DNA of 64,000 nucleotides from contig BSYQ01000006.1 of assembly GCA_030272585.1 (NCBI GenBank), positions 1,451,001 through 1,515,000 of the forward strand. The letters are read 5' to 3'. Of this stretch, positions 1 to 64,000 are shown piece by piece (within the stretch, counting starts at the first letter, position 1; every line of letters begins with the position of its first letter). The notes under the pieces are model-generated. The model saw nothing but the letters and a program-made list of their open reading frames with translations, was not told the origin of the DNA and made no database searches. This DNA is from Bryopsis sp. KO-2023. Taxonomy: Eukaryota > Chlorophyta > Ulvophyceae > Bryopsidales > Bryopsidaceae. Both the position numbers and the translations under genes were made by a program.

Positions 1-1
1 C

Positions 2-280
2 GAAACCGCGAACCGAGCACCCCGTGCATATCAAAAAGAAACCCCCGAAGTTCCAGGCGACGCCCTCGACGACGCGAATGGGCCACTGCAGTTCGAATCT
101 GCAGCGCGTCGAAAAAGTCCAGGAGATGGATTCGTTCGTGGATTGCTGATCCCTGCGGAGTTGCGGATTAACTGTTTTTTGAATTCGCTGGAGGGACCAG
201 CTGCTATCTGGCCATTGAATGTGGATACCAGGATTGCGAATAGAGGCCGCACACCTTTCCTCTTGGGAACTCCCAGTTGA
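2..280 (+). CDS. possible last exon of a gene entering from the left edge
   Basis: The frame starting at base 2 is open from the window edge to a TGA at 278-280, giving 92 residues with no internal methionine. The translation is mixed in composition and has no domain I recognise. It could be the 3'-terminal exon of a plus-strand gene that begins outside the window. The opposite strand also has a 105-residue open frame here, so the strand is not certain. Only the open frame is seen; the gene is inferred. Confidence 0.25.
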   Translation, partial: ETANRAPRAYQKETPEVPGDALDDANGPLQFESAARRKSPGDGFVRGLLIPAELRINCFLNSLEGPAAIWPLNVDTRIANRGRTPFLLGTPS

Positions 281-3200
281 GTCAGAAAGGAAAGCGAACA
301 TCTCATTACACTTATGCACTTGTTCATGGGAGAGCAAAGGAAGTGCACTCTACGCTGCTGATATAAAAGAAATTATAGTTCTTACCAGTTTGTGGGGAAA
401 CGTAGCCTTTTGACGATTGAATATTCCTCGAATAAAACTGAAATCAGCACGATTCCGTTGTTTGAGTTGCCTGGCAAAAATCAATTGATGTCTAGAGAAA
501 GACTGTGCAAAATTTCAACTCGAAAATGGAAAATTATTCACCACTGAATATTGGCTGGGTAAAACAACACAGAACCATTTTTGAAAATCAACTGATGTCG
601 AAAATAAAACCAGGTGTGGGAAACAGTGAAAACAGAAACATAAGATTGTTTTCCCGGGCGTAGAAAAAGTATTTTTGGATGCATGAATGCTGGTGGGAAG
701 AAATCAAGTGGCTCTGGTTTTTTGAGAGGAAGCCTCATGGAGGTGTTGCATTCACAGACTCTGTTGGGCAAATATGCAGCAATCATTTTTAGTGAATAAC
801 AATGATACATTCTTCCAGCCACATAGAGATATCAGTGGATGAAGATTTGGTGGTCCTGCAACCACCAGGCCACAGATATTGTGAAGCAAGGGCTGCAATT
901 CTGGTTCCAACGGAAAGAGCTTCTTTTCATGAAAAGTCGCACATCCAAGACAACAGTTGAATTTCAGCAGGATAAAGCTATTTCGACGTGAAGAAAATTC
1001 ATAACAAGATGAATGGATTGCTGGCCATCGAATGGAGTTTGAAATGAAATGACAGCTGCAACAAAACATAGGGCCAACCCTCTCCTGGGTGCAGTCAGGA
1101 GGCATTGAAGGCAAATGCAGCAAAAACCGATTGTTAACGCTATTTTTAGTCGAGCACTCTTGCATTCTTTGCTTTTCCAGAGTTCCAAGGATCCTAGACC
1201 AGCCTAAAAAATCTGTAGTCTTGCGGCTTCCCTTTAAAAATTTTGGATTTCCTTTACTGATGGATTTTTCCATTGGGTTCGTTTATAACTTTTGGTATTT
1301 CCTTTACAGGTGGATTTTTCCACTGGGTTGGTCTACAACTCACGGGCGGGTTCTTGCAAACAACGTATGCGCATGTGTGGCAAAGAGAAATGAATGAATA
1401 AAAATATATGTTGAAGACTACAAAAATTCGGTGTTAAAGGAAACCAAGAAATTTGGATGAGGAAAAAAACCTTGAACTGAAAAAGAAAACTGCTTGAAGG
1501 GGAGCAGTGTTGCCACCGCTCCCCATATAACAAAAGTTCAATAGGCTATTATTGCTCGTCATTCTCAGAGATGGCTTATGGAATATTTGTGGCGATTCCA
1601 TTGGGACTTGGTGGAAGACATGGTACTTGTCAGCTGATGCATGGCTCAGGTCGAATTTGCAGTGTTCTTGATTTATTCCTCTTCTTAAAACAATGATTGC
1701 GCTGGAGCCAGTCCAGTGGACATTGTCTTAAGAGGCAGAAATTCTGGCCATAACGGTGCATTACATGACTAGGATTCAAACGTTATTGGGGGGTTGTTGC
1801 AGTATTCAACATTTGAAACATCCCACACTTTTTGAAAAGGGATCATTTCCACTCACTGAGCAAGGCGATTCTGGACACCCTCGCCGAGCTCTGAAGGAAC
1901 CAGGAACAGTGAGTTGAGATTCAAACAAAAACAAAACCATGAATCAAATGTGGATCCAGAGCGCTTATCTTTGACTACAAAATGGTGCAGCATTGCTGTT
2001 TCGGAACAGGAACAAATGGGATCCCTTTTTGCTGCATTTCTGTCAGCTTTTCCACAGTGTCTTACCGGTCAGTTTTTTAGTTGCATGGTTCTCACTTTGC
2101 AGTTCTTGGAAAGTGCATGGCAATAGATCTAATTACCAAAACATAAACATAAGACTTTCACAGTGGCTTTTGGGTTTTCTTGGTGAAATGGTACGGTGAT
2201 ACGAAGGGCGATAGGCCAGGTAGAAAAAAATCGACAACCTTGGTGTTCCTCAACGAAAAACTGAGAAAAATCGAAAAGGAAAGACACTTGCACACGGACT
2301 CGAAGACCGCGGAAAGCAAAACGCCCTGGCGAAAGATGCTTGAAATCTAGCGAAAAACATTCCTTATTTCGTTCGTAAACTTTGTCGTACGACGAGGTGA
2401 AGGAGAACCGACCAATAGATAATTGACATTGATGTGTGTGTGCAGATAATTCCCATCCCCATAATTTTCTCCAACCAACGGTTCTTTCTTTAACGAAAAC
2501 CTCTTTGTGGACTACCTTTTCTTTTCTTTGTCTTGGTTCAGGGAGGATGATGTTGCCAAGAAAAAAAAGAAAAAGAAAATGGACATATGCACTGAGAATC
2601 TGCACCCCTGTTTGGTAAACCAACCCAACATCGAAAACAATGGTACTATACAGAAACAGATTGAAGGAACACCCCCCTATCATTCACATATAACCCAGAA
2701 AAAGAGCAGAAAAAAATTGAGTGTGATTCTTTGCAGCCTCGCAGAGACAATGGCTGGATTCTAATTACAACTGAAAAATCGAGTAAGATTCCACGCGAAA
2801 CCCACCCACTCTTGCTCACCGACCAAGCAATAATATATAAATGAAGAAATTCAAAGTAAAATGATATTCAAGCTTTTTCTTCTCTGCGAAAACGCACATT
2901 GGCAAACCCCCCAACCCCCATATCTATCAGAAATAAGAAATGCGCCTCTCCTCACTTTTCGCTTCCGAAAACAAAGAGTTCGACCAAAAGAAAAAGGAAA
3001 AAAAAGGGAAAGGAAAACAAACAAACAAACAAACAATGCCTAAGTAATCCATTTTTTCTTTTCTCTCCACATAACATTATGCTCCATTGGGAAATTTCCC
3101 TCTTTTCCTTCCTACCTAGACTCGCAAACCCTGATTCTTTTTTTGTTTTTTTTTCCTCCAAGCAACCACGTATCATAAGAAAGCAATTCAAAGAATGATG

Positions 3201-3675
3201 CCCACATTTAGCATCAATAAAAATCAGACCCAAAAAAAAAAAGACACAAATTCAATGAACTAAAAATTTTTTGAAAGAAAGAGAAAACAAGGAAAAGAGA
3301 CCAGAAAGGAAAGAGGATGGAAAAAAAACAAAAAAAAAACAAAAATTTCCCAATCATGAACCCCCCCTTCCCTTCCATACAAGAAAAACTCTCAATTCAA
3401 TCCACAGAATTCGACTTATCGCAATTCAACCACCCCAGGGAATTAAAAAAATTGACACATGTATATCTCTTAAAAATTTTCTTCACCATGTTAGCCTTTC
3501 CGTTTCTTTTCTATGCGATTGTAACATCCCCTTTTTTTGGAACAATTTGTCTTTTTCCTTTCGTTTCTTTTCCTTCCATGATTTCCCTCCTCCCCCCTTT
3601 TTTCCTTTTCCCCGTTTTTTTTTCTTCGACCGTTTTCCCTTCTTTTTCTTTCAGTTTCTTCTCTTTTTTTTTCTA
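281..3675. other. intergenic, no gene supported
   Basis: No reading frame here joins into a convincing gene. The longest frames (173 residues at 752-1273 and 184 residues at 2129-2683, both minus) have no recognisable domain and are rich in Phe, Ser and Leu, as expected from AT-rich noncoding DNA. A short plus-strand frame at 801-959 is protein-like but isolated. The last 400 bases are strongly pyrimidine-rich on the plus strand, so they are purine-rich in the sense of the minus-strand gene that ends at 3676. Confidence 0.5.
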
Positions 3676-6600
3676 CTACTTTTTCTCCCCAAGAACTGCA
3701 ACTGACCGCTTCAGATACTGTTCAATAAATCTCCGGGATTGAGCCAGGACTTGATTTCTCTTCGCAGCCGAACGTTTCAGTCGGGCGTTTTCATCCTCCA
3801 GCTCCTGCACCCGTTTGCTCAAAGCATCTGACGACTCCATTCCATCCAACCCACTCCCAACATCTGCCTCTACCTCCATATCACCATTAGTCCCCCCACC
3901 AGAGCTAGCTTGCGACTTTCCCACATTCCTCCTGGTACTCTTTTTCTCCAAACTCCCCCCACTCCTCCTGCCACCTTTCGCCTTCCCTCCGAATCCCCCA
4001 CCCCCCTCGTTTTTCCCGACTCCAGCCGCCTGTTTAGCCGACAGCTGCTCCTTCAACGCACTCACTTCTTCCTTCGCTGCGGATTCGGCGGTCAAAGCCT
4101 GGGAAAGCTTCTCCTGCAACGAGGCGATCAGCGGCTGGACCTTTTTGCCCTCCTCCTTGCTTTGCTGCTGGTTCTTCTGGAGCGATTCCATTTTGTCGAC
4201 GAGAAATTGCACTTCCACTTGCAGAGCATCGGCTTTGTCGGTTGCATCTGCAGCGACCAGCGATTGCTCCTGCAGGGCAGCTTCCAATTCGGCGATGTGA
4301 CCTTCGTATTCAGCCCGAGCCTCATCATCGACTCCTGACGATTCGGCACCGATCTGCTCATCGATGGGTGGTTCAGTTTGGCTAGGAGTTGTGATGCTCT
4401 GTTTCACAGCCATGGCAACTTTCTCTGCTTTATCCAGCAGGGTGGCCGCAGCTTCCATTTCGTCGGCAGCTTGCCTCTGAAAATCTGCCAGCGCAGCCTC
4501 CGATTGTTCGACTGACTCTCGCAGAGCGTTGCCCTCTTCTTTGCTTTCTTGGACGAGGGTTCTGAGCTGCCCAATGTCGTTTTCTCGCGCTTTCAATTCT
4601 TTAGTAAGGTCCACGATCTTGGCATCGCTGCTGGCTTTCCCTTCCTTCGCTGTGGTGACTAATTTCTTTTCCTGTTCCAGCGACTGCTGCAAGGTTTTCA
4701 CCTCGACCTTAAGCGATTCGGCACCTTTCCGGACCTCCTCGAGTTTCTTGTCAGACACCAGTCCAATCTTGGCTTTTTTGACCTCATCGGATTTCGCCTT
4801 CAGGGCAGTTTGCAGGGCTTCCGTCTGTTCGGTTAACTCAGAAACGATCTTGGTGGCCTCAGCCAGTTCCGCAGCCTTCGCTTTCGAGGTCTTTTTCAAA
4901 GATTGAATCACCTCTTTATCCTCCTTGTTGGCCTCCCCATCGGCCTCCAATTTGGCAACTTTCGACTTCAACTCATCTCTGATCTTCTCCAGCTGTTTCA
5001 CCTCAGCGGCGGAAGCCTCGCTCGCTTTTTCGCTCGACTTCATTTTCCCCTGAACATCCTCAATTTTCGAAAGCAATTTCACTTTCTCCGCCTCAAACGT
5101 TTTTCGTTCTTCGTCCATGACACCTTCCATTTCTTTAATTTGAGCATCTGTTTTTTCTTGCAGAGCCTTCAAAGCCTCCGCTTTCATTTTTTCGCTGGCA
5201 GCGGCCGATTTCTTGGACTCTGCCTCTGCCTTTTCCTGAGTTTTTTTCAGGGCCTCCTTCAAACTGTTTACTTCAGCAGCTTTCGCAACCTCCAGCTTGT
5301 CGAAGTCGTCTTCCATTTTCGAGAGCTTGGTTTGCATTTTTGCCACCTTGTTTCGAAGATCGGTGGTTTCTGCGACACGAATGGCCTCTCCCTCACAGAG
5401 ATGCTCCAGCTCTTGTTGAACCTTCGCCAGGTTTACTAAGCCTTTTTCCTCGTTGGAGCGGGCAGCGTTCAGCTCGACCTTGAGGTCATCAGCTTCCTTG
5501 GTTTTCTTGTTCACGCGGGTAGTCAGTCTGGCAACCTCACTTTCCAGCACCGAGAGTTGCCGCCCCGTTTTCCTCGCTTGAAAGAAGGCTTCTCGTTTTT
5601 CCTTGTTGGCAGTTCCCAGCTGAATTGACTTTTCCTCCAGCCGAGTTTGCGATCTCCTTCTGGCCTCCTGGACTTTCTTGTATTGCGACCTCCAGGAGGC
5701 AGCTTCCTCGGCTGTGGCTCTCACCTTCTGCTCCAACCCCGCCTCTTGTCCACGGGCTGTGGCCAACTCCAATTTCAGGTTTTTGATGTTATCCTCCAGC
5801 GAACCGATCTTCGACCGCAGGGCAGTGCTGTCCAGATTCCCCTTCCGGCTTGCATTCAACGTGAGCGCTTCTTTCGCAGCTTGAAGTTTTTTGCACCGTC
5901 GCTCCAGGGTGTCGGTCAGTTCTTTCTGTTGTTCATGTTCGAATCGAAGGACTTCCATTGCACTGTGAGAGTCCTTCAGCGCCGTGGTTAAATCGGCCAC
6001 CTTTCGATCAGTGACCAAAGCCTCGTCCCTGAGATTCAGCTCCCTGGCTTCGAATTCTTTCATTTCCACAGCCCAAGCTGCCTCAGCGTTTTCCAAGGCA
6101 GATTTTGCCTCATCCAGACTGCCTTCCAGAGCTTCATGATGGGCCTGCAGCTGCATCAGCTTGTTCTCCTGACTCGCCAGCAGTTTTTCACTCTCAGCAG
6201 TCTTGGCCTCGGCCGCGGCCTTCGCCAGACGGGACGACTCGAGGGATTGAAACAAATCCCCCAAAACCTGTTCCTGATTGTTCATAACTTCCCGGAGTTT
6301 TTCCAGCCCGTCGTTCACCACCCAGCCGGTCTCACCCTCCATTGGCCTGTCCTCCAGCTCTTTTTGCGCCAAAGCGAGAGCCTCCTCTAGTTCGCGGTAT
6401 CTCTCCATGGTCGACCGAAAATCAGCCTCGCGAGAGGCGTTCGCGATTTTAACCTCCTCCTTGAGCGTTTCGACCTCCGCTGCTTTGAGTTCGAGCTCCC
6501 CTTGGCAAGCCGTGAGCAAGACCTGCGTTTCCGACGCCTCGCGTTTAACCTTTTTCATCTCTTTCTTGATTTTCTCCATCTCCAACGATTTGCCCTGCAC

Positions 6601-6954
6601 GCTCTTCCTCAGCGAGTCCACCTCTTGCGCCAACGCCCTGCCCTGCTGCTGAATGTCTTGCAGCCATTTGGGCCCTTTGTCGGACTTCTTTTTGGAAGGG
6701 GGCAACGAATCAAGAAGCTTGTCGAGGTCCACCACCGAATCGCTGTCCTCGGTTTTCTTCTTCTTAACTGCGGAGAGCCCCGCCGAGCGTCGGGTTGAAA
6801 GTCGTCTCAATTCCCAAGGCACCCCGTTCAAGTTACGATTCTGACAGAAACCAGGCCAAGCCCGGACGCTGTTCGCAGCGGGCAGTCGACGAGGGAGAGT
6901 GCGACCACAACATGGAATTTTCCACCCTCGGCCCAGATCACGGGCCAACATCAC
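3676..6954 (-). CDS. long coiled-coil protein with organelle-type N-terminus
   Basis: A single uninterrupted frame of 1092 residues, the longest in the window and the only large gene without introns. Residues 1-60 are rich in Arg, Ser, Leu and Ala and poor in acidic residues, like a mitochondrial or plastid presequence. A short acidic stretch follows (about 68-80), then nearly 900 residues of heptad-like Glu/Lys/Ala/Leu sequence with almost no proline, typical of a rod-like coiled coil. Around residues 985-1030 a Gly/Lys/Arg/Ser-rich basic segment could bind nucleic acid. The C-terminus returns to a short coiled coil ending in a basic helix. The role is unknown; a structural or tethering protein is the most that can be said. 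It could equally be cytosolic if the presequence reading is wrong. The next ATG, codon 2, is an equally possible start. Confidence 0.85.
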   Translation of the reverse strand: MMLARDLGRGWKIPCCGRTLPRRLPAANSVRAWPGFCQNRNLNGVPWELRRLSTRRSAGLSAVKKKKTEDSDSVVDLDKLLDSLPPSKKKSDKGPKWLQDIQQQGRALAQEVDSLRKSVQGKSLEMEKIKKEMKKVKREASETQVLLTACQGELELKAAEVETLKEEVKIANASREADFRSTMERYRELEEALALAQKELEDRPMEGETGWVVNDGLEKLREVMNNQEQVLGDLFQSLESSRLAKAAAEAKTAESEKLLASQENKLMQLQAHHEALEGSLDEAKSALENAEAAWAVEMKEFEARELNLRDEALVTDRKVADLTTALKDSHSAMEVLRFEHEQQKELTDTLERRCKKLQAAKEALTLNASRKGNLDSTALRSKIGSLEDNIKNLKLELATARGQEAGLEQKVRATAEEAASWRSQYKKVQEARRRSQTRLEEKSIQLGTANKEKREAFFQARKTGRQLSVLESEVARLTTRVNKKTKEADDLKVELNAARSNEEKGLVNLAKVQQELEHLCEGEAIRVAETTDLRNKVAKMQTKLSKMEDDFDKLEVAKAAEVNSLKEALKKTQEKAEAESKKSAAASEKMKAEALKALQEKTDAQIKEMEGVMDEERKTFEAEKVKLLSKIEDVQGKMKSSEKASEASAAEVKQLEKIRDELKSKVAKLEADGEANKEDKEVIQSLKKTSKAKAAELAEATKIVSELTEQTEALQTALKAKSDEVKKAKIGLVSDKKLEEVRKGAESLKVEVKTLQQSLEQEKKLVTTAKEGKASSDAKIVDLTKELKARENDIGQLRTLVQESKEEGNALRESVEQSEAALADFQRQAADEMEAAATLLDKAEKVAMAVKQSITTPSQTEPPIDEQIGAESSGVDDEARAEYEGHIAELEAALQEQSLVAADATDKADALQVEVQFLVDKMESLQKNQQQSKEEGKKVQPLIASLQEKLSQALTAESAAKEEVSALKEQLSAKQAAGVGKNEGGGGFGGKAKGGRRSGGSLEKKSTRRNVGKSQASSGGGTNGDMEVEADVGSGLDGMESSDALSKRVQELEDENARLKRSAAKRNQVLAQSRRFIEQYLKRSVAVLGEKK

Positions 6955-8346
6955 CCGAAACTATTCTCCCGCGGTGAAAAGGGCTTCGGTTTTGACAAGG
7001 GGACGGGAGGGCAGGCACGCGATCGGAAACCCTCTAACTTATGCTCCAGACAGGTGCATCAAACGGGCTATTTACACGTCGATGGGGCTGCTGGCGGTGA
7101 AGTCCACAGGACCACGTTTCGAACAGCAGTTTTTCTGCGTCTCCTCCACACTTTTGAACGACAAGGCAACTCGCAGCTCCGATAGCTCAAAATCCAATAA
7201 CAGCGATTTCGGTCTGTTGCCGTCCAGTGAGACATAGACATCCCAAAGTTACGAAAACCTGACATGAAAGTCGCAGCAAGCTCAAAAAGAAAAACGATTT
7301 CCAGAATCGGGTGCCGTTTACAAACGGTGGCAGAAAAGTGTGAGGGAAAGTGTGCACGGGTTGTACTGCAGCAGTGCGAGCGTTAGACCCCCCCAAAAAA
7401 AATTCCCAGCTGGTCTCTGTGGTCGCGCGCACCTTCTGCTGTGGTGGTTGCGGTTCCCCCTGCCTGACCTTGTCTCGCCATGAACGCCTGGCCTAGTCTT
7501 CTAGGTTGAGACGCTCCGTAGGTTGGGTTGGGAAGTACCGTTACCTCCCCCTGTGTTGCAAGCAGTTCTCTCAGTGAGAATTCTCAAGTGTGTAGAAACC
7601 GTGCTGCCATTTCACACGTCCCGAGCAGTCGAGTCTTTCAGGACAGTCATAACAGAATTCGCAGCTGGTGGTCCCAGCTCTTGAGGAACACTACACGGTT
7701 TTGCGCTGCCCTGTGAGTCGTCTATCTCTTGAGCTCAGGGCATGGTGTGGCAGCAAGTCGAATCTTGGCTGTGGATTTTTTTTTGAATGGCGGGGCGGTT
7801 GACGGCTTCTGCTGGCGTTAGTTTTTTCTGCCAGGCAACCGTAATCAGAACAGTGCCCCTGAGAACAGCGAGGATATGAGCTGGAAATCAAGCGGCGTGC
7901 CTCTGTGTAATCATTAGAAACAAACAAATAATATCGCTTGCAAGGCGCCTGTGTGGAGTGAAAGATCTGCCAAGAAAAGAAAAGCAAGGGAAAATTTAGA
8001 AAAATATTACTGTAGAAGCGGGCCTGGCAGTTCGCTTTCTGCGGAAGGCCTTCAGTTGCTGTGCATGCATTCGTTCAGGACGATCCTTCTCGAGAAAATC
8101 TGTGTGTTTTCAAAGGAGTATTAATTCGATTGATAATGGAGGACTGATTTGTACTGTGGCGTGCGTAGAGCCGTTTGAACAGGAAAGACATGTCCAAAGT
8201 TGGACGGCACCGACGAGGACGTTCTATCACAATGCCCAACCCCTCGACTTCACACCAAACGAGACTCTTACCCTTTTTCCCCCACGATTTTTCTTTCCAA
8301 CGTGTTTGGTAAACACATTTAACGAGGTCGGGGTCCGCAGCGCGTC
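6955..8346. other. divergent intergenic region between two genes
   Basis: This 1.4 kb separates the start of the minus-strand coiled-coil gene from the start of the plus-strand gene at 8347, so it must hold both promoters and 5' leaders. It is less AT-rich than most intergenic DNA here. I see no convincing exon, TATA box or RNA gene. Confidence 0.4.
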
Positions 8347-11300
8347 ATGCCTCCCATGGCGTCTGGCTTGGTTGGAGCGCGAGTCGTTTGCGGCCCTGCA
8401 GTTCTACGTGACTGGGCTTTACACTTCCGCCCCGACGACGGCACACTGTTAGCTTTTTTCACCGACATCGCCTCCGGCTCGAACGACAGCGGCGATGGGT
8501 TCGTACTGCAACCGCGTTATGACGCGTCGAAGATGCAGGCGCGCGTTGCCGAACAAAAAGACGGACAAGAAATGACCATCCCATCTTCGGCAAAGTTTGA
8601 AGACGCAGCCAGCTTCGGACGGTGGTTCACGTTCCAAGTCCCTGATACTGGCGCTCCTTCTGCGAGCTCGTCAGCGCCTGCACCTGCGCCAGCGCCAGCG
8701 CTGGCGTCGAGGGCTGTGTCGGAACAACAGCAGAGCATCCCTGCACGCCCTAATGTCAGGCACCAGGTGGGTGAAACAAATCCTCATCCTGCCTTCGCAC
8801 CGGCTCCCCCCTCTCACCAAGAAAACAGAAATCATACCGTGCAGAACTTCTGTACTGTCGTTTTGCTCGCGTTAGCTGTGGCGTTGATAGGTTGGGGTGG
8901 GGTCAGCGCTTATTTTCACTCGCCGTCAGAAACGCTCCACATATCTCCACAACTTCCTGGACACTTTTTTTTGTCTCCCTCTTTTTTTTTTTTTTTTTGG
9001 TCACCGCCACTCCAGAATTGTGAAACGTAAAAACACACAGGTGAGCGAATCATGGAACGAAACGATCGCGCGGAAGGAAGCGAAAGTTGCACCGAGCGTG
9101 CGTTCCGTCAGAGCTATGGCGGTGCCTTCCATTACCCCGATTACTCAGAAACAAGTCAGGGGGGGCCACGATTCGACGACCGCTAGACACGCCGACGAGG
9201 GGGAGTGTAACGGGAAGCCGTCGGGATCGATCGTCCCGCCGCTCAATGTCAGGGCAGTCCAGCACCGTACGCCATTGGGCGATGTCTACAAGGTATTACA
9301 CCGCCACGTATTTCCCACCATGAATTAGTGAAAAAAAATACAGACGTTTTCATCCAGGAGGATTACCAGGGATATCCGAATTTAAACAGATCGATAGATT
9401 ACCGCCGGACGAAATTCCAGGAATTACTGCTGTCTGATGGATCTTCTCTAATATTGAAAGCAGCAGAAAACTGTAACTGTTTTTTTTACTGTTTTGCTCG
9501 AACCTCCGTGATGTTTTCAGGCCACTGTACCGCTGTGTCTATTTTTTCCAACAAATTTCTGAAAATTCTGAAAATGTCGACGGAACATACCCATGAAATA
9601 TGCCTTGCAACTCGATTCTTAGAGGAGAAATGAAATGGAAAGGATGATGACTGATCAAGGAATCCTCTTCTTTGTCGGGTTGGTGGAAAGGTAACTTGAT
9701 GGTCTGAGGAAGGAACATCAATAGAATTTGGAGCCAAGGATATTGTACATTTGTTGAAAAAAGAGTGAGTCCAGGATATAATGGGATGTAGCTGGTTGGT
9801 GGATTGTAGGGCAACTTGGATTCTGAAGAAGTCCAGGATTCTACCATGGATGAGTCAGTGTCGTCCTCCGAGTCAGACTTGGATTGCAACACCCACGAGA
9901 CGACGAATCTGGACAAAGAGGTAGGCTGCTTTTTCTTGATTGAAAAAAAAGTGTGAAAATCTGGAGCGATGCAAGGATAATAATTCATGGATAAGGAAAG
10001 ACCAGGATTGTCAAGAATGTATGTTCCTCAGCTCCCCTCCACCCCCCTCCCCCAAATAAAAAAAATTGCTAAATTGTTAAATTGTTATTTATCCAGAAAG
10101 ATCTGTTGTAGGCATTTTCTTTTGCTAGGATTTGCCATTGTATTCTTGCACCCAAAAGCAACGTTTTGGAATTCCTGTGGAAAATACTTAAGGCGCACAC
10201 TGCTCAATTGAACTAAACAGTTTCATTTTTTTGTTTCTGTTGAAAGGAGGAGGAAAGCGAGGGGAGTCCTGCGGTGGATTCGAATCAAGACGCTCTCTCC
10301 TGCGTGCATGAGAGCTTCATGCAGCTCATGCAGAAATTGCTGAGGGCTATGCCAAGCAGTCCACAATCGGCGAGACTCCTGCAATGTGCGAATCCTCCCT
10401 ACACTCCCAGCTCCCGTGCCAAGCGATGCGAAGGTCAGACTGAAATTCCCACCATGTGTTGATCGTTTCGGATGGATGATGGGTGTCCCGATACAATGAG
10501 CTGCAGACAAATTTGGAAATAGGTTGCATCCCAATTGTAGTTCGTTGCTTGTTTGTTTTTGTAAACTTGAGAGAAAAAAGCTGGAAGGTTTTTTCATCAA
10601 AGAAACGAGGAGTGTTGAGAAAAAGAAGCAGGAAAAGTAAGGAAAGAAAGTAAGGAGATTTCTGAGTTTTATTTCGTGTGTTAGGCAACCATGATGTGAT
10701 GGATGGGCCTTGCCAGGGTTGCAGCATGGAAGATATCGGGTGCTGGACATACAACATTTCACAACTAGTTTTTGACTACATTACAACGGTAAGAGGGAAA
10801 AAAACTTGCCTACTTTTTTGTCAGAGAAAAAGCTTAATTTTTTTTTGGGGGGGGGAAAGGGATTTTGATCAGTCGTTGAAGGGGGAATAACCAACACTGG
10901 ACACACACACACACACACACACAGCATCGAGCTTTTGTTATTGTTGGAAGAAGGGGTCGGAATATATTCGAAGGGAAGGGAAAATCCATCCAGACACATG
11001 GTCGACCGATAGGCTATTTTTCTAAAAATCTAATCAGTGTCGACAGCGACTCAGGGGAAAAAAAACAATTTGTCATTTGTGTGATTCTTGTCGATGGCCA
11101 TAGGTGATGTTCGACGAAGGTATATTGTTGGAAGTGGATTACACTTCTTGGGAAGACGTTCTCTTGGTGGTCGAACACAACCCGACCGCCTGTAAAGTAG
11201 CGTTGGCTAAATTGGGGGAGCACCCCCAGACCGCAGGGAAGTGTCTTTTGGCCGACGTCAATGGTCCTTGCAAAGATTTCGCATACGTTTTCTGCAAGGG

Positions 11301-13757
11301 CGTCATCCGGCATTCCCACATAACGCACAGACTGGTATGTTTGCCCAGGCAGAGTACGTTGCTGAGACATGAGCATCTCACAGAAAGACTGGTACGTAAG
11401 TCGTTAGAAAGCCACAAAGCATCTGGTGCAATTGTTTGATCCTTGGGTTATGTTGTTTTTGTTTTTGTTTTTAATCTCTCTCTTTTCATCTTGGAAGGAT
11501 GTATTTGTTGCATAGTTTCTGATATTTCTGTATTGAGGGGATCTCAGCCCTATCTCAATCTGATAACTTCCACGGTCCATAAGCCGGAAATATTAATTAC
11601 GATGATTAGTAAACGCTGGCTGGGATGATTAGTGAAACTCTACAAATAACCCCAGCAGAAAGAGAGAGAAACCAAAAAGAAGGGACTGGTTTATTGGCAG
11701 AATTCTTCTACTTTGCTTATCTATGTCAACTATTGCTGTACAGATGCTTTGTGGCTTTCGATTTTTTTTTCTTTTTTTTTTTCCCTTGTTGTTTTGTTCC
11801 AAACATGTGAAGCGCCGATAATATGAACCAAGAATCAAGGGCCTGTGCTTTTTTGGTTTGGCCAATATTTTGGATGGGTGTGTAAATGAAGTCCATCAAT
11901 CAACCTATGTCACTCTTTTCACCTTTTCCCTCCTTTTCCCCTTGAGATGGAAAAAAAAATCCCATAAAAAAAAGAGGAAAGGAAAGGAAAGGAAAATTTG
12001 CATCTTTTTTGAAACAACACGTCCACGGACCAACCCATCCGATTGTGATTTTTTTTTCAATTTTCTGGAAGCCCCGATTTTTAAAACCGAAAGGATTGGG
12101 GTTCTCTCTACTTTTTCGGCAGGTTTTGGAGGATGTGGAAGCTTCTCCAGTTTTCAAATTGGGAACGGGCTTGCTTGATGTTTTCCAAAGGGGCGAATGG
12201 ACGGTGGATTCCGATTTGGTCCCCCTTTTCGATGTCGTGTGCTCTTGTGTTTTGGTTACTTTGCAATTGGGCTACAAGCCTCTCTGGACGCGAGCAGTTC
12301 GTGTTCTCAGCAAGGTGATACTTTCTCACCACGAGCTTTTTCTTAGTACCTTTTTTTTTTCCTTTCATTTATTTATATTTATTTATTTATTTAATTTCTT
12401 GGACATCCCTTATCGATAACGCCTTGTGGGGTTGCTTGTGTCGAAAACGGAAAGGTTTGATAAGTTTCGCCACATAGAGCGGACTCTGCGTGGATTGACC
12501 TAATTTTCAGGATGGGATAAGTACCTTCTTAGTACCTTTTTTTTTTAGTTTCGATTTCTAATGCGACTTCCCCCCCCCTCCCCACAAAAAAAAAAAAAAA
12601 AAAAAAAGGAAGGGCAGCATGAATTGAAAAGTTAATTCTGGTGGAATTGTAGGTGAGCTCGGACTTGGCCAAGACTGTATGGGGAGGCCACGCAGTGCAA
12701 ATGCTGAAACTCGAAACAGTAAACAAGATTTTCGCAAGATTGGTTCGCGAAGGGGTTGCTGGGGAAGGTCCAAGCTCCGGGGCGCCCTACGAGATTTCCA
12801 TGGAAATGAGGGAAGAGTTTGCTCAGCACCCGCATCTGGCTAAAGGCTTCGTTCACCCGCTGATGCTGGTCAAAGATGAATTCGTGGAGTTCCTGCAGGC
12901 TTATATTTGGGATTGCGACAATGCAACTTTTCAGGTGGGGTGTGTTTTATCTTTTTCCGGAGAGGAAAAACCTCAGGTACCCTTTTTTTTTAAGGGGCTG
13001 AACATCGTTTGCTTTCTTGGTAAAAGATTCTCGACGACCCCAGTGGTCTAGAAATACTGAGCAGTGCAGGTATCAAATAATAAAAAACATAGAGTTTTTT
13101 TTTTCTTCCCCCTCTCCAAACTTCAACTTGAACCATGACCATGGTACCTATATAATTTCTCCGTCATTCTTTCAACGACATTTTTTTTATCTTTTTATTG
13201 TTTTTTGGGTTAATTTTTTTAACTTTTTTGGGTTGTTTTTTTCTTTTTCTCAGGTTTTGGAAGCTATGGAGGATCTTTTGAGCGACGAGGCCAGTCTGGC
13301 TGGACACGACACCGTTCTAGTCTCGAAGAGCATCTGCAGAATCGCGGGCATCGAAGACAAATTCCAAACGCACCGAATGGTATACTGGCTCTTCCGTCCG
13401 GAGCAGACCAAAGCTGGAATCTGGCACATGGCCTTCGGCCGATTCGGCCGCCAGCATCGCTGGAGACTCCTGTACCTGCTGATGCAGTTATCCAAATACG
13501 GGGAAGAAACCACGGAGCATTTCAGGAAGAGGCCGAATTGGACTCGGTTGTTGGGTTGGATGGTGAAAGATGGTGCTGTGGAAGGGGGGAAAGTTTCCGG
13601 GGAGCCGGGCATTGACAAGAGGGAGGTTTATAAATGGGCGCAGGAGTATGGAAATCCACCGGAATCGTCCATAGATACGACCAGGCGGAGTGCTGGATCT
13701 TCCATGCAACCCAGTGCTAGTTACAGAAGGGTTTCCGGTAGTATGGAAAGAAGTTGA
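8347..13757 (+). CDS. unrecognised nine-exon protein, about 760 residues
   Basis: Exons, inferred from GT-AG borders that keep phase: 8347-8766, 9041-9292, 9810-9920, 10247-10433, 10685-10788, 11104-11334, 12123-12314, 12653-12934, 13254-13757, stop TGA. The sum is 2283 bases, a whole number of codons. Residues about 110-125 are a Ser/Ala/Pro run and residues about 225-265 are acidic and Ser-rich, so the N-terminal third looks disordered. From about residue 270 it is an alpha-helical, Leu-rich globular protein with several Cys and His residues, ending in a basic Ser-rich tail. I do not recognise the family; the helical C-terminal part could be a repeat scaffold of the ARM/HEAT kind, but that is a guess. 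Two donors are possible at the end of exon 6 (11335 or 11395). A 43-base protein-like piece at 13030-13072 may be an alternative exon. The start is either ATG 8347 or ATG 8356. Confidence 0.65.
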
Positions 13758-16700
13758 AGTGGGGGGAGGGGGGGGGGGGAGGAGGAAAGAGGAAAAAAAG
13801 GGAAAACATGGAAGAGACCTCAATGGCGACAGAAAGAAATTCAAAATTATGGTTGGATGGACGAAAACCAACTTCAACAATACGGGAGAAGAAGAAAAAG
13901 AACAAAAAAAAAAGAACACCAAAAAAAAAGGAACAAAAGGTTGGAAGGAAAAAAAAAAGAAGAAATCAATCAGGAGGAAAAAGACGAAACCAAAAAAGGT
14001 GGAGAAAAGGAAGGAGGGAAAAAACTACTTTTTTTTTCTGCGTTCAAATATGACACCGAAACTTGATATATATAGATATATATACATACATATATATACA
14101 ATTAAAAAGCCTTCTTGAGGGGATGGTCTTCTGTGAATCGTTCCACAAAAAAAAAGGAGGTTTTCTTTGTTTTGGAAAAAAAAGGGGGGGTTGAGGGAAA
14201 ATGGTTGTAAGTTATTGCTATTAATGGTTGGTTTTTTTGGGGGGGGAGGGGAAGGGAAAAGAGGCATGCGTATCAACTGCAAAAGAACTATCATTTCGAC
14301 AGGGTGGGAATTTGTTTTTTTTGTTTTCTTTTCACTGCATCAATAGAGGGGTGAACAGGTTATTAGATTTGGGTTATCCGGTCTAAAAAAAAAGAAAGAA
14401 AAAGAACAAGAGGGGGGGAAAAACCAAATATGTCAATTGGAATTTGCACGGAAAAATGGTTAAAAGAATCAATATTCACATCAGCACCATCATTATCCGT
14501 CCTATATTAAAACAAAACAAAAAAAAAGAGTCAGGGTGATATGAGGGGAAGGGGTACAGAAAGAGTGAGTTTTGGCAAAAAAAAAATATAATTATTAAGG
14601 ATTCAAAAAAGAAACATGTGGGCAGGGGGTTTTCACATTGAGGGTTCACGAAATCTCTCCGGAAAAGAAGGGAAAAAAAGAAAAGAAAAAAAAAACATGA
14701 AAAGAAATGAAAGCTTAGTTTATAAGATTGTCGAAACATTGGTATGGAAATTTAAGTTAGGGCTGGAAGTGGGGGTGTGGGTCGTGATGCTGTGTGGATG
14801 TTCGGCATGTGCTTTTTTCAAGCAAATTTTCTGGTGGCCGATTTTAGCTGCATGCGGCCGAAAAAACATGCATGGAACTGTTAATATGTTAGATACACGC
14901 ACGTTTTCTTTACATAACTCCCCCCCCCCCTTCCCTTTTTTTATATCTCTCCTTTTTTATTTATTTATTTTGGTTAAAAAAAGCTCTCTTTTCTAGCTTT
15001 TCCCCATTTGCTTCCTTTTGTGTGTGTGCGTGACCAAATGGAGTTATTCAATCGACCCCCCTTCCCCCCCCTTCTTTTCTAAAGAGGTATCTTTGAGATG
15101 GTAACCTTTTTGTTTTAAAAAGAAAAAAAAAAAGAGCCAAAATAAGAACGAAGAGGGAGGGAAGGGGAAATGAAAGGGTTGGTTCACCAAAGAAAAACAA
15201 GTAGCTCAAGAATCCAGGGTTGAAAAAAAAAGAAAAAAAAGGGAAAAAAAAGGAAAAAAAAAGAAGAAAAACTGTGGGGTCTGGAGCCATGTTGAATGGG
15301 GTGACTATGGTTTTCTTTTTTGGTCAATACTGATTTTTTTTGGAAATCCATTAGCTGGAGAAAAGAAAGAAGTCCTGTTTTCTTTGTTTTTTTTAATTGT
15401 TAAGCCGAGAAGGGAGCGGACTGCGTTGAATTTCATTGTGCAAATCATTTTCACAAGAATAGTGAGGCATGATTCGCAACTGATTTGACTGTATATAAAT
15501 TCGGACTATTGACACGAAAAAAAATGTCTAATTTTATGCGAGGAAAAGAAGGTTTTTGTTGTTGTGGCGAGTCCTTTGGTTCGGTTTTTTCGTTGTGTGT
15601 GTGTTTTTTTTCCCTTTTCGTTTTTTTTTTCCCCCATGGGATGGACTAGGGTAGATTTTTCATCTCTTCATTTTGCCCCCCTTTTTTTGGTTTTTTTCAT
15701 TGTAAGAATGAAATTGTTTGGAGAAAAAAAGGTTAAAGAAGAAACAAAACAAGAAGAAAAAAAAACAGAGAGGAACATGGGTGGAAAGCCATGGGCTCTT
15801 GGTGTATTATTCGGATGTTTTTGTTTTTTTTCTGTTTTTTTTTTTTTGGGGGGGGGGGTGGGCGTGAGAGGAAAGAGTTTCCACATGCCAAACGAAGAAG
15901 AAAAAGACTTTGATGGGGAGGGGAAAAAAATGAAACGGATGGGAAGGCCGGGGGAGTTTGTTTTGGGGGAGGAAAGGAAAAAGAAAAAAGACCGCATCAA
16001 ATAAAACTCTCTAGGTTGGGGAATATGAGGTCGCCTTTGCATTTTTACATGCAATAATAATTGCTGATGATCTCTGTAGGTGTCTTTGTTGGCTGCTTCT
16101 CGGAAGCCAACCTTTGTAACACACTTTTTCATTGAACATGCTCTTTTTTTTATTCCCCCCTCGTATATTTTTGTGAATGTCCTTTTTCTCAAGGGAAGAG
16201 GAAGAGGGGGTGATTTTTGTGGGGTTGTGTTTTTTTCATTTTTTTTTTTTTTTAACCTTGATGGATGTAATAATAGATTTGTCTACGTGGACGGAGGATT
16301 GATCTCCAGTGTCCGAATGGATGAAGGGAAAAAAAAAAAAGAAAGAAATGGGGAGGAGGGGGGGGCATGGTGTTGGTTTTGTTGGTTGATGGGGTGTATT
16401 GGTGAAGTTACATGGCCTGGTTGCATGTCGATTTAGGAATTTCGTGTCGAGATCGTGAAAACCATCCAGTAATAAGAAGGGGAGCCAATCCAGAATGTGG
16501 CGAGAAAGAATATCTTTTTGAAGGGAGAAGTGTTTTTTTTGGAGGGGGTGGAGTGAAAACCTTTTTTTTTTTGGTGGGTTGGTGTTTTGTTTTCTTTTTT
16601 CACATTGTTGCGGTTTTCTGGAGGGATTTATTGCTTCTCTGAGATTGGTATATTTGAGAAGTGGGAGGGAGGGGGGGAGGGTTAAAGAAGGGTTTTCATG

Positions 16701-16985
16701 AACCATATTGTGTAATTCGGCATTGCTACCGTCTCTTGGCACTTTTTCTTATGCAGCATATTTCAGTTCAGTGGCATAATTCCAACGGGAAAAAGCATTT
16801 GCAATCTTCTAAGATGAAACAGCCAATTTTAGGGACACTTGCGGGCCAGCAAAATTGAAAAACAAATGCACAGGTGACAAGGCACCATAAATTTGAACCA
16901 AAAAAACTTTGATGCAACTGTGGCATATCCCCTGCCTCCTCCCAACTCATTCTTTTTAAACGATATTGTGGGCTGAGTGCGTGTC
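13758..16985. other. low-complexity intergenic DNA, purine/GT-rich
   Basis: No gene seen. Directly after the stop at 13757 the plus strand is almost pure purine for about 280 bases. Further on come poly-A, poly-T and poly-G tracts and a TA-rich microsatellite around 14064-14100. Frames here translate into Lys- or Phe-rich low complexity. Confidence 0.6.
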
Positions 16986-17468
16986 TCACTGCTGCTCAAA
17001 GAATCTTGGTCCGAAAGTCTTTGCAACTTTTCTCTTCCATTCAACCACCCTTTGTTCCCTGAAGCTTCAGATCCACACAACCCCACTGCACAACCCCACA
17101 GTGTTCCAGCAAAAAGAGTTACAGAATAAGACACACAAGCATCACCGAATGTCGAAGTTACTCTTCCCAGCGATCTCCCCAAAGAACCCAAGAAGCAACA
17201 TACAGTCCACCATGCGCCTAGTCTCCCAGCAAGGGAGACCAACCTCATGGATAGACACAACAGCACCGACATCTCCAGAAAATCGCACCACCTTCTTGTG
17301 GTCGTGGGGGATCTCAAATGCCTTGAACAAGACAGGAAAAAAACATCAGACCCTGGTGCCCTTTTGCATTTCAATGCTCTTGCAGTGACACACTGGATCC
17401 AAATGCAACTGTTCCATTCTCTGGGTGATGTCAGCAGTGTCAAATGGCCACCCACATTTGCTCAACAT
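16986..17468 (-). CDS. small unknown three-exon protein with a 30-base intron
   Basis: Three exons join in phase on the minus strand: 17352-17468, 17146-17321 and 16986-17058, giving 121 residues from ATG at 17466-17468 to TGA at 16986-16988. The first intron is only 30 bases (17322-17351) and contains an in-frame stop, so it cannot be read through; it starts GT, has a run of seven T and ends AG. The protein has a Cys/His pair near residue 30, a central globular part with a motif HDHKKVV, and a basic helical C-terminus ending FGPRFFEQQ. It has no signal peptide or membrane segment. I do not recognise the family. It lies head-to-head with the JmjC gene, 121 bases apart. Confidence 0.6.
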
Positions 17469-17589
17469 CGTTCATTTTTGACACTAAAGCATGTCTCGTT
17501 CTCACCCCAATCCTGTTCTCGTCGTACAAGTACTGGAATGATGATTTTGTATGTGTTGGACAGGAAAGGCAGCCACAAGGACCAAAAAC
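17469..17589. promoter_or_regulatory. short bidirectional promoter region
   Basis: Only 121 bases separate the start codons of two divergent genes (17468 minus, 17590 plus), so both promoters and both 5' leaders must share or overlap this space. No TATA box or known element stands out. Confidence 0.4.
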
Positions 17590-20500
17590 ATGCAGGACGC
17601 ATCCCAGATTCGCCATTCAGGTCTCGGAGACTTGGCAGTGTTTCCTGACGATTTGATCTGTCGAGTGCTGGAATGTCTCGACCTGGGCTCCATTCTTGCA
17701 CTTGCAGCAACATCGAAATTCTTGCGAGTGTTCTGTCTGGAAGAACCCCTGTGGCAGACATACGCGCTGGATTTGAGCGAAGGCAGCCTGGCGTGGAGGG
17801 GCAACTGGCAAAAAACGGCTCTGGCGTTGATCGATGAGAAGTGAGTTGTGGGATTTGAATGGTGATTGGTGCCCAGTGCATGCCAAGTTGATGTCTGATG
17901 AATGCCTCCGCAAAGCTATAGGGAAAGGATGTCTCGATTTCTGTGAGTGTGTAGAAGCATGATGAAGGAAGGCCTGATTTGAGGAAACTGTGGAATGTCC
18001 GAAGCCGAACTAATCAGTAATAAACACGCACATTCAGTCTCAGACTCTAGGTTTGACAATTCTTAATGTTTCGCAGACCTGGTGGTGTCGACATCCCGGA
18101 GCGGGTGCTTCAAAATGGGGTGGGTGAGGTGTTTCCTGTTTTGGATTTTTCGTCCTTGGAGCTTTACAAACGGTGGTACAGATGCAACATGGATGTGGAG
18201 AGGTTCGATCCCCCCAGCTGTTCAATCGAAAGGGTTGATGGGAGGAGCATTCTGCCAGAGATGTTTTTCGAGTGCTTCGATCGGCTTGGGAAACCTGCCC
18301 TCATCGACGATTTGCAGACTGACTGGGGAGGTGAATGCTGGTTCTGCCTCTGGGGTTCTCGCACATGGTTTGTTTGATTATGTGTCGATGGGAAAGATGT
18401 ATGTATGTGTGGGCTTTGCAGCAATGCGATGGACGTTGAATGGGTTAGAGGAGAAGTTTGGTGAGCTCCGATTCTCTATCAACTGCCCTGGGAAAACAAG
18501 CGTCAAAATGGAGCTGAAGAATTTTCTGCGGTACATGGAGGTCCAACACGATGAAAACCCTCTGTATCTTTTCGACGGCGAGTTCGGTGAAAGCTGCCCT
18601 GAAATGCTTCAAGACTACAGAGTGCCGTCCATTTTCCCAGAGGATTTCTTCAATAAACTCGGTAATTCGAAGGTGATGATGGTCTATCCCTCCCACCCCC
18701 ACCCCCACCCCCAGCAGCCCAACTTTTCTTCCTTTCATATAATCTGAAATGCATGCGTTTTTCTTCTTGTAGCAACAAGTCGGCCGCCCTATCGTTGGGT
18801 ATTGATAGGACCTCCTCGGTCAGGGTCAATTTGGCATATTGACCCCACCGCCACCAGTGCATGGAATTCTCTCATCTCAGGTATGCATTTTTTTTTTCAA
18901 GTTTTCTCCATAAATCTTGACGATCAGATAAGATGTTTCAAATCTGCTCCATCAGATTCGCTGACATCCTCAATGTCGCTCGATGCTTTATAAAAATCAG
19001 TTGTTTGTCTGACATGCAACTCAATAAAGATCCTAAAATTATTTCTTATTTTACAAGAAAAAATTGGGTTAAATAGTTTACTGTTTTTGGTCGAGAGTGT
19101 TCGATGCTTGATTGGCTCCACGTTTTAGCCACCGTGTGGTGGTACGATTTCAGGAAGGAAGAGGTGGGCATTGTACCCCCCAGGAACGGTGCCTCCTGGA
19201 GTGGAGTTCACATCCCTTCCCCACCCAGCATGCCAAGACATGGATTTCCAATCCCCCTCAGCTCTCTTCTGGTTTCTGGAAATATACCCAAATCTAGACC
19301 CCACCGAACGCCCAATCGAATTCCTGCAACAACCTGGAGAGACGGTGTTCATTCCCAGTGGATGGTGGCATTGTGTGCTGAATCTGGAGACCAGCGTCGC
19401 AATCACTCAGAACTTCGTTTCCAGGGCGAATCTGAAGGAGGTGGTGGGATGTCTGGCACGGGGGGCGTTTAGGTATCATTTGAGGCTGTATGGGGAGGAT
19501 GAAGTGGGTGAAGAAGAAAAAGAACAGCTGATGAATGAGGGAGGTGCTGCTGCTGAGGGGTTATCGGTGGTTGGGTGCAGATGGTTGGGTCAATGGATGA
19601 CGCGATTATGGAGGGAGGAAACTCATGCTGATGTAAAGGTATGGTGTCCAGCCGAAGTGCTTGTTTTTTTAGATTTATTGTTTCAAGGCTGAAAGCCCCC
19701 TGTAGCCTCTCTGCTACGAGAATTAGTAATACTGTCCGCCACTCTAATAATAACCAACCGAGATCCCCAATCCTGAATTCTTTCTTGAATAATAAAAGAA
19801 ATTTTCTTTTTTTTTTGAATGCTCTCTCATTGCAATGTTTCTTCTCATTTTCTTTTTTGGGGGCATTTTTTTCATTAGGAAAAGACAACGCAATGAATTT
19901 CTTAAAGTGCTCTGTGTTTTTTTTTTTTTTATTGGGGTGGCTGGGGACTAATAAATCCATTTTTCCCAAGTAATGAATTTATCAACCGATGCAGGATATT
20001 CTGTGGGAAAGTGGCTGCGAATACTTCAATGCACAAATGTGGCTTTCCATTCTGATGTCAGCTTGCTTGGACCTTGATCTGGGAAAACCCAAAAAATACG
20101 AAGCTTTGCCATTGACAGCGACCTCCAATTGGGTTTTTAGAGTAGGAGATTCCATCATTAAAGTCTACGTAAATGAGGTATCAGAAATTCTTCGGTGCAA
20201 AGCACTCGATTAGTTCCATTATTTTGGGGTGTGTTTTTTACTTTTAATTGCGAAATGTCTGTATTTGTGATGTTGTATTTTTTGGGGTTTTTTGCTATGA
20301 TTGCAAGGGCAATATGTGTTTTTGGCTTTTGTGTTTAATTTCTTCCTGTTGTTTTTATGGCGAACAGGTGGAAATGAAGGGCATGCTACAGAGTGTCGTT
20401 GAGGAGTTGCTGCTCCAAAGTATGACTAATTCAACTGTTGTGGAGAAAGGATGGGTTCCAAAGCTGAAGGGGACACACAACGCTGATCTCCGATTGCCGC

Positions 20501-22023
20501 ACTCCAAGCTAAAATCTCCGATGCTGTCAACATCTCTATGTGAAGGGAAATCATTGTCCGATTGCTTTCAAAGGTGTTTGTGTCTTCTGGGGTGTTATTT
20601 TTGGGGGGGGGTCTCAGGGCAGCCATCTTCACTTGCCATGCGTTCACTCCCCAATCTGTGATTGGGATTTTTTATCTAATGTCATGCATGGTCCCCTCCC
20701 AGCGTTTACTCGGTGTAAGTGTCTCTGTTTCCTGCAGGCTTTCAGCATTGCACCTTATCCAGGTTGCGACAGAAACTGGCAAAATCTTGGCACACATCCA
20801 TACCATCCCCATGCAGAGTTCGACAGAATTCATGCCATTTTCCAAGGAAACAGACACGGTCTTGTTTCGGGATTCCGCCCCGATGAGCGATTGGTTGAAA
20901 TCCCAAATTCATGATGGGACATTCTGGCAAGCACAGGACCCCACAATTGCATGGAGCTCAGCGGAGGGCGAAATCCGTATTCTCATGAGGGATGGGGCAC
21001 CGTGCACCGCCACGATAAAACATCAGAATGAGGTCAGACGAGGTTTTGGTCCATGGTATCCCTTCGTTTCGTTTCTGAGATGGAGACGAGCCACGGTGGT
21101 GGAACATCACAAAAAGGTGGGACGCTGCTTTTTTCTCGTCTTTTTGTGGCAATGATTCAACCACAGGGGGATATTTCACCACCTCAAGTGGATAATTCTG
21201 AGCCCGCATCAAGGAAAAAAACAATCGATGAACCTTTGATAAACGCGAACATCCTCTTGCTGTAATTGGAAGATGCAACATCGTGTAGAGTGTGTTTGTT
21301 TGGGGGTGGCCAATAGAAGCGGTAAAGAGATGTAACTGTCGTTTGATATTGCATAAGCTTTTGCAGGCTGGTTGGCTTGTATATATAATATATTTATATT
21401 CTGCCCCTGCCCAGTGGATCTTCATTTGTGTTGAGGTGTTCGGTGGTGTATTTCTTGTTCAGTCTGGATCCATGCCTAATCATCTCATGCACGAATTGGA
21501 TGCTTATCTTCCGGAGGACCCATCCCTCCTTGTGGAAGCTTCCCCTCGATTCGACCCCTGTTGGTTGCATGGAGACATGACTCATGACAACATCCTTACA
21601 ACACTGGATGATAAGCCACACAAAAACGGAGTCATCCCAGCTGAACCTCCCCAAGAAAATGGAGCATTCAACCCTCCAGTGACAGTTATCGATTTTGGGG
21701 ATGCTGGCCATGGGGATGCTCTGTACGATTTCGTGGCAGTTGCGATTTCGTCTCTGAAATGTAAGGAGGATTTGATGGCTCCATTCTTGGATTCGTATTT
21801 GAGGAATCGAGGGGTGCTTGGTGGGGAGCCCATGGTGTTTTCGAATCGGAGCATCAGCTTGTCAAAGATTGCAATGTGTTATACACTGCTGCATGAAGAC
21901 AGCGCCGTCCGGCGAGTTTTTGAACTGAGGCCGGAATTGAGGAAGTCTCAAACACTGGATGAAGTGCAGGTTAAGTTTTGGGGATTTCTAGACAAGTGTG
22001 TAACAAACAATCATCCATGTTGA
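17590..22023 (+). CDS. F-box / JmjC / APH fusion protein, JMJ21-like
   Basis: Nine exons join in phase: 17590-17840, 18077-18330, 18422-18661, 18773-18880, 19154-19638, 19995-20177, 20368-20573, 20738-21032, 21463-22023, giving 860 residues. Residues about 10-60 are an F-box ([14 protein letters not shown]). The JmjC domain follows: HID in exon 4 supplies the His and Asp of the iron site, and [10 protein letters not shown] in exon 5 supplies the second His; [10 protein letters not shown] lies between. The last four exons are an aminoglycoside-phosphotransferase-like kinase domain with [10 protein letters not shown] and VIDFGDAG, the catalytic and metal-binding loops. This order matches Arabidopsis JMJ21 (943 residues). 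Members are 2-oxoglutarate/Fe(II) oxygenases, here probably also an SCF ubiquitin-ligase adaptor through the F-box. Substrates are unknown to me. All key residues I looked for are present, so the enzyme parts look functional. The start ATG gives a short leader before the F-box. Confidence 0.9.
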
Positions 22024-22412
22024 CCCTTGAAAATGTGCAATCTCTACAGTGGAAAGCACTGAGGCTTTTCCTCAAGAAAACAGAAAGAGAGGCGAAACGA
22101 CCAAGGAGTGGACGAGCCAACATTCTTCTCAGGATCTTGTTCGCCGGGCCATTGATTCCCATCGATAGAAAAAGGAGTCCTGGGGTGAGGTGGTCTGTGC
22201 ACTTTTGCCCTGGCCAGAAAATTCATTCAGTATGTAGGTTTTGGTGCTCACTCTTTGGTAGATTCGCTCCCAAAGAATTCTGAATTAAAGAATTCAGTGA
22301 ATGTACGCGTCTTTTTTGCGTCATTCACTTCATCGATTAATTTCTTCGATTAACCTTTTCGAGAAAGGGGCACAGAGAGAGTGACGATCCGGCATCGACA
22401 GAAACTGGACGT

Positions 22413-22891
22413 CTAGAGGCGTTCACAGTCAGCTCGATGCCCAAAACTACTCACCTCTAGCGCCGAGACCTTGGCTTTGATTTTTTCCAAGGTGGCCTGA
22501 ACCGCCTTCAACCGAGACAGAAGCGCCGCCACTTTGGCCTCGACGCTTTTGTCGCGCTTGCGGTCGTTTTCCTCTCCCAGCGCGAGGACAGCTTTAAGCT
22601 CTTCGCAAAAAGAGCTACACGTTCGTTAATCCCTCCGACCCACTCAAAAACCCAGGAAAATGCCGACACCAGATCTCACCATCACGGACGAGTTGCAAAG
22701 ACGTCGTCAAAGTTTCTTGGCTTTGTAACACGGACTGGAGTTTTAGATCTCCATCTTCGACCAGTCCCACTAAAGAGCTTGTCCAGTCTGTGAAACGAAG
22801 AGGAGGACGTCACGTGATGTAGAGGGAGCTTCGCAGAAACTATGGAAACTCAACCGAGCGAAGCCGGACCTGCAGGGCTCGACGTCGACAT
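22413..22891 (-). CDS. small coiled-coil protein, possibly KxDL/BLOC-type
   Basis: Exons 22855-22891, 22680-22787 and 22455-22600 join in phase from ATG 22889-22891 into 97 residues of soluble, helical, charged sequence (core LRSRLKAV-like heptads near the end: LLSRLKAVQATLEKIKAKV). The third exon ends in a perfect donor (GAG then GTGAGT). Either the reading continues to a TAG at 22413, giving 110 residues, or it splices to a tiny exon at 22337-22354 that ends VNRRN. Size and helical pattern recall small subunits of the BLOC-1/BORC type such as KxDL proteins, but no diagnostic motif is clear, so this is only a suggestion. It lies tail-to-tail with the JmjC gene, whose stop is 390 bases away. 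Confidence 0.55.
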
Positions 22892-23228
22892 CAGCTGCCC
22901 GCACTTTTGGGGTTCGACTCTCCAGAATCGCTGGGATCGATGTAATGCGCGCGATCCATTTGAGTTCGCGAAAGCTTCATAACGAAAATGAAATGCACGA
23001 TCAAATATAATGGAGAAAAAAACAAACAAAACGTCCTTGGGTGAGCGTTTGATAAACTTGGGTGAGTTGTGGCATCTATCCACATCTTTCTCATACATGC
23101 ATATGTTACAGAAATATTTTTTTCCCTACGTCCCTACAAGATGAAAATCACCCTGATCCCATTTGCTAATCCGGTGCAACAACTCAATAAACACAAGCTA
23201 GCCAATCGCTGTCAGTCACACCATGCTG

Positions 23229-24064
23229 CTAAACTTTTCCAACCCAAATGCAAGAGTTTTTTTTATCATCCAATGGGTATCTCTGCAGAATCTCTTTCAC
23301 ATTCTGTGGAGGATCCAACCGGAACTTTGATGCCCTTTCCCACCTGCATCAAATCAAACATGGAGGTTGTCAAGTCCCATTAACCTTGCACCGAAACATC
23401 TGAAATTCCGCCCACCCTTCATGTTTGTTTTCTACTTGACAAAAGCTAAAGGAAAATCGAACAGGGTGGCTCAACAGGACCATCCAATCTGACTCAGCTT
23501 TGCCAACAATGTGTGGTGCTTGCATCTCAATGGGTTTTTGTTTTCTGGTACCTTTTCATGCGAGTAATCCCACAACAAGCTCCATACTTTTGATTGAGGT
23601 CAAACTGCCTCAGAATCTCATCCTCATCTGACCCATCCAAACGGATATCAATCAGCACAACAAAAGATCGTTTATCATCAGAGGACACTGGTGATTGGAA
23701 ATTATGGATCCATGAGAATATGCAGCAATATTTTCAGCAGCTGCAGTGCTGGGTGAATTGTGGGAGCAAATGATGACCAGGGATTTCTGAAATGAATCTT
23801 TTCAGGGGCAGCACAGTCTTTGTCTCAAAATGGCCACAGCTCAGATCAGAGGTTGGAAGCTGTCCCCTCCAATTGCAAAACCTCGATAAACTTAAGGTGC
23901 ATGCAAAAATGAGTGTGTGGTGTTGTTGTGCCTATAATCCAAGAGGTACCCTTTGATCTCTCTCGATCGTCATGGATTTCCGGCGGCTTCTGGCGGCGCT
24001 TGTTCAGGTTTAAATCGGTCAATTTGGTTTGCCTTGCCTTCTTATGCGATGGCTCTTCCGACAT
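23229..24064 (-). CDS. POLD4: DNA polymerase delta small subunit (p12)
   Basis: Three short exons, 23950-24064, 23552-23687 and 23229-23343, join in phase into 121 residues (human POLD4 has 107). The N-terminus is MSEEPSHKKARQTKLTDL, with QTKL as a likely PCNA-interacting motif beside a basic nuclear signal; human p12 has an equivalent KRKLIT motif. Exon 2 carries EILRQFDLNQKYGACCGITR, which aligns with the p12 core LLRQFDLAWQYGPCTGITR. Exon 3 starts with W-E-R-A and contains LDPPQNVKEIL, matching the conserved C-terminus. p12 stabilises polymerase delta and helps bind PCNA at the replication fork in the nucleus. The gene shares a 189-base divergent promoter with the DUF6314 gene. Seen: exons and motifs. 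Inferred: the splicing and the assignment. Confidence 0.85.
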
Positions 24065-24253
24065 GATCGCGTAGTCCCTAGTTTAAAAAATCCCTGCCGC
24101 CTTTCCGCCATGTGGACGCTGCTCAAGGAAGGAGGGGTTCGAATCCAATTCTCTCTTGGACTGATCGATCGTGATGTGAAATGCATTCCATCTTGAAATC
24201 GACCATCTATCTCGATTTTTCCTCCCTTTTCTGCCCAACGCTGATCATCCAGG
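24065..24253. promoter_or_regulatory. bidirectional promoter between POLD4 and DUF6314 genes
   Basis: The start codons of the divergent genes are 189 bases apart. The interval is richer in GC than the surrounding introns. No core promoter element is obvious. Confidence 0.35.
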
Positions 24254-24769
24254 ATGCTTTCCAACGGGTTGAACAGCGGGCCGCAGTTTCATGATTTTGC
24301 GCGGGGTTCGTGGAGATTGAACCGAACGTTGCGATATGTCAAGGGCGGCCTCAGCGGCTCGTTCGCTGGAACGGCGAAGTTCCAACCGCCCGTCGCGGGG
24401 CCAGGCGTTTCGAATTCCAAGACGCTGCTCTACAGCGAAGAAGGCAGCTTCACGGTGGAAGAGTCGAAACAAGTCCTGAAAGCGTACAGGAGCTACTTGT
24501 TTCGATGCGACGCTTACCCCGTCAAGGTTTATTTCGTGCTGAAGAAAGATCCGCTGGACGTGGGGGACTTCTTTCATGACCTCGAGTTCAGCACGTCGGA
24601 AAACGGATCCACAGCGAAATGGAATGCGGCGTTCGAGCACTTGTGCGTGAAGGATTTATATTCAGGACGCTTTTCCGTCCATGATGACGATTCTTTTGAA
24701 TGGAATTGGAGGATTGTGGGTCCCAAAAAAGATGGTGAAATCTGCACGCATTACACGAGAATCGAGTGA
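24254..24769 (+). CDS. DUF6314 family protein
   Basis: A single-exon frame of 171 residues. It begins with a tryptophan-containing segment (GSWRLNRTLRY) and runs through alternating strands: SFAGTAKFQ, LLYSEEGSF, a Tyr-Arg stretch YRSYLFRC, YFVLKKDPL, FHDLEF, a Cys-Asp segment (HLCVKDLYSGRF) and the end WRIVGPKKDGEICTHYTRI. This order matches the DUF6314 beta-barrel family found in algae, plants and bacteria, whose members end in a similar W-x-V-x-GP-K-D-x-x-I-x-T-x-Y pattern. No biochemical role is known to me; the fold suggests binding of a small hydrophobic ligand. It has no signal or transit peptide. ATG 24254 is the first in frame and lies close to the shared promoter. Confidence 0.8.
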   Translation: MLSNGLNSGPQFHDFARGSWRLNRTLRYVKGGLSGSFAGTAKFQPPVAGPGVSNSKTLLYSEEGSFTVEESKQVLKAYRSYLFRCDAYPVKVYFVLKKDPLDVGDFFHDLEFSTSENGSTAKWNAAFEHLCVKDLYSGRFSVHDDDSFEWNWRIVGPKKDGEICTHYTRIE

Positions 24770-26149
24770 TAGGTCACAGACGTACGGCAAGCGAAAAAGG
24801 TTTTCCTTTCCCTTTTTTCCATTCCTTTTCTCAGGAAAGCTTGACAGGATAGGAAAGAATGGGCACCAGAGAGTTTGTTATATAGTCGTTGCCATTTCCC
24901 ATTCATTTTGTAATATTAGTACATTCACCAGGTGTCTTTTTTGTGTGTGGGATGTCCGCAAACGCAAATCAGAACATGATGGATATGGATGGTCTGATCC
25001 CCATCCATTTGTAGCATGGGAGGGGAGGGGGGTTATGAGAATAGAAGCTGCTGTGAAAAATATGACCACCTGATATTGGAAACCCAATGAGTCCAGCAGT
25101 TGCTCTCCTAATCAATTTTTTGCACGTTATCATGTAACCTTTTTACCTCATGGATGAGAAGATATCCTCCACAACTCGAGACTTTTTCCTCCCAACTTCT
25201 CCTGTCGTGTGTTTATCTCAACAGCCTTTTGCATTGATCGAGTCGGTTGCAAAAAGGGGACAAACAAACAGCTTTCAACTTGCACAGCTGATGTCTTAGC
25301 AATCAAACCTTTCTTCATTTCATTTCTTAATGCTTGCGCACTTAAAAGCGAATAACATATTCTCATATGAAGGAGAAAAACAGAAAAGCATTGATATGTT
25401 GGTCGCAACTAAGTAGCCTGGTAGCTCTTTTCCTTTTCCAACGAATACCAACTTGATGTTCAGCGGAGTTAGCTAAGGTGAAGAAGGAAAGCACTCTTCG
25501 AACAAACATGTCGACTTTGGATTTGATCAAGACTTTCTGGAGATTGATTGGATCTCCATTGCAACAATTGTTGGAATCCACAAGAAAGGGCAACATCCAT
25601 CCCAGAATATAAAAAGACGAACAAAAAACCTGACTGCCAAACATGAACGCCATTGATTACTGAAAAAAGGTATTTCCTCCAAAAATATCACAAAACATGC
25701 AAGAGCCTGTAGCGTCTCCAATTGAAAAATCAGCTTCTCAGAAATGGGATAAAGGAGAGAAAACAATCAGCCTATGTCCTTGAAGGGCAATTTCTTTACT
25801 TTCTACTGTCCTTTGTTTGAGTTTTAATGAATGTTAGGTTGGGCAACAGCGGAGCAAAAAAAGAAGATTGAAACAAGAAAAGAAGCGGAAAAAGGGAAGA
25901 AAAAAGGAAAAGGGAACAATAAACAGGAAAAAACAAGGGTAAAAACATTATCATATAAACACAGAGTAAGAAAGTATATTTAATCATATTTATGAATTAA
26001 TCAAGACAAGTGGGATAATCCCACTGGGATGTCATTCAAACTCACTCACTCACTCACGATCAACTGACACTGGGGCCGGAGTGAATATTATGTTCATGCA
26101 AACTGCGAAACGCTTTGGAGTTGCAGTAGGAGGAGAATCAACCAGAATA

Positions 26150-26490
26150 CAGGGAGTAGCGCCAAGTGCTCAGAATCATTTTTTTCGCTCTTTTCGGTTT
26201 TGCGCTTCGCGAGGATAACCCGTACTTGCAGGCACAACGCCTTGACCACAGTCTAAGGAAAACTACTCCCTGATTGGAGTTATTTCGTTTTTCTGTTTTG
26301 GAATAGTCGACGAGCTTTGTGATCGGGAACTGGCTCAGCTCAAACTGGAGTCACAAGTGAAAGGAAGAAGGAAACCACTAAGTGCTAAAGAGGATCGAGT
26401 TAACTGAGTTGATGGAAACCGTTGATGTGTATTTGAACTCTGCGGAGTACCGACCAAGTGCACTCAGAATCATTTTTTTTCGCGCTCAGA
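26150..26490. repeat. inverted-repeat-closed segment and a repeated 30-base motif
   Basis: CAGGGAGTAG at 26150-26159 is exactly reverse-complementary to CTACTCCCTG at 26263-26272, closing a 123-base segment. Just inside the left arm is a motif AAGTGC, TCAGAATCA, a T run and CGC. The same motif recurs, with two extra bases, near 26456-26490. The element could be a small structured RNA or the remains of a short mobile element; nothing here decides. Confidence 0.35.
26308..26409 (+). CDS. possible exon resembling TMA16
   Basis: After a TTTGGAATAG acceptor the frame reads DELCDRELAQLKLESQ followed by GRRKPLSAKEDRVN and a TGA. The pattern Glu-Leu-Ala-x-Leu-Lys, Gly-Arg-Arg-x-Pro, Ser-x-x-Glu-Asp resembles the middle of TMA16-type ribosome-biogenesis proteins. 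No upstream exon could be found, and the stop comes early, so this may be a relic. Confidence 0.2.
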
Positions 26491-28967
26491 AAGGATATCG
26501 TCTGTGGGTCAAGCTCGACTACCCATTGAAATTGGAAAAAAAAACAGGAGGTGGAATTTGAGATTCTTCCAGGACAGGGTCAGAGTATCTTGGGAAAGCT
26601 GACTTTGGGATCGATGGGTCTGATAGTGGATCCTGGACCTGATGTTCTAATCGTTAAAACTTCGAAAGTGCAGATTCTCTGTTTTTCGGCAAAGCGTCAA
26701 GCGGACGTCATTGATTCATTGATGCATTGTTTTTCCCGTTCCATGAGTGCAGTTTGCATCCTAAGTCAGACTGCTGTGGCTGTGAGTGCGAGCCAAGAAT
26801 GCAAAACAGTCACCTTGGGATAAATTTTGGAAACTATAAACTTTTTGAAGCCTTGATTCTTGCTTCCTCCAACCACTGATGCAGGATCGAATCCTATATT
26901 TGTTGATAGCCAGAAAACACAACATTTTCTGTTGAATGGGGAAAAAACGCCAAAAAAAAAGAGATGGATGATCCTTCATAATTTGAGTAAAGGAGGGACA
27001 ATGTTAGATGCAAGAAACTGTTTGCTTGTTTGTTTTGCTTTGCCGCGCGCGGGTGCCTCTGCACACCGAAAAATGAGAAACAATTATTCCCAAAACGTTA
27101 TGATATGGGGGAATGCTGATTTCGGCAAAAACTTTGCGACTCCTCAATACGAGGAAACATCAAGCAAGGGATTGTCACTATTGTTCTTCAGTTTTGTTCA
27201 AATGCAGCAGAAACCCTTGAAATAGCATGCAGTTCTTGTTGAAATGAGAGTTGAGGGCATATTTAAAAAAAATCACTTGGATCGTTGCATCCTTTGAGGC
27301 AAGCGATGCTCTGGAGCGTCTTGGGAAGGAATGCATGAACTCTCAGACAGATTGCTAGCTTACGTTTTTTTCGTGCCGTCTTGTTCGAAACCAACTGTGA
27401 AACCATATGCCACGCGCTAAAAAGAAAAAAACGCTCTCTGGAGAGAGAGAAACCATGGGGATCGTGCTTGTGCACCGAGAAAGGTTTGACGAGAGTTTTG
27501 CAACAATTTGACTTCGGAAGGCGGCCCGATCTACCCAATCTTGTATCTTTCACATGTGAGGTTCAGTGCAGTGGAGATCTCGCTTGCAGGTCCACTCTAA
27601 ATTGGAAAAAAAAATCGCGAGTTGGTTGGAACACCACACTCAACAGTTTTGATAGAAGAGCGTTGCAGGCTGCAACTTGCAGCCCTTCCTATGCTGTATG
27701 CTGTCTGGCTTGCAACCAATTGGTTCTTGGGAATGGACAGGAGCTGTGTGTTGACACAGTTGGATCCTAGCAAGGAGATCTCAGTATAGAGCGACCCTCT
27801 GTGGAAGAGGAACTCTACAAAAGGACTACTCCGCCACCTACTTGGACGCGACCTGGGCCATTTCGACGACACCTTTGTCAAGAAGGCGTTTGTGGCCGAC
27901 TTGTGTGTTGACGGTGCTCCAAAACGTTATATGAGTTTCTGGCGGAACTTGAACGCTTTTACGTCAAGGTTCAACTGAGAACCCCGACAGAGAGTTGCAT
28001 GAAGATGTCTTTTGAGCGGTGGGCAGTCCAGTCAATATGGATTTCTGGCATTGGGTGGATGCACTTTTGACTTTCAAAACTCCTCCATTCGAATTGTTGT
28101 TTCATTGGCGACTTATCATTTTGCTCTCCTTCCCAAAAAAATCAAAACTCAGCCAGTTCCTTGACACTTGATGGCCTCCTTCTATCCACAATCACCTCCT
28201 TATCCCTGAAAGCAAAGTATTCGACAGCCCCCACCTCTATCATTCACAAAATGTGACAAAATGGCTGCTCACTTTCATTTCGAACAGGTTTCTTATTAAG
28301 AATCCAAACCCAAGATCACAAGCAAGCAGACATGAAAAAAAAGGCCATGTTCCGACATCTCTCCCTCTGTGGGCTGTAGAATTTCATCGTTACAATTCAA
28401 ACTTATTCCCCTTCCTCCTCTTGTTCCAACAGCTCTTTGCCCCTGTGACAAAATTTCAAAACGACAATTTCAAAATTTCAATTAAACGAACGACTACAGA
28501 TAGGAACCCCTCATTTCGCAGGAGAGGCTGATTGCATTGGTGGAGTTTTGTGATAGAACGTACCAAGGCAAGGAATTTGGTTTTTTTTTTCCTTCTACTA
28601 AAAGAAAGGTAGCATGTGACGTTTGAATGCGAGTATGGGGATCTCGACTTGTTGTTGCAACATATATACAGATATACGATTTTTTTCCTTTCTTAAATCG
28701 CCGACTTGACTTTCACAGACTCTCGACTGAACATTGCCAATGACCTGTGAATCTGCTACTGCCCCTAATTTGTTACCAAAATCATGCTTCTATATCACTT
28801 TCTTCAGAACTAGAGAACAACGCTCCTCAACCATATCAAGGTTCAAAGCATTTATTCCCAAATTCAATAGAAACAGAATTCTTCCTTCTGGTTCCTTCTG
28901 TACTGAGGAGCAGCGATGTCCTTAAGAAACAGAGAGAAAATCTTGGGGAGAAAAATACGGTGGTTAC

Positions 28968-30983
28968 CTCTTGAGGGCTTCTGCCATGTTGTAGTGTGCT
29001 TTTCGCTGTGCATCAAAATATCTGTGATTTTTCATCGGAGCATCTCCGTTTTCCACAGTCAGGGCATCTCCGTTTTCCGAAGTCAGAGGTTCTCCGTTTT
29101 CCGTGGTCAGAGGTTCTCCGTTTTCTGTAGTCAGAGGTTCCTGTCGATTCAACCCAATACCTTGTCATCCTCCTAGCCCCTTTCCCAACCCCCCCCCCCA
29201 AAAAAAAAAAAAAAAAAAAAAGGAAGGAAGAAACACTCCACCAACTCTGAAAAATTCGAAAGATATACCAACCAAGCCTGGATCAAACGCGTCCGGTTCT
29301 TTCCACACAAAGGTGTTTTTACTTTGGAATTGCAAATGTATATTTTCAGACAATTCATAGCACCTCAAAAGATGCATTCAATTGAAGACCCTCCCCCCAA
29401 ACAAACAAACAAACGAACAAACATTGCAAAACTATCCACAAAAGGCTCTTCTGAAGGGAGAAAAATACAGAGCAGCTTCTTAATTAAAAGAAAATATTGC
29501 AGCAGCCCCCCTTTGCAATCACCTCTGATACCTCTGGTTGCCCAGCAAAATCATCTCCAGATGTTACTGTTACAGGGGCATGATTTGCATTTCCATTTTC
29601 AGCGACTCCACTGGAGAAACCCACCCACACATGCACACACACACAAAAAAAAACTCAAATTCAGTACAATTCCAGCAGAATCAGAAAGAAACAGACACAT
29701 CATTTGCTGAAATCAACGAGGTCGAAAAATAAGGAGAAAAAACGGACACATAGCCATCCACGCACACACAGAAAAAAAAAAAAAAAAACACTGCTGAGAA
29801 AATGTGTTTGGGCTTTTCATCTCATCAATCGAAACAAACAAAAAGCGTGGGAGTGTTACTAATAATACATGAATAGAATAGAAAATTAAAATATATCTCA
29901 TGGCAGGAGATATTAGGATGTCAATTGAATATCGGAAAAATAAAGGCCTCAGTTCTTTCGGTTTCTCATTACAACAAAAACTCCCCAAAACAAAGTCCCG
30001 AAGAAAAATACAAGTCAATGAATGCTATGGTTTTGTCTATCAGCAGTCCAGAGGATGGATTAATATAAAAAAAAAAATATGGTAAGAAAATATGATCTAA
30101 AAATGCAAAAATTGAAACAGTTCATACCTTGGTCCTCCGGATGAAGTCGCTTCTGTGTCTTTGTGTGCACCATTCTGGGCCAACATCAAAAAATCACTCA
30201 CACAAGGAGCCTAACCAGAAAAAGGGCCCAAAATGCAAAGTTGGGGGTAAAATCCTGTACAGAATAGAAACATCAATCCAACCCCACTACTTCAAAAGAA
30301 AAAAAGAAAAAAAAAAGCACACACAAAAAAAAAAGACTGGGGAATCAGGCTTCCCGACACATTAAAAGGAACTACAATGACAGCCAAAATCATCTCGTTT
30401 TGTACTCTTTTCATATGTTGGATGCATTTTGTTAGCCCATTTTTTTTTTCAATAAAGAAGTCTGTGATTGGCTCGGATATATTCACAAAACCATGAAGAT
30501 GTTCTGTCTGTGTGTATGTATATCAGAACTCGTATGACCCAGAAAATGAAAATGGGGTTTAGTCATGTGGATTGTGGCTTCCTCCTATCCAAATTTTGGA
30601 AACCATCATATAAAAACCAGAAAGAATTTCTCAATCGAATCACAAAAGTATTTTTTAAATATTAGAGCTGATTGGCCCTTATCTGTAGTGGTAAATAGTG
30701 AACTTGTCGAGTCGGGCCAAGGGAAAAAGCTATTTTTAGGAGTGAAACCCCTTGCTGTCACAAAGAAACAGGTTTTGCTCACCTCGACGTTAAGCTTAGC
30801 GGGGTCGTATTCTGGGTCTTCATCCATATCGAAATCTTCTTCCCGGGGCGGACTGTGAAAGGGAGTTTTCGGCTCCTCAATTTTCCGTGGATTGAGTTCA
30901 GCTTTAATCCGCTCGTTCTCCGATAAGTTCCCCTCGTCCCATCGGATTCTCAACCTCTTCGTCGAGCGCTCCGAATCTCCCAT
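28968..30983 (-). CDS. protein phosphatase inhibitor 2 (IPP-2)
   Basis: Exons 30783-30983, 30128-30210, 29532-29610 and 28968-29140 join in phase. Residues about 11-50 contain RIRWDEGNL and KIEEPKTPFHSP, the inhibitor-2 signature (WDE, then I-x-E-P-K-T-P-x-H), including the GSK3-type phosphorylation threonine. Exon 4 ends with FDAQRKAHYNMAEALK, matching the second phosphatase-binding helix (plant form: FNAHRKAHYDE). Members bind and hold type-1 protein phosphatase in the cytosol and nucleus. The middle is acidic and disordered, as usual, and includes four copies of an eight-residue repeat coded by 24-base units. The frame continues past a donor at 28967, and the last exon is not resolved; acceptors near 28930 and 28900 are possible. 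ATG 30983 was preferred over one 90 bases upstream because plant homologues start close to the RVRW segment. Confidence 0.8.
29045..29140 (-). repeat. coding minisatellite, 24-base unit, four copies
   Basis: The first 96 bases of the fourth inhibitor-2 exon are four tandem 24-base units, each coding EPLTTENG or a variant (EPLTSENG, DALTVENG). A fifth partial unit follows. Unit length is a multiple of three, so copy-number change keeps frame. It lies in the disordered acidic linker between the two phosphatase-binding parts. Confidence 0.85.
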
Positions 30984-33865
30984 ATATAACTGTACAGCCA
31001 GAAAACAAAATTGAAACCCAACGACCACCCAAGCTTCGACGAGGTCAAAAGCAAAAATTTCGAACGCCAGCAAAGGATCATATGATCCACATGATCCGCT
31101 TACCGATCAAAGTCTCTTGCTCTTTTTTTCAATTCTCTTGAAAATGGTGGGAGGCTGGTGGTTTGTTGATCGAAAAACAATATCCTTCGATTTTGGAACG
31201 AAAAAACTTTTTCTTTTTTCTTTTCAAACTATTGGTTGAAAAAGGACCCTGTTTGTGGCCTGTTTTGGTGGGATGTTTAATCTTCCAATCGATATCGATT
31301 TGGTGCAATGCATTTTATCCTGGATTTGATCAGCAATCAGAAGACTGCTATGGAACACAGTTTATTCTTGATTGTAGCAGGGAGCAGTAAAAATACAACA
31401 GAATTCCAGACTCACAACTCGTGTGGATGGGAGGAGTTGTAAAAACCAGAACTGATCCCTAGAACTCATCAAAAGCGAGGCCGCCACACAGCAGCTCTAC
31501 CGACTGCTTAATAGACACCACACTACGCAAGAAGAGTGGTGTCCGGTCGACAGCCTCCGATCAACAGGAATTGGGATAAAAAAAACTGAAACAAAAAATT
31601 GGACGATGTTGATGAGCAACTTGAAAGCTCATCAAACGAACAGAAATACATTTCACTCATCCAAACTTTCCAGAAACAGACACTTTCTTTTTTCTTTTTT
31701 TTACACTCTCTGAAGCCACAGTTTTCAAATACGAGAGGCAGTTCCCTCACAAATCCCTAACTAAAAACATCTCAGCAAAATTCGCACACCTTTTCTTTTT
31801 TCTTCTTTTCGTTTTTTTTCTCTTTCTCTCTCTCTCACCCCAGCGGTACACCCAGACAACCCACACCCATTTTTTTTTGCATGTAATCGTACGGAAAAAA
31901 GTGGGGCCTTTGAAAAAAAAACAAAAAAACAAAAAGAAAACAGAGAATAAGAACAGGGGTTTCAATATATTGCGGTGAAAAATGCGCAATGGAAAGAATC
32001 GTATATGTGTAGAGATTAAGCCTTTAAAAAGAGCATTGTTGTCTGGGTCCGTCGATATAATCCTTTTTTTTCCCCTCAAAAGAGAAACTTTTTGATGAGC
32101 AATATATAAAAAAAAATCAATTTGATGATTTGCATCACCATCGAAAGAACAAAGCTCACATTCTTTTTTCCCCCAAAATTTGGAATCGGATATATAAAAA
32201 AAAGGGTAGCCTTCTTCTTGATGTCCCCCTCCCTTTGCACTTTTTTTTTGTTTTTTTGTTTTTAACTCTCTCCTACAAGATACTTCGAAGCAAGAATTTT
32301 CTCCCTTTTTAAAAACCAGCCTTTCGTTAATTTTCTCGTGGTTTTTTCTTTTTTCCTTTCCCTCCTTCCTCCGAACAGAAAGTCATTTTCACCATTATGC
32401 ATATCGCCCCCCTCCCCCCCGAAAAAAAAAAAAGCTGTGAAGCCATATGTCGGGTTTTTTCCTTCTCTCTTTTTTTTGCTTCCTTTTTTTTCCAGCATCC
32501 CTGTTGTTACTATGCTTTTTTCTCTTAGAGGTGTTTTTTTTTCACTTTTTTCACTTTTCCCGCCTAACCCCCTCCCCCAGCCCCTTTTTTTTCCCTGTCT
32601 TCGTTTTTTTCAATAATGATACATACGGGACCGTGCTCTCTACCCCCCACTCTTGTTACATAACCCCTCATTTTTTTGGTTTCTTTTCTGCTTTCAGCAC
32701 CGAAAAGCACAGTAATACATAAAAACAAAAACACAAACACAAAAAAAAGGAAAAAGTCAATCTCTGCCAGTTTCTCTTTTACAAGTAATTCCTGCACTCC
32801 ACCCTCGTCCAGAACCAACCCACCATTTTTTTTTTCCTCCTTCTGAAACCCACCTTTCTCCCAACCGGCGCTTAAGAAATTTGTTTTCCCATCTTTGGCC
32901 AATTTCAATTCTCTCTTCTTTCTTTCCTTGCTTCCTATCCTCTTTTTTTCTTCTTTTTTTGTTTTTTTTTTTTCAAAAAAAGGAAAGTATAAAAAAGGAG
33001 TGGAATGTCAAACCACACGTACCGGAAAACTATGGTGCGAATAATCTTCAATTTTTCCTATCACGAAAAACCTGAAGCCATTTTTTCTTCCCTTCTTTCG
33101 GACCCTTTTTCCATTTTTTTTTTTTCTTTTCGTCTCTCCCTCTCCTTTCTCACAGGAAAAAAAAGAAAAATAAAAAACTCAAAAAGGGAAAAGAAAAACA
33201 AATAAACACCTCCGCAACGAAAAGGAGAATATCATTTTCCATTTCACTTCAACTTCTCCAAGGTTGATTGCTTTTTCTTTTCCCTTTTTTGCTTTTTCAC
33301 ACACCACAAGCCACTCTGAATATCTAATCCAGAAACAAAAGAAAAATCTCACACACACATACTTTCAAAAAAGAAACCTACATCATTTTTTCCCAAAACC
33401 AAACATAACTCCACCTTTCACAATCCCCCCCCCCCCCCCTTCTCCCCCAACCCCCTTGGGTGCGTTTTGGAAACACACCCAACACACCCTTTCCTGAATA
33501 ATATATGTTTCTCCGCAACTCCCTCCCCCCGCCCCCCCCCCCCCCCTGCATGCAAGGTGAAACTCCTCCCCTCTACCCCACGTACAAGCCCACATCTCAA
33601 TTTTCTTTCTTTTTTTCCCCTTTTTCTTATACCCCTTCTTTATACAACACATCGAAATTGTAAACTTGCACCTCCTTTCAAATTATCCTGAGGTCTCCCC
33701 TCCGGGAGCAACCCTCCCCCACCCCCTTTTTTCTGCGCGAACCCCACCCCACCAGAATAGATTATCCTCGTTTCGGAAGGTATTTTCTTTCTTTGTTTTT
33801 TTTTCCCCTTAAGAAAAGGAAACGCTCCAAAACGCGATTAAAGTAGGGAAAAAAGAAGGTGAACA
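30984..33865. other. pyrimidine-rich intergenic DNA
   Basis: From about 31680 to 33860 the plus strand is dominated by T and C runs, with very few purines over long stretches near 32140-32650, 32880-33180 and 33400-33640. This lies downstream of the minus-strand UBE2H gene, so it is purine-rich in that gene's sense strand. Frames here are Phe-, Ser- and Pro-rich and not coding. No RNA gene seen. Confidence 0.6.
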
Positions 33866-36159
33866 TCAATGAGTTTCTTTTTCGATGTCCAGGTGGTCGT
33901 CATCAGAGCTGGAAAGAAATCCAGCGGAGTCTGAAAGATTATCATCCTCATCCTCGTCATCAGTTGCAGGTTTGTTGGAGGCTTTGAACGTGACATCCTC
34001 TGGTTTAGCAAACCGCTGGACGTACTCTGCTCAGAGGGGAGAAAAAAAAAAGGAAATTAAGCAAAGGAGGAGGTCAGTTTCTTTCTTTTGAATTCCACAC
34101 GCTTGGAACACCAGCTACGCGAGGGAAAAAAAAGACGACTACTGTACGATTCTGCATGTCCGAGGCAAGCGGGAAAAGCGTTTTAACAAAAACGATAGCT
34201 TGTGAACGATATACTTTCCCCAAGTCTTCTCCGTGAATATTTTACTGCATTTATCATGGACATCTCGCTGTGTCTACGTTTGATTGAAACTTTTAGGTTC
34301 GCACATGAAAGGTGCACCTGGTGACAAGAGATCAAACCTGGAACTTGGGCTCTTTAACAGGACTGCTTCCACCCCCCCCCCAAAAAAAAAAATTAAAAAC
34401 AATTCAATATATATTTGATTAACATGAAGAAACCATGGAAATCAAATCAAACACCCGGACACAATGCAAATACCATCAAGTACATCAATAGCCCCCCCTC
34501 TTGTTCTGGCAAATGATCAGGGGATCTTTTTTTTTTTTGGCGAGTCTATGATGTGGGGTTTCCGTGTAGGCCAGTTACTGTACCTCTAACTTTCTTGTTA
34601 TAAGACTCTGGTTCTCTCATGAGCATGGCGGCAGCCTCCCCGTTGAGAGGATCTGTTGGATTTGGGTACAGCAGCAACTGGGGAAGGAAAACTTCAAACA
34701 CATTTATCAAATCTGCAAAAACAAACAAAGAAAGGATATGCATTTCCCCCAAAAAATAAAACTTGAAAAATATGTGGCATAAAAAAATATTAAAAAAACT
34801 GAATAGAATGGCACCATTTGCCAATGACAAATTTCCGCTGGACACATCGCCAAGTTTTTCTGGCGTTTTGTTTTGTTTTGTTTTGTCACTGCGCAACCAA
34901 AGCCAAGGAAACCATAAGGGCTCTGCGGTTATCAAATCCAAAAGACAAAATATTTCAGGAGCAATACAGGGGAAAGTAATGAACGTGGTTTTGGAGATGC
35001 TGTTCGTTTGCCCTTGTTTGGAAATGCGCACATCAAAAGGAAATATGCGAAGGTTCTCAGAAGTGCAACATTTTCGCTTTTTATTTTTCTGGGTAAAATT
35101 TTTATGAAACAGTTTCAACACAGGGACCATCGGACCCAGACAGCGTTTTAAAAAGAACCCCCATCCCTTTTTGGAAAAACAGGATTCTTTTCACAAAAAT
35201 CTTCCGAGCTTTTACAAAATATTGGTACATATGGGGAAAACAAACCAAGCTTTTTTTTAAACCATACCAGGTACAGTAGCTGTTGTGGGAGAAATATCAA
35301 AAAAAAAAAAATCTACTCACCAAACATTGGACTCCAAGTTTGGTTGATAACGTCCAAGCACACCGACCCCGCCCTACACAGAAAACAACACAAACTTCAC
35401 CACCCTTTTCCCAAAACAGGGTTTTCCAGTCGAAATTGAACCAGAGAATAAGTGTTGTTCGAAAAGCAAAACCCTTGTGTGGTGTTGCCGTGTATCTCGT
35501 TTCTTTTTTTCTTTTCCGCAACTCACATTTCGTCGACGTTGGGGTGGTATATCTTGTTCACGAAGCCGATGGAAGGAGACTTGTAAGGATAAGCGTCGGG
35601 CAACTCGACGTGAATTTTCCACAGTCCACCGTCGTACGGACCTTGTCGTTTTCAAGGGGACACACACACGCACCTCAGTCAGAAAATCCGCTCCCTCTGG
35701 TTTCTTACCTCCCAATGCCCATTTTTCCCACACTAAACAGCGCCCTAAAGTTTTCAAAAAAATTGGAATGCTGGACACAGCTCCACCGACACGGTTACAC
35801 AGTTGAAAAAACAATTTGCTTGTGTTCGATGGTGGTGGGGAGGAGAATTGCCTCACTCTCTTTCGGCCCTCGGAACTCCACGTAGAACTCGTTAATGTTG
35901 TCCTCTACCATTTCCACCTTCCAGTCGCTCATCATCCTGCAAAGTCACGAAACCTCAGATTTCAGTTATTGACTTCAGCGCGTCGAGCTGTCGTCCCCAA
36001 AGCCCCGAAACGAGACCGCCCGCGACATCTCCCACACAGCATCCTTTCCGCCCTTTCCTAGCACGCCGAGCGAACTCGAAAAATTCGCTCGCGCAAAAAA
36101 AACACCGGTACTTACAATCTCATGACGTCCATATCACGCCTGCGACTTGGCGAAGTCAT
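33866..36159 (-). CDS. UBE2H: ubiquitin-conjugating enzyme E2 H
   Basis: Six exons join in phase: 36116-36159, 35857-35936, 35527-35641, 35321-35373, 34584-34712 and 33866-34026, giving 193 residues (human UBE2H has 183). The start [16 protein letters not shown] parallels human SSPSPGKRRMDTDVVKLI. The core shows [33 protein letters not shown], then [11 protein letters not shown] with the catalytic Cys, and the UBE2H-type [14 protein letters not shown] and [11 protein letters not shown]. The C-terminus is acidic and Ser-rich ([12 protein letters not shown]), a hallmark of this subfamily. It accepts ubiquitin from E1 as a thioester and works with RING E3s such as the CTLH/GID complex (yeast Ubc8). 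All catalytic residues seen are intact. It lies head-to-head with ClpR4. Confidence 0.92.
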
Positions 36160-36890
36160 TTTGGCTGAAGTATACCCGCGTCGACGGTTCTCCCCGAAAA
36201 AAAACCAACGGACGATAGTCGGCCCCCCCGTATGGGTTTTTTGCTCCTCCGCGGCTCCTCGTGGGTTGGAAAGTCGTTGCCGAGAACGAAAGCTAGCGCT
36301 TCCTCTCTCTTTTTTTTTGTCCCCTTCTTTTTTCGGGGTTTGTTTGGTAAAAATACACCGGGGTTTGTCGCTTGGCGCTCCGGACTCTTGCGTCTCTTTT
36401 TGTTCTTTACTTAGCACGAAAATCACAAGGTGGCGCGAGAAATCAGCAGCACCCGAGCAAAACACACACTCTTTTATCCACGAGAATCTCTGGCATGCAC
36501 TGGGAACCAAAGACACCACCTCCCGAGAAGCCGCTTGGTGGGTTTGTAGAAACTGAACATTTTGCCACATCAAAATCCTTTAATTTGATTATCAGGGCCA
36601 AAAAAATCCCACGTGGCGAGAAGAGTAATGTTGAGTTTAAGTTTTGTTTTTTTTTTGTTGCTTCATCTCTTTCTCTGATTTCTCAGAAAACAAGAAAAAC
36701 AAAAAAAATAAAAATAAACTGAGAAAACCCACCAAAAGTTTCTTTCACATTCTTGGCCTCAGGAAATCCCCTCCATCCCCCTCTTTTTTCTTTCCACATT
36801 TTAATCATCCGTTGAGCATTTATTTGAGACAGCGAAAGCCCTTGTTGTATTTGCCCTGTTTCCCTCCCAAACTCCACAATTCTGCCCACC
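36160..36890. promoter_or_regulatory. divergent promoter region of UBE2H and ClpR4 genes
   Basis: 731 bases between the two start codons. The half next to UBE2H is GC-richer (36120-36300), the half next to ClpR4 is T- and A-rich. Open frames here overlap both strands and have no recognisable domain. No core element can be named with confidence. Confidence 0.35.
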
Positions 36891-39702
36891 ATGGAATCCG
36901 GATCGCTCATGGGGTGCAGCCAATGCCGACCGGCAGCTTTGCGGCGTATGTCCGCGAAACGCAGTGGGTTTCTGTCTGGCTCACTCGTTCGCACCCAGGA
37001 CAGGAAAAAACTTTCCTGTCGAGCCTCCACTTCCAACCGGCTGGACGTCCAGGCGGTGAGTTGATCGAACTGTTTCTTCTCTCTTTTCCGCTGTTACCAC
37101 TCGGTGCCGGTCTACGGCAGTATCCAGCTTGCACCGCCTTGCATAAAACTAGAAAAACTCAACATTTATGGCAAATTATGACCTGATCCCTGATGGTTGT
37201 TGAATGGGGTGCAAATCCACATGGTTGCCCATCCAGCATGGGAACGAGTGAAATAAAAAAAGATATTCGAAAAGGCATCGGATATTTTAATTTGAATTTA
37301 AGGAATATGAAGAGATATATATATTTTTTACATTCAAATTCGTCCTGTCCAGGTGATGCCTTCCACACAAGGAGATGCTTCTGAGCAAACTCCTCCCGAT
37401 TTGCCATCTTATCTGTTCAAAGAGAGAATCGTGTACTTGGTGAGACCAGTCATCATTTTGATTAAATAGATTAGTATTTTTTTAGTGGTGTTAAAATTGT
37501 ACCATTAATTTATTATAATAATGCTCCAAAAGTGAAAAAAAGTTGAAGTGTCTCCACTCCTTGACAGAGCTTTTTTTAAACTGGATTCTTCCTATTCTCA
37601 ATTTCGCTGCATTTTGAGGGGAGATGCATGTACAGTCAATGTACAGTTAGCTACACACGGAAAGGTCTTTTATTTTGTTTTCTTGCCTCCTCACCTTTTC
37701 AACATGTCAAAAGTCAAAAAACAAAAAAAAGCCTGTGCACAAAGAATCGACATGTCATTTCAGCCACAAATGAATGCACACATTTTAGAGACACATATGG
37801 AACAATTGCTTTTCCCGCATGGCATGGCTTTCTTGCCCAAGACGCTGTACGCTGTACTGCATCAACGCACACACATTAGCGCTTAAATGCATGTGTTTTG
37901 TGTTGAAATGTACAGGGAATGAGTATGGTTCCCCAGGTCACAGAGCTGGTGTTGGCTGAATTGCTGTACCTTCAATACGATAGTCCAACTGCTCCGATCT
38001 ATATGTACATCAATTCCACTGGGGTTCAGGTGAGGCCATTTTCTTTATGGGAAACAGAGTTTGCACATGACACAGCTGTATGAGCATGGGTTTGATGTGT
38101 GTGTTTTTTTAAATGTGGATGCTCGTGATCTTGCCCCCACTTCGTTGTGGTAGGAATGATATTAGTCATGAATATCAGAAAAGAACGATAAGAGGTACCC
38201 CAGGAAGTTTCAAAACAAATTTAAAACACCCTTCGCCCAGAAAGATGAACCCACTCTCGAAAAAGCCAAGGGGCGTTACCAAGAAAGGAGTTTGTGCACA
38301 TGTTCCAAATTTGTTCTAGAATTTTAAGGGGGATTTCTATTGTGTTTTTTTTGTTCTTGTTTTTTTAGAAAGGTGGTGACAGATTGGGATACGAATCCGA
38401 GGCTTTTGCCGTTTACGACACGATGGAGTATGTGAAACCCCCCATTTATACCGTGTGCGTTGGCACTGCTTTCGGAGAGCCAGCTTTGCTATTGGCCGCT
38501 GGAAAAAAGGTAGGAGGATCAAGACGGAGTATTGATCCAAATATGGAGTATTTTCAGCCACCAGGCTGGCCAGTGGCAGACCATTTTTCCCCAGAGAAGA
38601 AGAAATTGTGCTTACTTTTACTGATGGATGGTGTTTGCAGCTTGTTGCCAAATTTCAAACTTTGGAATAGTGATGTTCTGTTGTTTTTTTCGCAGTGCCC
38701 CTTTTGGGTCCTCAGTGGCCTTTTCTTTTTTTCTTTTTTTTTTTTCTGGCTCTTTGTGGAATTGAATGTTGCCCACCTATCAATGAAATACAGTAGCAAT
38801 TATTTTTGTTTAAAATTATTCTGCCCGCTGTCTGTGCAGGGCATGCGGTCCAGTTTGCCTTCGGCCACGATCATGTTGCGTCAGCCCATCCAGCAATACA
38901 CTCAAATGCAGGCATCAGATTTAGATATTTATAGAAACGAGTTGAGAAGGGTAAAATCCAACATGGTAAGCGTCCTTCTTGTCAGCCTCTCCATCCCAGC
39001 TCCAGTTTGAGTGCAATGTAAACAACAACAAGAAAACCCTCTGTTCCACCATAATACGGGATTTATCAATCGTGCCAAGTAATTTTCCAAAACTGGTTTG
39101 CAATTTGCTGGAAGGGAGCTAGGCCTTTTTTTTTGGCACATCGGCATTTTTTATTTTTTTTCGGTACGTTTCTTCAACTGAATGGTGTCGATTTTTCGAA
39201 TGTCAGGTCACTTTGTTGGGCCGCCATGTGGATCGCACAACAGACGAGATTGAGAAAGACATTTCCCGACCGAAATATTTTGACCCTTATGCTGCCAAAG
39301 AATACGGAATTATCGACAAGGTGCGTGGGATTTCACCTGTGCTTCTGTTTCTGGTTGATTTGACTCCTTTGAAAAAATGGAAAGAACATTCCTCTTTTGT
39401 CGAACTTGCCCTCCATTTTGCCCGATTGGAAAAGAAAAGCCGAAACAAAGGTTAGAGATGCGTGAGTGACATTCATTGTTTTCATTGTTTTTGACGGCAG
39501 CCCTCCAGAATCCACATCCAAAATGACATTCTGATCCACGTACTTTTCTTCAAATCTCCTGTTTTCTGGTCTTCTGATTAAACCCTTATTTTTATAATCA
39601 TTTTGACATTCTTTTTTTTTTACACAGGTTTTGGAGTCTGATGATGCCAACATTAAGAAATTGGTGGAATCGTCAAGATCAGGGATGTACCAATGGCTTT
39701 GA
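36891..39702 (+). CDS. plastid Clp protease non-catalytic subunit, ClpR4-like
   Basis: Seven exons, all introns in phase 0: 36891-37055, 37353-37439, 37916-38029, 38369-38509, 38840-38965, 39207-39320, 39628-39702, giving 273 residues. Exon 1 (55 residues) is basic and Ser/Arg-rich with no hydrophobic core, like a plain plastid transit peptide. The mature part begins PPDLPSYLFKERIVYLG and continues YLQYDSP, IYMYINSTG, LGYESEAFAVYD, CVGTAFGEPALLL, TIMLRQP, RPKYFDPYAAKEYGIIDK, close to Arabidopsis CLPR4. The active-site Ser position is Gly-Glu (GTAFGEP), and the catalytic His of ClpP (IMIHQP) is Arg here, so the subunit is inactive, as expected of ClpR. It would form part of the stromal Clp core ring. 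The 3' end of this gene is copied elsewhere in the window. Confidence 0.9.
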
Positions 39703-39720
39703 TTTCGACCACCTGTTTTT

Positions 39721-40110
39721 TGTTTTTGTTTTTCCTTTTCAAAGAATATACAGACCTGTGTTTAAATCGCTTTGTTTACTCATGGTGCTTCATCCAAAGG
39801 TGGTGGTAAGAAATCAGCCTGGAAAAAGAGCGATCAAATTTTGATGGAGGGGGTGATTGGCCGAGGTTTGACTGGAATTCGTTTTGAGAGCAAGGTGTCC
39901 CCAGACCTTTAATGAAAGAAAATACGCACCTCGACTTTATGTGAGCTGAGAATCAGGGGCTCGATTTACACCCCTCTGTGTGTGTCAAGAGGTGGTGGTC
40001 TATCCATGACAAATATGGCTGCATCCCACATATAAGTGTAAGGACCTTCCGTTTCTTCCCACTTTTTTTCTCAATTTTTTTTTGCAAAACGAGCGTTTGC
40101 GAAGAATTTC
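39721..40110 (+). repeat. 3' flank of ClpR4, source of a dispersed copy
   Basis: The sequence just after the ClpR4 stop is recognisably repeated at 43905-44400: shared blocks include the T-rich start with CATACAGAC/TATACAGAC, a TGGTGGT-GGAATCA type block, GATTGGCCGAGGT/GATTGACCGAGGT, GACC-TTAATGAAAGAAA and TTTATGTGA. The copies differ by many substitutions and small gaps. Confidence 0.6.
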
Positions 40111-40116
40111 AAGGAT

Positions 40117-40545
40117 TTAAGATGCACACCACCCCTTTCACCTCTCCCCGGACGAGGATGTTTATCAAATCAACACGACGAACTTCACCGACCGTGGTGA
40201 AACGGCAGGAATAATAGGCAAAAGAATTCACAAGAAAACTGGGATGCTGATGTTGCTTGGACATCGACATCTCACTTTCTGCACTCTCCTGGGGGTCCAG
40301 ATAAAGACGGTTTGCATGCTTGTCCAAGCGACCCAAATCAAGAACGACCACGATGTCGTTATGTCGGCACCTTTCCCACGGCACACGTTTTCTTTGCAAA
40401 ATAAACTGCCACCCCCAAACTCCCAGCAAGCAAAGAAGCCAAGGAAACGGCCAAAGTTATCAACGTTTTGATGACCGACGTGGTCCAGACGAATCAATTA
40501 ATCAATGATCAAAACGATGATTAACATAAACACGAAAATTTTCCG
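40117..40545 (+). CDS. possible coding region, unresolved
   Basis: Plus-strand stretches read like protein: HLSPDEDVYQINTTNFTDRG near 40130-40190 and AKETAKVINVLMTDVVQ, ending in TAA, near 40440-40540. I could not join them in one phase. The minus strand also has a protein-like piece (FTTVGEVRRVDLINILVRGE) that recalls an OB-fold strand pattern. One of the two strands may hold a real small gene. Confidence 0.25.
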
Positions 40546-40693
40546 GATCGCGTTCCAAATTATTAATGTCTCCATTCATGTAACTAATTAAGGAGTGAGA
40601 AAGAGTGAGTCAAGTAGACTAATATAAAAAAGAGTGAGAAAACCAAGAAAAAAAAAGAAAGGGGAAGAAAGGGAGGAAAAGAAGAAAAGGAAA

Positions 40694-40941
40694 GGCAACT
40701 AAGGGATTCGAACCCTTAAACTCGTCCTAACGAGTTGCCTCTTTTCTACCGGAGAAACCTCCCCGAAGGGAGGAAAGAACCGGGAACTCTCAGCTCCGCC
40801 TCGGTAGATGACTCGACTGATCCGACCTAGGGCCGGAACAGGGAGCCACTCCGAGGAGGGCCCGGGCAAAGGATCCTCCCCAAGTCGTGATCCGGCGAAT
40901 CCCGGAGCCGTAGCCCCGAAACCCGCACTCGATCACGACTT
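40694..40941 (-). ncRNA. GC-rich structured island with a tRNA-like 3' end
   Basis: On the minus strand, bases 40739 to 40694 form a 46-base unit: GGCAACT and AGTTGCC pair as a perfect 7-base acceptor stem around a 5-base T-arm with the standard loop TTCGAAT. The pol III B-box consensus (GGTTCGAATCC) is exact. A TTTCCTTTT tract follows, suitable as a pol III terminator. No D-arm or anticodon arm fits, so this is not a normal tRNA. Upstream on the same strand is a second perfect stem of 11 bases (40882-40892 with 40931-40941). The island stands out by GC content. It may be a tRNA-derived SINE head or a structured RNA; identity is unknown. Confidence 0.4.
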
Positions 40942-42595
40942 AGGGATTCAACCAAAGCCGGTGAGAAGATGATTGAAGGAATTTGGAACGCACACCAATC
41001 AATAGTTACACCCCTCCTCCTGCCCACTTCGGTTGTGCGTGGGACTTTGGGGTGCTCGGTTTGTAGGGTGTCGCGTCATTATCGCTCAAATAGAAGAAAC
41101 GAAAGGTATGTTGATAGAGTGTGCAGTCGTGCTTGCAGATTGCCTCGTTCGCAGGGGGGACGCGAACGTGTTGTGTATAGGCGAGACCTGATCGGGGACT
41201 TTCCAACCCGATCCTTGTATAACCAGTCTTTTACAAACACTCTACTCTTTCCTTCCCGAAGTTCCCTTTTATCCTAACTGTTCAGGCGAAACGCCACTTG
41301 CCAGAAAAACGCAGGTCTAGTTTCTGTCGTTAGACGAAACGCCACTTCCTTCGGAAATGGCTCTAATCGTGCCGATCATACAGATTAATGTCCCATACCA
41401 CCATCTATACTCACAACTCCCCCTTTATCAACCTGGTTTAACAACAAGGTAGGAGGTTGAAAAAAGGCCCAGAACTCTTCCAGAAAACTCTCCCGATCTG
41501 AAACGGAAATGTCAACATTCAAAACAGAAATCAAGACGCACCACGCAACTGCTTCCCTCCACACCCTGCGATCTTGCTTGCGCTGCGTGTAATGATTCAA
41601 ATGATAACCAGTCGGTGTTTCGGTCGCAGAAAATCCGGTGTATATTTCGGGAAGGGGGGGGGTTGGAGAGTGGGAGGAAATTTGGAGAGTTTCTGTTTTA
41701 TTTGAGCGGTGTTGTATAACTGGGAAGGGAGAGAATGAGACAGCTCTTCAGAACAGGTTTGCAGTATGGGAATGTTTATGTGGATGGTGAAGGGTGAACA
41801 ATCTAGCTTGTAACTTACTTTCGGGCAACCTTTGTGGTTCAGTGTGTGTTCTGCCCATATCGTTTTTCCCCACTACCTGAGTTGATGTAGGGAAATCTCA
41901 GTCCGATTTTTCATTGCCTGTTTGGGAGGTTTCTTGAGAGCGGTTCATTCTGAACGGGAAAAAAAAAATCAGTGAAATCCAGGGGTTTGAATTTTCAAAC
42001 TTTGAAAGGGGTCGTATATTTGTTGTAGTACAATGCAGTTGAGTGAGGGCGGGTGCATGTGTGTGTTCTGAAGTCCATCTAAAGTTCCAACAGGGTTTTG
42101 TAACTTACTTTTTGAACATTGGAGTTTCTCATCGCACTGACATTTTCGGATGCTACTTTAGATGGATTCATTCAGAACTTATGCACCTAGCTGTGGACAC
42201 GGATTGTTTTGCTTGTGAATGTACCTTAGATTTGTTTTTAAAACGGATATACACACACCAACACCGCCACCTGAAAAATAGTTTTGCGGCCACCACCCCC
42301 AGCCTGACTCAAAAGTTTCACATGTGGAGAAAGGAAAAGAAAACACCATTGCACACTCCCATGCGGATCGATCCAATGCACATTGAAAACCAAAATAGTA
42401 ACGCTCACGAATAGAATCCAGCAGGGCTGGTGACAAAGGCGAGATGTTAAAAAGTGGTGTTATGTCGGACGCTTGCGCAAAGAGATTCAAGATTCTGACT
42501 GCACTTTGTAGGTACAAATAAGACGCTCCATGCACAACTAACCATCCATCCCTGCACCTTCTGTACTGAGCATTCCATCCACGTCGATTTCCACA
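40942..42595. other. intergenic, no gene supported
   Basis: The first 400 bases are moderately GC-rich and contain a short block (CGAAACGCCACTT) repeated twice near 41286 and 41335. The rest is AT-rich with no assembled gene. Confidence 0.4.
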
Positions 42596-43541
42596 ATGAC
42601 TCCTACCGTCATCTGCATTTTGGCTGCGCTCGCCATCTGTACTGGTGAGAGCAATGGATACTGGGGCTGCGGCAGGATTGTTTTTCGATAAGAGTGGTTA
42701 GACCGTCCGTTCGATATGCGAGCGTCGTTTTTTGGAACCCATAGTTTCGTGTGTATGCCTTCCAGGTGCGGCTGACCTGCCAACGTGCGACTTCTTCAAG
42801 ATCCCAAAGGGCTACCTTGAGGCCTCCAATGGAAAGGCTGGCAATATCAAGTGCACCCAGTGGGGAAGCTTGGACCAAGCAAAGGCAGAGTGTCTGGCAA
42901 ACAAGGGTTGCGATGGGTTTTCTTTCGGTCCAAATGGATCCGGTTTCAGTGGCTGTTTGAAGAAGAACCGCGCGGCTGGATACAACGGTAACGCAGCCTA
43001 CAGCGGGTATCACAAGAATGTGGTGGGTTGCTGTGGTGGCGAAGAGTATGCTCTCCAGAATGGCGGCGCGTGCTCCGCTTCCACAGCAGTCGAGAAGTTG
43101 GTGAGCCAGGGCAAGCCGGTCAAGCAGTCTTCGATCGACTTCTCGGGTAAGCCAGAGCGGGCAGTGGATGGCAATACGGATACGAGCTACTCCTCGGAAT
43201 CCTGCACTCACACGAAGAAGACGAAGAACCCGTGGTGGCAAGTTGACCTGGGCGCCACCTACCAGATCACGAAAGTCGTCATCACCAACCGTGGCGACTG
43301 CTGCTCGGAACGCCTCCACAACTTCGAGATCAAGGTCGGTAGCGAGCAGGGCTCCAACCCGAATGAGTGGTGCGCCACAGGACAGAAGATGGGTCCGGGT
43401 GAGACCAGAAGTTACTCGTGCCCTATGGTTGGTCGTTACGTGAACATCAAGATCTTCGATACCGAGTACTTGACTATCTGCGAGGTCCAGGTCTACGCCA
43501 TGGTCGCTGCCTCCGCCCAGATCTACAGAATGCTCCTCTGA
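42596..43541 (+). CDS. secreted F5/8-type (fucolectin-like) lectin
   Basis: Two exons (42596-42644, 42766-43541) join in phase into 274 residues. Exon 1 codes almost exactly a signal peptide (MTPTVICILAALAICTG). Residues about 20-95 are Cys-rich (TCDFFKIPKG, CLANKGCDGFSFG, GCLKK) and look like a PAN/apple-type module. Residues about 115-265 are an F5/8 type C, fucolectin-like domain: AVDGNTDTSYSSESC, NPWWQVDLGATYQITKVVI, NRGDCCSERLHNFEIKVG, GRYVNIKIF, ICEVQVYA. The adjacent Cys pair and the WWQVDLG motif are typical of the family, which binds sugars, often fucose, with calcium. It would act outside the cell or in the wall. Its GC-rich codon use contrasts with the AT-rich DNA around it. The start is fixed by the signal peptide. 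Confidence 0.85.
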
Positions 43542-43904
43542 AAGTAGGTGGTCTTCGTAAGCAGCAGCCGTCAACCACTGCGTCATCGTTTCCAACGTTG
43601 GGTTAAAGGGTTGAATAGGAAATGGGGAATTTTTGATGTGGAAGTCACGTGGGAGTAACTTCTGATTGAGAGTTTGTTCTGTTTGGTGGTTTTCGTTTTG
43701 CAGGTGTTGAGGAGGAGGTGGAAATACTGAGGCAAGCGTCAGCCCCGTCTTGCCTTCCAACTCCGAATGGAGAATATTTGATTTCGACTTCATTTTTGCG
43801 TGTTATTTTATTTTGATACTCTAAATTTTATCTTTATTTTGGAAATTAATTGAACCAATTTCTTCGATGTAAGAAAATGTTGTTCGTTCAGACTTGATGA
43901 AATA

Positions 43905-44400
43905 TTTTGTTTTTCCTTTTGAAGAAACATACAGACATGTATTTGAGTCACTTTTATTACTCGTCGTGTTTTGTGGTGGTGGGAATCACCCTGGAAAAAA
44001 AGGGCGATGAAATTCTGATGGAGAGGGGGGGCGATGAAATTCTGATGGAGAGGGGGGGCTGATTGACCGAGGTACCACAGGAAACCTGGGCTAAAAGCTA
44101 GGGATTCCCCGACCATGAACGAAAGAAAGCACACACCCGGCTCTTCTTTATGTGAACCGAACATAAAAATCCATTCCAGGTTCGATTTCCACCTCTCTCT
44201 CGATTTACCATAGCTTCTTCCCACCACACAAGAAACAAGTCAGCCACATCATGTGGAAGAGGATGCCTCATGATGTATTCATGTTCTTTGCTGTTGCCTA
44301 TGTTTTTGTGTTTTCGATATTCGTTTGTTTTTGCTTTCCGTTTCTAAACGGGCGTTTTCGAAACTTCACCAGTGGATTAGTATCCACATCAAACCGGCGT
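43905..44400 (+). repeat. diverged copy of the ClpR4 3' flank
   Basis: About 450 bases downstream of the lectin gene match the region after the ClpR4 stop (39721-40110) in the same orientation, in order, with many changes. It contains an internal exact duplication of about 25 bases around 44012-44056 (GCGATGAAATTCTGATGG repeated). No ClpR4 coding part is included. Confidence 0.55.
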
Positions 44401-45349
44401 TCCTTTCAAAAGCTGCAAGGGGGGGGGGGGATGAAGAGAGGCTCAATATCTCAATATCTGAAAAATCATTATCTTCTTGAGAAAAAAATCAATCAAACTG
44501 AGAGTCACATGCATGCAGTCGGCAGGGCAGTACTTTCACAAAGAAGATAATACAGAAGCTTCAACGAAAACTTCTGTCCAAGCAGTCTTCACTTTCATTT
44601 TTCTCTCTTTCACTTGAAGCGCAAACAACTCCGGCGCGCGTCTGTCCGATCCTTAACGACTCTAGGAGTCCAAGTCGAAGCGCAGAGCAAGAAGGCACTT
44701 TTGCCCGATCGTTGTCGTTCAACAACGAATTTCGTTGTTCTCAAAACGATCCCTGCAAGAGTTCTGTGTGAAGTTATGTTCATTGCAATCACATACATTT
44801 TGACCACCAAAATATGCATGCACTGTAGCCAAAGATGCAGTCAACCACCAATTTAGGGGCCCCAAAACACACAAAAACACACACACAAGCAACCAACAGA
44901 CCAACAAACCAGCCTACAAGCATACAAGCAAAAAAAATAGCATAACCCGTCTTCCCGGGTGGGAGCGTCCCCCCACCGCCTGGAAAAAACGTGCGTCCCA
45001 GCCGCTGCACCTTCGTGTGTTGAAAGGGGTCGCGCTCGAGGCCTCCATTTCAAAATCAACCCCCTGACACATTCTTTTCCTTTGGGTGTTCGGAATGTTT
45101 CGAACTCAGGCGAATTTGGGCCACACCTTTGGCAGTTTCCGCGTCTTGGCCGTTGCTGACTCCCGTGCGTCCAGGGCGTGCGCACCGCTGTATGTACATA
45201 CCAAAAAAGAAAGGATGAGTTTCTAAGTCACATCATGAGGGAAAAAAACGCGCTCGACGAAAACCGAAATGTAATGGAGAGAGAAATTAAAAATCAACTA
45301 ACCGGGCACTAATCGGGTCAAAACATATTTTCGATCATGACGTTGATCC

Positions 45350-45376
45350 GCCAGAGTGGGTGGCCCCCACTCTGGC
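45350..45376. repeat. hairpin, 11-base stem
   Basis: GCCAGAGTGGG (45350-45360) pairs perfectly with CCCACTCTGGC (45366-45376) around a 5-base loop. Confidence 0.8.
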
Positions 45377-45427
45377 ACGACACTTGGCACCCATGATGGC
45401 AACGATGGTGCAACCAAGGTCGTCCCC

Positions 45428-45471
45428 CGGTTGACGAGCCCCCCCGGGATCCCGGGGGGGCTCGTCAACCG
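45428..45471. repeat. perfect 44-base palindrome
   Basis: Bases 45428-45449 are the exact reverse complement of 45450-45471, with no spacer. The centre is a run of seven C, GGGATCCC and seven G. It can extrude as a cruciform. It lies in the segment present only in copy 1 of the repeat. Confidence 0.9.
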
Positions 45472-45663
45472 ATCAGGATTCGCCCACCATGGGAATTTCG
45501 GCATTTCGATCGTCGATGGGGTAGCTAACTACCTCATTGACATCGCTAATGCCGGTGGTTGATCATTTCCCACATAATTTTTACTTTCTTCTTTTTTCTC
45601 CGTGCCACTCGCACACGAATCGACCAACTCATGCGAAAAACCAAAACAACCCTTTTCTGATGC

Positions 45664-45837
45664 TCTCCTCATGGTGACGTATCTGCCTTGTGCAGAGCAG
45701 TCAAAACCTTGCGTCTGACCACTGGGAACACTCAGCCCACTGTTACAAACACCGTTCTGACCGCCATCACCCTGTGGCTTGGAATCCCCCACTCTGATCT
45801 CAAAATTCCTCAGCCTCTCAAAGCACCACTCTTTTCT
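45664..45837 (-). pseudogene. fragment of an F5/8-type lectin domain
   Basis: The minus strand reads KEWCFERLRNFEIRVG, then a Cys-containing loop and GFDCSAQGRYVTM, matching the second half of the lectin domain at 43310-43450 (CCSERLHNFEIKVG and SCPMVGRYVNIKI). The first half of the domain, a signal peptide and the conserved C-terminal strand are missing, and the frame runs on into unrelated sequence. It is a broken copy from a related gene rather than of the neighbour, since the two differ at many positions. Confidence 0.65.
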
Positions 45838-45879
45838 GCTGGTCACCCCTTGGCGCTTCTATCAACGTCTTCAAACGTC

Positions 45880-45946
45880 ATGGTTTAGAGGTCGGCTCGA
45901 ACCCTCGCCACTTAATTAACAGAGATTCAACCTCTGAACCAAGCGA
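45880..45946 (-). ncRNA. tRNA-Asn-like element, copy 1
   Basis: Read on the minus strand, this has a box A-like TTGGTTCAGAGGTT, a loop CTGTTAAT that resembles the tRNA-Asn (GUU) anticodon loop, and a box B (GGTTCGAGCC). The arms pair poorly and the acceptor stem is incomplete, so it is a tRNA relic or SINE head and not a working tRNA. Confidence 0.45.
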
Positions 45947-46556
45947 CAGGGGACACGAGCGATGACCTACGGCGAGCTGACACTGAAATACCCACTTCAT
46001 TTGATGACTCATCGTTGTCTCACCACCCCCAGAAACTCCGCACAGACGCAACACGCGCAGGGTGTGTCGAAGTGAAAACAATAGCGTGTTTTTTTTCGCA
46101 CGCAGATGTCTTTGTCGAAACGTCGAGAAAGAAGTTGAAGAATGGGGAGTGCAGAGAACGTGAGACGAACTTTAAAGTGTGTGGGCAGAGCTGGAGGACA
46201 TCGATCCGTCTTTCGACTTGTTTCGACTGCCCAGCATTCGTCGAGCGAGGAATTGACATGTAGGGGGGGGGGGGGGGTTGGTTTTCAACAGACGAGAGAG
46301 CTTTCGATTTTGAGACGAGCATCAAAACCATCGCCCGACAGATTTCTGAAAGCTTGTGGTTTCAGCTCCTCCAGTTCGGTGTTCACAGCTTTTCTGCGAT
46401 CGTTGAAACAACATGGGTGTTGCAGTTCTGCCTTTTTCTTTTCTTTTTCTTCGAGAAAAACAAACTGTGGCTTCTTTTTAGTCTGTGTGCAGGAAAACGA
46501 CCCAGTGGTTTCCTTTTGGAAACCAGTCATGACTGGAAATGGTTGGACGACACATT

Positions 46557-46997
46557 TCAGGGTGAAACAGAGTCAGGAGTATTGAGGGTGAATGGGCTGA
46601 TCAAAAAATTGTGGCAGCCACATCTCTGTGCACCAACATCGACAGCATCCCCCTCCACAACGTTCCACTTGTGAACCCAACAAGTAACCTCGTTTGATTC
46701 AAGTCGAATGCGATTTCGAGTGCATGCACCAGTGGAATTATGGTGAACAACCACTGCATCACTATGTTGCCACTTCCTCTCTCTTTTTTTGATCCTGTCA
46801 GCCACAATTTCCTCCGTTTGGATGAAAAAAAGCTCGTCGCTTCTGGGGTCCCTCAGATTATCACCCACAGAACGATTAATAAAAAAATCCCTCAATATTT
46901 TACTCGAGTTGCTGCATCTTTCTGAGTGTTCATAACTGAATGACAATGATCCATCCAACAAAAGTGCCGCCTTGTCAGACTCAAGACAAGTGCCCAC
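46557..46997 (-). CDS. open frame of 146 residues, unknown
   Basis: A minus-strand frame that is long for this AT-rich setting. It is mixed in composition and Cys/His-containing near its end (VTCWVHKWNVVEGDAVDV). No domain recognised; it may be a relic of the beta-helix type seen at 55.5-57.9 kb, but evidence is weak. About the last 20 bases overlap the end of the segmental repeat. Confidence 0.15.
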   Translation of the reverse strand: MGTCLESDKAALLLDGSLSFSYEHSERCSNSSKILRDFFINRSVGDNLRDPRSDELFFIQTEEIVADRIKKRERKWQHSDAVVVHHNSTGACTRNRIRLESNEVTCWVHKWNVVEGDAVDVGAQRCGCHNFLISPFTLNTPDSVSP

Positions 46998-47225
46998 CCA
47001 CCTCCCACAACAAATGAACTTGATACAGATGACATATGACAGGGCGTAGTGGAATGTATTCCCAGTACCGAACTGTCATGGATGTCATGACAACCCTTCA
47101 GAAGGCACCACCAATGAGACTGAAACAGAGTAGAATGCGCCGTCTTTTTCTTTTGTTTTCTGGAGGAAATGGTTCCAAATGTGTGGCCCGTGTGCTTACG
47201 AAGAATACTGCAAAGATCAATACCT

Positions 47226-48170
47226 CACTCACGTTACGAAAATTACCCAATTCGTACCCAAAACTACCCGCGGGCTACCCGTTTTTTAATGGCATGAATT
47301 GGGTAATTTTGGGTATATTGGGGTATACCCCAGCTGGGTATTCTATGGGTATGATTTGGGTATGCATTGGGTAGTTGTCGAGCTCGTTGGGTACGGATTA
47401 GGTAGTACCAAAAACATACCCAAAGCTGGTGGGTATGAATTGGGTAGTACCCACAAGATACCCGAAGTTTGTGGGTATGAATAAGGTAGTACCCGATCCA
47501 TACCCACACCAAAACGGGTACGAATTGGGCAATACCCAATGCATACCCACCAAGTCCGGGTATCTTTTGGGTACTACCTAATTCATACCCACCAAGTTCC
47601 GGTATCTTTTGAGTAATACCCAGTTCGTACCCGTTTTGGTGTGGGTATGGATCGGGTACTACCTTTTTCATACCCACAAACTTCGGGTATCTTGTGGGTA
47701 CTAACCAATTCATACCCACCAGCTTTGGGTATGTTTTTGGTACTACCTAATCCGTACCCAACGAGCTCGACAACTACCCAATGCATACCCAAATCACACC
47801 CTTAGAATACCCAGCTGGGGTATACCCCAATATACCTAAAATTACCCAATTCATGCCATTAAAAAACGGGTAGCCCGCGGGTAGTTTTGGGTACGAACTG
47901 GGTAGTTGTCGGAGTTGCTTGGTACGAACTGGGTATTACCCAAACGATACCGGAACTTGGTGGGTATGAATTGGGTAGTACCCAAAAGATACCCGAAGTT
48001 GGTAGGTATGAATTGGGTACTACCCAATCCTTACCCACACTGAATGGGTATGTATTGGGTATTATTCAGAAAGTACCCTATATATACCCAGAAATGCATA
48101 CTGGGTATGTAATGGGTACGCTTTGGGCAGCCACCCACTATCAATCATTTATTACAGATCAGGTACAAAT
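47226..48170. repeat. left subterminal GGGTA array with a large palindrome
   Basis: About 950 bases are packed with GGGTAC, GGGTAT and their complements, spaced roughly 10-25 bases. Around position 47574 the array is palindromic: the CCGCGG at 47268-47273 pairs with the one at 47875-47880 and arms of about 300 bases match with few changes. Translations in both strands give a pseudo-repeat (YELGSTQKIPE), a by-product of the unit and not evidence of a gene. Confidence 0.8.
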
Positions 48171-50246
48171 CGGGTGGTCTAGTTCAGACCCACTATGTCC
48201 AAAACAACAAAAATAGCAAACAAGAAATAATTTACAAGAACAATTGTTCCTTCACTCACAGCCAGTCCTCAACCTCCAAATGCATACAAGTGCATATATT
48301 TGTGCACATCAGAAAACAAGCAATATCCCCCATTCAAATTCTTTTGGAGCCTTAATTCTCAAAAAGGGGTGTCCAATGAGTCAAATTCCCTCTGAAGAGT
48401 TTTCAACCACCTCTTCCCCCTCAGTTCTTTTCGGAGGTTGCTAGCCTTGTCTTGGATATCTAATATCTTGAAAACCCAGTCCTCTGGCTCTTCTTTTCTG
48501 CATCAAAGGAAATGCACACACACACAAGGTTGGCACCTTTCAGCTGTTGCATTTTGCAACTATTCCGTTAATTCTATTCAAAACAGAGATTTCCCACTGG
48601 CATGCCTGTTAGACCCCCTCTACGAAACACGCTGTTTCATCTGAGTTTCTGCAAGAATGGATCTGTGTGGGGCCTGAAGGATAGTCGATAAAATATATGG
48701 TTAAAGAAGGAACATGGATACATATATCTGGAAAATCAAAGAACTCTGTTTTCTACCGTATGTGTGAATACACTATCACACAAGAAAAGAACTGTTTGGG
48801 AGGAACGGGTTTGCACATATTTTCTATTCAGTTGGGGAAGGGGGGGGAATCTCGTCACTTGTGACAAGTATTGCACAGTTCAATTGGACACTCTTTGTCC
48901 AAGCAAGACCCACCCCGAATCACTTATATATTTTTAGCAGCGAGTCAAGGCTTCAGCTGCATCTTATGTGTTTTTCAAGATTATGGAGTTGCACAGGGAC
49001 AAATCCCAAATTTCTTCAGATACCTCAGCATTGCATCCTTGGTGTGGTAAGAGTTGAAGATTTTATGCTCCAGAAACCGAGAGGCTCTTGCAAACTTGCT
49101 GATGTTAGATCCGACAGAGGGCGCTTCCATTGAGGATTCTGAAAACATGGTTCACGTCTGCAATCGAGTGGTCTCATCGACACACATGCTGTTGCTGGGC
49201 TTACGAAGTTCACTCCCTGGCCGCACCCACGAGCTACACAGCCAAGACCAGAAAGTGGCTAATTCAGGAAAACTGTGTATGTGCAAGAACACTTTGATGA
49301 CCAAAAAACTGTGGCTGTAATCACCACCCGATTCATGAGCACGATCTTAATCTTAGTCAGACCTTCTGCGCCATGATAGACAGCATGCATCATAGAAATG
49401 TTTGACAAAAGAGTCTACATGCACCACAACTTTTTGAGCAAGACTCCACATGGGTTGAAACTCCACGAGCAGCAAAGTTGTTCCACAAAGCATAGCAAAG
49501 TATTACATATGGTAGGTACTTCTGTGGCTCACAACAATTCATCTCTTTTCCTCGTTGTCAGGGTTTTGACTCAAGAACACCACCCCCTGCTCTCTACCTG
49601 GGCAGTGCAAATGTTTGATGCCACCTTGTCCCTTCTAATATGCTGTTCTCTCTGCAAGGCCATACAGAATGCATGTCAAACACTACCAGGCTTGCTCCAG
49701 AAAAACCTTATTGTCTGTCTCAGCTATTGCTCTGTCACATACCTTTCCAGGGGAAAAAACAACGACAAAGCCTTCCAGTTCTTATGTTAACTATGCCACT
49801 TTGCCGGCGAAATGTTTGTGCCACATTGGTAGCCGCACAAGAGGCGTGACAAAAAAAATATGTTTTCATTAAAAACAAGTTTTTTCTTCACTGAGAAACG
49901 TGAGAAGTGACTTATGTCAATTCCCTTAGCAGTTTCCAATCCTTTGCCTCAATGCGCGTACAATATTCATGCTCAGCGTCCAAATCACAGCAAGAAGTCG
50001 TCCTCCGTTTTCACGTCGGAGCACGTCGGTTTCTCGAACGGCGGCGCCACCCAGGCACCAAGGTCGCCGAGGCCGCGAAAGCGCGGCAGTCCATCTGTCC
50101 GAAGCAGGGCGGAAACTTTCCCCGGGAATGGTTGGCTGCAGGCCAGGGGTGGACGAGGTTTTTCTGGTGGGTTGAGATAATCTATTGCAATTGTGAGTAT
50201 GTCGGACTTTTGCTGAGGGTTGCCGTGCTCGTACATGTTTTGGGTC
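48171..50246 (+). pseudogene. interior of the transposon, with decayed coding traces
   Basis: The clearest trace is on the plus strand at about 48978-49320: IPNFFRYLSIASLVW, an in-frame TAA, then ELKILCSRNREALANLLML and SENMVHVCNRVV. More protein-like pieces follow with stops and shifts up to about 49500. They may be remains of a transposase or a captured gene; I cannot identify the family. The stretch 49970-50190 is GC-richer and has open frames on all sides. Nothing else is supported. Confidence 0.35.
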
Positions 50247-50254
50247 AGCATTGG

Positions 50255-51091
50255 CAGGCCACTTTATTTGAGGACACGTGAGGACATTGTCCTCATTTAA
50301 GGTCTTCAACCTGTCCTCATTTCACAAAGTTAAATCCAGTCAGCCGCAGACAAACACAGCCGTTTTTCGAGAAGCCGACCCTGCCCACTCGCATCGTTGC
50401 TATCTCTGAGCACCAGAAAGGAAAGGAAAGGTGTTTCGCCTCATTTCGCGACTGCCCATTTCATTTCGATGGTCCCAACAGCTTTTTCTGTACATATCGT
50501 GCGTTGAAACAAGTGAGTCCGACTCATGTGCGTTTCCACGTCCCCGACGTTCGGGGTTGAACGTCAGGGAACAACGATCGCCAAAACGACCTTGATATTA
50601 GGTGCTGGTGGAGTTGGCTGTTTGTTGTCTTTTTTGAGGCTCAGATTTAGGTGGATACTTTGTCGACTGACGATTGTCAAGGAAAAACGTCACCACCTTG
50701 GGAGTGCAACGGAGTATAGTTGCGTGTCCCAAGGCGACGTGTTAGAGCTTTTCTCGAATTTCTTGTGCAGTTTGCCCCGAGCTTTTCTCGTCTTGTAAAA
50801 GGCAAGGGCGCTTTTGGGTTGCCAGGGTATTATCGCGATGAGTTTTCACGTGATAGCAAGCGTTACAGCCAGCACGAGGGGTATTTTGAGAGGGCCCTCT
50901 CCTTTCGCACTGCTGTGAAAGTGTGCGGGGTTAGTCTCCTTGCGTCCAGAGACACATCTGCTTGTTTTTTTTTTCATTCTTGTGCTGTTCTTACTCATTG
51001 TCCTCACCCAGTCCTCAAATAAGCCTCACAATGTGTCCTCAAATACCAGAATGAGGACAATGAGGACAGTGTCCTCAAATAAAGTGGCCTG
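50255..51091. mobile_element. hAT-like non-autonomous element (MITE)
   Basis: An 837-base element with terminal inverted repeats starting CAGGCCACTTTATTTG on both ends (23 bases perfect, then a diverged extension). It is flanked by the 8-base direct repeat AGCATTGG (50247-50254 and 51092-51099). Just inside each end are several GAGGACA/TGTCCTC motifs in both orientations. CAGG-type ends, an 8-bp duplication and subterminal motif clusters match the hAT superfamily. No transposase frame is present. It sits at the inner edge of the right GGGTA array, so it inserted after the outer element. Confidence 0.85.
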
Positions 51092-51808
51092 AGCATTGGG
51101 TACTACCCAAACAGTACCCAATACGTACCACAGTGGGTACGATTTGGGCATGTCAGGGTAAAGTTTGGGTACACAAGAAGTAGTTCTGCCAAAAAGTACC
51201 CATGTTTACCCAACACGTACCCATGCTTTTGCATCGTTTGGGTAAATATTGGGGACTACCCAAAACGTACCCAAAACGTACCACATTTGGGTACGTTTTG
51301 AGCACCCCTGGGTAATGTATGGGTACATGAGTGGTAGTCATGCCAAAAAGAACCCAATCAATACCCAAAACGTACCCACGCTTTTGCATAGTTTAGGTAA
51401 ATATTGGGTACTACCCAAAACGTACCACATTTGGGTACGTTTTGGGCACGCCTGGGTAAAGTTTGGGTACCCAACAAGTAGTTCTGCCAAAAAGTACCCA
51501 ATATTTACCCAACACGTACCCATCCCTATAATTTTTTGGGTAAACATTGGGTACTACCCAAAGCGTACCCACGGCATACCAAGCACATCTCGCTTACCAT
51601 AGGCGTGTGGTATGTCTGCGGTACTTACCCAATTCTACCCACTATTGGGCATGGATTGGGTACGGTTTGGGTACAGTTTGGGTAGTCAGGTGGGTATTTA
51701 CCCAAAACGTACCCAATGCTGGGTACGGTCTGGGTATTTGATGGGTATGGTGTGGGTACTTGGGTATGCAGTGGGTACGATTTGGGTAAAAGTGCCGTTA
51801 CGCGAGTG
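51092..51808. repeat. right subterminal GGGTA array with ~150-base tandem units
   Basis: GGGTAC units in both orientations, arranged in about three longer tandem copies of roughly 150 bases; the block TGCCAAAAAG recurs near 51188, 51341 and 51487. The last 130 bases have mostly direct GGGTA units leading to the terminal repeat. Confidence 0.8.
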
Positions 51809-51811
51809 CCT

Positions 51812-52765
51812 GGCCTCCAGTAAAATTACAGTAAAAATTTTGCCTCCAGGTGACAGAACTCAATCAATGGTTACAAACTTTGCGTTCTCCCCAGCCTCTG
51901 TCTGTCGTCGTCCAGGCACGTTGAAAGAGATAATGGTGGGGTTGCGAATCGATTGCAATCAACGTTGGGTTTGTCCCGAAAATTGAAAAACATCGACAAA
52001 AATGGGTTGCACACGTGACCACGCCGCCGCTACTTCATGCCACCTTTTTTTGGGAGAAGGGGTTAGATGGGTTTTATCTGGCAGAAACTGAGGAGAGATA
52101 TGAGGAGGGAGAAGTTGTGAGAAATAATCGTCTTGTAGCAGACTTTCTGTTTTTTCTTACACTGTGAAAGGAAAAAAGCACTCAAAAGCAAATTTATGCT
52201 CTTGCAATTCATATTATTTCTGATTCGTAGATTTTCGATTGTCGCATGCTTTGCAAGAAAGAATGACGCTTTCTGATTGTTTATTGATGAAATTATATTG
52301 CACAGAATCAGCATTGATCGCTCCCGAATCCTATTCAGCTAAAACGGGCTGAAAAAAACTGTGACACTCTATCATTTGTATTCTTTTTCTTTTCCTAAGA
52401 GTATTGTAAGAAAAAAAAGAATGAAGAATTTTATCCTGGTAGAATGGAGTGGGGTTAAAGGATGAACACAGTCAGGCAAAAAAGGATGAACCATGTTGCA
52501 GAAGAAACCCCTGCGAATTGACGCTCGAATTTCGAGGAATTTCGAGCCTGTTTTCAACAAATCGATATGAGTTTTTGATTATTAAAAAAAAAGTAAGGAA
52601 GAGGTGCTTTCCAGCGTGGCATGGAGACCCTCGCAAGATGTTTCTCAACATGAAATATTGAGGGGGAATAATGTTCTTCTCTTGGTCTTATTTTTTGTGG
52701 GTTGGGGGAGGTGGTAATGAATCTGAGTCTTTCGTCGAAAACGACTGTTTGAAATGTTTTGGAAT
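51812..52765. other. intergenic, no gene supported
   Basis: AT-rich sequence with short frames on both strands and no recognisable domain. Nothing functional seen. Confidence 0.4.
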
Positions 52766-53110
52766 CGAATGTGGCCCACCTGTCGATGAAGTTTTGAAAC
52801 AAACCTGTGTTTTGGGCCATACCTGATCAAGTCTTTTGCTCAGGAGCCCTCCAGAAAACACGGCCTATGATTTTGTGATTTTTACACGTTTCTTCTTTTT
52901 AAAGCAAACAACAACAACAACAACAATGAACCCCCCCATATATATATTTTTTCTGGAGTCTGACGATGCCAACATTAAGAAATTGATGGAATCGTCTAGA
53001 TCAGGGATGTGTGAATGGCTTTGATTCTGATGTAACCCCCTGTTTTCTTTTGTTTTTTGCTCTTATTTTTTGTATGAGATGTTTATGGAGGGGTTGATTG
53101 GAAGAGGACT
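52766..53110 (+). pseudogene. truncated copy of the ClpR4 3' end
   Basis: Bases 52953-53024 code LESDDANIKKLMESSRSGM-C-EWL and a TGA, matching the last ClpR4 exon (39631-39702) with a few substitutions. Upstream, pieces resemble ClpR4 introns 4 and 6 (AATGTGGCCCACCTGTCGATGAA; AGCCCTCCAGAA), so the copy was made from genomic DNA and then lost the exons between. The acceptor before the exon is missing. It continues into the ClpR4 3' flank to about 53110. Confidence 0.8.
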
Positions 53111-54384
53111 GGAATTTGTTTAAAATCAAGGGATCCACGTCAGACTGGCGTTCCTTCCAAACCCCGCCCAAGGAGGCACCCTGTGTGTCGGACTTGATCA
53201 CTAGATTCAAGGTTCTCGGCTCTTGGAAGTGATCGCGCTCAACGTTGGAGCTCAAGGGGTCGCATCACGTGGGGCGATTTGCAGCCACAGAACGCGCCAC
53301 GCAAGCGAAGTAAGAAGTGACAAACGCTTGTGTCGTCTCTGTCGACTTTTTGGCCAACCACTTTACACGACTTGGTTGAATACCCCATTTAATAGTGTAC
53401 ACTTGATGACGCACTCGTGAGCACAAAAGGGCCCTCCCTGGAGGTGTCTCACGACTGCTGAGAGTGTACACCAAGGGTGTCGACAGTGGGCACCGGCCCA
53501 CGCGTGGGGGGAAGCGAGGCAGAGGGTGGGCGTGTCTCGAGTTTTTGTTTTCGTTTGGCTTTTTGTCCGCTTCAAATGTGTTTGTGTTGAAACAAAGCGC
53601 CGCCACCTGACTTTGGGACAATTTCCAGCATTCTTTTATCATAAAAAAGAAGAGATCATCGGTGAACCACAACGCAACCAATCCGGTAGAAGGATGTTTT
53701 TTCAGTTTGCTGTGCGCACACACCTGCGCCTCCGAAAAACATCCACTTCCCACAGTCTTCACGCCGCCACCAGTGTGGAAACTTGTTGTCTGTGACGCAA
53801 CTTTCCTATTCCTGCCTGGAACTTCTTTTTGTTGAAGGTTGCAGGCCAGAGGTGCAAGCACCTCTTGCCCCATGCCCCCAAACGGTGTCAATCAATGGTG
53901 TGGAACAAAACGAATAGCGAGACGTTGACTCGAACGAGCGTGGTTTTCGTTTTGGGAAGGGGAAGATGTGGATCTTATAATTGAGAGTGGGGAGGAAAGG
54001 GGAAATCTTGATGTTTTGTTGTCAAGTGAGGGTGGTGCTGTCGAGTGGGTTGGAGCTCTCATTGGAGCCTCACAGTTCCAGTGATCGATTGATTGATTGA
54101 CTGTGAGAATGGTTTCATCACCCCACTGGGAATTGCGTTTCGGAAATCATTTTCCGGTACAACATCGAAAGCTATCACTCGAGGTGGCTGCAATCAAGAA
54201 GCATTCCTGGATGGGAGAGCAACGAGGGGCATTGATCTGAACAAACCCTGTTGTACTGTGGGGGGAGTCAATCAATGTCGACCAATAATTACAACCCACG
54301 GCGCATCGAGTGCGCCGCTCCTTGTAAAGGAAAGTATGAGGTTCAGGCCTTGGTCAACCGACATCAAGAGGCGTCCTGAGACTG
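53111..54384. other. intergenic, no gene supported
   Basis: Mixed-composition DNA. The 208-residue minus-strand frame over 53265-53891 has no recognisable domain. The block 53140-53160 (ACTGGCGTTCCTT) also occurs near 44393, a hint that more of the ClpR4-flank repeat is scattered here. Confidence 0.35.
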
Positions 54385-55421
54385 ACAAGAAGGCACTTTT
54401 GCTCGATCGTTGTCGTTCAACAACGAATTTCGTTGTTCTCAAAACGATCCCTGCAAGAGTTGAAGTTATGTTCATTGCATTCCGACCACCAAAATATGCA
54501 TGCACTGTAGCCAAAGATGCAGTCAACCACCAATTCAGGGGCCCCAAAACACACAAAAACACACACACAAGCAACCAACAGACCAACAAACCAGCCTACA
54601 AGCATGCAAGCAAAAAAAACAAAAATTTAGCATAACCCGTCTTCCCGGGTGGGAGCGTCCCCCCATCGCCTGAGACCCGGTCTCTGGGCACTTCCGTCCA
54701 CGCCTTGGCGCTTCTATCAACGTCTTCAGACGTCATGGTTTAGAGGTCGGCTCGAACCCCCGCCACTTGATTAACAGAGATTCACGTTAAACCTCTGAAC
54801 CAAGCGAAGGCAGACACGAGCGATGACATACGGCGAGCTGACACTCAAATACCCACTTCATTTGATGACTCACCTTCTCAGAAGCAGTTTTTATCGACGA
54901 AACGTCGAGAACGACTTTGGAGAATGGGGAATGCAGAGAAAGTCGAACAACGTGAAAGTGTGTAGATAGAGCTGAAGGATTTGGGTTCGGCGCACACATC
55001 TCTGGAGTAGCACCACACCGTATTGTTCCGTGAGCTGAAGGAAATCGATCCGTCTTTCGACTTGTTTCGACTGCCCAGCATTCGTCGAGCGGGGGATTGA
55101 CATGGGGGGGGGGGTTGGTTTTCAACAGGCGAGAGAGCTTTCGCTTTTGAGACGAGCATCAAAACCATCGCCCGACAGATTTCTGAAAGCTTGTGGTTTC
55201 AGCTCCTCCAGTTCGGTGTTCACAGCTTTTCTGCGATCGTTGAAACAACATGGGTGTTGCAGTTCTGCCTTTTTCTTTTCTTTTTCTTCGAGAAAAAAAA
55301 ACTGTGGCTTCTAGCTATTAGTCTGTGTGCAGAAAAACGATCGAGTGGTTTCCTTCTGGAAACCAGTCATGGCTGGAAATGGTTGGACGACACATTTCAG
55401 GGTGAAACAGAGTCTGGAGTA
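54385..55421. repeat. segmental repeat, copy 2
   Basis: Close copy of 44684-44990 joined to 45845-46577, same orientation. At the junction (about 54670-54705) a short unrelated stretch with the palindrome GAGACCCGGTCTC replaces the 850 bases found in copy 1. Small insertions and deletions separate the copies: for example about 80 bases near 54980-55045 are only here. Confidence 0.75.
54735..54806 (-). ncRNA. tRNA-Asn-like element, copy 2
   Basis: The second copy of the tRNA-like element. It has the same box A-like segment, CTGTTAAT loop and box B, plus a 5-base insertion (ACGTG type) between box A and the loop. Confidence 0.4.
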
Positions 55422-56228
55422 CCCCCTCCTTATTTTGTTGCTGTGCATCCGATGATGCTGGAATTCCTGAGGGTCACTTAAGTGCTTGTGCAGCTGATTG
55501 GGCTCTTTTTGCTGATTGCATGCTTATCATCCCCAGCACTGTTGGAATATAAATGACAGGATTGACACTCCAGCTCTGTCTCTTTTATATCAATGGCCCC
55601 TCCTCCATCCGTTGCAAGGTTTTGCAAAAAGTGTGCTTGATTGATCACAGGCGGCCTCACAGAAAGGAACCAGGTTTCCAAGTAAGTGAATGAGGCAGCA
55701 CCTCCCCACCTTGCTTTGTTTTTTGAAAATACTTTTTTCTTCAATGACATTATTCCATTTTAATAATCAGGCATACCGACACCTGTCAGTGCCCCTCTTT
55801 TGAGGGTCAACCCCAGAAAAAAATTGGAGTAATGTACTGTCAGTTCCCAAACATCTTTAGCATACAGGGCTCCTCCACTTCCTGCCTCGTTTTTTGAGAA
55901 AGCTTACTTTAAAGTACAGTTTTTGATTGCTGAAACCAGCTCAATCCCTTTCATCATCATAGCTCCACCCATCCCATGAAAGCTTGCAAGTTTAACGTGT
56001 TCCACACCTCCAACGGCCTTGTTCTCAAAAAATCCTCAAGAACGAAGAGTAATTGTTGAGATTTTTTCTGAAAAGGAGTACCCCTCAACCTGAAAAAACA
56101 AACAGGATCTATATTCTTTAGAAGGAAATGGACCTTGCTCAGATTTCCTATTGTTGCAACCGCAAATTAGCTCTGCAAATGTAAGCAAAGGAAATAAGAA
56201 AACAACCAACGGTAATCGAGGTTTCCAG

Positions 56229-56400
56229 GGTGGGCTGTGTCTATGGATGGTGGGGATGTTTATGTTGATGATTGTTACTTCAAGGGGAATGTAGCTTGGG
56301 AGCGGGGTGGAGCCGTGTGTGCAACAGTAAGCGCGCTTACAATGTCCTCGCAAGCTACATCAATTGCCCTTGTTTCCTGTTCATACTTTCACCACCTCCA
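56229..56400 (+). pseudogene. inverted beta-helix fragment
   Basis: On the plus strand, opposite to its surroundings, the frame reads WAVSMDGGDVYVDDCYFKG, NVAWERGGAVCAT and ATSIALVSCSYF, the same kind of beta-helix repeat as the minus-strand pieces on either side. It points to an inversion within the decayed gene. Confidence 0.6.
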
Positions 56401-57230
56401 TCTTTGAAAAGCACCAAGATAAAGTGAATTTGAAAACAATAACCTCATGCCCACAAGAGACGGTTAGGAGATATCTCTGAAGTTTTGGAAATGTCGACCT
56501 TTGTGATTCACGAAAAGGAAAAAACGTTCAAAAATATATTTCACACCTGTATGGCCACAGCTCCACCAGCATCAGCATAGTTTCTGTGAAAGATGCTCTT
56601 GGACACATCCAAGGCTGCATGAGATTCAACAGAGGGAAAAAAAAAAAATCACCCCCTCTACCCTCAGATCCTGCTGTTGCATAGTTGTCAACAAATGAAG
56701 AATTGAATATTTGGAGTTTGGACAATTCCGTGGCATAAATGGCTCCACCCCTGGAACCCCAGTTACCTATGAAGTTCGAACTCTCGATTGATACATTCAA
56801 ATTTGGACCAGAAAAATACAGGGCACCCCCCTCTTCACCAGAACAATAAACAGTCCCCCCTTCGTCTTTTCCCCCTTTTTTCAAATGTACATCCAGCCAC
56901 GTGAACCTCATAGTTCTTCTCAAGGTCCAGACTCTAATCATACACACACACAAAAAAAACGTTTGGTTGAAAACATATGTCGGATTTGGAAGGTAAGAAA
57001 AAAAGCAACCAAAGATTCGCAAAGATGGTATCTCGCTAAGATGAAGTGATTAAAAAAAGCATTTTCTTGTTACAAGATATAGCTCGAAAAACAAAAGGAC
57101 AGAAAAATCAATCCAACAAGGAAATGAAGCATCTTCTTATTTGAGCCTCCCTCTACAAGTGATTGTCAAACCTTGGATTTATATAAGGCAAAAAAAACTT
57201 ACCTCAGCATAGATTGCACTTCTGTCCCCA

Positions 57231-57329
57231 TCAGCTCTGTTTTTTTCAAAGGTGCTTTCCCTAATCGTGACATTGGAAAATTGCTCTGTTTTTTTCGAGA
57301 GTGCTTTCCCTAATTGTGACATTGGAAAA
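57231..57329 (-). repeat. 49-base tandem duplication in the beta-helix gene
   Basis: Two adjacent units (57231-57280 and 57281-57329) are near-identical, each containing CATTGGAAAA at the right end. The period of 49 is not a multiple of three, so one copy is out of frame with the other. Confidence 0.8.
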
Positions 57330-58244
57330 TGGCACCTCCACTTTCCAAGGCTACATTTCTGGTGACCTTGGAATCCAATATTGTTGCTTCTGAATTATTC
57401 AGAGCAGCGATGACCCCTCCCCAAGACCCAGTATTGTTTATCGCTTTTACATTCAACAGCCTGAATCCAGACGGGGCAGCTGAAAGCCCTGCAGGTCCTC
57501 CACCAATATTTTCGTTTCCCTCGAACTCCACCTTCTCCAGAGTGACATTTGTCGAGTTTTGCACATGAATCAGACCCTCTATAGAATTGAGGAAGCACCC
57601 CTTCAAAACAAGGGTTGAAAGTGTCACATCATTACACCTGCTTTCCACAACCGAACACACCCAATTCAATAATTTGCACGTTCCCTTAAGGGCTTTCAAC
57701 AGGGCAATTAAGTCCAGGCATCCTATGTGGAAAGCCCCTTTTCGTTCGTCGCCAGGACAATGAAATGATGCTCAATTTACTTCGATGGTGATGGGACTCC
57801 TGAGTTTCACAGCATCCTCCAGTACCACATCTGGCAGATCGAATTCCAGGACCCCACCACGAGGCACGCAATTTGCCAACGTCTCAACATCGTTGTTCAG
57901 CTCCTTCAGCATGGCGGAGTCCAGGATCAAACAAACAAACAAACATCAATTACATTGTGTAGGAGAAATATTCTCCTATTACAAGGATCAGTAAAAATCA
58001 AATGTGAACATGTGTATTTTAATGTTGAAATTCCATTGGCTTTTGTGTGTACCCACAAAGACACTAAGACCATCAAGAATGCAAAGATGCATAGGTCGAT
58101 TCAGCTAAATTCAACGAACGTGAAATATCTTCAAATAAAGAAGATTGAAAAGAAAAACGTTCCGAAAGTTCCTCTCGCAAAGTAACAGGATCACTCGCGC
58201 ATAAACTCCGACCACCGCGCGGACGGCCTCGCACCCCGACCCAC

Positions 58245-58635
58245 CTACCATCCAACCGCACAAGACGTTGAATATTCAATACAACCGTTGCGGCTGCTGA
58301 TATGAATACGGATCCAAAACGTAACGCCTGAATGGGCTTCTTTGCGAGGTGCTTGATCGATGATCCACATGTCAAGGAACCCGCGCGGGAAATACACGTT
58401 GTGTAGAAGAACAAAGACGAACAAGCCAACACTGACCAGCAGAGTCGGATTGAGGGAGGCCGCCAACAGGCGCAACCGCCGCCCCAAACTTATTCGATGT
58501 CACATCGGTGGTAAGTTTGATTTTGCTTGTGCTCTTGAATGATCTCGACTGGCCCTCCTCCTCGGACACTGCGGCTAGAAAAAGTTTCAGATCCAAGTCT
58601 TTTTCGAGCTTGTCTGCGATTCGATCGAACGCCAT
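58245..58635 (-). CDS. possible small membrane protein, frame unresolved
   Basis: Two overlapping minus-strand frames look coding. The first starts MAFDRIADKLEKDLDLKLF at 58635, acidic and helical. The second, shifted by one, has no ATG but contains a clear membrane segment (LLVSVGLFVFVLLHNVYF). A splice or frameshift near 58490 could join them into a tail- or signal-anchored protein, but I see no good donor and acceptor. It could also be the 5' part of the beta-helix gene. Confidence 0.35.
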
Positions 58636-60047
58636 TTCTGTCGCCTTTCCTGCACCTTGTGGATTTTCACGGTTTCGATCGCGCAATATGGTTCGGGCCC
58701 TACTGCAATGGCGCCTTCCCTAGAAATCTCGCTGGAAAGTTACGTGTCGACTGTGGCTGGGATTCTGCCCATGTGTCCGCAAACCCCAAGACTTTCGCCG
58801 CCAATTGCGAGTTGCAGCTGATCTATGCTCGTTTGGCCGCGTCGGGAAACGACCGCAGGCTGTTGGGTCAAGATTAGATCCTGGATTCTCGCGGAGGCTG
58901 GTCTGGACGTTTGGACCCCACCTTGGCTCCGAACCATTCGGCAGAGCACCCACAGTTTATTTTGGCGATCTACCCGACACAGGTAGAGAACTCTTTGGGG
59001 TGCTGTTCAACTATTTGTTGTTGTTGTTGTTGTTGTTGTACATGTTGGGTTGGTTGGTATTGTTCAACAACTGAATATCAACTTGTTAGTTCTGATTCAG
59101 ACGTTTCTTCCTGTTCGTCGCTTTTGTGGGGGAGTTGCGTTGCAGGCACAAGTGCTTTGTGCAGAAGAGCATTCAGAGTTGCTGGCACAAAAAAGCCAAA
59201 ATTGAGAAAAAACCGAAATGGCAAAGGCTAGCATTGCGAAGTAGGCACCTGTGTTGGTCATCAAATCTTTCAGTGATCAAGGGATTCTGAATTTTTGCAG
59301 GTTATTCAGTATGGTTTGCTTGACTGAATTTTTGCAGTTGATTCAGTATGGTTTGCTTGACTGAGGGAATGTTTGATGTTTTTTATGTTGAATATTTTTT
59401 ATCAAGTCTCTGCAGAGGGGGGAAAGCCAGTAGGTTTCTTTTGTTCATTCTTTTTTGAACAAAGAAAGTGTGTGTGTGTGTGTGTGTGTGGTTACAGGAT
59501 TGGTTGTTTGTGAAGGGATGTTTTGGTGGAATCTGTTTTATTTTGTTATTTTGTGTTTTTTGGTTTCTAAATTATAGAGTAGAGGATATACTGTTTGTGT
59601 TACTGGATTGGTTGTTTGTGGAGGGATGTTTTGGTGGAATCTGTTTTATTTTGTTATTTTGTGTTTTTTGGTTTGTAAAGTATAGAGTAGAGGATAGGCT
59701 GTTTCTGTTACTGGATTAGTTGTTTGTGGAGGGTGGTTTTAGTGGGATTCATTATTTTTTGTTTGTGAAGTATAGTGACTCAACTTATTGTAAGATAAAC
59801 TTTGCTCTCTCTGGGATTTATTTCATTTTGTTTGTAAAGTATAATGACTCGACTTATTGTAAGATAAAGTTTGTTCCTCGGTCGTATATACCACCAACTA
59901 AGATTAACAGTTACATCCACACAAGTTTACAATCACGTGCCTTGACAGAAATTCGGTCAAATCTCATCCAATACTTAAAAAAAAACCCTTCAGGTTGTCG
60001 CTTATCTTCGGGTCGCTTTTGGCTTTTACGTCAACGGTTAAGAAGAT
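58636..60047. other. intergenic with tandem repeats
   Basis: The first 350 bases are GC-richer and begin with a possible ATG at 58709 on the plus strand (MAPSLEISLESYVSTV) that stops after 37 codons. After a GTT microsatellite (59017-59038) the DNA is T-rich and repetitive: units of about 40 bases at 59289-59365, a TG run at 59469-59490, two and a half units of 108 bases at 59500-59740, and two diverged units of about 72 bases at 59765-59870. Confidence 0.5.
59500..59740. repeat. 108-base tandem repeat, about 2.3 copies
   Basis: Units start at 59500, 59608 and 59716 with TTGGTTGTTTGTG or a close variant; the first two units are almost identical. Confidence 0.85.
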
Positions 60048-63000
60048 ATGACTTTTCTTTTCTTATCGAACAAAGAGTTACTAGACATTCTGACGAAAAT
60101 AGAACAGATCCATGGGGTACAATCCCATCCACGAAAACTGTTCGAAGCCATCGACTCCTTGGCGTTTGTCGATGATGAGCAGCTTCTCGCCATGCACTTG
60201 GCGATGGAGTATCAACAGGTCTGTTCTAAAGATTGATTTGACATTGAAGGTTTCTAAAAATTTCTGATTGGTAAGGTAAAATTATATTGGTGAGCGCCTT
60301 TTGATGTGATAGGTTGGAGCTGTGAAAGCGTTCAACCTCAATCAGGCTGTGAACACCGATGCTCTTCCCACCAACAGCTTGTCCATCGCAACCCCAAGCA
60401 ATGAAAAACCATCAATCCCCTTGGTCAGGGGAAAATCATGGGTCGATACCATGTATGGGGGGTGGGATGGTGCAGGCGGCTTTGAATCCAGCTCCAACGT
60501 TTTGGGGAAGAACGACGCCTATCCCATCTTCAACAAGTCACTGGGGGCTGAGGACAGCTCTGAAACAAGCAATGGAGTGGCGACCACTGGCGTGGTAGGG
60601 GTTGGACAATCGCTTGGCGACGCTGAAAAAGGAAAGCTGCTTGGGGAATTCGATCCAACGACTGTGAGCTCGAATGAGGTGATGGAGCTTCAGAAAGCGA
60701 ACGACAAACGAACCCTGTTGCGACGCTCATGTGTTGTGAGTTGCATGCAAACGTTAGCATTCGATTTTTCGACGAAAGAACGACCCGATGCTTTCTTTCG
60801 AATGTTCTCTTTTTCAAGGTGTAGGGGTGGTAACTTACGACCCCTGAACAACGAACCTCTTCAAAAAACACCTGTTTTAAAAAACGACTAAATGTGCGAG
60901 AAATGAATCTTTAAGCCAGCCGATCTCTGTCTTTGAAAAAGATCTGTCCTCACAGGAACTCAATGCTACACATGCAAATGATACTTCAAGGGAAATGGAG
61001 TGCTTGGCTTGAAATCTGTGGGGCGTTGCTGAAAATAATGTTATATACTTGTGTGTTTTTATAGTTTCTCTTCTGGCAAAAGACTGAGAGAACAATCACA
61101 ACCAGAGAAATCGGTGGGTCCGACAAAAAACATGCCGCCGAGCTTATCAAGGCCAGCGGAACCAAGACACCTGAAGTGTCATTTAGCTCAGGTAGCTATA
61201 ATGCATTTTCTTATTTTCATCCAAGGGCATCACCAGAAAAAGAGAAAAAAAAATGCTCGAACTTGTGATTGTTAAGAAATATGTTTATGGCATGAGCAGA
61301 GGTTCATTCCCCTTGCACCAGGACAACTCCTGATCCTCTAAAAAAACTTCACACAACAAAACCGTTTTGCTGAATTTCACCAGCTCAAGGAAAAAAAGAA
61401 TATGACCCATGACAATCTTTGAATTACTCAAGCCCCCAGAAAATAATTTCCTATTTATTTATTTTTTTCTGCTTTCCCTCACTGTGGATCCAAATCATGT
61501 GTTTTATGTTTGTGATGATGACTCATTGTTCTTTCCTCCACACAGGTCCAGGTTTGACTGCTCCCCCTGGCCGATGGTTGGGCCTTCCTATTCTCAACAT
61601 TGTGCAAGAAACCAAGGCAGGCACTGATCTTGACGCGTTGGTGGTCTTTGACCCACCCCCCTTTGCAACAAAAGCTGTTTTGGAGGCGGTCGAAGACGAA
61701 ATAGACTTGATTGCTTGCATCACTGAAGGAATTCCAAAGCACGGCATGGTGGGTGAACTGATCGCTGGGACAATAAACACTCCCTTGCAAAGAAATCTAT
61801 GCAGTTTGGTGTGGCGAATTGAATGGATCGATAGGCTTTTGTCTGATCAGTTTGTTTTTGATTCGATGTGGCAGGTCAGAGTCAAAACTGTGATGGCTAG
61901 TCCAAGCAACACTAGACTGATGCGCGGAATCGTGTCACAATCTGGAACCCTCATCTACGAGGTAACATCCTCCCCCGCAAAAATTTGCTTCAAATCACAC
62001 GAAGTTTTCCATCCACTGAGTTTATTCGATCATAACAGTGGTGTTTTTTTTTTTAAACTTTTACGAGCATATATAATTGATTCAATTCACAAAGAGAGGA
62101 AGGGTGTCCACAATCTGCATCTGTTTTTTGACGCATCGGGCTGACAATATTCACCATCCACTTGGCTGAGCCTTGGCTTTCCTCTCTAGATACACCACCT
62201 TTTTTTCCTGGAAACGATGAGCTCTGTGATGATGATTAGAATTCATATGTGGTCAAGGACATCTGACAGTCATGATGCATAACCTATATGATCTGAACAG
62301 AAAAGCTCACAAAGTTGGGTTCCCAATTATTTTTTGAAACACCGAGTCTTTCGTTTCGCGGTGCTGGGTTTCGACCGTATTTGTATGGCAATGATGCATT
62401 ATTTTCATAGAAGATTGCATCGATGAGATGTGCCATGCTGACAACATTCACCATTCACAGTCTGAGCCATACATGACAGCATCTCTTCACTTACTCTGTT
62501 TTTTCGACGAATAAACTATTCTGCGCTGCTTGTTTGTTTACGCCTTCCTGAACGTTATCCTGTTTTATTCTACTGTAGGTCACTCGTTCCTGCAATGCCT
62601 GGAGCTGGCCCTGTGCTTGCCGACCAAAGGCAATGTCCAGAAAGGGGCATTGGTGGAGGAAAACAGGGAAAAGGGGGACCTCCAGAAAGCTTACTACAGT
62701 CTGTTGCATGTCACGGTGTCCTCCAAGCTGGATGGGGTGGTGCTGAAACTTCCTGAGGCGACATTGAAGGTCATTCTGTCGGCAGATGGTTTGCAAAGAA
62801 TTGCTGCCTCCATGATACAAGGTGCTGAGAGAAGCACCTTGGGAGTGCAAGGCGTTCATAAGAGAATCTGCATTGAGGAGGTAGGATTGAGAGTGGTTCC
62901 ATAGTACAGAAAGTGGGGAGGGGGAACGGGTTTTTTTTTTCCAGTGGGGGGGTTTCTCATGAATAACCTCTGAAAAAAACCTACTGCAATCAAATGAGAC

Positions 63001-63324
63001 ATCAATCTATAACTGGCAAGGAACAAATCTGATAGATAATGGAAACGCTGTGGTTAGATCGAGCTCAATGAGGAACCAGTACACCTCGAGATGGAAGGCG
63101 TTTGGCAGATGATCAAAAAAGCAACACAAACTAAATCAGGCAGCCTGACTCAAATCTGGTCCCTGAAAATTCCACGTGGCGTAATTCGGGATGTGCTGGA
63201 GGGAATGTTGATGTGGATGGATCAGAAGGATTTCCCCAGGCAGACCATGATGAAGTTTCTGTCCAGCAAGAGCGGGGAAAATCAAATCATACTCAACTAC
63301 AATACCCGTGATCTACAATTCAAG
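60048..63324 (+). CDS. unrecognised multi-exon protein, 3' end unresolved
   Basis: Exons 60048-60218, 60313-60735, 61065-61191, 62579-62880 and 63058-63324 join in phase (1290 bases, 430 residues) with no stop before a donor at 63325. The N-terminus (MTFLFLSNKELLDILTKIEQ) is helical. Residues about 60-200 are Gly/Ser/Thr-rich and probably disordered. From about residue 240 it is globular: FLQCLELALCLPTKG, LHVTVSSKLDGVVLKLPE, IWSLKIPRGVIRDVL, FPRQTMMKFLSSKSG. No known domain recognised and no membrane segment. The third exon could also splice to 61546, giving a chimera with the first succinyl-CoA ligase piece. The true last exon may lie beyond the window. Confidence 0.5.
61546..61961 (+). pseudogene. 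succinyl-CoA ligase alpha fragment, copy 1
   Basis: Exons 61546-61748 and 61875-61961 code LGLPILNIVQ, PPPFATKAVLEAVEDEI, CITEGIPKHGM, then VRVKTVMASPSNTRLM joined directly to RGIVSQSGTLIYE. This matches the middle of the CoA ligase alpha subunit (LGLPVFNTV, PPPFAADAILEA, CITEGIPQHDM). About 25 residues that should follow NTRLM, including the GPNCPG and KPGEC motifs, are missing. The N-terminal CoA-binding part and the catalytic His region are absent too. It lies inside an intron of the surrounding gene and is a duplicate of copy 2. Confidence 0.75.
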
Positions 63325-63460
63325 GTAGCTTGCTCTCTCAAAATAAAGCACCTAGATGAACCCCCCCTCCCCTTTCATGGACTTCTATTTCAACTGGAAC
63401 TTCTGTTGTTTTTGGGTTCTTTTCTTCTTTTCCCTCAAAAAATGGAGATACTTCTGTCAG

Positions 63461-63943
63461 GCGATCGCATACGAAACTCAAATGGTGAGTGAGGTGACTC
63501 CTGGAGAAGGAGACAAGAGCCATTTGGGCCTCCCAATTCTCAACATTGTGCAAAAAAACAAGGCAGGCACCAGTTTCGACGTGTCCATTGTCTACGATTC
63601 ACCCTCCTTTGCAGCAAAAGCTGTTTTGGAGGCGGTCGGATCTGAAATAGACTTGGTTGCGTACATCACTGAAGGAACTTCACAGCACAGCATGGTGGGT
63701 GAACTAATTGGACAAATGATATATTTCCCCACTCCTTAGTGAAGAAATATGGGGGTTTCCTTGTATGCTTTGCCCGGATTTCCTGAATGGATCGATGGGA
63801 TTTTGTCTGATCAGTTTGTTTGTGATTCGATGTGGCAGGTCAGAGTCAAGAATGCGATGGCTGGTCCAATCAACACCAAGTTGATTGTCCCCAACTGCCC
63901 CGAAACAGTCAAACCTGGCGAATGCAGAATCAGAATCATGCCG
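63461..63943 (+). pseudogene. succinyl-CoA ligase alpha fragment, copy 2, running off the right edge
   Basis: Exons 63461-63694 and 63839-63943 code AIAYETQMVSEVTPGEG, LGLPILNIVQ, SFAAKAVLEAVGSEI, YITEGTSQHSM, then VRVKNAMAGP, VPNCPETVKPGECRI. It follows the alpha subunit in order and includes the part missing from copy 1, but key residues are changed (GPNCPG is VPNCPE; CITEG is YITEG). A donor at 63944 suggests it continues to the right, so it may be a diverged gene and not a dead one. The intron between its two exons is clearly related to that in copy 1 (shared TTTTGTCTGATCAGTTTGTT). Confidence 0.6.
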
Positions 63944-64000
63944 GTACAGAATTCCAAGCCATTGTTGAATGAGTTCTGAACCTCGTATTTCTGTCCAGAA

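Follow-up and report, generated by a model that had tools for sequence, protein, structure and literature searches.

The window analysed here is a 64,000-nucleotide stretch of contig C6 of the Bryopsis sp. KO-2023 genome. It contains a transposon whose left end lies exactly at 47226, reading CACTCACGTTACG, and whose right end lies exactly at 51808, reading CGTTACGCGAGTG. CCT stands directly outside both ends, at 47223..47225 and 51809..51811. Compared as an inverted pair, the 13-base termini are alike at 11 of 13 positions; they start with CACTC and not CACTA, the sole departure being the fifth base, C for A. The features of the locus are as follows.

47223..47225, no strand: left copy of the CCT target duplication (sequence; one CCT in all six empty sites read)
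47226..47238, plus strand: left terminus CACTCACGTTACG (15 exact left ends genome-wide)
47237..47911, no strand: inverted repeat in the left array, arms 47237-47547 and 47601-47911 (95% complementary)
47244..48118, no strand: left array of 62 GGGTA/TACCC sites, most often 11 bp apart (22 of 61 spacings; site count, shuffles)
48176..50246, no strand: interior with no GGGTA sites and no recognised gene (site count; five open reading frames scanned)
50247..50254, no strand: left 8-bp duplication AGCATTGG of the nested element (flanks; sister copies)
50255..51091, no strand: nested hAT-like element, 837 bp, inverted ends CAGGCCACTTTATTTGAGGACAC (ends, duplication, sister copies)
51092..51099, no strand: right 8-bp duplication AGCATTGG of the nested element (flanks; sister copies)
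51098..51788, no strand: right array of 45 GGGTA/TACCC sites, most often 11 bp apart (20 of 44 spacings; site count)
51796..51808, minus strand: right terminus, CACTCGCGTAACG on that strand (17 exact right ends genome-wide)
51809..51811, no strand: right copy of the CCT target duplication (sequence and empty sites)

We counted GGGTA sites on both strands. The left block (47226-48175) holds 62 (65 per kb) and the right block (51085-51808) holds 45 (62 per kb); there are none in 48176-50254 and two in 50255-51085. Outside the transposon, 40 sites are spread over 59,417 bases (0.67 per kb), and the whole-window total of 149 compares with 57.9 ± 6.7 in 100 dinucleotide shuffles, none of which exceeded 75. 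On each side the sites nearest the terminus read TACCC inward, four consecutively on the left and seven on the right, indicating that the two blocks share a common inward order as far as orientation is concerned. To that extent the initial annotation was right that the motifs follow one another in the same order from each end. Its description of the GGGTAC unit as self-complementary was wrong: only the GTAC core is its own reverse complement, and GGGTAT outnumbers GGGTAC in the left block (32 against 15).

The segment at 50255-51091 is, as read from its sequence, a later, hAT-like insertion that is foreign to the original transposon. In common with hAT elements, it has an 8-bp duplication and short inverted ends beginning CAG, and the assignment was made solely from these ends and the duplication. 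Three of the four sister copies that we checked lack the insert, have AACATTGG once and run on into the right block. The other, on C13, is likewise free of the insert, but its right end is lost soon after. The genome matches listed for the insert include many other copies of it. Among the relatives, 22 loci were examined and both ends were found in 13 rows, two of which represent one place; the 8-bp flanks agreed at 8/8 positions in 11 of these rows, 7/8 in one and 3/8 in one. The insert accounts for part of the 3-kb distance between the two GGGTA blocks.

We searched the whole genome (91.1 Mb in 28 contigs, here C1, C2 and so on) with an end pattern consisting of CACTCRCGTWACG, 4-6 free bases and TTACCC. 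The pattern had 32 exact matches (15 left and 17 right ends), compared to none for the reversed control, which bears out the expectation that other copies share both end sequences. Twenty-eight of the 32 ends pair to give 14 complete elements, 2.5 to 16 kb long; of the four unpaired ones, the one on C13 is a left end and those on C4, C8 and C12 are right ends. Similarity searches with each end of the window copy returned 21 and 19 matches, inner or partial ones among them. Among five genomic stretches retrieved, those on C4 and C12 contained exact family ends and that on C3 a partial one. All 14 complete elements are flanked by a 3-bp target duplication, the flank agreement never exceeds 3 bp, and 12 different triplets occur among the 14 duplications.

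As an empty-site query, we joined the window flanks with a single CCT. The search gave 24 rows: two were the window's own flanks, 12 were other places on C6 that match across the joint and are 87-99% alike, and the remainder were partial. All six of the 12 empty sites that we read are uninterrupted, with a single CCT and no insert. The presence of one CCT without an insert in these sister repeats indicates that one member of a C6 repeat received the transposon and that CCT was duplicated in the process. Near-identical copies are present on several contigs, and the transposon integrated as a whole, with staggered joining of 3 bp. The exact boundaries, the duplications and the empty sites confirm the earlier proposal that the two GGGTA-rich blocks are the ends of a single element, terminated by CACTC and flanked by CCT. 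The predicted 3-bp duplications and empty sites were thus both found. Neither of the two outcomes named as refuting it was seen, and the CACTA/EnSpm-like reading is supported.

The copies on C15 and at C3:3398731 are identical across 3587 bp and have different flanks, indicating that movement of the family was recent. Over 3397 aligned bases the C9 copy shows 8 differences from these two. Similarity to them is 97.8% for the window copy, once its nested insert is set aside, and 84% for a copy on C8. Judging from these comparisons, the family moved recently and comprises several subfamilies. The arms of the inverted repeat in the left array of the window copy are 311 bp each, and by sequence this repeat duplicates the left end in inverted orientation, minus its outermost 11 bases. 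Left-end bases 31-80 recur as such an inverted copy in five of the 14 left ends counted (the window, C15, C13, C9 and C3:3398731), one of the 15 being too short in the available sequence. Two other long copies contain nested retroelement sequence: the one at C6:1167585-1179527 has long open reading frames, named by eye, that resemble reverse transcriptase, and the one at C12:2458968-2474513 has a Pfam match to RVT_1. Their length is at least partly due to these retroelements.

Taken together, these data make us highly confident that 47226-51808 is one complete, non-autonomous CACTA-type (EnSpm-like) cut-and-paste DNA transposon. A Pfam scan of the five interior open reading frames of the window copy gave no match over the cut-off and hence no recognisable transposase, and tRNA and Rfam scans of the whole window were empty. 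For the interior outside the nested insert, the matches listed (40 of 77 candidates were scored) lie in other family members.

The initial annotation had suggested searching a longer copy for an EnSpm transposase. The copy at C2:8447791-8461212 (13,422 bp, with both family ends) carries a probable transposase gene of CACTA type; the gene is diverged, apparently damaged, and was missed by Pfam. It consists of several exons on the minus strand, beginning about 1.5 kb inside the right end, with splice sites that are our guess. The N-terminus is C2H2-like (zf-C2H2_4, E 0.1, below the cut-off). It is followed by a block with D, GPREP, ADS and CGWC motifs, which we recognised by eye, and by further pieces, GCKGVSVIPETIPY...HALLYGV and WFHFVETFSLYILQGIFSP, which we take to resemble later parts of CACTA transposases. 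The reading contains one in-frame stop.

The central exon of this gene has one exact location in the genome and relatives at C9:2231319 (32%) and C2:5811333 (26%); the same search listed no close transposase exon in the long copy at C6:551960-567954. A search with the C9 protein added two more weak relatives, at C4:2725079 and C2:6495981. By blastp, the C2 protein matches the C9 protein at 1e-15 and the C2:5811333 protein at 9e-11, and the D, GPxEP and second D positions are common to all three. Even at E 10, Transposase_21 and DUF4218 of Pfam recovered neither the C2 gene nor the relative on C9. Nor was there a transposase match over the cut-off when we scanned the open reading frames of the C2 copy, the joined reading of the transposase and the relative on C9 against Pfam. 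Searching the genome with PF02992 and PF13960, we obtained matches over the cut-off only at a separate locus, C12:547192-549374 (two for PF02992 and one for PF13960), and a weak PF02992 match at C1:9725575 (E 0.235). A profile built from the C2, C9 and C2:5811333 proteins aligned weakly with the C12 protein, which we joined from three pieces of our choosing (58 columns, score 29.3, E 0.0034, probability 9.5%). None of 100 shuffles reached 29.3; the best scored 21.8 and the reversed protein 16.8. Viral contigs scanned with the C12 protein and with the three-sequence alignment contained no relative. These comparisons suggest that the C2 gene encodes a diverged CACTA-type transposase with a family link that is weak but not absent.

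In the mechanism that we propose, a transposase of the kind encoded in the 13.4-kb C2 copy would be supplied in trans and would bind the GGGTA sites, which are often spaced by roughly one helical turn (11 bp). On binding, it would bring the two transposon ends together, the enzyme would cut at the CACTC termini, as other CACTA elements are cut, and the element would be inserted at a staggered 3-bp cut. A possible reader of GGGTA is the C2H2-like N-terminus of the C2-type transposase, a candidate that we put forward tentatively. Maize Spm needs a second protein, TnpA. A bolder reading, which we regard as rather improbable, is that the family is a separate, deeply diverged CACTA-like branch of a siphonous green alga in which the transposase's own C2H2 zinc finger reads the GGGTA array. 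If so, one protein would do what maize Spm splits with TnpA.

The alternative that fares best keeps the CACTA-type element and has it moved in trans by another gene, either one of the relatives (C9:2231319, C2:5811333, C4:2725079 or C2:6495981) or the canonical C12:547192-549374. No close transposase exon is present in the genome apart from the one in a single copy, and the gene there has an in-frame stop. The two copies identical over 3587 bp imply that a working enzyme existed recently, and further related open reading frames exist in the genome alongside the canonical C12 locus. However, only for the C2 gene among these was a position within an element of this family demonstrated, and we consider a different mover unlikely, preferring a transposase of the C2 kind.

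A second alternative assigns the element to another superfamily with CAC termini or 3-bp duplications: Transib, Chapaev or PIF/Harbinger. Transib duplicates 5 bp and Chapaev 4 bp, and PIF/Harbinger duplicates 3 bp at TWA targets. The fifth terminal base (C) and the failure of Pfam to find Transposase_21 in the long C2 copy would fit such an assignment. However, duplications of exactly 3 bp in 14 of 14 elements exclude the 4- and 5-bp makers, the 12 different triplets exclude a TWA preference, and the C2 protein is weakly linked by profile to the PF02992-positive C12 protein. Membership of another superfamily is therefore very improbable.

For the CACTA-type assignment, the window element has the 3-bp duplication and the subterminal arrays; its terminus is CACTC instead of CACTA. 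The superfamily also includes elements with CACTG ends. All 32 exact ends in the genome have CACTC, as the search pattern itself demanded. The transposase also differs from those of known CACTA/EnSpm elements in being undetected by Transposase_21 or DUF4218 and in its possible C2H2 N-terminus (E 0.1, as given above), and the window's subfamily differs by the large inverted repeat in the left block. The canonical C12 locus shares the superfamily by virtue of PF02992 and PF13960 and represents a different lineage, the profile similarity being weak. Published descriptions characterise CACTA elements by duplications of 3 bp, by inverted termini, by subterminal repeats in direct and inverted orientation and by a transposase of the DDE type (PMC4158355, PMC8978399). 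Our family resembles CACTA/EnSpm elements such as those of maize (En/Spm), soybean, lettuce and Chenopodium in its 3-bp duplications and short inverted termini beginning CACT, and in a single short motif that is repeated subterminally, in direct and inverted orientation, across several hundred bases. It also shares with them deletion-type copies without transposase and a long member whose transposase gene is split. In the way it works it resembles a CACTA element, and we class it as CACTA-like.

A view of the blocks as ordinary tandem or simple repeats, with ends matched by chance, has virtually no likelihood: the blocks are indeed repetitive and differ in size between copies, but this explanation is already contradicted by 14 of 14 exact boundaries with duplications, an end-pattern control of zero and the empty sites.

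The open-access papers that we searched contain no description of this family and none of a CACTA family of this kind in a green algal genome. As proposed initially, the family may be undescribed, judging by these papers; CACTA elements as a kind are already well known, and it is the family that looks new. What the genome offers is a well-bounded, recently mobile CACTA family in a green alga, represented by 14 complete copies and by empty sites that can be read. It leaves the general picture of CACTA transposon behaviour unchanged, and its clean set of ends and diverged transposase provide material for asking how CACTA enzymes locate their ends.

Two further observations on the genome point to a green algal host, probably Bryopsis. 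Of the three contig starts that we read, those of C1 and C3 have TTTAGGG-type telomere repeats and that of C2 does not. The chlorophyll a/b-binding family has 107 matches genome-wide, and one segment shares 160 of 165 residues, counted by hand from the alignment, with chain 7 of PDB 6igz, from Bryopsis corticulans (374 bits, compared to 278 for the next chain).

Inside the 13.4-kb transposon on contig C2, we found a GH5 mannanase-like fragment on the minus strand of L073, a stretch within this copy (L073:1645-2055; match to PDB 1rh9, E 1.6e-4), and a further stretch was picked out by eye:

L073:1298-1708, minus strand, also GH5 mannanase-like

A relative 60% identical to the C2-copy fragment lies on another contig, at C7:4325365, and others are present in the genome (18 matches). 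The mannanase-like fragment in the C2 transposon could be a captured host gene. The C12 copy contains a nested retroelement (positions 36-3606 of L071, a stretch inside this copy) in which a reverse transcriptase is recognised by RVT_1 (E 6.6e-7). A weak tyrosine-recombinase-like match in the same retroelement fell below the cut-off (Phage_int_SAM_1, E 0.11). The retroelement is possibly DIRS-like. PF02992 and PF13960 both score above the cut-off at a separate CACTA transposase locus of this genome, C12:547192-549374.

The family member at C9:4457188 has a longer left block, where the left end recurs in inverted orientation at 1093 rather than at 618. Apart from this longer block, the C9 copy is 99.8% like the C15 and C3 copies.

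The window element itself harbors, at window 50255-51091, one member of a hAT-like family that is common in the genome. Members are about 0.8-1.2 kb long, with ends CAGGCCACTTTATTTGAGG and 8-bp duplications (loci L036-L057). The window flanks are part of a repeat, of which at least 12 other copies lie on C6 between about 1.50 and 2.31 Mb; every row of the flank-repeat search was on C6. Three gene pieces lie near the element:

21289-22020, plus strand, phosphotransferase-family (APH) protein
42702-43538, plus strand, F5/8 type C domain protein
61413-62141, plus strand, CoA-binding domain protein
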